Shown one piece after another: positions 1 through 38,132 of a stretch of 38,132 nt of DNA. The position numbers were made by a program, and so were the translations under genes. Below the pieces are notes generated by a model that worked only from the letters and a program-made list of their open reading frames with translations, had not been told where the DNA came from and made no database searches. Position 1 is the stretch's first letter. The number at the start of each line of letters is the position of its first letter. Source of the DNA: Paenibacillaceae bacterium (GTDB lineage Bacteria; Bacillota; Clostridia; Lachnospirales; Lachnospiraceae); contig SVDS01000034.1 in the NCBI GenBank assembly GCA_015057715.1, positions 1 to 38,132 on the forward strand, given 5' to 3'.

Positions 1-651
1 ACTATTTTTTTCATGCTTGCCTGTGCTAAAAACCATGAGATTATGTCGGAAGCTGTAAAGAAAAGCGATTTTTCAATCCGAAAGGATGTTTTTAACATGG
101 AACTGTCTGGTCTCACCCTGGGACTGATAGGCTTTGGGAATATTGGAAAACTGGTGGCTAAAAAAGCTTCTATGGGATTTGATATGAAGGTTATTGTCTA
201 TGATCATCATTTAACCCCTGACAATGCTCCGGCTGGCGTTATTCCAGTGTCCTCTCCGGAAGAAGTCTATCGGAATGCGGACTTCATTTCTCTCCATGTT
301 CCTTTTTCTGAAAAAAACCGGCACATGATAGCCAGAGAGCAGCTGGATATGATGAAGCCATCCGCTGTCTTAATCAATGTCTCCAGGGGCGGATTAATAC
401 TGGAAGACGATTTAATACAGGCTATAAAAGATAAAAAAATAAAAGGGGCTGCCCTTGATGTATTTGAAACGGAGCCCCTTCCTGCAGACAGCGCGCTGCT
501 TAAATATAACAACATCATTGTTTCTCCCCATTGCGCCGCCAATACCAGGGAAGCCCTTGACCGTATGGAGCTTTTTGCTGCTATGGACATCTTTCGGGTC
601 TTAAATGGAGAAAGACCGGAGTTTCCGGTCAATCATCCTTCTTTCCTATAA
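1..651 (+). CDS. D-2-hydroxyacid dehydrogenase, C-terminal part (5' end outside window)
   Basis: The reading frame is open from base 1, so the gene starts before the window; 216 residues are visible. It is a D-isomer-specific 2-hydroxyacid dehydrogenase (SerA/hydroxypyruvate reductase superfamily), which reduces a 2-keto acid with NAD(P)H in the cytoplasm. The NAD-binding Rossmann motif GFGNIGK is present, followed by the three catalytic elements in order: Arg in NVSRGG, Glu in FETEP and His in SPHCAA. The substrate cannot be told from this half. The chain ends soon after the catalytic domain, with no ACT domain, which speaks against a long-form phosphoglycerate dehydrogenase. The stop (649-651) lies inside the 3' end of the convergent GlgX-like gene, a 23-bp tail-to-tail overlap. 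Confidence 0.9.
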   Translation, partial: TIFFMLACAKNHEIMSEAVKKSDFSIRKDVFNMELSGLTLGLIGFGNIGKLVAKKASMGFDMKVIVYDHHLTPDNAPAGVIPVSSPEEVYRNADFISLHVPFSEKNRHMIAREQLDMMKPSAVLINVSRGGLILEDDLIQAIKDKKIKGAALDVFETEPLPADSALLKYNNIIVSPHCAANTREALDRMELFAAMDIFRVLNGERPEFPVNHPSFL

Positions 652-2476
652 ATACTACAATGGTTCTGGGAGGAACGGGAAAACTCTTTCCTTCCAGTAC
701 CGGTTCATTTCCTTCCTCATATTTTCCGTTCTCTTCCTGCTTATCCGTATGAAACACCACATGCCACTGTTGTTTTTTCGGAAGGTTTGGAAGATCAAAG
801 GTATGGGGTTCCCAGTGCATGTTATAAGCGATATAAAAATGATTATCTGCCGTCCCATCTGCTTTTCTGGCATAATCTCCCCAGTAAAGGATACCCAGCT
901 GACGTCTGAAATTCTCATATTCCGGATACCATGGTTTCACCCCATGATAAGAAACATCAGGGACTCCACAGGCAAGATAATCCATGTTCTTCGCTTCTTC
1001 TCTTCTGTGAAATACAGGATGTTCCTTTCTAAAAGCGATGACTGCTTTCACAAATTCAAAAAGATCCCTGTTTGTTTTTAGGAGGTTCCAGTTTAACCAG
1101 GAGATATCATTATCCTGGCAATAAGCATTGTTATTGCCCGACTGAGTATTGCCGAATTCATCCCCCGCCATAAAAAGCGGCGTTCCCTGACTTAACAGCA
1201 GCAGCAAAAAAGCATTGCGCAGCTGTTTTTTCCTAAGTTCCACCACTTTTTTCTTTCTGGTTGGACCTTCTGTCCCGCAATTCCACGAATAATTATAGGG
1301 ATTTCCATCCAGATTAGATTCTCCATTGGCTTCATTATGCTTTGTATCGTAGGATACCATATCCATCATGGTAAACCCATTGGTATTCGCCATATATTGA
1401 ATCATGCCCCGGTCAGTCGGATTGTTTCTGGTCCGGAAGACCAGATTTTTCATCTGCTCCTCGTCCCCTTTCAGTACTCTTCTCATATCTGTCTGATAGC
1501 TGTCATTATATTGTGCAAGATGTTTAAATCCCTTTACAGGAATGTCACCCCAGGAGTCAGCCCATAGCTTTAAACCTTTTAAATAGGGGTCACGTCCAAT
1601 TAAATCAAGAGGCGGGAATCCAACCAGATGAATTCCATCCAGATGAAATTCTTCTGCCCAGAACCGTACCGCATCAAGAACAAAGGTTGGAGACTCCTTC
1701 CCTGAAAAATACAATTCTGTAATAAGTTCTATCCCTTCTTTATGAAGAGCCTTAACCAGCTTTTTTAGTTCTAAATCCGGTGTTTTCTTATTATCCGAGA
1801 CATAAGACGCTTTGGGCGCGAAATAAAATCCCGTCGTATATCCCCAATAATTTATTTTTCCCGTAGGTTTATCCACACCATAGGGATTTCCCTGCACAAT
1901 TTCAGGAAGGATCACTTCCTGAAATTCATAAACTGGCATCAGCTCGACGGTTGTGATTCCCAGTTCTTTTAAGTAGGGGATTTTCTCCTCTATCGCCCGA
2001 AAGGTTCCTTTATTACTGATTCTGGAAGAAGAATGCATGGTAAATCCCCGGACATGAATCCGGTAGACCACAGAGTCCTCATATGGGATCAGCGGACGCT
2101 TGTCCTCTCCCCAGTCAAAAGCTTCAAACATAACCGGACTTTTGGATATCACAGCTGCTCTCTCTAAATCTCCCCAGCAATTCTTATCTGTGAAAGCCCT
2201 CCCATACGGATCAGAGAACCGTTTCCCATCAATCTCATAGCAATAGGAAATCCCGGTAAAGTCATCTCCAAGAATTGTAACAGAAAAAACCTCTCCCCGT
2301 TTCTCTTTTTCTGGAAAGAGAAACGTGCAGACGGGTTCCTTTTCATCGCCACGAAAAAAAAGTAGTTTTAATTCCTTTCCCTGAGCCGCAACGCTGAAAT
2401 GAACCCCCTCCCCAGTCTTAGTCATTCCCATGGGATAATATCCTGTTTCTCTCTTGGCGATCCTGTACTGTTTCAT
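629..2476 (-). CDS. GlgX/isoamylase-like GH13 protein, probable pseudoenzyme
   Basis: A 615-residue protein with the architecture of bacterial glycogen debranching enzyme: an N-terminal CBM48-like sandwich (about 10-100), then a GH13 barrel with the subfamily hallmark PYNYSWNCGTEG near 393-404. The catalytic signature is lost. Region I, normally DVVYNH, reads ELYFSG (254-259). The nucleophile stretch, normally DGFRFD, reads DGIHLV (280-285). The acid/base region, normally AEPWD, reads ADSWG (306-310). The transition-state HD before GFT is TN (365-366). Hydrolysis is therefore unlikely; a glycan-binding or regulatory role is inferred. The start at 2476 is chosen because GAGGAG lies 7 nt upstream; an in-frame start at 2497 has no such site. 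It follows the ABC-F gene by 27 bp and is probably co-transcribed. No terminator was seen at its 3' end, which runs into the convergent dehydrogenase gene. Confidence 0.85.
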   Translation of the reverse strand: MKQYRIAKRETGYYPMGMTKTGEGVHFSVAAQGKELKLLFFRGDEKEPVCTFLFPEKEKRGEVFSVTILGDDFTGISYCYEIDGKRFSDPYGRAFTDKNCWGDLERAAVISKSPVMFEAFDWGEDKRPLIPYEDSVVYRIHVRGFTMHSSSRISNKGTFRAIEEKIPYLKELGITTVELMPVYEFQEVILPEIVQGNPYGVDKPTGKINYWGYTTGFYFAPKASYVSDNKKTPDLELKKLVKALHKEGIELITELYFSGKESPTFVLDAVRFWAEEFHLDGIHLVGFPPLDLIGRDPYLKGLKLWADSWGDIPVKGFKHLAQYNDSYQTDMRRVLKGDEEQMKNLVFRTRNNPTDRGMIQYMANTNGFTMMDMVSYDTKHNEANGESNLDGNPYNYSWNCGTEGPTRKKKVVELRKKQLRNAFLLLLLSQGTPLFMAGDEFGNTQSGNNNAYCQDNDISWLNWNLLKTNRDLFEFVKAVIAFRKEHPVFHRREEAKNMDYLACGVPDVSYHGVKPWYPEYENFRRQLGILYWGDYARKADGTADNHFYIAYNMHWEPHTFDLPNLPKKQQWHVVFHTDKQEENGKYEEGNEPVLEGKSFPVPPRTIVVFIGKKDD

Positions 2477-2503
2477 CCCTATTCTCCTCTGTGACAAGTC
2501 CTG

Positions 2504-4318
2504 TTACTGGTTCTGAATCTGTTCTGCCAGATCATTTAAGTACATCCAGCGTTCCATCTTCTCCTCTAATAATCCTTCTTTATCTGCCTTTTCTTCCATC
2601 AGCTGATTCAATTTGCCATAGTCACTGGCAGCTTCTTCAATCTTTTTATCAAGCACTTCGATGGCTTCTTCCAAACCGGCAATGTCATCTTCAATGGTTT
2701 CCCATTCCCGCTGTTCTTTATAGGAGAACTTAAGCTTACGCTCTAATTTGGGTTTTTCTTTCCCCTTCTTCTCTCCTGCATCTTCCTTTTTGTAAGTTCC
2801 AGCTGCTTCACCAGGAAGCCCGTCCGGATATTTTGCAGCGAAAGCCGCCTGATAATCTGTAAATCCTCCCTCGTATTGAGTAACCTTTCCCTGTCCTTCA
2901 AATGCGAAAATTCTGCGCACCACCCGGTCCAGAAAATAGCGGTCATGAGATACGGTTATGACAATGCCTGGAAAGCTGTCTAAGTAATCCTCAAGGATGG
3001 TAAGTGTCTGAATATCCAGATCATTGGTAGGCTCGTCAAGAAGGAGGACATTGGGTGCTTCCATCAGGATACGCAGCAGATACAGCCGCCTTTTTTCTCC
3101 TCCTGAAAGCTTTTCAACAGTCGTATACTGAACGCTTGACGGAAATAAAAACCGTTCCAGCATCTGGGAGGCACTGACACTTCCGTCTTTTGTTTTCACA
3201 TACTCAGCCGCACTCCGGATATAATCGATGACCTTTAAGCTGCCGTCCATATCTTCGCTCTCCTGGGAGAAGTAACCCATCTTTACAGTCTGTCCCACTG
3301 TTAAGGTTCCCTCATCCGGCTGAAGCCATCCCACAATAATTTTCATGAGCGTGGATTTACCAGACCCGTTTGGACCAATAATTCCAATGCGGTCATTTTT
3401 CAGGAAAATATAGTTAAAATCTTTCATCAGAACCTTATCACCAAAAGCCTTTGAAATGCCTTCCAGCTCCACGGTAGTGCGTCCAAGGCGGCTCTCAATG
3501 GAATCCAGTTCCACGTTTTTATCAAACTCCGGTGCCTTCTGGTCACGAAGCGTCTCGTATCGCTCAATATGGGCCTTCTGCTTGGTGGAACGCGCCCTTG
3601 CCCCTCTTTGCATCCACTGCAGCTCGATACGGAGAATTGACTGGCGTTTCCGTTCAGTAGCCTGCTCCATATCCAGACGGTCTGCCTTTAGTTTTAAATA
3701 ACCTTCATAATTCTCCTGATAGCTGTAAAGCTTCCCCTTATCAAGCTCCACAATCCGGTTTGTCACACTGTCTAAAAAATACCGGTCATGGGTAACCATC
3801 AAAAGAGCACCTTTAAACCGGCGCAGATAATCCTCCAGCCAGTCCGCCATACTGCTGTCTAAGTGGTTGGTGGGCTCATCAAGAACCAGTAAATCAACAG
3901 TAGAAAGAAGAACGCTTACAAGCGCAACCCTTTTCCTTTGTCCGCCGGATAAGGTGTCAACTTTGGTATCAAATTTCGTAAAACCAAGTCTGGTCAGCAT
4001 GTTCTTTGCCTGGCTTTCTAAATCCCATACATGTTCATGGCCCTCATTCTCCCGGATAATACTTTCCAGAATGGTTTCTCCTGCCTCAAATCTGGGATTC
4101 TGGGAAAGAAAACGGATATCTAAGTTTCTTCCCTTTGCCACAGTTCCCTCATCTGGCTCTTCAAGCCCTGCCACGATACGTAAAAGCGTAGACTTTCCTG
4201 TGCCATTAATACCAATCAGACCGATCTTTTCCCCTTCATTTATGCTAAAACTGGTATCATCAAAAAGAAGCCGTTCTGTATATGATTTTGTTAAATGCTC
4301 AATTGTTAATAAATTCAT
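2504..4318 (-). CDS. ABC-F family ATPase, Uup-like
   Basis: A 604-residue soluble protein with two ABC ATPase domains and no membrane segments, the ABC-F type that acts on ribosomes. Domain 1 has Walker A GINGTGKST (about 36-44), signature LSGGQRKR and Walker B LLVLDEPTNHLD. Domain 2 has GPNGSGKST, LSGGEKRRLYL and LLLDEPTNDLD. The linker between them is rich in Arg and Lys (QRGARARSTKQKAH), as expected for the tRNA-interacting arm. Residues about 520-600 form a Lys/Glu-rich coiled coil, typical of Uup, which also binds DNA. Both nucleotide sites look intact. The start at 4318 has AGGAG about 12 nt upstream, a rather long spacing. It sits between exonuclease III (43 bp upstream) and the GlgX-like gene. 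Antibiotic protection is possible for ABC-F proteins, but nothing here points to it. Confidence 0.9.
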   Translation of the reverse strand: MNLLTIEHLTKSYTERLLFDDTSFSINEGEKIGLIGINGTGKSTLLRIVAGLEEPDEGTVAKGRNLDIRFLSQNPRFEAGETILESIIRENEGHEHVWDLESQAKNMLTRLGFTKFDTKVDTLSGGQRKRVALVSVLLSTVDLLVLDEPTNHLDSSMADWLEDYLRRFKGALLMVTHDRYFLDSVTNRIVELDKGKLYSYQENYEGYLKLKADRLDMEQATERKRQSILRIELQWMQRGARARSTKQKAHIERYETLRDQKAPEFDKNVELDSIESRLGRTTVELEGISKAFGDKVLMKDFNYIFLKNDRIGIIGPNGSGKSTLMKIIVGWLQPDEGTLTVGQTVKMGYFSQESEDMDGSLKVIDYIRSAAEYVKTKDGSVSASQMLERFLFPSSVQYTTVEKLSGGEKRRLYLLRILMEAPNVLLLDEPTNDLDIQTLTILEDYLDSFPGIVITVSHDRYFLDRVVRRIFAFEGQGKVTQYEGGFTDYQAAFAAKYPDGLPGEAAGTYKKEDAGEKKGKEKPKLERKLKFSYKEQREWETIEDDIAGLEEAIEVLDKKIEEAASDYGKLNQLMEEKADKEGLLEEKMERWMYLNDLAEQIQNQ

Positions 4319-4360
4319 GTTTTTATTATTCTCCTGTGTAATACTCTGTCTGATCCGTTA

Positions 4361-5116
4361 TTATTTAATTACAAGTTCCACCGGACAGTGGTCAGAGCCT
4401 GTCACCTGGGTATGAATATCTGCACTTACCAGCCTGTCCTCCAGACTTTGTGATACACAGAAATAATCAATACGCCACCCTGCATTCTTCTCCCTCGCCT
4501 TAAAGCGGTAGGACCACCAGGAGTACATCTCTTCCTGCTGCGGATAGAAATATCGGTAGGTATCTATAAAGCCATTCTCTACAAGGATGGTAAACTTTTC
4601 CCTCTCCTCATCGGTAAACCCTGCATTTTTCCGGTTGGTCTTGGGATTTTTCAAATCAATTTCCTTGTGAGCTACATTTAAGTCTCCGCAGAAAATAACA
4701 GGCTTATTCTCCTCCAGCCCTTTTAGATAGGCCAGAAATGCCTCCTCCCAGGTCAAACGGTAGGGAAGGCGTGCCAGTTCATTCTGGGAATTTGGAGTAT
4801 AGCAGGTTACCACATAATAGTCCGGAAATTCAGCCGTAATAATCCGGCCCTCTTTATCGTGCTCTTCTATTCCCATCCCATAAGTAACTGATAATGGCTC
4901 TTCTTTCGTAAACAGGGCAGTACCTGAATACCCTTTCTTTTGTGCGTAATTCCAATATTGATAATAGCCTGGAAGAGAAAGGTCAATCTGTCCTTCCTGC
5001 AGCTTGCTTTCCTGAATACAGAATACGTCTGCATCTACTTCATTAAAATAATCCAGAAAGCCTTTCTCCACACAGGCACGAAGTCCATTCACATTCCATG
5101 ATATCATTTTTTTCAT
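4361..5116 (-). CDS. xth: Exodeoxyribonuclease III / AP endonuclease
   Basis: A 251-residue Mg-dependent nuclease of the exonuclease III/APE family, which cleaves DNA at abasic sites and trims 3' blocking groups in base excision repair. Family motifs appear in order: [10 protein letters not shown] at the N-terminus, CIQESKL with the metal-binding Glu, [20 protein letters not shown] with Asp and Asn, [20 protein letters not shown], and the final catalytic GSDHCPVEL. All key residues are present and the length is normal. The start at 5116 is preceded by GGAGG at 8 nt; a longer frame to 5221 runs back through the upstream terminator and is not used. It heads the xth, ABC-F, GlgX-like block. Confident. 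Confidence 0.95.
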
Positions 5117-5191
5117 CGCATTCACCTCCGTCAAAAAGATAGTGTTAGTATACCATTTTAAACAGCATTCGAAAAGGGCGTGTTGCAAAAC

Positions 5192-5256
5192 TAATAAAGA
5201 AAAACGGGAGCTGCTGCTCAACTAACTTTTTCTTAGTTGAGCAACGCTCCCGTTTA
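5192..5256 (-). terminator. Strong intrinsic terminator after guaB
   Basis: On the minus strand the guaB stop codon is followed at once by a long hairpin: AAACGGGAGC plus TTGCTCAACTAA pairs with TTAGTTGAGCA plus AGCTCCCGTTT around a short A-rich loop, with one small bulge, and then TTTTTCTTT. The stem starts within the guaB stop codon. It separates the guaB transcript from xth. Confidence 0.9.
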
Positions 5257-6744
5257 GTAATCTTTATTTTTCAGTATGATATCATGAGCTCCGCCTTCCC
5301 GAATACTCATGGGAGAAACAAGGGTGATCCTTGCTTTTTTCTGAAATTCCTCAATGGAAGCCGCCCCGCAGCTGGACATTGTGGACTTTATCTTACTGAT
5401 CGTGACAGATAAATTATCCTTTAGTGCACCTGCATAAGGAACATAACTGTCAACACCTTCTTCAAAATGAGTATCTTTACTGGCTGACATGCTGTAGCGC
5501 TGCCAGTTCTTTGCACGGTCTGACCCTTCTCCCCAATATTCCTTTACATATTCATTGCCTCGTTTCAGCTTCTTTCCCGGGCTTTCATCAAACCTTGCAA
5601 AATATCTTCCCATCATTACAAAATCCGCTCCCATGGCCAGGGCTATGGCAATGTGATTGTCGTACACAATTCCTCCGTCGGAACAAATGGGGATGTAAAT
5701 ACCGGTCTCCTCCATATATTGATCCCTGGCAGAAGCAACTTCCAGTATGGCAGTCGCCTGACCCCTGCCAATCCCCTTCTGCTCACGTGTAATACAAATA
5801 GACCCGCCGCCAATGCCAACCTTTACAAAATCTGCCCCTGCATCTGCCAGATAACGGAAGCCTTCGGCATCAACCACGTTGCCGGCACCAATATATGCCT
5901 TGGGGAAATTTGACTTTATGTAGGTAATGGCATCATATTGCCAGGTGGAATAACCATCGGAAGAATCCAGGCACAAGATGTCAGCGCCTGCTTCCAGCAG
6001 TGCCGGAACCCGGTCCTGATAATCGTAAGTATTAATTCCCGCACCTACAAGAAGGCTCTTCTTCTCATCAAGAAGCTCAAAAGGATTCTCTTTATGAGCT
6101 TCGTAATCCTTACGGAACACCATATTGACCAGCTGCTGTTTTTCATTGACGATAGGAAGACAATTTAATTTATTTGCCCAAATCAGGTCATTGGCTTCAT
6201 TAAGGGAAATCCCATCCCTCCCTGTAATAAGCACTTCAAAAGGAGTCATAATATCACAGACTTTTTTATCCAGGGCATCCCTGCTTATTCTATAATCTCT
6301 GCTTGTAATAATCCCGGTAAGAATACCGTCCGATTTTCCGTTAGAAGTAACCGCTATGGTAGTATGCCCGGTATCCTCCTTCAGCCTCAGTATCTCATTC
6401 AAAGTGTGTTCCGGCGAAAGATAGGAATCACATACAACAAAGCCGGACTTGAATTTTTTGACTTTCCGTATCATTTCAGCCTGTGAATCAATCGTCTGGG
6501 CCCCATATATAAATGACAGCCCTCCGCACCGGGCCAGTGAAATAGCAAGTTTGTTATCCGACACTGCCTGCATAATGGCAGATACAAACGGAATGTTTAA
6601 CCTTACATGTGCCTCCCCTGCTCTAAATCTTGTAATAGGAGTGGTCAGATCAATTTTTTCAGGCATGCACTGGGGCGTGGATAAATTAGGGATCAGCAGA
6701 TATTCGTTAAAGGTTCTGGAAATTTCATTATATAGTTTAAACAT
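5254..6744 (-). CDS. guaB: IMP dehydrogenase with CBS pair
   Basis: A 496-residue IMP dehydrogenase, which oxidises IMP to XMP with NAD+, the committed step of GMP synthesis. The barrel is interrupted by two CBS domains (about 103-220). The active-site loop [12 protein letters not shown] puts the nucleophile at Cys317; the mobile flap has the Arg416-Tyr417 dyad in [18 protein letters not shown] and a C-terminal EGGAHD monovalent-cation motif follow. These differ from the common bacterial form (GPGSICTTR) and look very like Tritrichomonas foetus IMPDH as I remember it, with Cys and Arg-Tyr offset by two residues. The start at 6744 has AGAGG at 7 nt. It follows the HAD gene by 25 bp and ends in a strong terminator, so it is the last gene of the U32-HAD-guaB block. 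A second ordinary guaB elsewhere cannot be excluded. Confidence 0.93.
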
Positions 6745-6769
6745 TTGAGACCTCTTTTCCTTTTGCTGC

Positions 6770-7405
6770 TTAAACGATGCTTTTCAATTCGCCGAAATTA
6801 TTGATGATAAAAGTTGGGTTTTGCGCTTTCAACTCTTCATAAGAATTGTTTCCATAGGTTACACCACAGGTGTGACAGCCTGCGCCACGTCCCATCTGAA
6901 GGTCAAATACTGTATCCCCTACCACCAATGCCTCTTCCGGTTCACATTTTTCCTGCTCCAATATTAATTGTGCCATGTCTGGAGCCGGCTTTTTGTTTTT
7001 TACATCCTGTTCGCCGTAGATGCGGGAAATGAAAGGACTTACCTGCAAATGATCAAGCAACAGATGAAGAGCGTCCTTGCCCTTACTTGAAGCAACTGTA
7101 ATAACAACTCCCTTTTGTGACAGGTACTCTATGGTGCTCTTTACATCAGGAAACAATGTAACACTTTCCATGCAGATATCCTGGTATTTTCTACGATATA
7201 AATCAATGGCATGATCCATCTCGCTGTCTGGGACTTTTAGTACGGAGGAAAAGGTATCCTTAAGCGGCAGCCCTATTTTTTCCTGTATGTCCTTCTCCCT
7301 GGCAATTCCATAGCCCAGTTCTTTTCCCGTGGCCTGAATTGTGTTTACAATGCTGCTCTTTGTATCTGCTATTGTTCCATCAAAATCTAATATTAAAAGC
7401 TTCAT
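6770..7405 (-). CDS. HAD-superfamily phosphatase (Gph/PpaX-like)
   Basis: A 211-residue haloacid-dehalogenase hydrolase. Motif I is [12 protein letters not shown] with nucleophile Asp and acid/base Asp, followed by a helical cap (about 15-80), motif [13 protein letters not shown] (Ser), a Lys in KNKKPAPD (motif III) and motif [14 protein letters not shown]. These are the marks of phosphoglycolate phosphatase or pyrophosphatase PpaX-like enzymes; the substrate cannot be assigned. The start at 7405 has GAGGG 8 nt upstream and gives the expected N-terminus; the longer frame to 7477 overlaps the preceding gene and is rejected. Lying in the block with guaB, a nucleotide or sugar phosphate substrate is possible but not shown. 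Confidence 0.85.
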
Positions 7406-7467
7406 GTTCCATACCCTCACATCCCTATAATAAATTACATTAATATTATCGTTTCTTTCGTTCTTTT

Positions 7468-8274
7468 TCAATGCCATAGATCATAATCAATTACCTGGAT
7501 CTCTTCCAATTCATTATTAAGCAGATGTCTTAGATTATTTTCTGGAAGTTCCTTCTCCACACCAATCTCTCCCAGCTTATAAGAAATGTTTTCATCAAAC
7601 TGGTCCACCAGATCCTGCTTTCTGAAATACCGTCGGTTTTCTTCTATATACTCTTTTAAATGGCATTTTACAGAATCATTATAATATCCGTAGATCATGT
7701 TATTGAACTGCTCATGCACGATCTGATTATCTGAAATCAGGCGGTCCAGCTCAACCATAAGCCCAATACTTCCGAATGTGCGTCTCATTTCTTCAAATTC
7801 TTGTTTGTGAAGATGATTCTGAGATACGACAACATAAGAAATATTTCCGGTATTGTTTAAAACATCAAAAAATATTTTACTGTGTGCATGATTAATTTCC
7901 AGCTGGGATGAAACAATCACACGAATATCTTTGCTGTATTCATTGCAAAGCAGTTCAATAATATAAGGATTTGATACCAGAATATATTTAAATCCGGTGT
8001 CAATCATGGATTCAATATCTTTGCAAATCTCCTGATACCCCTCTACAGTAAATTCTCTGTTTTCAAAATGAAACATATCATAGGCATAACATAACTGATG
8101 CCTGCCGCTTATGCTCCTGGCTTCCTCCGGCGAGATTGCATAATCCCTCACTTCATGAAACAAAAAACAATCTTTCTGGAAATCCTGCTCAAATCTGGTC
8201 AAATAAATTCTGCCCTCTGACTCAGAGTCCATAAAGCTCTCATCCAAGTATAATGGTAGTAACATTTCACCCAT
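7468..8274 (-). CDS. U32-peptidase-like protein, short, without Cys cluster
   Basis: A 268-residue protein that resembles the barrel of U32 family proteins: the strand YILVSNPYIIELL and the stretch DIRVIVSSQLEINHAH parallel the NPYLIRYT and LKISASVNLK stretches of the neighbour 8289-9458. It lacks the C-terminal cysteine cluster found there and is about 120 residues shorter. U32 proteins of the UbiU/UbiV type work as two-protein complexes that hydroxylate quinone precursors without oxygen, and others modify tRNA; by analogy this could be the partner subunit of the neighbour. It starts 14 bp after that gene, and G-rich AAGGGGG precedes the ATG by about 9-10 nt. Start could also be four codons later. 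Function not known. Confidence 0.6.
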   Translation of the reverse strand: MGEMLLPLYLDESFMDSESEGRIYLTRFEQDFQKDCFLFHEVRDYAISPEEARSISGRHQLCYAYDMFHFENREFTVEGYQEICKDIESMIDTGFKYILVSNPYIIELLCNEYSKDIRVIVSSQLEINHAHSKIFFDVLNNTGNISYVVVSQNHLHKQEFEEMRRTFGSIGLMVELDRLISDNQIVHEQFNNMIYGYYNDSVKCHLKEYIEENRRYFRKQDLVDQFDENISYKLGEIGVEKELPENNLRHLLNNELEEIQVIDYDLWH

Positions 8275-8288
8275 TGGTACCTGCCCCC

Positions 8289-9458
8289 TTACTTATATTC
8301 TATACGCTGCACCTCACCAAGATTTAACTCTTTGATATACGGTAATTTTGTAATTCTGCTCTGCCACCTCCTGTTATTTTCAATATACTGTTCTCTCTTA
8401 TCCTCCGGATAAATCAGGCCCATATCAGCGGCATGGCGGCATAATGTGCAGTGCGTGCAATTGTCCGTGTGATCGGCAGAATACCAGAATTTATTGTCCA
8501 CATGAGATATTTCAGGTATCAGTTCCAGCTGGTCTCTTGGATAGAGAGCCTGCTCCAAAGGGCCATCGGAGACAGCAGCATGAATATTTGATTTTGAGCC
8601 ATAGGTGCCTAAAATTTCTTCCAGATGGGAAGTCCGGCTTTGCTCAATATATATTTGGATGGATTTCATGATCCATTCTGTTGTCGCCAGGCGGTCCAGC
8701 AATTTGAAATTTTTATAACCAATTTCCATGTATTTGGGTATATCAGCCGGAGCAATCCATTTTCCACTATAGATTTCCTCTGGCCTTAAATTTCGGATAT
8801 TAACACATTTATTTCTGTAATAGCTGAAGTATGGTGTTTTTGCTTCCTTGTGTTTGCTATGGGAACCCTGCATGCGCGTATGACCTTTTTGCCAGGGGCA
8901 ATTTGATATGTACAAATCATTTGGAATGAGCTTTAATAAAATATCAGTTTTCGAACGAATTCTGATCAGCTCTGCAAAATTCTTAATTAAATCATAATGC
9001 AGTGTTGCTTCATCAATGCCCAATTGGATCAGATATTCAAGTTCTTCCCATGAACGGGTTTTTAAATTCACTGAGGCTGATATTTTTAAAGCCGGCAGTT
9101 TCTGTTTTGTATATCTGATTAGATATGGATTGCTCAATGTAACCTTTCGTATCCCCAAATCAACTAATTTGTTAATAAATTTCAGATACCGTTCCTGGTA
9201 TTTTTCGGTAAACTCCTCATTCATCAGGCCGTTATTATTGATGACATAGTTAAATTCGATACCGGCGGCGTTTAGCTTGTCCAGAATTGCTTTCAATTCA
9301 TTTTCCTGTTTCACAATATTTTTAGTCTGGGCCCGTCCCCCGCCAAAATCATCAATTCCTAAATTACCAAAATAGCTTTCAATATAATTCCCGTACTTAT
9401 AAAGCGATTGATCAATGAAATCCATATCTCCATTGTATGGTAGTGCAAATTTTATCAT
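8289..9458 (-). CDS. U32 family peptidase-like protein with five conserved-type cysteines
   Basis: A 389-residue U32-type protein, first gene of the block that runs to guaB. The N-terminal TIM-barrel half carries VTLSNPYLIRYT and ALKISASVNLKTR. Cysteines lie at 187 (NCPW), 218 (NKC), and 334, 337 and 340 (CTHCTLC). UbiU/UbiV and RlhA/TrhP, members of this superfamily, bind a [4Fe-4S] cluster through four cysteines, so an Fe-S cluster is likely here. Peptidase activity is doubtful for the family. The start at 9458 has AGGGGGG about 5 nt upstream. The promoter region carries a TGTGA...TCACA dyad (9537-9561) and faces a Crp/Fnr gene, suggesting activation by that regulator. What substrate is modified is unknown. 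Confidence 0.75.
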   Translation of the reverse strand: MIKFALPYNGDMDFIDQSLYKYGNYIESYFGNLGIDDFGGGRAQTKNIVKQENELKAILDKLNAAGIEFNYVINNNGLMNEEFTEKYQERYLKFINKLVDLGIRKVTLSNPYLIRYTKQKLPALKISASVNLKTRSWEELEYLIQLGIDEATLHYDLIKNFAELIRIRSKTDILLKLIPNDLYISNCPWQKGHTRMQGSHSKHKEAKTPYFSYYRNKCVNIRNLRPEEIYSGKWIAPADIPKYMEIGYKNFKLLDRLATTEWIMKSIQIYIEQSRTSHLEEILGTYGSKSNIHAAVSDGPLEQALYPRDQLELIPEISHVDNKFWYSADHTDNCTHCTLCRHAADMGLIYPEDKREQYIENNRRWQSRITKLPYIKELNLGEVQRIEYK

Positions 9459-9518
9459 GAGACCCCCCTGGAAAACGTTTGATATTTTAAGTGATTGCTA
9501 CTGTTAATAATACGCAAT

Positions 9519-9561
9519 ATTATATCATTAGCTTTTTGTGAAAAATATGAGTTTTCTCACA
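9519..9561 (-). promoter_or_regulatory. Candidate activator-dependent promoter of the U32 block
   Basis: On the minus strand a TATAAT -10 box lies at 9519-9524 with no recognisable -35 box. A 25-bp imperfect dyad, TGTGA-N15-TCACA with A/T-rich flanks also partly symmetrical, spans 9537-9561. Its centre (9549) is about 37-41 bp upstream of the expected start site, where class II Crp/Fnr activators bind. The spacing between the half-sites is longer than the N6 of E. coli CRP, so the site may be non-canonical. Inferred target of the divergent regulator at 9631. Confidence 0.45.
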
Positions 9562-9630
9562 TAAATATGGAATTTAGGTAAGTTTTATAGTAAGATAAAT
9601 TATAAAAAAGAGTTTGAAAGAGATTTGTCT

Positions 9631-10293
9631 ATGAATATGAAAAAGGCGAACGAAATAATTCCCTCCTATGTCACTAATATCTTTTCCTTTGATATTACTC
9701 CATATGCCAAATGGAAAGAATTTCGAAAAAATGAATTGATATGCAGAGAAGGCGATGATTTATCTGATCTGGTATTTCTTATAAAGGGAAATGCCAAGCT
9801 TTTCCTGACTCATGAAAACGGAAAGGTTACCATTATTGATTTTTTTAAATCTCCAACCCTGTTTGGGGAGATGGAATTTATGGGTGCGCAGAAATTTACC
9901 AATGGAGTCATTGCCTTGGATAAGTGCGTCTGTATCCTGCTGCCCCTAAGGGATGTCAGCCATCTTTTAAGAAATGATACTAAATTTTTAAATTATCTGT
10001 GCCTGTTCTTATGCCGGAAGGCTCTGCGCAATACCTCAAATTATGCAACTAACCAGAATTATCCACTGGTAAACCGTCTGGCTAATTTTATATTATTATC
10101 CGCAGATGGAGAAATCTATAACAGGAAACACACAGAGGTTGCGGAATACTTAGGTGTCAGCTACCGTCACCTGCTTCATGTGTTTGCGGTTTTATGTGAG
10201 GCGGATATACTGCAGCATATGGACAAAAAAAGATACCGAATTAAGGATTTTTCATCTCTTGCAACAATGGCTGTCAATGAGAACAGTTTATGA
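9631..10293 (+). CDS. Crp/Fnr family transcriptional regulator (YeiL-like)
   Basis: A 220-residue regulator. Residues about 20-130 form a cyclic-nucleotide-binding-type beta barrel (FRKNELICREGDD, then GNAKLFLTHENGKVTIIDFF and LFGEMEFMG). Residues about 150-215 form a winged helix whose recognition region is EVAEYLGVSYRHLLHVF. The PRAARTAL-type cAMP pocket of true CRP is not present, and no N-terminal Fnr cysteine cluster is seen, so the ligand is unknown. The start at 9631 is chosen over an in-frame TTG at 9625 because GAAAGAG lies 8 nt upstream. It is divergent from the U32 gene with 172 bp between them, the usual layout for a local regulator and its target. Confidence 0.88.
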   Translation: MNMKKANEIIPSYVTNIFSFDITPYAKWKEFRKNELICREGDDLSDLVFLIKGNAKLFLTHENGKVTIIDFFKSPTLFGEMEFMGAQKFTNGVIALDKCVCILLPLRDVSHLLRNDTKFLNYLCLFLCRKALRNTSNYATNQNYPLVNRLANFILLSADGEIYNRKHTEVAEYLGVSYRHLLHVFAVLCEADILQHMDKKRYRIKDFSSLATMAVNENSL

Positions 10294-10295
10294 CC

Positions 10296-10351
10296 ATACA
10301 AAAGAAGAACCGATTCAGATATTGATATCTGAACCAGCTCTTCTTTTGTAT
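10296..10351. terminator. Hairpin between convergent crp-type gene and cbiN
   Basis: Three bases after the regulator stop, ATACAAAAGAAGA pairs with TCTTCTTTTGTAT, and inside it TTCAGATAT pairs with ATATCTGAA; an internal loop of five bases on each side separates the two stems. It lies between convergent genes and could end both transcripts, although the T tract on the plus strand is short. Confidence 0.6.
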
Positions 10352-10366
10352 CTGTCAATTTAAAAA

Positions 10367-10684
10367 TTATAACTGTTTATCCTGCCATTTTTTCCGTTCC
10401 ACCAGTCTTCCCATAAAAAAGGCGATGACTCCCACTCCGATTCCTGTCTGAAGGCAGAACAAAAGGCTTTCTATTTCCCCCGGAAGCTCTCCGCCTATAG
10501 CAGCTTCTATAACAGGAGTAAACCATGGTTCATACTCCGCACCGCGAATTTCTGTGATCATCTGGCTTCCTGCGTCATCCGATCCCCCAAACTCTGCTCC
10601 CTTTAATGCAAACAAAGGAATGATAGCAATCAGACATACGAGAACCAGCAGCACCGCAATCGTCTGTTTTCTTTTCCTGCTCAT
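10367..10684 (-). CDS. cbiN: Cobalt ECF transporter component CbiN
   Basis: A 105-residue membrane protein with two transmembrane helices (about 8-28 and 78-95) joined by an extracytoplasmic loop. The loop starts with GAEFGGSDDAGS and continues with YEPWF, the family signature. CbiN is the small helper that stimulates Co2+ loading of CbiM. Its start lies 1 bp from the cbiM stop, so the two are translated together. Normal length; a soluble role is excluded by the helices. Confidence 0.95.
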   Translation of the reverse strand: MSRKRKQTIAVLLVLVCLIAIIPLFALKGAEFGGSDDAGSQMITEIRGAEYEPWFTPVIEAAIGGELPGEIESLLFCLQTGIGVGVIAFFMGRLVERKKWQDKQL

Positions 10685-10685
10685 A

Positions 10686-11435
10686 TTATTTTACCTCCCT
10701 TGTAAATCCAATGGCTTTTAACTCCGGAAGAGCATAAGTCTCAAGAGTCATAACAATGACTGTAGTTAAAATTCCCTCAATCACTGCAAGAGGCAGCTGG
10801 GTGGGTGCAAATACTCCAAGGAATTTAACAGCAGAAGCGGCAACGCCTCCTATTTCAGAAGGATAGGCTAAGGCAAGCTGAAAACTGGTAACACAATATG
10901 TAAATAAATCGCCTAACGTCGCAGCAAGAAAAACTGCTGCCATTTTATTCACTTTTAACGCCTTACAAAGTCTGTATATTCCAAAAGACACGAAAGGACC
11001 TGCAATTGCCATGGAAAAGGTATTTGCTCCCAGTGTGGTAAGACCGCCGTGGGCCAGCAGAACCGCCTGAAATATTAAAACAATAATGCCCAGAATGCTG
11101 ACCGCCGACGGTCCAAACAAAATTGCACCAAGACCGGTTCCAGTCATATGTGAACAACTTCCAGTCACAGACGGAATCTTTAATGAGGAAAGCACAAACA
11201 CAAATGCTCCCGACATGGCAAGAACTGTGATTGCCTTCCTGTTCTCCTTAAGCGTCTTCTGAATAGAAAAGAAGCCCGCAATAAGAAACGGCACACAGAC
11301 TGCCCCCCATGCGATACAATACCCTGCTGGCAAATAGCCCTCCATAATATGCATTGCAAAGGCACTGGGAACGATTCCAAATGTCAGTGCAAATGCAGTT
11401 GCAAGTTTCATGATACTTTTTTCTTTCTTACTCAT
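10686..11435 (-). CDS. cbiM: Cobalt ECF transporter substrate-binding component CbiM
   Basis: A 249-residue polytopic membrane protein, the S component that binds Co2+. A signal-like helix ends in PSAFA, and the mature chain would begin MHIMEGYLP, where the N-terminal Met28-His29 is the known metal ligand loop of CbiM/NikM; a later His in [10 protein letters not shown] is also typical. The start at 11435 is chosen because AAGGAG is 7 nt upstream; the ATG at 11441 is nearly on top of that site. It lies downstream of a cobalamin riboswitch, so cobalt uptake should fall when B12 is plentiful. The energising CbiQO genes are upstream of the riboswitch. Confidence 0.95.
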
Positions 11436-11514
11436 TTTCATTCTCCTTCCAATAAAATAAGCACCTTACATCCGATGGTTCCCACACATCAGACTGGTGC
11501 CCTATGGGTAAATC

Positions 11515-11735
11515 TTTGTACTACAAAAAGACTTCCCGGCACCGGTCATCGCTCGTAACCGGATACTCCAAACAAAAAGGCAGGTCTTCTGACTCATGCA
11601 TCAAACACAGCTGCTCCCTCTTCCCGGTTTCCCAGTGACTTATGGAGCCCTGCTCTGCATATACAGCGGCGGGACCGTAAGGGACTTTCACCCTTTTCCC
11701 TATTATCCTGCGGAGAATTTCACAGGCACCTTTTA
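11515..11735 (-). promoter_or_regulatory. Cobalamin riboswitch upstream of cbiM
   Basis: On the minus strand the aptamer reads in order GGTGCCTGTGAA (near 11730), GGGTGAAAGTCCC, GGTCCCGCCGCTGT, AAGTCACTGGG and the B12 box GAGTCAGAAGACCTGCC (11579-11595). All are landmark pieces of the AdoCbl-type element. Downstream, CCGGT pairs with ACCGG around a ten-base loop and is followed within about 15 nt by CTTTTTG, a likely terminator-type expression platform; a further GCACC/GGTGC pairing near 11461-11505 lies just before the cbiM ribosome binding site. B12 binding would lower cbiMN expression. An open frame that runs through this element on the same strand is not a gene. Confidence 0.95.
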
Positions 11736-11774
11736 GATAATACGTTTGTATTGTAACTGCAATACAAAATTCTG

Positions 11775-12617
11775 TCAACCTTCATACTGCCTGTTAAGCA
11801 GCTGGTTCAATTCTTGTGTATCCCTGAAATAAGGACTCATTTCCGGCAATATCCGGCATTTTACCAGACTGTCATAAACCTCCATTAAAACCGGCTTCTT
11901 TAAATTACCCTGATTTAAGATAAGATCGGATTTCAGTATCTCTGTTACCGGGCCATCGGCTATAATGGTTCCACCGGCAAAAACCACAGCCCGGTCTGCC
12001 CATTTATACGCGAAATCCACATCATGGGTTGAAATCAGAAGAGTTTTCCCCATTTTTGTCATTTCATTAAGAACCTGTGTGAGCATCTCCACATTAACCG
12101 GATCTAAAGATGCGGTTGGTTCATCAAATATGATCACCTCCGGTTCCATGGCAATGATGTCTGCTATACTTACCCGTTTCTTCTCTCCGCCGCTTAAGTA
12201 GTGGGGAGGGCGTTCTTTCAACATCATTAAATTCATGGACTTTAACGCCATTTCAACCCGCTGTTTCACTTCTTCCCTGGATAACCTTAAGTTCATAGGT
12301 CCGAAGGATACCTCCGCAGAAACGGTAGATGCAATAATTTGATTGTCGGCATCCTGAAATACGATTCCCACTTCTCTTCGAAGCTCATTTAAGTCTTTTT
12401 TCCCAATTTTCTTTCCCTTATACTTAATTGTTCCTGTATCCGGGATCAGGACACCGTTCAGGTTTAAAAAGCAGGTGGATTTCCCGGCTCCATTGGAACC
12501 AAGAACTGCGATCTTCTCCCCTTTTCTCACAGACAGTGACACATCATGAAGTGCTTTACTTCCTGTGCCATAGGAATACGAAAGATTTTCTGCCTGTAAA
12601 AGTATTTCTTCCATCAT
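11775..12617 (-). CDS. cbiO: Cobalt ECF transporter ATPase CbiO
   Basis: A 280-residue ABC ATPase that drives cobalt uptake with CbiQ and CbiMN. Motifs are Walker A GSNGAGKST, Q-loop VGIVFQDADNQI, signature YLSGGEKKRVSIA, Walker B VIIFDEPTASLDP and switch His in ISTHDVDFAY. The FQ-DADNQ stretch is typical of ECF ATPases. Starts at 12617 or the next codon, 12614; GAGGAGG lies 5-8 nt upstream of them, while a longer frame to 12665 would overlap cbiQ. It follows cbiQ by 16 bp. The riboswitch lies after this gene, so cbiQO may escape direct B12 control. Confidence 0.95.
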   Translation of the reverse strand: MMEEILLQAENLSYSYGTGSKALHDVSLSVRKGEKIAVLGSNGAGKSTCFLNLNGVLIPDTGTIKYKGKKIGKKDLNELRREVGIVFQDADNQIIASTVSAEVSFGPMNLRLSREEVKQRVEMALKSMNLMMLKERPPHYLSGGEKKRVSIADIIAMEPEVIIFDEPTASLDPVNVEMLTQVLNEMTKMGKTLLISTHDVDFAYKWADRAVVFAGGTIIADGPVTEILKSDLILNQGNLKKPVLMEVYDSLVKCRILPEMSPYFRDTQELNQLLNRQYEG

Positions 12618-12633
12618 CTGTTCCTCCTCAATT

Positions 12634-13395
12634 TTACACCAGCCATAAAAACAAAAGAAATGCAAGATAGCCTGCTGCAGCTGCAGCCTCCTTTGCTTTC
12701 ACCGGCCTTTTTTCCTCCAGAAACAGAAGTTCGCCCTCATAACATCTGGCAGTCATGGCATCATAATACATCCCCGCCTTCTTTAATGAAACGATAAACA
12801 GATTCGCTCCGATTCCTCCGAAGGACCTGCAGGACGTAAGGAAATTATGGTATCCCAGCCTGGATTCCGCTGCCTGCTTCATATGGATCTGGACATCCAT
12901 CATAACAAAGATAAACCGGTATATGAGATTCATCAGCTCTGATATCAGTTTGGGCACATGCAGTTTTCCAAGCAAATTAATAATCTCACTTGCCGGTGTG
13001 GAAAGTACAAGCATATACATGGCACTTACGGCAGCCATTGCTTTTAAAATCAGCCGTGCAGCAAGAGCTGCTCCTCCGTCTGACAAATAAAGATAAAAGC
13101 CTGGCATGGTGATATAAAAGCGTCCTGCCGGCACATGAGATATCCCAACTACAATGGCGACAGTTCCAAGAACTAAAAAAGTTACTGGTATTTTTAATAG
13201 AGCAAGATACTTCCAAACGGAAAGCCCTCCCATAAAAACCGTAATAATGCCCATGGACACAAATACCGTTACAGACACCAAAACATCTCCGGTTCCAATA
13301 CAAAATAATAATGCTACCATTGCCACAACTGCTTTTAATCCCGGGTTTACTCCTTTTAAGCTGGATTCATAAGCATAGGAATCTATGGTATTAAT
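12634..13395 (-). CDS. cbiQ: Cobalt ECF transporter transmembrane component CbiQ
   Basis: A polytopic membrane protein with helices near 25-60, 62-85, 105-130 and at the C-terminus. The long cytoplasmic coupling region with AAESRLGYH and LLFLEEKRPV is the T-component surface that grips the ATPase. The start is unusual. The only GTG in place (13404) overlaps a perfect Shine-Dalgarno AAAAGGAGGTGA (13401-13412). An ATT at 13393-13395 lies 8 nt from GGAGG and gives the N-terminus (M)NTIDSYAYESSLKG, which fits the family pattern. I therefore place the start at 13395 (253 residues), with 13404 as the alternative. A promoter lies at 13420-13448, so the mRNA leader is very short. Confidence 0.9.
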   Translation of the reverse strand: MNTIDSYAYESSLKGVNPGLKAVVAMVALLFCIGTGDVLVSVTVFVSMGIITVFMGGLSVWKYLALLKIPVTFLVLGTVAIVVGISHVPAGRFYITMPGFYLYLSDGGAALAARLILKAMAAVSAMYMLVLSTPASEIINLLGKLHVPKLISELMNLIYRFIFVMMDVQIHMKQAAESRLGYHNFLTSCRSFGGIGANLFIVSLKKAGMYYDAMTARCYEGELLFLEEKRPVKAKEAAAAAGYLAFLLFLWLV

Positions 13396-13419
13396 CGTTC
13401 TCACCTCCTTTTAAGGCTG

Positions 13420-13448
13420 ATTATAAGCGATTAAGAAATCATCTGCAA
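13420..13448 (-). promoter_or_regulatory. Sigma-A promoter of cbiQO
   Basis: On the minus strand TTGCAG (13443-13448), a 17-bp spacer and TATAAT (13420-13425). Transcription should begin near 13413, placing the Shine-Dalgarno sequence at the very 5' end of the message. No riboswitch fits between this promoter and cbiQ. Confidence 0.7.
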
Positions 13449-13575
13449 GCACAGGTTTCACCAGTATTTCTGACCTATTACCAAATTTATGAAAATATAC
13501 CAGTTTTTGCGCGCTATTCAAGGAAAATCCATCATGTTATACTTAATTTCACAATAAGTTATGAAGGAGAACACG

Positions 13576-15036
13576 ATGAAAAGAAGTACAAGAAAAGCAA
13601 TCATGTGGACAATATCTGTTTTATTACTTTTTCTAATCAGCAACTACTGCACGAAAAATTCATTTGCGGCAAAGCCTGACAAAAGCACTTCCACTGCTCC
13701 CCAAAATTTAAATGCGGCCGATATTACAAGCAACTCACTTACCCTGACCTGGTCCCCACCCACAGGCGGCCTGGGAGTAAGAGAATACCAGATTTACAAA
13801 AATAATACTTATCTTTGCTCTACAACCTCAATTACATATGCCGTTAGTGGATTAACTCCGGCAACAACTTACCAGTTTTATGTAAAAGCAAAAGATACCA
13901 AAAGAAATATGTCTCCTGCCAGCAATACCATTTCTGTCACCACTGCAGCACCCGCTTTACCTCCAGCAGAAACCCAGCCACAATCCGGAAGAATTGTAGG
14001 CTACTATGCAGCCTGGGAGGCCTACAGCGGCGTCTGTCCGGATCAGATTGATGCCAGCAAGCTGACTCATATTAATTACGCCTTTGCTAATATTGGTCCC
14101 GATTTAAAGATTACTCTGGGATATCCGGATGTGGACCCCAATAATATAAGGCTTTTAAATTCATTAAAATTACAAAATCCAAATTTAAAAACACTGATTT
14201 CCGTTGGCGGCTGGAACTGGTCTGGAAAATTCTCAGATGCGGCTCTGACCGATGCTTCCAGAAATGCTTTTGCAGACAGTGCAGTGGATTTTATCACAAA
14301 ATATGGATTTGACGGCATCGATCTGGACTGGGAATATCCCGTAAGCGGAGGTCTGACAACCAACACCAGACGGCCGGAGGATAAACAGAATTTCACCCTG
14401 CTTCTTCAAAAAATCAGAGAAAAGCTGGATGCCCGCGGTTCCATGGACCAGAAACACTATCTTCTTACCATTGCCGGAGGAGCAGATGCTTCTTATGTAA
14501 AAAATGTAGAAATGGCTAAACTGGCTCAATATCTGGATTACGCAAATATTATGACATATGATTTGCACGGAACCTGGGATCCTTATACGGATTTACTGGC
14601 CCCTCTTTATAATAACAACGATTCTTCACCTCAATATAAAGCTAGCGTGGACTCCGGAGTCACTGCCTGGTTAAACGCTTCCTTCCCTGCTGATAAGCTG
14701 GTTATGGGCATTCCGTTCTATGGATACCTGTACTCTTCCGTAAATAATTCTAATAACGGTTTATACCAGACATACGGCGGTGCCAACTCCATCAGCTACA
14801 AGGACATCAAGGCAAATTATTTAAATAAAACCGGTTATACCAGATATTTTCACTCTCAGTCAATGGTTCCATGGTTATTTAACGGAACAATTTTCATCAG
14901 CTATGAAGACCCACAGTCCATCGCTTATAAAACAGATTATATTAAATCAAAGAAGTTAGGCGGTGCCATGGTATGGGAGCTTGGTCAGGATTCCAATGGA
15001 GAGCTTCTTGACACATTGTATAATGGATTAAAATAG
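13576..15036 (+). CDS. Secreted GH18 chitinase with fibronectin type III domain
   Basis: A 486-residue exported enzyme. The N-terminal signal peptide has a basic start (MKRSTRK), a hydrophobic core to about residue 25 and a likely cut after NSFA. A fibronectin type III domain spans about 36-122 (TAPQNLNAADITSNSLTLTW to ISVTT). The GH18 barrel follows from GRIVGYYAAW (about 140) to the end, with SVGGW and the catalytic motif DGIDLDWEYP (246-255), whose Glu253 is the acid; the preceding Asp residues are intact. GH18 chitinases cleave beta-1,4-GlcNAc chains by substrate assistance. The start at 13576 has AAGGAG at 6 nt; an ATG at 13561 lies upstream of that site. No sortase motif, so probably released. 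Monocistronic, with a terminator at 15050. Other GH18 roles, such as spore-cortex hydrolases, are less likely. Confidence 0.93.
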   Translation: MKRSTRKAIMWTISVLLLFLISNYCTKNSFAAKPDKSTSTAPQNLNAADITSNSLTLTWSPPTGGLGVREYQIYKNNTYLCSTTSITYAVSGLTPATTYQFYVKAKDTKRNMSPASNTISVTTAAPALPPAETQPQSGRIVGYYAAWEAYSGVCPDQIDASKLTHINYAFANIGPDLKITLGYPDVDPNNIRLLNSLKLQNPNLKTLISVGGWNWSGKFSDAALTDASRNAFADSAVDFITKYGFDGIDLDWEYPVSGGLTTNTRRPEDKQNFTLLLQKIREKLDARGSMDQKHYLLTIAGGADASYVKNVEMAKLAQYLDYANIMTYDLHGTWDPYTDLLAPLYNNNDSSPQYKASVDSGVTAWLNASFPADKLVMGIPFYGYLYSSVNNSNNGLYQTYGGANSISYKDIKANYLNKTGYTRYFHSQSMVPWLFNGTIFISYEDPQSIAYKTDYIKSKKLGGAMVWELGQDSNGELLDTLYNGLK

Positions 15037-15049
15037 TTTCATGAATAGG

Positions 15050-15098
15050 AAAGCCGCTGCTATGCAGGTATCATAACCTGCAGCGCAGCGGCCTTTTT
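15050..15098 (+). terminator. Intrinsic terminator after the chitinase gene
   Basis: AAAGCCGCTGC pairs with GCAGCGGCCTTT, and inside it GCAGGT pairs with ACCTGC, followed by TTTTTATT on the plus strand. It is tight against the stop codon of the convergent ABC-F gene and may serve both sides. Confidence 0.9.
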
Positions 15099-15099
15099 A

Positions 15100-16740
15100 T
15101 TACTCGTTTTCAGTCACCTGTTCTTCTGTCAAAGTAAATACCTGTCTCTTACGAGCCATTTCATCACTTTCCAGATACTCGTCATAAGTAGTAATTTTAT
15201 CGATCAGCTGTCCGCCTACGATTTCCATAATGCGGTTTGCTGTTGTCTCTACGATCTGATGGTCACGGGAGGAAAAGAGGAGCACTCCCTGAAATTTCAC
15301 CAGTCCGTTGTTCAATGCTGTAATGGATTCCATATCCAGGTGGTCTGTAGGCTCGTCTAAAAGCAGTACATTGGCACCGGTTATCATCAGCTTTGAAAGC
15401 ATACAGCGGACTTTCTCACCACCGGATAAAACACGGACCTTCTTCACGCCGTCTTCTCCGGCAAACAACATACGTCCAAGGAATCCGCGGACATAAGTTG
15501 CATCCTTCTCAGGAGAGTACTGGGTCAGCCAGTCCACGATGGTATCATCGTTATCAAACTCTGCTGTGTTGTCTTTGGGGAAATAGCTCTGGGTAGTGGT
15601 AAGACCCCATTTATAATCGCCCTCATCCGGTTCCATCTCTCCGGAAAGGATCTTAAACAGAACGGTTTTTGCAAGCTCATTAGGTCCAACAAAAGCCACC
15701 TTATCTTCTCTGGTGAGTGTAAAGGAAATATGATCAAGAATCTTCACACCGTCAATGGTTTTGGTTAAATCATTCACGGTAAGAACCTCATTACCAATCT
15801 CGCGTGCCGGACGGAAGTCGATATAAGGATATTTACGGCTGGAAGGTTTAATATCATCCAGCTCGATTTTCTCTAACGCACGTTTTCTGGAAGTAGCCTG
15901 CTTGGATTTGGAAGCATTGGCTGAGAAGCGCTGAATAAAATCCTGCAGCTCCTTAATCTTTTCTTCTTTCTTTCTGTTGGCTTCCTTCATCTGCTTTACC
16001 ATAAGCTGACTTGACTCATACCAGAAATCATAGTTACCGGCATACAGCTGGATCTTGCTGTAGTCAATATCCGCGATATGGGTACAAACCTTGTTTAAGA
16101 AGTAACGGTCATGGGAAACCACGATTACCGTATTCTCAAAGTTTATCAAGAACTCTTCCAGCCAGGCAATGGCATCCAGATCCAAATGGTTGGTCGGCTC
16201 ATCTAACAGAAGAATATCAGGATTGCCAAAGAGTGCCTGTGCAAGAAGCACTTTTACCTTCTGGGCTCCGGTTAAATCCTTCATCAGTTTATAGTGTAAG
16301 TCAGTCTCAATTCCAAGACCGTTTAATAAGTTAGCTGCATCGGATTCCGCTTCCCAACCATTCATGGTAGCGAACTCTCCCTCCAGATCTGCAGCCTTAA
16401 TGCCATCTTCATCCGTGAAGTCCTCCTTCGCGTAGATCGCATCCTTTTCTTTCATGATCTCATATAATCTTACATTTCCCATGATGACTGTATCAAGAAC
16501 CTGACTCTCATCATATCTAAAATGGTCCTGTTTTAAGAAAGAAAGTCTCTGGCCAGGTGTGATTACAATATCACCGCCAGTAGGCTCCAGTTCCCCGGAA
16601 AGAATTTTTAAGAACGTGGATTTTCCGGCACCATTGGCACCGATTAAGCCATAACAGTTGCCTTCCGTAAACTTAATATTTACATCTTCAAACAATGCTT
16701 TTTTTCCAAGTCTTAATGTTACGTTATGTGCACTAATCAT
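15100..16740 (-). CDS. ABC-F family ATPase, YkpA/YbiT type
   Basis: A 546-residue twin-ABC protein without membrane segments. Domain 1 has Walker A GANGAGKST, an altered signature LTGAQKVK and Walker B LLLDEPTNHLD. Domain 2 has a degenerate P-loop, GPNELAKT, where the usual glycines before Lys are Glu-Leu-Ala, but an intact signature LSGGEKVRCML and LLLDEPTDHLD. A Lys-rich linker (about 245-300) separates the domains. The altered P-loop suggests that the second site hydrolyses slowly or not at all; I believe similar sequences occur in the YkpA branch. The start has AAAGGG 7 nt upstream. Two hairpins lie in the 197 bp upstream. Likely a ribosome-associated translation factor; resistance is not indicated. 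Confidence 0.9.
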   Translation of the reverse strand: MISAHNVTLRLGKKALFEDVNIKFTEGNCYGLIGANGAGKSTFLKILSGELEPTGGDIVITPGQRLSFLKQDHFRYDESQVLDTVIMGNVRLYEIMKEKDAIYAKEDFTDEDGIKAADLEGEFATMNGWEAESDAANLLNGLGIETDLHYKLMKDLTGAQKVKVLLAQALFGNPDILLLDEPTNHLDLDAIAWLEEFLINFENTVIVVSHDRYFLNKVCTHIADIDYSKIQLYAGNYDFWYESSQLMVKQMKEANRKKEEKIKELQDFIQRFSANASKSKQATSRKRALEKIELDDIKPSSRKYPYIDFRPAREIGNEVLTVNDLTKTIDGVKILDHISFTLTREDKVAFVGPNELAKTVLFKILSGEMEPDEGDYKWGLTTTQSYFPKDNTAEFDNDDTIVDWLTQYSPEKDATYVRGFLGRMLFAGEDGVKKVRVLSGGEKVRCMLSKLMITGANVLLLDEPTDHLDMESITALNNGLVKFQGVLLFSSRDHQIVETTANRIMEIVGGQLIDKITTYDEYLESDEMARKRQVFTLTEEQVTENE

Positions 16741-16825
16741 CTTAATTCCCTTTCTGAAATCTGGTTATATTCCATATCGTAAGCTCTGCTTCTGATTTCA
16801 GCAAAGTCGTGGCCGAAATCATCAA

Positions 16826-16851
16826 AATAGGGGTCTTTTGGCCCCTTTTCT
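16826..16851 (-). promoter_or_regulatory. Hairpin in the region ahead of the YkpA-type gene
   Basis: On the minus strand AAAGGGGCC loops over AAAA to GACCCCTATTTT, a small stem followed by a T-rich stretch. It lies about 85 bp upstream of the ABC-F start, so it could be a second terminator for the lipoprotein gene or a leader attenuator. The rest of 16741-16937 shows no gene. Confidence 0.45.
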
Positions 16852-16872
16852 GTCATCTCTCTTATTGTACAT

Positions 16873-16928
16873 GAAAATCCCGAATTTGCAAGCCTTTTAT
16901 CAAAAAAGCCCTGCCAATCCGGGATTTA
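16873..16928 (-). terminator. Hairpin after the lipoprotein gene
   Basis: On the minus strand AAATCCCGGATTGGC pairs imperfectly with GCAAATTCGGGATTT, with a smaller inner pairing around GCTTTTTTGATAAAAGGC, then TTTTC. It starts about ten bases after the lipoprotein stop codon. Confidence 0.65.
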
Positions 16929-16937
16929 CACCTGGTT

Positions 16938-17582
16938 TTACTTCGCCGCTTCCACCTTTAAGGGGAAGTTTGATTCACTGCCTGCATCATAGGTAACCGT
17001 AACATAGGTAACTTTTACCAAAGCTCCGCTTCCGTTGCTGTCATCTGTAGCATTTCCAAGTACACCGGAATCCAGTCCTTCGCAGTTATCTTTGATAAAT
17101 CCCATCTCTTTTGCTGAACCTGTATCAATGGTAAACGTGCTCATGGCCTGATCCTTTACGGTTCCAGTCACTTCTTTTACTTCCATCTTATCCTGGGCAT
17201 CAAGGACCAGAATCACCTTTGCATTGGTCGTGTCAGACCCTGATATCTCACCTTTGTAGATGATGGAAACTTTCACATCCGGTTCCAGTGCGTAGGAGGT
17301 TTCCACTACAGCATTATCCAGATGAAAAACAGTTTTCGACTCTCCATCTAAAACAGTCATGGATTCCATATTATCAGATACCTCCGTGACTTTACCGGTT
17401 AATATCTTAAATTCTGCTGTACTTCCGGGTGCCTGTGTACTTGCCGCCGGAGAAGTTTCATTTGAAGTTTCTGTCTGTGTAACGGTACCAGCTTCGTTTT
17501 GCGCCGGCTTTGACGATTTCCCGCAGGCCGATAATATAACTGCTGTACAGACTGCTAATGCGATCATTAAGGTTCTTTTCAT
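16938..17582 (-). CDS. Lipoprotein of unknown function
   Basis: A 214-residue protein with a lipoprotein signal peptide: basic MKRT, hydrophobic stretch and lipobox LSAC with Cys at 20, followed by a Ser/Thr/Gln/Glu-rich spacer to about residue 55. The remainder, rich in Val, Thr and Asp, looks like beta-strand repeats (ILTGKVTEVSDNMESMTVLD, then EVTGTVKDQAMSTFTIDTGS), suggesting two related OB-like or beta-barrel halves. It would be anchored to the outer face of the membrane. I do not recognise the family. The start has GAGG 7 nt upstream. It stands alone, with a hairpin at 16873-16928. Binding of a ligand or metal is possible but not shown. Confidence 0.8.
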   Translation of the reverse strand: MKRTLMIALAVCTAVILSACGKSSKPAQNEAGTVTQTETSNETSPAASTQAPGSTAEFKILTGKVTEVSDNMESMTVLDGESKTVFHLDNAVVETSYALEPDVKVSIIYKGEISGSDTTNAKVILVLDAQDKMEVKEVTGTVKDQAMSTFTIDTGSAKEMGFIKDNCEGLDSGVLGNATDDSNGSGALVKVTYVTVTYDAGSESNFPLKVEAAK

Positions 17583-17700
17583 AAAGCATCCTCTTTTCTA
17601 TGTTTGCCATTTCCTGGTATATCGCATTTAGTATATCATCCGTTTGTGAAAAGTTTTTATCTTTTTTCTTAAGTTATTTATAACAGGTACATATATATTT

Positions 17701-18744
17701 TTATTTTAACGCATTTAATTGACTGGCCAAACTGTATGGAATGATCTGATTTGGTACTGTTTCTCTATACGCTTTTTCCATATGCATATAATCAATAATT
17801 TCTTTTGTATTATAATATTTAAAAGTTGTAGCAACCAATTGAAGAACGCTTAATTCTTCTAAAGAAAATTCAGATATCTTTACTTCTTTATCTGGCTGGA
17901 TTCTATAACAAATATCATCTCGTATCATCTCATCTACAACTTTTACAGTAGGCAATGAAATTATTTCATCATGACCTATTGGAAGTGCTCCAAGAGGCAT
18001 GTGTTTGTATACCAATCCTGTCATAGACTTACCACATCTTCTAAAAAAAACAGAATCTGTATACCAAAGAAGTTTCATTAACTTTACTTTATAAAGGTTT
18101 TCAATAAATTGGGCATAATACCCCATAACATTTGCCACCTTTTCAATGCTTAACAGTTTATAACCATTTATATCATTTTCTTCATAATAATTTACATAGA
18201 GGCTGTTTATTTCCTGTATCTTAAGATAAAGATTCCCCACCGCTTCAACTTTATTTATAATGCTTTTGCGAATGCGTTCATACTTTTCCAAACTGAATCT
18301 ATCCTTATGCTTATTTATACACTCTAAAGCAAACATGGGGTTTTTCAAAACCAGCCTCATGATATTATCATAAGTCTCGTCCTGGATAGTCTTTGTTTCA
18401 TACCTTGTAATAGTAACATCGCCCCACCCCAATAGCGCAGAAAAATCAACTTGAGTTAAATTATAATAATTTCTTATATCAACTATTTCTTTTGATGTCA
18501 ATAATCCCTTTTCCTGTCGATAAGCATCTCTTGCCCTTAACAAATTTTCATCCATCAATCCAGCTGGGACAAATTCGTTTTCTTCTTCATCACAATTAGG
18601 GCATAAGAAATAAATCTCTTCATAGTTGACAACTTCGTCTTTAACAATTGATTGCGTTATCCTTTTTCTTTGCTCTAATTTATGAACTTTATCGCATATA
18701 GGACAATCCATTTCAACTATACTAATTAAAAAATCATTATTCAT
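17701..18744 (-). CDS. Antitoxin with YgiT-type zinc finger, HTH and Panacea (SocA-like) domain
   Basis: A 347-residue protein with three parts. Residues 14-51 hold two CxxC pairs (CPIC at 14-17, CPNC at 48-51), as in the zinc finger of MqsA. Residues about 82-125 form an Xre-type helix-turn-helix (LTSKEIVDIRNYYNLTQ, then LLGWGDVTITRYE), again as in MqsA. Residues about 205-345 match the Panacea/SocA (DUF4065) domain (KLMKLLWYTDSVFF, then GKSMTGLVYKHMPLGALP), known to neutralise many unrelated toxins. It should bind its own promoter through the HTH and the toxin through the C-terminus. The start at 18744 is chosen because GAGGAG is 9 nt upstream; a TTG at 18768 overlaps that site. It follows the toxin gene by 25 bp. 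The same toxin-first order is seen in mqsRA. Confidence 0.85.
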   Translation of the reverse strand: MNNDFLISIVEMDCPICDKVHKLEQRKRITQSIVKDEVVNYEEIYFLCPNCDEEENEFVPAGLMDENLLRARDAYRQEKGLLTSKEIVDIRNYYNLTQVDFSALLGWGDVTITRYETKTIQDETYDNIMRLVLKNPMFALECINKHKDRFSLEKYERIRKSIINKVEAVGNLYLKIQEINSLYVNYYEENDINGYKLLSIEKVANVMGYYAQFIENLYKVKLMKLLWYTDSVFFRRCGKSMTGLVYKHMPLGALPIGHDEIISLPTVKVVDEMIRDDICYRIQPDKEVKISEFSLEELSVLQLVATTFKYYNTKEIIDYMHMEKAYRETVPNQIIPYSLASQLNALK

Positions 18745-18769
18745 AGCGGGCTTCTCCTCTCTTATCAAT

Positions 18770-19183
18770 TTACATATACGGCCTTACAATTGGTAATGGG
18801 AATCTTGCAAAATGAAAAGAAACACAAAATACTTTACAATTCTTTTTATCACGAATTTTAGCCTTAATATATACTTCCCGACTTTTTATTACCCTACCAA
18901 ATGCAAAAAAAGGTGGAAGCGTATCATCCTTATCATCAATAAATGTTTCCATATATTCAGTAAGATTCAAGGTTAAAAGTTGATTCGTAATATCATATCT
19001 ATCAAATTCCAGCTCTTGGATTGTATTAAATGTTGTATATGGATCAGTTGGTAACTCGGTCTTCTTTTTTAATAATATATCTAAATCCTTTGATATATCA
19101 AAACCAGGATCAGTCAGTACTTCCTTTAGATTTTTTAGAAATAAAATCACTTCTTCTTTTTGCGAAATTATCTTTTGACTCAC
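18770..19183 (-). CDS. Putative MqsR-like toxin of a type II toxin-antitoxin pair
   Basis: A 137-residue protein, first gene of the pair. After a basic N-terminal part, residues about 50-130 follow the pattern of MqsR, a RelE-fold mRNA interferase: LEFDRYDI, a helix LLTLNLTEYMETF, then strands with VYIKAKI and KVFCVSFHFA, comparable to VYLKITV and LIVSFKEK as I recall for E. coli MqsR (Tyr81 region). Identity is low, and K56 of E. coli MqsR is not clearly matched. Calling it a toxin rests mostly on its place before a MqsA-like Panacea antitoxin. Start is GTG, with AAGGGGGTGA about 7 nt upstream. AT content is higher than in the neighbouring genes, as is common for transferred modules. Expected to act on mRNA in the cytoplasm. 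Confidence 0.6.
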   Translation of the reverse strand: MSQKIISQKEEVILFLKNLKEVLTDPGFDISKDLDILLKKKTELPTDPYTTFNTIQELEFDRYDITNQLLTLNLTEYMETFIDDKDDTLPPFFAFGRVIKSREVYIKAKIRDKKNCKVFCVSFHFARFPLPIVRPYM

Positions 19184-19203
19184 AACTTCACCCCCTTAAT
19201 CTT

Positions 19204-19253
19204 ATTATATTCTATCAATTGATAGTATGTCAATAAAATATTATCTTTAGATA
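19204..19253 (-). promoter_or_regulatory. Toxin-antitoxin promoter with two operator-like palindromes
   Basis: On the minus strand TTGACA (19228-19233), an 18-bp spacer and TATAAT (19204-19209): both hexamers are perfect. The spacer is nearly filled by the perfect palindrome CTATCAATTGATAG (19212-19225). A second palindrome, TATCTTTAGATA, lies upstream at 19242-19253. Both fit TATC-N4-GATA, with centres 29 bp apart. Binding of the HTH antitoxin there would block RNA polymerase, giving the autorepression usual for such pairs. Confidence 0.75.
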
Positions 19254-19297
19254 TTTATTGCATTAGTCAGCTAATTCCCTATATAACTATAATCAAC

Positions 19298-19341
19298 AAT
19301 ACCCCAAAAACACACTTTAACGATGTGCTTCCAGGGTATTA
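19298..19341 (-). terminator. Hairpin after the amino-acid ABC ATPase gene
   Basis: On the minus strand AATACCC pairs with GGGTATT, and inside it AAGCACA pairs with TGTGTTT. The bases that follow are A/T-rich but have no long T run, so termination strength is uncertain. It lies between the transporter operon and the toxin-antitoxin promoter. Confidence 0.55.
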
Positions 19342-19365
19342 TAAAAAACATATTAGATTATATTC

Positions 19366-20130
19366 CTACAAAATATCTCCATACCGCCCAAGAAAGCTCT
19401 GTGTCCTGACATTGTTGGACGCAAACACTTCCTCTGGAGTCCCTTCCTCAACAATAACACCCTCTGCCATAAAAATTACCCTGTCAGAGATATCTCTGGC
19501 AAATGCCATCTCATGGGTGACAATTACCATGGCAATATGCAGATCGGCAAGGGATTTAATAACCTTAAGCACTTCACCGGTCAGCTCCGGATCCAGTGCA
19601 GAGGTAGGCTCATCGAAAAAGAGAATCTTTGGGTTCAGAGCCAGTGCTCTGGCAATTGCCACCCTCTGGCACTGCCCACCAGAGAGCTGGCAGGGATAGG
19701 CCTCTGCTTTATCAGCAAGCCCCATTTTCTGAAGAAGCTCCGCAGCCTCTTTTATGGCATCCTCTTTGCTCCGTTTCTGAACATGAATTGGTGCATCAAT
19801 GATATTATTTAATACGGTCATATGAGGAAATAAATTAAAATTCTGAAAAACAAGACCATAATTCTTCTGGATCTCTTTCAGCTTTTCCTTCTTTGCATAG
19901 ACAGTCGTTCCGTCGCTTCCGTTCCACGCCGCCTTTTCTCCCAGGTAAAACAGTTCTCCTTTATCCATCTGTTCCAGCATTGTGGCACATCGAAGGAGTG
20001 TGGACTTTCCGGAACCGGAAGGCCCGATGACAGAAAGAATCTCCCCTTCTTTTACAGACAGAGAAATGTCCCGAAGGACGTTCTGTTCATTAAATGATTT
20101 TTCCACATGGTTCATTTCCAGTACGTGCAT
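19366..20130 (-). CDS. Polar amino acid ABC transporter, ATP-binding protein
   Basis: A 254-residue ABC ATPase of the GlnQ/ArtP/HisP type. Walker [11 protein letters not shown]-loop [18 protein letters not shown], signature [16 protein letters not shown], Walker [16 protein letters not shown] and switch His in [13 protein letters not shown] are all present. [10 protein letters not shown] is characteristic of polar amino acid importers. Start has GGAGG at 7 nt; it begins 11 bp after the permease stop, so the three genes form one operon (binding protein, permease, ATPase). Two copies would bind the inner face of the permease dimer. Confidence 0.93.
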
Positions 20131-20141
20131 TTCGATTCCTC

Positions 20142-20792
20142 CTATTGGTAATAATTCATCCGTTTTTCTATGTATTCCATCAGCATAGCCACTACCAGAT
20201 TAAATACATAATAGAAAAGACCTGCTGCCACAAAGGGGATCAGACTTGTCTGTGAGGATGCCAGCGCCTTGGCTACGGCAAACATCTCCAGCACGCTGAT
20301 GGTAAACGCAAGGGAGGTATCCTTTACCAAAGTTATTACCTCGTTGGTGACTGACGGAAGAATCCGTTTTACTACCTGGGGAAATATGATTCTAAAAAAG
20401 GTCTGGTTCTTTGAGTATCCCAGAAGCTTTGCCGCCTCATACTGTCCGGCAGGCATGGATTGAATGCCGCTTCTGTAGATTTCAGCAAAGTAAGCCGCAT
20501 AGTTAATCACGAAACCGATAAATGCAGCCCAAAGGCGGTATCCGTTCCCCACCTTTACTCCAAAAAGGTAATAAGGGCCGAAATACACCACCATAAGCTG
20601 AAGCATCAGAGGGGTTCCTCTCATGACTGAAATATAGAATTTAACAATGGCCTCTATGACCCGGTTTTTTGACATCCTCCCAAAGGAGACCAGAAGTCCC
20701 AGAGGAAGAGAAAAGATGAGTGTTACCAGAAAGATCTGGATGCTGACCCACATTCCTCCTGCCAGTTGTGTAAGTATCTTTGTAAAAGCCAT
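20142..20792 (-). CDS. Polar amino acid ABC transporter, permease
   Basis: A 216-residue membrane protein of the HisM/GlnP family, with about five helices. The family signature appears: [21 protein letters not shown] at the start, [14 protein letters not shown] in the first conserved region, and the EAA loop [20 protein letters not shown], which docks the ATPase. A single permease gene implies a homodimer. Start has GGAGG 7-8 nt upstream. It lies 23 bp after the binding-protein gene. The substrate cannot be assigned; polar amino acid or cystine are the usual ones. Confidence 0.93.
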
Positions 20793-20815
20793 GATTGCCC
20801 CTCCGTCAGTATCAA

Positions 20816-21676
20816 TTATTTTCCTATTGTTGTTACATCCTTACCGAACCATTTTTCAGAAACGGTCTTTAAGGTTCCGTCTGCTGCCATTGCCTCCAGC
20901 TGCTCCTGCACCTTGTCTCTCAATGCATCATTTCCCTTTTTAAAGCCAACTCCGTACTCCTCTGCTGCAAGTGCTTCATCAAGAATCACGAAATCTGACT
21001 TTCTCTGCTGAATCTGATAAGCAGCTACAATCTCATCCATAGCCACGCAGTTAACTGCTCCCATCTCCAGATCCATAAATGCAGTATTATAATCTGGTGT
21101 GGTCTGAAGTGTCTTAAATGTTTTGGCTAATGTATCATTATCCTTTAATGCAGCTTCTGCAGAAGAGTCAGCCTGTACCTCCACTACTTTTCCGGAAAGA
21201 TCCGCAAGTGTCTTGATTCCGGAGTCCTTTGCCACAACAAAGACCTGTCTGTTTGCCATATAAGGCTTTGACCATGTATAACCGTCTTCTCTTCCAGTAA
21301 TGGTAAATCCATTCCAGATACAGTCAATGTTGCCGCTTTCCAGTTCCATATCCTTTGCGTCCCAGGCGATTGGCTGAGCTACAAACTTTTTACCCAGGCG
21401 GTCTGCCACTTCTTTTGCAAGATCTAAATCAAATCCTGTATACTCTCCATTATCTCCCACAAATCCCATGGGAGGAAAATCCTGATCAAATCCCACTGTA
21501 AACGTATCTTTTTCAGAAGTTGCCGAAGATGTTTCCTGGGCTTTTGTTGTATCTGCAGATGAAGACTCTGCCTTTGTTGTCTCTGCCGCCGCAGGTGCTT
21601 CTTTCTTTCCTGCACAGCCGCTTAATAACGCTGCTGTTCCTAATATTGCTGCTGCCAGAATCACTATTTTTTTCAT
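20816..21676 (-). CDS. Polar amino acid ABC transporter, substrate-binding lipoprotein
   Basis: A 286-residue family 3 solute-binding protein. The signal ends in the lipobox LSGC, followed by an Ala/Glu/Thr/Ser-rich linker to about 60. The binding domain begins FTVGFDQDFPPMGFVGDNGE and has GFDLDLAKEVADRLGKK, IDCIWNGFTIT and the hinge VVEVQADSSAEAAL, all typical. The ligand contact residues cannot be resolved to one amino acid. The start at 21676 is used since GAGGAGG lies 9 nt upstream; a longer frame to 21703 has no site. It leads the transporter operon and sits behind a promoter carrying an 18-bp dyad. Confidence 0.93.
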   Translation of the reverse strand: MKKIVILAAAILGTAALLSGCAGKKEAPAAAETTKAESSSADTTKAQETSSATSEKDTFTVGFDQDFPPMGFVGDNGEYTGFDLDLAKEVADRLGKKFVAQPIAWDAKDMELESGNIDCIWNGFTITGREDGYTWSKPYMANRQVFVVAKDSGIKTLADLSGKVVEVQADSSAEAALKDNDTLAKTFKTLQTTPDYNTAFMDLEMGAVNCVAMDEIVAAYQIQQRKSDFVILDEALAAEEYGVGFKKGNDALRDKVQEQLEAMAADGTLKTVSEKWFGKDVTTIGK

Positions 21677-21703
21677 AACATAAATCCTCCTCTTAATTTT
21701 CAT

Positions 21704-21740
21704 GTGTTACCATGGTAGCACAGTAAAGTTTTTCTGTAAA
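21704..21740 (-). promoter_or_regulatory. Transporter promoter with an 18-bp operator-like dyad
   Basis: On the minus strand TTTACA (21735-21740), a 17-bp spacer and TACCAT (21712-21717). The -10 box lies inside a near-perfect palindrome, GTGTTACCATGGTAGCAC (21704-21721), with only one mismatched pair. This is a classic position for a repressor operator. The repressor is not known. Confidence 0.65.
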
Positions 21741-21763
21741 GAAGAAATTTATGTATAATAGTT

Positions 21764-23353
21764 CTAAAACCAGATAAAAGAAATGATTATAATCAGTATT
21801 ACAAGGGCTGCGCCCCCACCAAGGAAAAACGCGGGACTTTTATTCCCATCGCTTTCCTCCCTGGAAGTTTCCGGCTCCGCCAGCATCCCCCAGGGACTCA
21901 GCACCAGAACTCCCTGAGGGATATCCGAAGAATGTCCGTTGTTTAAAAATTCCGTAAATCCGTTCCAATCCCGTTCTATCTGTTTCCTGCCTTCCTTAAA
22001 ATCCTCTGAAGGTTCATTCTTACCTTTTGTAAAAAAGGGTTCCGGCTCTCTCTTAATTTCCGAAACTTCTTTTTTCTTTAGAAACTGCTGATAGGCGTAG
22101 CGAATTCCTTTATTGGCCGTCTCATTTACATCTGCCTTGTTCTGGTAAAGATTCATCATGTAATAAAAGATCCGGTATACATCCTTTGCTTCAAATACCG
22201 GTTTTCTCCCAACGGAATATTTTAGAGAGGACTGGTTCACCATCTCCTGAATTAATTCATCGGTCATCCGATCACAGGCTTCTCTTAAATCCATGGCGAT
22301 CCCTTTTTCCGCTCCCAGACCTGATACAAAGATTTGTGTTTTTATTGACATAAGAGCGGCTAAAAATCCCAAGAGCTCTTCGCTTTTACCTGACAGTGCT
22401 GATACTTGGAATAAATTTCCTTCCCGGTTCATGTAAGATGCAAACCGCTGTGCAGCCTCCAGATCGCCTATTTCATATACCCTTCCCGTTTTCAGGGGGG
22501 AAATGGTTAAACTGGCTCCCTGGGCTTTTCCAGCAATTTTCTTGAAGGGCCCGCCTTTTTCCAGAATGGTCAAAGAAGTCTCATCCATCAGATTCCTGGC
22601 ATACCCGGGATTATTTTTAATGGTTCCTGAGGCTGTTGGCTGGTAAATAATTCCCATACCGGTTTCACTATCTCCTGTGGAAACCGGGATCCTGATTCCG
22701 CCTTCATTAGAAGCACTTACCTGCTTTCCCTCCATGCCGCTGCGTCCGAATATCTGATTCAGCTCTGCCTCCGTAAAATTTTTCCCCATAACACTTCGGC
22801 AGATAGCTGCCCTCAATGCATTAAGACTTATGGCAGATCCGTAATTACTTAACAGAAGCTCCAGATCTCCAAGCCGGGACATCAGAAGCTTTTGCAGCAT
22901 CACAGACAATTCCTGATTGAGCTGCCCTGCTTCCTGGCCCTCTTGTGTTCCATGGGTGATAACTGCCAAAAGAAGTTCCTCGTATATTCTTGCCAGCTCT
23001 TTTAATTCCTCCGAAAGTGGAAGGGTTTCAGATGGAGTCCAGCCTGTTATCTCATGAAAGGCCTCCCTCCATTCTTCCTCATCCCAAATCTCAGGAGAAT
23101 CACTAACTGAAGCAGTATCTCTGACAGACCTGGATTTTTCAGTTTTTTCAGATTCCGCTTTTGCCTCTTCCTTCATAGACTGAGTCTGAGCAGCCACCTG
23201 ATTAAGCACAATTTCTCCTGCAATTAATTTCTCGTTTGCTTTTAATGCTTCAACAGACAGATACAAGTCTGCTTTACCACTTACTTTACCCTCAGCTATC
23301 CCCTCTGTTTTTAATTCCCCCGGGACAACAGAGTCCTGTGCCCTGATTTCCAT
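21764..23353 (-). CDS. Unknown tail-anchored protein
   Basis: A 529-residue protein that I do not recognise. No N-terminal signal peptide is seen. An acidic Ser/Glu/Lys stretch (about 60-95) is followed by mostly helical segments (about 95-200 and 330-440), a Lys/Glu-rich linker (about 440-480) and, at the very C-terminus, one strongly hydrophobic helix (SPAFFLGGGAALVILIIIIS) with almost no residues after it. This is tail-anchor topology: the bulk in the cytoplasm, the end in the membrane. The start is weakly defined (GGATAAG just upstream). It follows pyrC by 28 bp and is probably the last gene of that operon. A role with dihydroorotase cannot be inferred from position alone. Confidence 0.7.
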   Translation of the reverse strand: MEIRAQDSVVPGELKTEGIAEGKVSGKADLYLSVEALKANEKLIAGEIVLNQVAAQTQSMKEEAKAESEKTEKSRSVRDTASVSDSPEIWDEEEWREAFHEITGWTPSETLPLSEELKELARIYEELLLAVITHGTQEGQEAGQLNQELSVMLQKLLMSRLGDLELLLSNYGSAISLNALRAAICRSVMGKNFTEAELNQIFGRSGMEGKQVSASNEGGIRIPVSTGDSETGMGIIYQPTASGTIKNNPGYARNLMDETSLTILEKGGPFKKIAGKAQGASLTISPLKTGRVYEIGDLEAAQRFASYMNREGNLFQVSALSGKSEELLGFLAALMSIKTQIFVSGLGAEKGIAMDLREACDRMTDELIQEMVNQSSLKYSVGRKPVFEAKDVYRIFYYMMNLYQNKADVNETANKGIRYAYQQFLKKKEVSEIKREPEPFFTKGKNEPSEDFKEGRKQIERDWNGFTEFLNNGHSSDIPQGVLVLSPWGMLAEPETSREESDGNKSPAFFLGGGAALVILIIIISFIWF

Positions 23354-23381
23354 CTCTTATCCTTTTCTCATGTTTATCCGA

Positions 23382-24671
23382 TTAATCCTGTTCATCCTGA
23401 TAGACAATTTTACCTTTGCAGATGGTATATTTTACTTTTCCAAAAAGCTTTTTCCCGGTAAATGGAGAATTAGATGATTTGGAAACATATTCACCTGCGG
23501 TCCATTCCTCGTTGGGATTAAATATTACCAGATCTGCAACACCACCGGTTCTCAGCATTCCACAGTCCAGACGATATAATTTTGCCGGATTGATACTCAT
23601 CTTTTCCAACAGCTGCATCATGGTTAAATGGCCCTGACGCACCAAAGTGGTTACTCCCAGCCCAAGAGCCGTTTCCAGTCCGATAATTCCACTGGGTGCC
23701 TCCAGTAAAGGCTTGGCCTTCTCTTCCGTACTGTGAGGTGCGTGATCGGTGGCTATGATATCAATGCTTCCATTTTTAAGACCTTCTATTACAGCCATAC
23801 GGTCTGCCTCTGTCCGAAGAGGGGGATTCATCTTAGCCAGACTTCCATAAGATAGAACCGCCTCTTCTGTCAATGTGAAGTGGTGGGGTGTCACTTCTGC
23901 ATAAACGTCTGCCCCTAAATCCTTTGCAAACTGTACCATACGTACCGATGCTGCCGAACTGATATGCTGAATATCTACCGCAGCCTTCGTGTGGAGAGCA
24001 AGCATACAGTCTCTTGCCACCAGACTGTCCTCCGCCTCTGCAGGGGAACCATAGATACCAAGCTGGTCTGATACCGCCCCATGATTGATTCCGTTGTTCT
24101 CGATTAATGCAGGATCTTCTTCGTGAAAGCTTAAAGGGAGATTTAAACTGGCCGCTTTTTCCATGGCTCTTTTTACAAGCTCCGCATCCATCAGCGGAAT
24201 CCCATCATCGGTAAAGCCTGCTGCTCCATGGGCTGCCAGTGCCTCCATATCAGTCAGCTCACGACCCTTCATTCCTTTTGATACAGCTGCTGCATGGAGG
24301 ACATGAATTCCGGTTTTCTCCCCTTCTTTTTTTACATATTCTAACGTTTTAATATTATCAACAGGAGGCTTTGTATTAGCCATACATACAACTGTTGTAA
24401 AACCACCTTTGGCTGCTGCTCTTGCACCTGTCTGAATGTCTTCCTTGTAAGTAAGCCCCGGATCCCGGAAATGAACATGTACGTCCACAAGACCCGGCGC
24501 TGCTATAAGACCGGTACCATCAATTACTACATCATTTTTTGAAGTCCCTGCCCCGGGAGGATTCTGATCCGTTCCCATCCCGGCTATGATTCCATCTTCT
24601 ATGCAGATATCCATATCCTGCTCTGTCCGGGTTGCCGGATCAATTACGTGAACATTTTTAATCCATATCAT
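23382..24671 (-). CDS. pyrC: Dihydroorotase
   Basis: A 429-residue amidohydrolase, class I dihydroorotase, which interconverts carbamoyl aspartate and dihydroorotate in pyrimidine synthesis. The metal motif DVHVHFRDPGLTYKED, then GAAGFTDDG, HEEDPALI, the third metal His in IQHISSA and ATDHAPHS with the catalytic Asp are all present. TPHHFTL and the C-terminal ADLVIFNP also fit. Start codon overlaps the stop of the ThrE gene by 4 bp (ATGA), so the two are translationally coupled. No other pyr gene is in this window and no pyrimidine attenuator was seen, so control follows the upstream genes. Length is normal. Confidence 0.97.
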   Translation of the reverse strand: MIWIKNVHVIDPATRTEQDMDICIEDGIIAGMGTDQNPPGAGTSKNDVVIDGTGLIAAPGLVDVHVHFRDPGLTYKEDIQTGARAAAKGGFTTVVCMANTKPPVDNIKTLEYVKKEGEKTGIHVLHAAAVSKGMKGRELTDMEALAAHGAAGFTDDGIPLMDAELVKRAMEKAASLNLPLSFHEEDPALIENNGINHGAVSDQLGIYGSPAEAEDSLVARDCMLALHTKAAVDIQHISSAASVRMVQFAKDLGADVYAEVTPHHFTLTEEAVLSYGSLAKMNPPLRTEADRMAVIEGLKNGSIDIIATDHAPHSTEEKAKPLLEAPSGIIGLETALGLGVTTLVRQGHLTMMQLLEKMSINPAKLYRLDCGMLRTGGVADLVIFNPNEEWTAGEYVSKSSNSPFTGKKLFGKVKYTICKGKIVYQDEQD

Positions 24672-25141
24672 CGTTTCTTTCTCCCTTTCTCTTTTAATGC
24701 CCGTTTATCCTTCTTTGCCGCAAAGCGGAAGAATCCCTGAGGCAGTTCAAAAACAAACACAATACCCAGCACGATTGCAACCGCTACTTTCAGAGCAAGA
24801 AACCCAGTTCGTGCAGCAAGTGCTATTTCGTCGGTTACAATATAGTAAGCAGTCCAATATACCAGCGTACCTGGAACTAATGGAAAAATACCGGAAATCA
24901 AAAAGATGGTTACCGGGCACTGTTTTCTGACCGCAAATATTCTGGAAAGAAGAATTACAGCAATGGTTGCAAACATTGCAGATGCCGGCTCTGAAAATCC
25001 CTGTGCCAGCATGCTATATACGAACCAGCCTGTTCCCCCAATTAAACCGCAATAAGGGTAGTATATGGCAGGTACTCCAAACAGGAGGGCGAATGCAACC
25101 GTACCAAGGGCTGCAACTGCCATCTCACAGACAGCCATCAT
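24668..25141 (-). CDS. Threonine/serine exporter family protein, small subunit (ThrE_2-like)
   Basis: A 157-residue protein with about five transmembrane helices. It is the DUF3815/ThrE_2 half of the two-subunit ThrE-type exporter, with a GLIGGTGWFVYS motif and SRIFAVRKQCPVTIFLISGIFPLVPG, where the PLVPG turn is typical. GGAGG lies 9 nt upstream, and its ATG overlaps the stop of the larger subunit by 4 bp (ATGA). Family role is amino-acid efflux. The substrate is not certain. Confidence 0.88.
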   Translation of the reverse strand: MMAVCEMAVAALGTVAFALLFGVPAIYYPYCGLIGGTGWFVYSMLAQGFSEPASAMFATIAVILLSRIFAVRKQCPVTIFLISGIFPLVPGTLVYWTAYYIVTDEIALAARTGFLALKVAVAIVLGIVFVFELPQGFFRFAAKKDKRALKEKGRKKR

Positions 25142-25926
25142 AAAAATGCACCTCCTGTAAACCGGTGAAGGAGGCTGAATACCAGCCCTACTCCCATGGC
25201 AATGCAGAAGAATACCAGCAGAGCATCCATCATACGCACAGAACCAGCTATATAATCTCCGTCTGCAATATCACGAATCGCGTTGGTAAATGCAACTCCT
25301 GGAATCAAAGGCATAATTGAACCAATAATCATAAAGTTTAAATGTTCTCCCAGATGAAACTTGTACAAAAGAGTGCACAGCGCAGTGACCAGCGCTCCTC
25401 CTCCAATATTAGCCACCAGCTTGGTAAGATGAGGACCTGCCAGAAAAATGATATATCCATATAGCACCACTCCGGAGAAAAACGCAGCTGCCGCATCTTT
25501 TACATTACCTCCGAACAGATAACAAAAGCAGGCACTTCCTACCCCTGATGCCAGAATCTGCATCTTCTTTGACTTTCCAGGCATCCGCTGTATCTGATCC
25601 AGTCTTTGTCTTACTGCATGGGGAGTTAAAGAACCTGCTTCAATCTCCCTGGAAAGCTGATTCACTGCAGCAACACGGTCTAAATGTGTGCCGCTCACCG
25701 GAATGTGCTGAACCTTTGCAAATATCTCTTCTCTCTCATCTCCTGCCGTGGTAAAAATCCCATTGCTTAACACAAAGGAACTGCAGGATTTTATTCCATA
25801 ATGACGGCAGATCCGGTCCATGGTTTCTTCCACCCGGAAAATCTCAGCACCATTTTCCAGCAGAATATGACCGGCCAGCATGGCCGCATCTAAGACCTCC
25901 CGTTCTTCCGCCTTCCGCTCATTCAT
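25138..25926 (-). CDS. Threonine/serine exporter family protein, large subunit (ThrE-like)
   Basis: A 262-residue protein. The N-terminal third is a soluble domain (GHILLENGAEIFRVEETMDR, then CSSFVLSNGIF), and the rest has about five helices with the IIGSIMPLIPGVAFTNAIRD motif of the DUF1212/ThrE family. Together with the next gene it would form a split ThrE-type exporter of threonine or serine, or a related metabolite. Its start overlaps the 3' end of the metallo-beta-lactamase-fold gene by 8 bp. AGGAG lies 10 nt upstream. Confidence 0.88.
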   Translation of the reverse strand: MNERKAEEREVLDAAMLAGHILLENGAEIFRVEETMDRICRHYGIKSCSSFVLSNGIFTTAGDEREEIFAKVQHIPVSGTHLDRVAAVNQLSREIEAGSLTPHAVRQRLDQIQRMPGKSKKMQILASGVGSACFCYLFGGNVKDAAAAFFSGVVLYGYIIFLAGPHLTKLVANIGGGALVTALCTLLYKFHLGEHLNFMIIGSIMPLIPGVAFTNAIRDIADGDYIAGSVRMMDALLVFFCIAMGVGLVFSLLHRFTGGAFL

Positions 25927-26659
25927 GAATTTGAGGCTCCTGTTCCAAAATAAACGATTCTCCGTCTCTTTCCATCATAACAATCCGGTCCCGGTAAGGA
26001 CTGGAAACTTCCATTGATTTTAAACGCCCTATTACGGAATAATCATCCCAGCAGTGCATGGGAAATGCATGCACTACTTCCGCTTTTCTCATAAATTCAT
26101 CAAAACCCAGATAGAAGTTTTCCTCCTGTCTTGGATCCAGAGGCAGAAATGCCGCATCAATTTTCTCTCCTGCCAGCTTGTCCACTTCTAATGAATAGTT
26201 CTTAGCCATATTCCGGTTCCATTCCTCTGGCTCGCCTTCCCATCTCCAGTTGTTTAGATCCCCGGCATGGTAAATCACGGTTCCATCCACTTTTATGAGA
26301 AATGCGACGCCCTCATCTGTGGATTTAAACATGGTAATCTCCAATGCCAGATTATCTCCTGTACCATACGTAAGGGTGAGCGTTTCTCCGGGTTTAACAA
26401 ATGAGATATGTCTTCTTTGTTCCTCACCAATCTTTTTTCTGGAGATATCGTCAGATAGAACATAATGAACTTCTTTAAGTCCGTTCCCCAACTCAAAAAT
26501 TTTATCCGAATAATGATCTCCATGGCGATGACTGGCGAATATAAAAAGTGGTTTATTGGTATCCAGGTCCGGAAGTGTACCCTGGGTATAATCAAATAGC
26601 AGAGCAGCAGACGATAAGTCTGCCAGGAATGCACTGTGATGAACATAAGTAATTTTCAT
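25919..26659 (-). CDS. Metallo-beta-lactamase-fold hydrolase
   Basis: A 246-residue protein of the UlaG/RomA-like metallo-beta-lactamase superfamily. The metal motif appears as SHRHGDHYSD (about 45-54), followed by HAGDLNNW (about 131-138) and HCWDDY (about 208). In the first motif an Arg replaces the usual acidic or aromatic residue between the two His residues, but the H-x-H-x-D-H layout is kept. Likely a hydrolase with two metal ions; substrate unknown. First gene of the operon with ThrE, pyrC and the unknown protein; GGAGG is 9 nt upstream of the start. Confidence 0.85.
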   Translation of the reverse strand: MKITYVHHSAFLADLSSAALLFDYTQGTLPDLDTNKPLFIFASHRHGDHYSDKIFELGNGLKEVHYVLSDDISRKKIGEEQRRHISFVKPGETLTLTYGTGDNLALEITMFKSTDEGVAFLIKVDGTVIYHAGDLNNWRWEGEPEEWNRNMAKNYSLEVDKLAGEKIDAAFLPLDPRQEENFYLGFDEFMRKAEVVHAFPMHCWDDYSVIGRLKSMEVSSPYRDRIVMMERDGESFILEQEPQIHE

Positions 26660-26694
26660 AAGAAGCGGCCTCCTTTTAATGACTGTTTGGAGAA

Positions 26695-26723
26695 ATTATA
26701 TCACATACTGATCCATTCTGCAT
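26695..26723 (-). promoter_or_regulatory. Possible promoter of the MBL-ThrE-pyrC operon
   Basis: On the minus strand a perfect TATAAT (26695-26700) lies 17 bp from a poor -35 box, ATGCAG (26718-26723). Place and spacing fit an operon promoter about 30 nt ahead of the first ATG. Confidence 0.5.
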
Positions 26724-26735
26724 AGCAGATGCGCG

Positions 26736-26767
26736 CAAAAAAGGCGGAGACATCTGTCCCCGCCTGC
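26736..26767 (-). terminator. Terminator of the low-complexity lipoprotein gene
   Basis: On the minus strand AGGCGGGGACA pairs with TGTCTCCGCCT around a short loop and is followed by TTTTTTG. It ends the gene at 26808 and isolates the MBL-ThrE-pyrC operon from it. Confidence 0.92.
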
Positions 26768-26807
26768 GGAAATTTTCATTCCATCTAAGCTGTTTTTTCT
26801 ATAATAA

Positions 26808-27110
26808 TTAGTTAGCAGCCTTTGTAGTTTCTGTAGCTTCAGTAGTTGCTTCTACGCTGGAAGCTTCTTCAGAAGACTCTTTTGCAGATGCTTCTTCAGT
26901 TGTTTCTTCTACAGACTCAGAAGATTCTTCTTTTGTAGCTTCTTCTTTTGTAGCTGCTTCTGTTGTAACTGCTTCTGTTGTAGCTGCTTCTGTTGTAACT
27001 TCTGTTGCTGCTGTTGTTTCAGCAGTCTTTGTGCTTCCACATGCAGAAATTGCTGCCATTGTTAATACTGCTAATCCTGTAAGTACCAGTTTCTTTGTTG
27101 TTAATTTCAT
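26808..27110 (-). CDS. Small low-complexity acidic lipoprotein
   Basis: A 100-residue protein. The signal peptide ends in lipobox ISAC, and the rest is nearly all Thr, Ala, Glu, Ser and Val in loose repeats (TTEAATTEAV, then TKEEATKEESSES). It is predicted to be disordered and anchored on the outside of the membrane. The codon pattern makes the DNA itself repetitive (gcttctgttgta units on the plus strand). GGAGG lies 6-9 nt upstream of the ATG, and a promoter at 27197-27225 and a terminator at 26736 show a monocistronic, probably well-expressed gene. No known domain; possible cell-wall spacer. Confidence 0.8.
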   Translation of the reverse strand: MKLTTKKLVLTGLAVLTMAAISACGSTKTAETTAATEVTTEAATTEAVTTEAATKEEATKEESSESVEETTEEASAKESSEEASSVEATTEATETTKAAN

Positions 27111-27196
27111 AATATTTCTCCTCCTTGCGGCTACCTGTGTTTATTGTTAAATATGTATGCCGCGGCCTTTTTTATTAATTTCTAAAGCCGAGACAC

Positions 27197-27225
27197 AGTT
27201 TAACACCTTAAGAAAATAAAGTCAA
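27197..27225 (-). promoter_or_regulatory. Promoter of the small lipoprotein gene
   Basis: On the minus strand TTGACT (27220-27225), a 17-bp spacer and TAAACT (27197-27202). Predicted start near 27190 gives a leader of about 80 nt. The intergenic stretch 27111-27519 (409 bp, A/T-rich) otherwise shows only the nitroreductase promoter; I see no gene in it. Confidence 0.65.
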
Positions 27226-27445
27226 TGAATTCATTATGATTTTTTTCTTAATATAAAAGTGGTAAATTCTTAATTAAATTTACAAATGGGGATAATATGT
27301 CTAACAATAAATTATGAATTTATGCTCTTGAGTTTTTTTTATTCTATTTGTTTGTATTTTGTCCATTCGAAAAATAAACCAGTTTTATAAGCTGTAACAG
27401 CTTAATTTTTGTGCTATATTGCCAAATTCATTTCCTTTTTATTCG

Positions 27446-27474
27446 TTGCAGATCAATTTGATACCTGCTATACT
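27446..27474 (+). promoter_or_regulatory. Promoter of the nitroreductase gene
   Basis: TTGCAG (27446-27451), a 17-bp spacer and TATACT (27469-27474). The transcript would start about 40 nt before the ATG. Confidence 0.65.
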
Positions 27475-27519
27475 TTATAAATAAATACTGATTGAATATG
27501 ATAACAGGAGGAATCTACT

Positions 27520-28089
27520 ATGTTAAAGGATCTCGTTTCCAAATGCCGTACATACCGACGCTTCTATCAGGAGTGCCAGATATCTAAAGAGGATTTAATA
27601 GAGCTCATTGATCTGGCGAGGCTTACTGCTTCCACGGCCAACTCACAGGCATTGAAATTTAAGATCAGCAATACACCAGAGGAAAATGCACTGATATTTG
27701 ATACTTTAGGCTGGGCGGGAGCACTTCCTGACTGGGACGGTCCCGATGAAGGGGAGCGCCCATCTGCCTATATCATCATTCTCTGTGATTTATCACTTGG
27801 TAAGAACAAGCTTACCGATGATGGCATTGCAGCTCAGACCATGATGCTTGGAGCAGTAGAAAAAGGTTACGGCGGCTGCATGCTTGGAAATGTACGGCGT
27901 AGCCAGCTGGCTGAAGCGCTTGGTATTGATACCTCTCTTTATTCTATTGATCTTGTTCTGGCTCTTGGAAAGCCAAAGGAAGAGGTTGTCATCGTTCCTG
28001 TTAAGGAAGACGGAAGCGTCAAGTATTACAGAGATGAAAATCAGATTCATTATGTTCCCAAGCGAGCATTAAAGGATATTATTATCTAA
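27520..28089 (+). CDS. Nitroreductase family protein
   Basis: A 189-residue FMN-dependent oxidoreductase fold. The N-terminal CRTYRRFYQE corresponds to the FMN-phosphate-binding RRSxR-type motif, followed by LARLTASTANSQALKF with the conserved Asn-x-Gln, and VEKGYGGCMLGNVRR at the second flavin contact. It is short for the family, like the putative TM1586 type. It may reduce nitro compounds, quinones or other acceptors with NAD(P)H; the substrate is unknown. AGGAGG lies 8 nt upstream of the start. Monocistronic, bounded by its own promoter and a shared terminator. Confidence 0.88.
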   Translation: MLKDLVSKCRTYRRFYQECQISKEDLIELIDLARLTASTANSQALKFKISNTPEENALIFDTLGWAGALPDWDGPDEGERPSAYIIILCDLSLGKNKLTDDGIAAQTMMLGAVEKGYGGCMLGNVRRSQLAEALGIDTSLYSIDLVLALGKPKEEVVIVPVKEDGSVKYYRDENQIHYVPKRALKDIII

Positions 28090-28102
28090 TGTGCAAAACC
28101 CG

Positions 28103-28146
28103 AAAAAACAGCCGTTCCGGAAATACTCCGGTACGGCTGTTTTAAA
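28103..28146. terminator. Shared terminator between nitroreductase and zinc-ribbon genes
   Basis: AAAACAGCCGT pairs with ACGGCTGTTTT, and CCGGA with CTCCGG near the tip. A-tract before and T-tract after make it work in both directions between the convergent genes; its right arm overlaps the stop codon of the minus-strand gene. Confidence 0.88.
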
Positions 28147-28522
28147 ATCTTTGTCCGCATTTGGGACAGTATTCAAAATCCTCAGTTGTTTCATATCCGC
28201 AGTGGGAGCATTGCCTCTTATTCCACTCTGCGCTTCTTTGTCCGGATTGAACCAGAGTTAAATCCCCCTCCTCAATTTCAACCGGCTCTCTTTTGCTTAA
28301 CTTCTTACCCTTTTCTCCATCCAGCTCGTAAACGGTATTACAACAGGACATCTGTACATAATAATGCCTGTTCCATTTTATGATGGGGATAAAAAATACA
28401 CTGAAATAGCTGTAGGTCATAAAGACCTGATATCTGCCATAGCCTCCGCATAAAGAGCAGATAACTGTCTTGGTATAATCCAACAGCTTTTTCCCCTGAC
28501 TCATTCCGCATATGAAAAACAT
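28142..28522 (-). CDS. Zinc-ribbon protein of unknown function
   Basis: A 126-residue protein with two or three zinc-type cysteine groups: CSLCGGYG at about 22-29, a CC pair at about 60, and a C-terminal CSHCGY...CPKCGQ ribbon (about 107-122). The first part resembles zinc-ribbon proteins that open with a short CxxC near a hydrophobic strand pair (FSVFFIPIIKWNRHYY). It lacks catalytic motifs. AGGAGG lies 6 nt upstream of the start. Its job is unknown; it could bind nucleic acid or a membrane partner. Confidence 0.75.
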   Translation of the reverse strand: MFFICGMSQGKKLLDYTKTVICSLCGGYGRYQVFMTYSYFSVFFIPIIKWNRHYYVQMSCCNTVYELDGEKGKKLSKREPVEIEEGDLTLVQSGQRSAEWNKRQCSHCGYETTEDFEYCPKCGQRF

Positions 28523-28631
28523 CGCATACCTCCTAATGGAGCCAACAGCAATAAACTGGTTGGCGTTGCTTTTGATTAAGAGTATAGCACAAAAAAATCA
28601 AACATCATAGCCCGGTCATATTACACGCCAA

Positions 28632-28663
28632 ACAGACCGCTGCATTACGATGCAGCGGTCTGG
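28632..28663 (-). terminator. Terminator after fliC
   Basis: CAGACCGCTGCAT pairs perfectly with ATGCAGCGGTCTG around a four-base loop. The T tract that follows on the minus strand is short (TTTGG), but the stem is very stable and lies about 27 nt after the fliC stop. Confidence 0.85.
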
Positions 28664-28689
28664 TAAATAATACTGACGTTTTACAATTA

Positions 28690-30843
28690 TTACTTTAATA
28701 ACTGCAGAACGCCCTGTGGAACCTGGTTTGCCTGTGCCAGCATGGACTGAGATGCCTGAACCAGGATGTTGTTCTTGGTATAAGCCATCATTTCTTTTGC
28801 CATATCAACATCACGTACACGGCTTTCAGCAGCTGACATATTTTCACTTGTTACATTTAAGTTGTTAATTGTATGATCTAATCGGTTTTGAATTGCGCCT
28901 AGGTCACCACGGGTAGAGGAAACGGAATTGATTGCATTTTTTATAACTGCAATTGCTGCAGTTGCCCCAGAATCAGTACTGATATCAACACCTTCAATTC
29001 CCAGTGATTTTGCACTGGTTGAAGAAATTTTAACTGACATTCTGTTAAAGTTATCTGCTGTATCACCAATTTGAAGAGTAAGACCTGCTCCTTGTGCAGA
29101 TGCTGACTTTGTTAAATTAGATTCATTCAGTTTTACTGCGGCACCTTGCGCACTTGCTCCGGTAACTCCATCCTCAGTAAGCTTATCAGCAAGTTTTGAT
29201 GCCAGTTCTTCACTTGTGTCACTTGCAGAGTATACAATCTTCGTATCACCCTCAGCTACTTCTTCGTCAGCCTTATTGACAAAGGTATAATTCTTTCCGT
29301 TAACGGAAATACTGGTACCGTTTGCCATCTTGGAAGCATCAAAGGTTGCCAGTGTTCCATTTCCTGTGTCAGCACTTGCAGAGACAAGAGTAAGCTGTTT
29401 TGCTGTAGCTATTCCTGTTGCATTAGTTGCGTCTTTTGATGCATCATCTCTTATAACAGCGCCTCTTGATGTAGACTCTGAAATTGTAATTTTACCGCCC
29501 GACGCAGAAGATGCAACATAACCTCCGTTGTTATTTGTTCCACTTTCTTCTGCGGTTATTGCAGCTGCCAGTTTGTCAGCTACTGCATCCGCATTGTCGC
29601 TGTCATTGACAGTTACGGTTGTATATTTAGCTCTTTCTGATGAATCTGTTGGCAACCCCTTTAATTCAGCATTGCTGCTCTGGATAACATATGTTCTGTC
29701 GCCTACCGTAACAGCTCTGTTATGTGCTGACTTACCTGCATTTGAACTGTCTAAGTCTAAAGTCAGTTCTTTACTTGCTACCTGATAAGAAGCTGATAAT
29801 CCTTTAATATAATCAGTTTCCTTTCCTGCCAGTTTGCCATACCCAATTGGGTTTTCAGTTGTTCCATTATATTTCTCTTTTAATGTTGCAGTAGCCGTAG
29901 CTATATCAGCTGCATCAATATCACTTACATCTACAGAGACATCACCTAACTTAGAACCATCTACAATGTCTCCAGTACCAGCTGCAGACTTATCTGCTTT
30001 GGCTGTAATTGTAATGATATTTCCATCAGCGGATACGTCATAGAGATCAGTAAACTTACCAGCTTCACCGGCTCCTGCAAATGCTGTACCAGAATCGGTT
30101 ACTGCCGATATATTACCGGATGCACCTCCAGCAAATGCATCAGCAATGTTATCAGTAGTAATACCCTTACCAGCAGCAATTTCAATTTTAACCGTCTGAT
30201 CCGCGCCAGTATTGTCCTTATAATTAAATACAAGATTTTTTGCTGCACTATTCGTATTTGTAATATTTCCTACATATAGTTTCGCTGAATAATCAACTGC
30301 TGTTGTTGCTGCTTCTTTTTTACCAGAGGTTACCTTATCAAATGCCCCAAGAGCCTTAGTAGTTTCGGCCGGGTTTGTCTTAACAGTAATTGCGGCAGTT
30401 GTAATGGCTTTTGTCTGGTTAACTGAACCATCCAACAAGTTGATACCGTTGAAATTCGTACTATCTGAAATACGATTAATTTCTGCCTTCAAAGAAGTAA
30501 CTTCCTTCTGAAGGTTTTCCCTGTCTACGTTATCCTGATAAGTAGCATTTGCAGACTGATCAGCAAGTTCCACCATACGGTTCAGCATAGAATGAACTTC
30601 TGTTAAAGCACCTTCTGCTGTCTGTACCAGTGAGATACCGTCATTCGCATTTTTCTGAGCTGTCTCAAGACCTGTGATCTGCGCTCTCATCTTTTCAGAA
30701 ATAGCTAGACCGGCAGCATCATCACCTGCGCGGTTAATACGATATCCAGAGGATAATTTCTCCAGGTTCTTTGATACCGTATTGTTGTTGTTTCCTAACT
30801 GCCTGTAGGCATTTAATGCTGCAATATTGTGTTGAATTCTCAT
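28690..30843 (-). CDS. fliC: Flagellin with a large variable central domain
   Basis: A 717-residue flagellin, the filament subunit, exported unfolded through the flagellar type III channel. The N-terminal D0/D1 helices start [16 protein letters not shown] and reach about residue 145 ([52 protein letters not shown]). The C-terminal part (about 615-717) has the matching coiled coil and ends [14 protein letters not shown]. The 450 residues between are Thr/Ala/Asp/Gly-rich, with repeated Flagellin_IN-like units of the form D-A-V-A-D-K-L-A, and form the solvent-exposed variable D2/D3 region, longer than in Bacillus. The sequence [11 protein letters not shown] keeps the Arg and Glu-Leu of the TLR5 contact. 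GGAGG lies 9 nt upstream. Control is predicted through CsrA (30851-30885) and an invertible promoter (31226-31430). Confidence 0.97.
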
Positions 30844-30850
30844 ATGTATT

Positions 30851-30885
30851 ACCTCCTTGAATTATGACAGGGACTTCCATTTCCC
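30851..30885 (-). promoter_or_regulatory. Predicted CsrA-binding leader of fliC
   Basis: On the minus strand GGGA-N8-TCCC (30870-30885) forms a short hairpin whose loop, AATGGAAG, shows GGA, the core of CsrA targets. The Shine-Dalgarno sequence CAAGGAGG (30852-30859) holds a second GGA. Two such sites, one on the ribosome binding site, match the logic of the Bacillus hag leader. A further CCTC/GAGG stem lies near 30920-30935. Confidence 0.7.
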
Positions 30886-30962
30886 TCATGTTACTTTTGT
30901 TTTTTATTTCTAACTTTCCCTCGGGCCCTTGAGGAAAAAGCTGAAAGCGTAGTAAACTGTTT

Positions 30963-31166
30963 TTACCAACGTAAGTGCCTTTCCCTAAGTTTTTTCAAAC
31001 ATTGGGGAATTGGGTGACCTTTTTCATAAATCTCTCCTCTTACAATGGAAATATCTTTTGGAGCATCAATGGCAAGTCTTAAATCTCCTTCCACGGACAC
31101 CACCTGAATTACTATGTTTCCATTGATTACGAGATACTCTCCTGGATTCCTTCCTAACGATAACAT
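30963..31166 (-). CDS. csrA: Carbon storage regulator CsrA
   Basis: A 67-residue RNA-binding protein, starting MLSLGRNPGEYLVINGNIVI and with APKDISIVRGEIYEK, where the Arg in IVRGE corresponds to the RNA-contacting Arg44. The dimer binds GGA hairpins and blocks translation of flagellin; FliW, its usual antagonist, is not in this window. The chain deviates from the commoner MLVLTRK start. The start at 31166 is used because GGAGG is 8 nt upstream; an in-frame GTG at 31175 is part of that site. It lies 119 bp upstream of fliC in the same direction, and both are downstream of the candidate invertible promoter. Confidence 0.92.
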   Translation of the reverse strand: MLSLGRNPGEYLVINGNIVIQVVSVEGDLRLAIDAPKDISIVRGEIYEKGHPIPQCLKKLRERHLRW

Positions 31167-31225
31167 TCGCGTCACCTCCTTGTTTTTACGAAGCCTGCAT
31201 TACTATTTTTACAACCAATTGGCAT

Positions 31226-31253
31226 ATATTCCCAGAATGTGTATTACAACAAC
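31226..31253. repeat. Left inverted repeat of candidate invertible element
   Basis: This 28-nt stretch matches the reverse complement of 31403-31430 at 23 of 28 positions. Shared pieces are TTCCCA, the unbroken core AATGTGTATTA and a final AAC. It lies 59 bp upstream of the csrA start. The non-palindromic GTGT core has opposite direction in the two sites, so recombination would invert the DNA between. Confidence 0.75.
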
Positions 31254-31402
31254 CTGTTTTTATCTATTTTTCTTATATTTTATGTAACTTCTAGTTTTTT
31301 TAAAAAAATCCTTATTATAATTTTTCTTTAGCCGATATACATTTTAGTGAGTAATTCACGCGTATTTAAAGGATATAATCAACTTTTGCCTGCGCAGTAT
31401 AT
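31254..31402. mobile_element. Candidate 149-bp invertible segment with sigma-D -10 box
   Basis: A/T-rich DNA between the two inverted repeats, without a gene. It holds an exact GCCGATAT (31331-31338, plus strand), the -10 consensus of flagellar sigma-D/sigma-28; its -35 box is poor (TTAT at 31312-31315 with N15). In this orientation it reads toward the terminator at 31483. After inversion it would read toward csrA-fliC with a leader of about 145 nt. TATAAT-like sequences also occur in both directions (31374-31379 plus strand). Confidence 0.65.
31331..31338 (+). promoter_or_regulatory. Sigma-D/sigma-28 -10 box, pointing away from csrA-fliC
   Basis: GCCGATAT, eight of eight to the Bacillus consensus TAAA-N15-GCCGATAT. 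The -35 position has only two of four bases. It is the only such box seen near fliC, and none lies between csrA and fliC. Confidence 0.55.
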
Positions 31403-31430
31403 GTTCCTATAATACACATTATGGGAACAT
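31403..31430. repeat. Right inverted repeat of candidate invertible element
   Basis: Partner of 31226-31253. This copy is itself a near-perfect palindrome from 31401 to 31430: ATGTTCC and GGGAACAT flank a core, giving two 11-bp arms around an 8-bp centre, ATACACAT. This arm-core-arm layout is that of tyrosine recombinase core sites such as dif. Confidence 0.75.
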
Positions 31431-31482
31431 GCAAAATTACACCTGTTTTAATCAATGGTGCCCGGTAAAGGTCAATATAAAT

Positions 31483-31536
31483 CAAAAAAAGAGCCTAAAC
31501 CTGTCTGTTTTCAGACGAGTTAAGGCTCTTTTTCGT
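31483..31536. terminator. Bidirectional terminator between recombinase and invertible segment
   Basis: AGAGCCT pairs with AGGCTCT, AAC with GTT, and GTCTG with CAGAC around a four-base loop. It is followed by seven T residues on the minus strand and five on the plus strand. It ends the recombinase transcript and would also stop a plus-strand transcript leaving the invertible segment. Confidence 0.92.
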
Positions 31537-31564
31537 TTGTCTTTTTTCTAATTAAATGGTTCTT

Positions 31565-32398
31565 TCACCATGTAACAATTTTATCAATCAGGCTCTGCTG
31601 CTCCGTAGCCGTCCTTCTTAAATAAATCCTTGTGGTCTCAATACTTTCATGCCCCATAAGGTCAGCAAGAAATGATATGTCGTTGTATTTTTCCAGAAAA
31701 TTCTTTGCGTATCTATGGCGAAAGGAGTGAGGATAGACCACATCAGGGTCAAGTCCGTATTTTATAGCATATCGTTTTAACTGCTGACCAACTCCCCGGG
31801 TTGAAATCCGTTCCCCGTAGCGGTTTTTAAATAAGTAACCACTGGTTATCTGATTTTGATCCATCCATATCTTCGCTTCCCTTTTCAGCTTTTCGGGAAT
31901 GTAGACTCTGCGAAGCTTTCCTCCTTTGGAATAGAGGTCCAGATATCCAAGTTCAACATGCTCTGCCTTGATCTGTACGAGTTCACTGACTCTGGCGCCG
32001 GTTGCGGCCAGGAACCATACGACAAAATACCATTCCATGTTTCCATCCTGCTTTAATTTCTTTTTTAAATATTGATAGTCTGCATTACTAATTACATTTT
32101 CAAGGAAATTTTTCTGCTGTATCTTAACATTTTTTAGCTGCAGCGGCTGCTGCTCTTTATAATAGAGATATTTATTCATGGCCTGAACCTTTAAATTTAC
32201 GGTTTTGGGTTTATAGCTTTCCATGAGATAGCCTTTATAGGCCAATAAATTATCTTTGCTGATATCATTATATTGGGTGAAATAAGACTTTACTGCAGAT
32301 ATATAAGTTATGATTGTACTCTCAGATAAATTTTCCCTGCGAAGATATGATTCAAACTGCATTTGTGCCTGCGTTCTTTCCCGCAACTGTGCCTCCAT
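31565..32398 (-). CDS. Tyrosine recombinase (XerC/D-like), candidate inversion enzyme
   Basis: A 277-residue recombinase. An N-terminal SAM-like core-binding domain (about 12-95) precedes the catalytic domain, which has Arg136 (ATGARVSEL), Lys158 (YSKGGK), His224-x-x-Arg227 (HSFRHRY), His250 (LMGHESIETT) and the nucleophile Tyr259 (RIYL). All active-site residues are present. GGAGG lies 7 nt upstream of the start. It is too short and too isolated for a phage integrase, has no excisionase, and no tRNA target is near. The pair of inverted core-like sites 135-340 bp downstream suggests a promoter invertase, as known for flagellar and other switches in Clostridia. A housekeeping Xer role is less likely because of the N-terminal differences and location. 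Confidence 0.88.
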   Translation of the reverse strand: MEAQLRERTQAQMQFESYLRRENLSESTIITYISAVKSYFTQYNDISKDNLLAYKGYLMESYKPKTVNLKVQAMNKYLYYKEQQPLQLKNVKIQQKNFLENVISNADYQYLKKKLKQDGNMEWYFVVWFLAATGARVSELVQIKAEHVELGYLDLYSKGGKLRRVYIPEKLKREAKIWMDQNQITSGYLFKNRYGERISTRGVGQQLKRYAIKYGLDPDVVYPHSFRHRYAKNFLEKYNDISFLADLMGHESIETTRIYLRRTATEQQSLIDKIVTW

Positions 32399-32536
32399 TT
32401 GCTGTCCTCCGTACGCAAATATTCATGCATATCAATTTTTAATAGGATAATATAAGAATAAACCAACATAGATGAAGGGCATTGCTCCATAGCTTATTAA
32501 TCTGCTATGCTGCAACGCCCCCGCTACCATCATCAA

Positions 32537-32749
32537 CTATCTTTCCGTACTTGTTTCTGAATGACCATAAAAGGTAAGCAGATATAATCCGCAGATCCCT
32601 ACGACGGCATACACGATCCTTGTCAGCCAGGTCATGCTGCCGAAAATAAATGACACCAGGTTGAAATTGAAGAAACCTACCAGCCCCCAGTTTACTGCAC
32701 CGATGATGGCAATTGTCAGAGCTGTGTAATTTAATGCTTTATTTCCCAT
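32537..32749 (-). CDS. DUF378 family small membrane protein
   Basis: A 70-residue protein with two transmembrane helices (about 10-30 and 40-60). It starts MGNKALNYTALTIAIIGAVNWGLVG; the IGAVNWGLVGFF motif and VYAVVGICGLYLL are typical of DUF378. GGAGG lies 7 nt upstream. Function unknown; it follows the MoxR gene by 53 bp. Confidence 0.85.
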   Translation of the reverse strand: MGNKALNYTALTIAIIGAVNWGLVGFFNFNLVSFIFGSMTWLTRIVYAVVGICGLYLLTFYGHSETSTER

Positions 32750-32802
32750 GGCACTACCTCCTTTTCCCTTATATTATGGAGTAGCTTCTTGGTTTTTATA
32801 CA

Positions 32803-34317
32803 TTATTTTCCCAAACTCGTGATTCTTGATCTGATTTCGTCCTCCCGGTCTTTAAATAAAAGACTTTTATTATATTGATAATAGCGTTCACACTCATACT
32901 CTTTTAAAAACTTCACACTGTAAAAACCAGTATTCAACTCTGTAATAAACAATACCATTTCCTGGCCGGCTGCAAAGGATGCTTCCAGAAAATCAAATGC
33001 GTGTTCAAGGGATTTTCCACTTTCTGCAAAAAGCATATCGTATTGTTCTGTTTCTTCCTGAAACATCTCCCTGATCTGCTTCCAGTCCTCTTCCATATTA
33101 TTTTTAGAGGTTTTTTTAATCGTTTCTTCTATATTAAGCAGTAGAGCTTCTACATCACGGAATAAAAAATCTTCCCGTCTGTTTAAAAGTCCTGCTTCCC
33201 GTTTTTGTTTTACGGATTCACTACACTGGCTTCTTACGACTTGTAACCGTTCCACCATGGAAGTGTTTGAGTTCTCATCTGTTTCCGGATCAACTTTTTT
33301 CAGTTCTTCCATTAACAGACCTGTACGGTCTCCCTGATCAGCCACCTTCTTAAAATGCTGACTCAGCCTTGATAAAAGCAGTCCCATTACATTTAACTTC
33401 TCATCAAAGGGAGCACGGCTTAATTTGTTGCACAAACTTTCCCGGATTGTGCCAGACAGTATTTCGTCAATCTGATAATCATCCCGGTACTTATAGTACA
33501 GCTCCAGATAATTGGCAAAATCCTTGGCTATCTTTGGATACTGAATGTACTCACCCACTACATCACGGTCTGGCTTCTTATCCAGACGTTCATAAATCTT
33601 AATGAAGCTTGATAAATCCTCCCAGCCTCTTGGAGTTGCAAAGAATTTTCCATCTACCGTAGTTTCAATCCGGCAAAAATTTTCCGTTCTGGCATTCAGA
33701 TAGGAAATAACTGCAGGATGGACTTCATGCTCATAGGCATAAGCCTTCCATACCTCGTAATCCGGCTCCACATGAATCAGCTTTATACGATCTAAGGTAA
33801 CCACATCAAAATCACGAACTGATTTGTTATACTCCGGTGGATTTCCCGCAGTTACAATAATCCAGCCTTCTGGTATGCGGTGATTTCCAAAAGTCTTATA
33901 TTGAAGGAATTGAAGCATGGTGGGTGCCAGTGTTTCTGAAACGCAGTTAATTTCATCAATAAATAGAATTCCCTCCGACAACCCAGTGCTTTCTATCTTA
34001 TTATAAACAGATGCCACTATTTCACTCATGGTATATTCCGTCACACGGTACTGTTTTCCTCCATATTCCTTATCTGTAATAAAAGGAAGTCCTACCGCGC
34101 TCTGTCTTGTGTGATGGGTGATGGTATAAGCCACCAGTCCGATCTGGCACTCTCTTGCAATCTGCTCCATAATCTGTGTTTTTCCCACTCCGGGCGGTCC
34201 CATTAAGAAAACCGGTCTCTGCCGCATTGCAGGAATTTCGTAGGTGCCGTAGTTATCTTTTAGCAAATAAGCCTCTATGGTATTTTTAATTTCTTCTTTT
34301 GCTCGTTTTATATTCAT
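32803..34317 (-). CDS. MoxR-type AAA+ ATPase
   Basis: A 504-residue AAA+ ATPase. Walker A GPPGVGKTQ (about 39-47), Walker B ILFIDEINCV (about 116-125), sensor 1 VTAGNPPEYN and the helical lid with TPRGWEDLS are present. The last 200 residues are helical, with an Arg/Lys/Glu-rich part. MoxR-type enzymes work with VWA-domain partners to fold, load metal into, or remodel target proteins. Here the VWA partner lies directly upstream (18 bp), so the two would act as a pair. AGGAG is 12 nt from the ATG, a loose spacing. The target protein is unknown. Confidence 0.9.
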   Translation of the reverse strand: MNIKRAKEEIKNTIEAYLLKDNYGTYEIPAMRQRPVFLMGPPGVGKTQIMEQIARECQIGLVAYTITHHTRQSAVGLPFITDKEYGGKQYRVTEYTMSEIVASVYNKIESTGLSEGILFIDEINCVSETLAPTMLQFLQYKTFGNHRIPEGWIIVTAGNPPEYNKSVRDFDVVTLDRIKLIHVEPDYEVWKAYAYEHEVHPAVISYLNARTENFCRIETTVDGKFFATPRGWEDLSSFIKIYERLDKKPDRDVVGEYIQYPKIAKDFANYLELYYKYRDDYQIDEILSGTIRESLCNKLSRAPFDEKLNVMGLLLSRLSQHFKKVADQGDRTGLLMEELKKVDPETDENSNTSMVERLQVVRSQCSESVKQKREAGLLNRREDFLFRDVEALLLNIEETIKKTSKNNMEEDWKQIREMFQEETEQYDMLFAESGKSLEHAFDFLEASFAAGQEMVLFITELNTGFYSVKFLKEYECERYYQYNKSLLFKDREDEIRSRITSLGK

Positions 34318-34335
34318 TGTTTTATTGTTCTCCTG

Positions 34336-35655
34336 TTAATTTACTTCCAGATCTTCCCTGGTCAATATTACTTTCATTGCCCAGCCTGGCACTGATATGT
34401 CCTGATACTGATCTTCCATAAACACAAATGCAGTTTCATAGGGAGGCATTTTTACTGGATAGATTCCTTTTCCATCTGTAAAATATAACAACCCCCGGAG
34501 TTTCTTGAAGGCGCCTTTATTAAGCAGACCATTTACATGCTCAAAGGCAGGCCGAAAATCAGTTCCGCCAAATCCGGAAAGAGTGAAATGTTTCATATAA
34601 TCTTCCATTTCCTCCCTGCTTGTAATTGTTGCATCGGAACGGATCTGTTCATCACACTGTATGATATGAATGTTTATTTTACGAAAATAACTTTCCGATT
34701 CTCCAAGAACCTCATAGGTCTGCTCCAGAAAGCTTCGCACCAGATCACCTGAGACAGACATGGATGTATCGATCACGATTACAAAATCTTCGATCTTAAA
34801 AACTTCTCTCGTCTCAAGAGGTTCAATCAAAGGCATGTTTTTATAGAGCGTCAGGCCATATGTATAGAATATGGAATCATAAGAATCAGGATCTACCTCC
34901 GCCTCCTCTTTCAGAACTGCGAATTTTCTTAAAAACCGTTTATAATCATAGCGTTCCCGGTTTTCTATCTTTACCTGCTCCAAAAGCTGTCTGGAGGATT
35001 CATCCTCCTCTTCTCCAAAGGATTCCATTTCCGTTTCCATTTTATCCCTGATATCCTGCCATTTATTCTGACGTTCTATCTTCATATGGGGATCTTCTTC
35101 CTGCTCCCACTTATCATGGCTGTCCACATAAAATTCTGCCTGCATACGGTGAAATGCTTCTTCTGACAGATTCATTTCCACAAGAATATGGTAAATTCCT
35201 TCCGCTGTGAATACAGGAAGTTTGCTTTTTATCTGGCCATAAATTTCACGCCGGTATGGTGACTGGTGCTGAAAAACTGATTTTACATAGAATCCATCCA
35301 GTATTGATTCAACCACAATATCGCACGCAAGATCCCAGTATTGCTTATCACGTTTCCCCATAGAACCCAGATGCCAGAATAAACAGTGAAAAAGCATATG
35401 AAGATATGCCCGGTTAATTCGTATACGACTGCCCCGGAACATGGAAAACAACAGCTCCGGCTGATAATAAATTACATAGCCGTCTGTACTGAGCCCGGAA
35501 CCAGAGCGATCAGCTTCAAATCCAAAACTGCTTAACGCAACATCTAAATATCTGAAGTTAAGATAAAGTTCGTTTCTTGCATTACCAAGTATCTCATGTC
35601 CAAGTTCTACCTCGTTCAGTTCATCTAGCTGACGCTGTCTCACCGGATCAATCAT
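34336..35655 (-). CDS. VWA-like protein with DUF2201-type metallopeptidase-like N-terminus
   Basis: A 439-residue protein. The N-terminal domain (about 5-180) is like DUF2201, a putative metallopeptidase: its helix has HMLFHCLFWH, where the usual catalytic Glu after the first His is Met, so it is probably not a protease. The C-terminal VWA-like domain (about 290-439) has the complete MIDAS: DTSMS, Thr in GGTDFRPAF and Asp in YFTDGKG. A charged linker (about 195-230) lies between. It is the usual partner of a MoxR ATPase, whose gene follows. The start has GAAGG at 8 nt. A promoter lies about 220 bp upstream (35882-35910). Confidence 0.88.
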   Translation of the reverse strand: MIDPVRQRQLDELNEVELGHEILGNARNELYLNFRYLDVALSSFGFEADRSGSGLSTDGYVIYYQPELLFSMFRGSRIRINRAYLHMLFHCLFWHLGSMGKRDKQYWDLACDIVVESILDGFYVKSVFQHQSPYRREIYGQIKSKLPVFTAEGIYHILVEMNLSEEAFHRMQAEFYVDSHDKWEQEEDPHMKIERQNKWQDIRDKMETEMESFGEEEDESSRQLLEQVKIENRERYDYKRFLRKFAVLKEEAEVDPDSYDSIFYTYGLTLYKNMPLIEPLETREVFKIEDFVIVIDTSMSVSGDLVRSFLEQTYEVLGESESYFRKINIHIIQCDEQIRSDATITSREEMEDYMKHFTLSGFGGTDFRPAFEHVNGLLNKGAFKKLRGLLYFTDGKGIYPVKMPPYETAFVFMEDQYQDISVPGWAMKVILTREDLEVN

Positions 35656-35881
35656 TCTATTTACCTTCTTTCTATACTTTCCTAAATACGGTAAAACCTA
35701 AATATTATATACAACGCTAAATGAATCATTCAGACAGCAATTTTATATAAATTCATTCTAACAAAATTGAAACTCTTTTTCTATTGTTTTGGCCTTACTT
35801 TTAATTAAAGTAAAAAAAGAAAATAATAATAACGCAATTGTGTTTTCATATTAGTGCATTAAAGTAAACTAACAGTTCACC

Positions 35882-35910
35882 ATTCTACACCCATTTACAA
35901 TTTATGTCAA
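35882..35910 (-). promoter_or_regulatory. Promoter of the VWA-MoxR pair with long leader
   Basis: On the minus strand a perfect TTGACA (35905-35910), 17-bp spacer and TAGAAT (35882-35887). It implies an A/T-rich leader of about 220 nt to the start at 35655. No known riboswitch or small gene was recognised in that leader, which fills most of the 353-bp gap. Confidence 0.7.
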
Positions 35911-35935
35911 TACCCATGAACAGGCATTTAATAAA

Positions 35936-35973
35936 AGGTGTATGAAACGAGCAATCCCCCATTTCATACACCT
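35936..35973 (-). terminator. Terminator after the BspA-like repeat gene
   Basis: AGGTGTATGAAA pairs perfectly with TTTCATACACCT around a 14-base loop; TTTTATT follows on the minus strand. It lies 36 bp after the stop and separates this gene from the VWA promoter. Confidence 0.88.
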
Positions 35974-36008
35974 TTCTATATTAATGATAATATTAAAATC
36001 AATTCATA

Positions 36009-36980
36009 CTAAAGAGAAAATGTACGTTTTTTTACTGGGAAACGCAAATGTCTTAAATCCATTAGAGAACTTAACAGCTCCGTATTATTATTTTCCGATG
36101 CCAGATCGATCATCCGGTCAAAATCTGTCTGTTCCTTGCAATACTCAGTTGCCAGCCAGTGAAATAATTCACTTTCCTTTTGTGCCGCTTCTGCGGCTGC
36201 CTGTAGATGCTCCCTTAAATAATCCTCATAAATCTTCCGGTCTCTGGGAAGAAGATTAAGAGGCGTATACAGTCTTAAAAGAGCAAGCGCTGCAGTCAGG
36301 CGATCCGATTCCTGAACACGGACATGGGGAAATAATGCATCATATTTATGAAACTGAAATTCGGACTGGTCAAAGCAATATCGGTACAAATGCCCGCATC
36401 CATGCATCTCCCGGAATATAATCCTGGCTGGTGTGTGTTCCACCGACTCCTCATACATTTCAGGAAATATAAGCCTTGCAGTCATATCTTTTGTATGATA
36501 ATTTACATAAAGTTCCTGCCTTAGCTCTGATACAATGCCCTGCATACAGGAGCGGCTCCTATCTGTAATATGAAGGTCCAGATTTCTGATTCCAAGACAT
36601 CCCGTAAACAGACCAGAACCCAGATCCGCTATGGAGCTGTAACACTCCAAATGGTGAAATTTAAAACAATTATAAAAAGCATAGTTTCCAATTTTTCTAA
36701 TGGATGGAGGTAGATACAGATCCTCTAAAAGATCACCTGTTATTTCTGGTGGCAGATCTTTTTCTTCATAAAAAGCGGGACTTCCCTCTTCATCGCACAT
36801 TTGAATGCCATCTCCAATATGAGAAAGCATCTCATTCCTTCCCTCGCTGTTGGAGAATGCATACTCCGCCAACTCCGTCACTGGAAGATTCCCAATCTTT
36901 TCCGGAACACGCACAACACCCCCGTATCCTCTGCATGTCAAAATCCGCACATGGTCATTTACTGTCTGATATAAAAACAT
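36009..36980 (-). CDS. BspA-type leucine-rich repeat protein, short
   Basis: A 323-residue protein without a signal peptide. The N-terminal half has BspA/LRR_5-like repeats: VVRVPEKIGNLPVTELAEYAFS, then LEDLYLPPSIRKIGNYAFYNC and IADLGSGLFTGCLGIRNLDL. The C-terminal half (about 170-323) is helical and less known. LRR_5 units usually make protein contacts, and this gene lies next to the VWA-MoxR pair in the same direction but behind its own promoter (37015-37043) and terminator. A recognition role for that pair is inferred only from position. GGAGAGG lies 7 nt upstream of the start. Confidence 0.75.
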   Translation of the reverse strand: MFLYQTVNDHVRILTCRGYGGVVRVPEKIGNLPVTELAEYAFSNSEGRNEMLSHIGDGIQMCDEEGSPAFYEEKDLPPEITGDLLEDLYLPPSIRKIGNYAFYNCFKFHHLECYSSIADLGSGLFTGCLGIRNLDLHITDRSRSCMQGIVSELRQELYVNYHTKDMTARLIFPEMYEESVEHTPARIIFREMHGCGHLYRYCFDQSEFQFHKYDALFPHVRVQESDRLTAALALLRLYTPLNLLPRDRKIYEDYLREHLQAAAEAAQKESELFHWLATEYCKEQTDFDRMIDLASENNNTELLSSLMDLRHLRFPVKKRTFSL

Positions 36981-37014
36981 TTTAGTACCTCTCCAATAGA
37001 CTGTTTAACAAACC

Positions 37015-37043
37015 AATATAACAGAAAAAGGCAAAAAAATCAA
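37015..37043 (-). promoter_or_regulatory. Promoter of the BspA-like repeat gene
   Basis: On the minus strand TTGATT (37038-37043), 17-bp spacer and TATATT (37015-37020), about 35 nt before the ATG. Confidence 0.65.
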
Positions 37044-37072
37044 CAAGTTGATTTCATTTTAATTTCAGTATT

Positions 37073-37118
37073 AAAAAAGAGAACCTTCAGGAAAGATGTT
37101 TTTCTCCTGTAGATTCTC
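37073..37118 (-). terminator. Terminator after larE
   Basis: On the minus strand GAGAATCTACAGGA pairs with TCCTGAAGGTTCTC, with two mismatches, followed by TTTTTT. It begins about 8 bases after the larE stop. Confidence 0.85.
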
Positions 37119-37125
37119 CTTATAT

Positions 37126-37938
37126 CTATTCCTGATTCAGCGTTAAGTTCATGCTCCCCATGCGGTAACCGTCTAAATCCAGTGTCACATAGGTAAAACC
37201 AATTCGATGAAACTCTGCCGTTATCACACTTTTTTTAGGTTCTGTAATAAGCTGGGCAATCTGATCCGGAAGCACTTCGATTCTGGCTATTGTACCATGG
37301 ATGCGAACTCTCACCTGGGAAAACCCTAAGTCCAGTAAAAGCTGCTCCGCTTTGTCAACCATCGAAAGCTTTTCTTTGGAAATGGTCTCACCATATACAA
37401 ACCGGCTGGACAGGCAGGCGAACGATTGCTTGTTCCATGTATTTAACCCCAGTTCCCTGGATAACTCTCTTATTTCCTCCTTATTCAGCTGCGCATAGCG
37501 AAGGGGACTGTGAACCCCCAGCTCTGCAACAGCAATGAGCCCCGGGCGGTAATCTCCGTTATCATCCAGATTAGAGCCTTCCGCTATGTGTTTAATGCCA
37601 TGTTCGGATGCTACTTCTGCCACTTTTTCAAACAACTCATGCTTGCATAAATAGCATCTGTTTTTTGGATTGCTGCTAAAACCTTCTATATCCAGTTCTT
37701 CACTGTCAACAATAAAATGCCGGATTCCTTCTCTCTCACAAAACTGAATTGCCTCATTCAGCTCCCGTTCCGGAAAAGAACAGGATTTGGCTGTCACCGC
37801 AATCACCCGATCTCCAAGAACTTCATGTGCCGTTTTTAATAAAAATGTTGAATCCACCCCTGAAGAAAAAGCAACTGCCAGACTTTCCAATTCTGAAATA
37901 TAAGTCCTCAATTTCTGGTCTTTCTCTTGTATATTCAT
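37126..37938 (-). CDS. larE: ATP-dependent sacrificial sulfur transferase LarE
   Basis: A 270-residue PP-loop protein. The P-loop reads SSGVDSTFLL, and CYLCKHELF and EGSNLDDNGDYRPGL follow. The sulfur-donating Cys is present in QSFACLSSRFVYGE. LarE adds sulfur to a pyridinium mononucleotide to form the nickel pincer cofactor of lactate racemase and related enzymes; the sacrificial Cys loses its sulfur each turn. The start at 37938 is chosen because GGAG lies 6-7 nt upstream; a GTG at 37956 precedes that site. The usual partners larA, larB and larC are absent from this window. A consensus promoter lies at 37980-38008 and a terminator at 37073, so it is monocistronic here. Confidence 0.93.
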   Translation of the reverse strand: MNIQEKDQKLRTYISELESLAVAFSSGVDSTFLLKTAHEVLGDRVIAVTAKSCSFPERELNEAIQFCEREGIRHFIVDSEELDIEGFSSNPKNRCYLCKHELFEKVAEVASEHGIKHIAEGSNLDDNGDYRPGLIAVAELGVHSPLRYAQLNKEEIRELSRELGLNTWNKQSFACLSSRFVYGETISKEKLSMVDKAEQLLLDLGFSQVRVRIHGTIARIEVLPDQIAQLITEPKKSVITAEFHRIGFTYVTLDLDGYRMGSMNLTLNQE

Positions 37939-37979
37939 ATAGTCTCCTTTTACCACACTTTATTAATATGTTTATAGGA

Positions 37980-38008
37980 ATTATAGCAATCGGCAGGTAA
38001 AGTGTCAA
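37980..38008 (-). promoter_or_regulatory. Perfect-consensus sigma-A promoter of larE
   Basis: On the minus strand TTGACA (38003-38008), a 17-bp spacer and TATAAT (37980-37985), all matching consensus. Leader of about 35 nt. The rest of the window to 38132 shows no gene I can support. Confidence 0.85.
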
Positions 38009-38132
38009 TTCCTCATTTTCACAAACTCTTCACATAAGCATCATGATCTGGTCACATTTTTCCGGTATATTATTAATTACAAAGAGGCTAATAACCCTTT
38101 CATATAAATACTTTTTCATACTTCAGCCGGTA

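Follow-up and report, generated by a model that had tools for sequence, protein, structure and literature searches.

A probable invertible sigma-D promoter with an adjacent tyrosine recombinase upstream of a second csrA-flagellin unit in Lacrimispora

Does the gene-free stretch between a tyrosine recombinase gene and a csrA-fliC unit in a Lacrimispora genome carry a promoter that can be turned round? The question was raised by a first-pass annotation of the window, i.e., the whole stretch of 38,132 nucleotides analyzed here (contig SVDS01000034.1 of assembly GCA_015057715.1; genome G000 in the following), in which the layout of a flagellar phase switch in the OFF state had been recognized. The explanation that accounts best for the comparative sequence data, and that we regard as very likely, is a cassette that combines a recombinase with an invertible sigma-D promoter and with a csrA2-fliC2 unit, for which inversion at this locus, expression of the unit and the targets of CsrA2 are predicted. 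The phase-switch reading proved largely right in view of conserved sites and promoter, matched spacers, a fixed promoter facing the gene in G018, a site type shared with hsdS-linked relatives of the enzyme and opposite orientations in the analogous switch of G647. The csrA-fliC unit and the adjacent recombinase had been correctly recognized, while it had been missed that this is a second csrA-flagellin cassette and that the enzyme is kin to hsdS-linked recombinases. The features are compiled in Table 1.

Table 1. Features of the switch cassette, in positions of the window.
Feature	Position	Strand	Remarks
Whole inserted cassette (recombinase, switch, csrA2, fliC2), approximate	28620..32467	.	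between DUF378 and zinc-ribbon genes
fliC2, flagellin, 717 aa	28690..30843	-	
Predicted hairpin with GGA in loop, fliC2 leader, likely CsrA site	30869..30886	-	
csrA2, divergent CsrA paralogue, 67 aa	30963..31166	-	
csrA-side recombinase site	31226..31253	+	strong outer half ATATTCCCAGAAT, spacer GTGT at 31239-31242, weak inner half ATTACAACAAC; kept in 11/11 copies
Segment predicted to invert, spacer to spacer	31239..31417	.	~180 bp
Sigma-D promoter CTTAT-N15-GCCGATAT	31311..31338	+	points away from csrA (OFF)
Far recombinase site	31401..31430	-	30-nt near-palindrome ATGTTCCCATAAT-GTGT-ATTATAGGAACAT
Hairpin with flanking A and T runs, likely bidirectional terminator	31486..31533	.	between far site and recombinase
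Tyrosine recombinase, 277 aa	31565..32398	-	nests among hsdS-linked recombinases

The inverted repeats had been placed at 31226-31253 and 31403-31430, and these 28-nt arms are 82% (23/28) complementary and 149 nt apart, with no gene between them, the tyrosine recombinase next door and an exact sigma-D -10 box GCCGATAT at 31331-31338, all as described. The arms stand as given; the far site is better drawn as the 30-nt near-palindrome 31401-31430, and one half of the csrA-side site is weak. Within the intergenic region (31176-31564), the top-scoring inverted repeat of 18 nt matches at 17 of 18 positions, which was reached by none of 1000 dinucleotide shuffles (16 matches were reached by 9/1000). 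All Lacrimispora copies (n = 11; ten genomes plus a second copy in G001) have a near-perfect palindrome as far site and a csrA-side site of which the outer half is strong and the inner half weak, at a core-to-core distance of 175-180 nt; the weak inner half counts against the switch reading. The far-site pattern occurs 11 times in the 25 Lacrimispora genomes if up to three mismatches are allowed, only at switches, and the reversed control not at all. Conservation of the repeats in relatives with the recombinase, on which the first-pass annotation had let its reading depend, was found, as sites and promoter are conserved in 11/11 Lacrimispora copies. An ON junction was searched with the far-site pattern in the 25 Lacrimispora genomes (up to three mismatches), which returned the 11 far sites already known and no additional junction, and in viral contigs with the exact pattern, which gave no match; a search of the own genome with the switch region found only the region itself and a reverse match of its hairpin. 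This hairpin has 22-nt arms (86%) and a 4-nt loop and was absent from the output of a terminator scan of the region.

The four central spacer bases are equal between both sites in 11/11 Lacrimispora copies, and spacers other than GTGT have changed at both sites (ATGT in G021, GTAT in G001 copy 2). In 19/19 pairs (11 from Lacrimispora, 5 from genus g82, 3 from G647) both sites have an identical central spacer, yet it differs between loci. As tyrosine recombinases require matching spacers, such matched changes are the trace expected of active exchange. They also bear on the main rival explanation, according to which the switch is locked in Lacrimispora, so that the segment no longer inverts and the promoter, as oriented, serves a short RNA of ~190 nt that extends to the hairpin 31486-31533. 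The terminator-like hairpin after the far site and the single orientation common to 11/11 Lacrimispora copies are what this explanation predicts; against it stand, besides the matched spacer changes, a recombinase that is full-length in 8/10 genomes (9/10 counting G020; broken in G023), the fixed promoter of G018 that faces its flagellin gene and the opposite orientations in the analogous G647 switch, and we consider it unlikely. Comparing the orientation in close genomes, which had been suggested as a check, gave the same OFF state in all 11 Lacrimispora copies, while both orientations were met only between paralogous loci of G647; the tally is 11 OFF in Lacrimispora, 5 OFF in g82 and 2 OFF plus 1 ON in G647, i.e., 18/19 OFF. 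We read this as a strong OFF bias of the switch, which is not only an effect of culture since three of the Lacrimispora records are titled as metagenome-assembled genomes (L040, L045, L049). The preponderance of OFF copies nevertheless speaks against the switch reading, and inversion within Lacrimispora, with 11/11 copies OFF, is a prediction.

The promoter itself had been judged to have a poor -35 box, the weakest point of the earlier reading. This was not borne out, as non-switch flagellin promoters in Lacrimispora are of the same form as CTTAT at 31311-31315 with its 15-nt spacer; 12 of them carry CTTAT at a spacing of 15 nt (4) or 16 nt (8). A promoter scan of flagellin loci matched the CTTAT form in 11/17; no match was obtained for five, including the main flagellins of G020, G004 and G023, and in one the -35 box was missing. 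For the main flagellins of G003 and G017 (L184, L185), without a match in the scan, CTTAA with CTCGATAA was seen by eye. That the box is directed away from the flagellin genes was confirmed, with CTTAT-N15-NNCGATA facing away from csrA2 in 11/11 Lacrimispora copies, and the leader of about 145 nt proposed for the ON state agrees with the predicted 145 nt to the ATG at 31166 (136 nt to 31175). In genomes without the recombinase, DUF378-linked flagellins have a fixed CTTAT promoter facing the gene in four of the five loci scanned (G018, G024, G016 and G011; not G007), a sixth flagellin (G021, C4) having been left out. At the same locus with the same neighbours, G018 encodes a flagellin that is 87% identical over the N-terminus, its promoter is fixed facing the gene, and neither recombinase nor csrA2 nor sites are found there. 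That csrA is served by a sigma-A promoter while the switch is OFF is possible but finds little support: two weak matches (9/12) on the - strand of the segment face csrA, no more than in shuffles, and the region holds 4 sigma-A-like matches compared to 7.0 +/- 3.1 in shuffles.

The switch layout is present in 10/25 Lacrimispora genomes in 11 copies. A recombinase orthologue with at least 76% identity is encoded in 10/25 genomes, csrA2 is found in the same ten, and in G023 both recombinase and fliC2 are broken; at G001 copy 2 the recombinase is absent from the fetched stretch. The ends of the cassette follow from G005, which lacks it and whose flanks match up to 28620 and 32467. Among the 15 genomes without the recombinase, DUF378 runs straight to the zinc-ribbon gene in eight, five have a flagellin gene between the two, in G013 DUF378 is followed by a nitroreductase gene, and in G022 a contig edge lies at the locus. 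The cassette of G021 and G001 copy 2 sit elsewhere than at the DUF378/zinc-ribbon locus. Cassettes look exchanged between lineages, because the flanks of G019 are 96-100% identical to the window and its cassette 75-81%. It might thus be argued that the two sites move or exchange the cassette in the manner of attachment sites instead of inverting a promoter, for which the eight genomes with directly joined neighbours and the apparent exchange in G019 could be cited; since the sites are in inverted orientation to each other and, instead of bounding the cassette, are found within it upstream of csrA2, we regard this as very improbable. The last alternative, that the segment inverts and acts via leader termination as in the C. 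difficile flg switch, not by turning a promoter, has a precedent involving Rho in the excerpts of PMC7446863 considered here and is just as improbable, as 19/19 copies have a sigma-D promoter within the segment and none of the 18 OFF copies has a sigma-D match with 15-nt spacing facing csrA2 (a single sigma-D-like match toward csrA at 14-nt spacing in G019 was taken as chance).

Returning to the cassette with an invertible promoter, the identity of the recombinase and its catalytic residues hold as claimed: it matches PF00589 (E = 4.7e-25), and R136, K158, K161, H224, R227, H250 and Y259, which we take to be the catalytic residues, are invariant in 9/9 aligned orthologues. Among the best 80 of 82 homologues, 8 are from Lacrimispora, and 55 of the other 72, at 57-75% identity, lie in loci with hsdS-like genes, a call that denotes similarity to L047, whose genes are named Methylase_S, HsdM/N6_Mtase and restriction R-type protein by Pfam. 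The flagellar-switch recombinases of Lacrimispora form one clade (support 100) among the hsdS-linked enzymes, and the forks that nest them there have 81-82 in one tree and 84-88 in a second, both trees being quick searches and the first lacking L117 (too short) and rooted on tandem paralogues at 52. In the hsdS loci among the homologues listed, the pattern ATAAY-N4-ATTATRRGAA occurs in 24/55, in nine on both strands, compared to 0/55 for the reversed control, where the pattern was picked post hoc and some sites lie within hsdS coding sequence, which also conserves them. The site arm alone is found in 43/55 hsdS loci versus 16/55 in the control, and an example is ATAATTTGCATTATGAGAA in inverted pairs. 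As hsdS loci carry the same site type, the repeats are tied to the recombinase family. The switches themselves do not lie in type I restriction loci, as no hsdS-, hsdM- or hsdR-like ORF is present in 8/8 Lacrimispora switch loci. A tandem pair of paralogous recombinases with ~55% identity to the switch enzyme is encoded in the same genome (G000:C17:14277-15920) and similarly in other genomes; beside these tandem paralogues no such site pair was found in the seven loci L013-L019. In L115 (4863 and 6062-8815) a distant homologue of the recombinase is accompanied by the same site type near an ORF with Big_2 repeats, perhaps another promoter switch. In the Bacteroides loci L104, L105, L107 and L109 the homologous ORF has only 148 aa in the ATG-based list, perhaps a start-codon artefact, and a neighbour in L104 is glycoside-hydrolase-like.

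Outside the genus, csrA2 (E below 1e-20) was found in one other genome when 299 genomes of the family were sampled, G105 of genus g82. Within g82, 5/6 genomes encode csrA2, each together with a recombinase match of 53-56% identity, which is open in 4/5 and has one stop in G445. In all five the repeats match at 23/25 to 26/26 positions and enclose a promoter CTTAA-N15-ACCGATAW that points away; the sites read TTCCGATAAGAARTATTATCGGAA, and in G446 and G445 the arms are mismatched but the spacer is the same at both ends. G445 has no flagellin match, and its csrA2 runs into other sequence. A TnpB-type ORF (PF07282, possibly TldR) lies downstream of fliC in L255 (G105), L310 (G446) and L311 (G444), with a partial match in G414; TnpB-type ORFs in csrA2 loci with a tyrosine recombinase are a link to the published csrA-tldR systems. 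G647, from another family, has three switch copies (C7, C3, C16) and a recombinase relative of 54% identity, with no recombinase in the stretches fetched for C3 and C16. The promoter of C7, CTAAA-N15-GCCGATAT, points toward csrA2, those of C3 and C16 point away. The inner segment of C7 aligns to the reversed C3 segment with a score of 31 and directly with -25 (shuffles -26 +/- 6.6, best -4), and for the csrA-side flank, which takes in the first 60 nt of csrA2, the score is 36 in direct and -36 in reversed alignment. As the flank is direct and the inner segment reversed, the segment is inverted between these homologous loci; the far-side flanks do not match between copies either way. C3 and C16 are near copies (133/134), and the G647 spacers TCAGAA and ACAGAA differ between loci and match within each. 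That one enzyme family serves all switches was dropped, since the tree sets the g82 and G647 recombinases in a clade of their own (support 95), grouped with one tandem paralogue (97) and outside the hsdS-Lacrimispora group; the G647 switch is therefore an analogue and not an orthologue of that in the window. It appears that tyrosine recombinases from two branches have been joined to the same csrA2-fliC unit. One of the two tandem paralogues groups with the g82/G647 switch enzymes. The csrA2-fliC units L313-L321 of family f17 have no tyrosine recombinase match, and in several a sigma-D-like -10 box faces csrA2. Assigning the f17 csrA2 loci (G486, G581, G658, G587, G593) to the published hin-tldR systems was rejected, as one upstream ORF had no Pfam match and the ORFs after fliC in the two loci tested encode a CxxCxxCC domain.

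The csrA gene of the switch is a second, divergent copy, adjacent to fliC2 on one strand, and its start is best read as the ATG at 31166 behind AAGGAGG, the GTG at 31175 overlapping the Shine-Dalgarno sequence. A more distant CsrA of canonical type is encoded in all 25 Lacrimispora genomes; the canonical csrA lies among flagellar genes and in G000 follows a 148-aa ORF, presumably fliW. Among the matches listed to solved CsrA structures, those of CsrA2 end at residue 45-52, whereas the best match of the canonical G000 protein, to 5dmb chain D, extends through residue 74; 5DMB is CsrA from G. thermodenitrificans with a C-terminal extension according to the excerpts of PMC7829508 considered here. 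The same excerpts name V/I51 and N55 as FliW-contact residues and R44 as critical for RNA binding. With a B. subtilis row as reference for the numbering, CsrA2 retains the arginine aligned to R44, has proline in place of N55 of FliW-responsive CsrA in 11/11 Lacrimispora copies and in six further sequences aligned, and has G, R, C or L at position 51 in Lacrimispora, so that neither V/I51 nor N55 is found. In 9/11 fliC2 leaders a predicted hairpin has a GGA in its loop ~34-36 nt upstream of the start codon (those of G021 and G020 fold otherwise), as have, at ~34-38 nt, 16/16 other Lacrimispora flagellin leaders folded; a further GGA lies within the Shine-Dalgarno sequence of flagellin leaders. 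As both kinds of leaders have a predicted CsrA-type hairpin, CsrA2 may act on both flagellins. Besides FlgL-like matches, a further flagellin is encoded in 8/10 switch genomes. No main flagellin was found in the assemblies of G000 and G019, so that a flagellin swap is not arguable for the very genome of the window.

The 3.8-kb cassette of tyrosine recombinase, invertible sigma-D promoter and csrA2-fliC2 unit probably works as follows. The recombinase would exchange strands within the short spacer of the two inverted sites and flip ~180 bp. In the OFF state, as sequenced, the sigma-D promoter would fire away from csrA2 toward the terminator-like hairpin, and in the ON state it would drive csrA2-fliC2 through the ~145-nt leader. 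CsrA2, without the FliW-contact asparagine, might then repress translation of the main flagellin and tune its own fliC2, and flipping may exchange one flagellin for the other as in the Salmonella Hin/fljBA system. In Salmonella, an invertible promoter precedes a unit that encodes flagellin and, in addition, a post-transcriptional regulator, with a serine recombinase and FljA. Both systems would have an invertible promoter before a unit of flagellin and regulator; there, a serine recombinase and FljA are used, whereas here these are a PF00589 tyrosine recombinase and a CsrA paralogue as putative repressor. A tentative reading, to which we lean slightly less than to its denial, is convergence on Hin/fljBA: two recombinase branches would flip a sigma-D promoter for an alternative flagellin and a FliW-blind CsrA silencing the main flagellin, and paralogous switches (G001, G647) would be kept apart by different, internally matched spacers.

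The closest published system, judged from the excerpts of PMC13418256 (2026) considered here, are the hin-csrA-tldR inversions of Flavonifractor and Oscillibacter, in which an invertible stretch of ~120 bp carries a FliA (sigma-28) promoter upstream of a fliC-linked csrA and RIP-seq showed enrichment of CsrA at the 5' leader of a fliC, for which a stem-loop is predicted. The proposed logic is the same, i.e., inversion of a FliA/sigma-D promoter that precedes such a csrA; however, Hin and TldR are present there, and here a tyrosine recombinase, the Lacrimispora cassette leaving no space for TldR. PsrA of S. pneumoniae is described in part of PMC7096588 as an hsdS invertase, a tyrosine recombinase that acts on short inverted sites. 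Enzyme class and short inverted sites are shared with such hsdS invertases, and the Lacrimispora enzyme nests among hsdS-linked kin and shares their site type, whereas a promoter is served here and specificity genes there (PsrA being compared by description). The flg switch of C. difficile with RecV, in the excerpts of PMC7446863 and PMC5903667 considered here, combines a tyrosine recombinase with flagellar phase variation, as is predicted here; it lies upstream of flgB, in contrast to one csrA-flagellin unit with its own adjacent enzyme here, RecV again being compared by description. No prior description of the Lacrimispora switch was found in the open-licence PMC literature; PMC11892184 has no mention of flagell-, csrA or Lachno-, and PMC5903667 none of csrA or Lachno-.

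If the proposed reading is true, flagellin switching around a csrA-fliC unit has evolved with unrelated recombinase classes, and an enzyme from a restriction-locus family can be put to new use in switching a promoter. Among the immune signals of gut bacteria, flagellin is a major one. As nearly all copies are OFF, assemblies may conceal at what times the second flagellin comes into use.

Two minor observations concern the sites. On the + strand at 31219-31247, across the csrA-side site, TTKACA-17 nt-TATTAC is seen by eye in 10/11 copies (the window has TTGGCA), and inversion would change TATTAC to TATTAT, which is a possible outward promoter. Copies of TTCYNATAA-N6-TTATNRGAA lie at contig ends in G411 (C18:33, C50:140, C69:35) and G328 (C23:100, C23:36987), as if active sites had broken the assembly.
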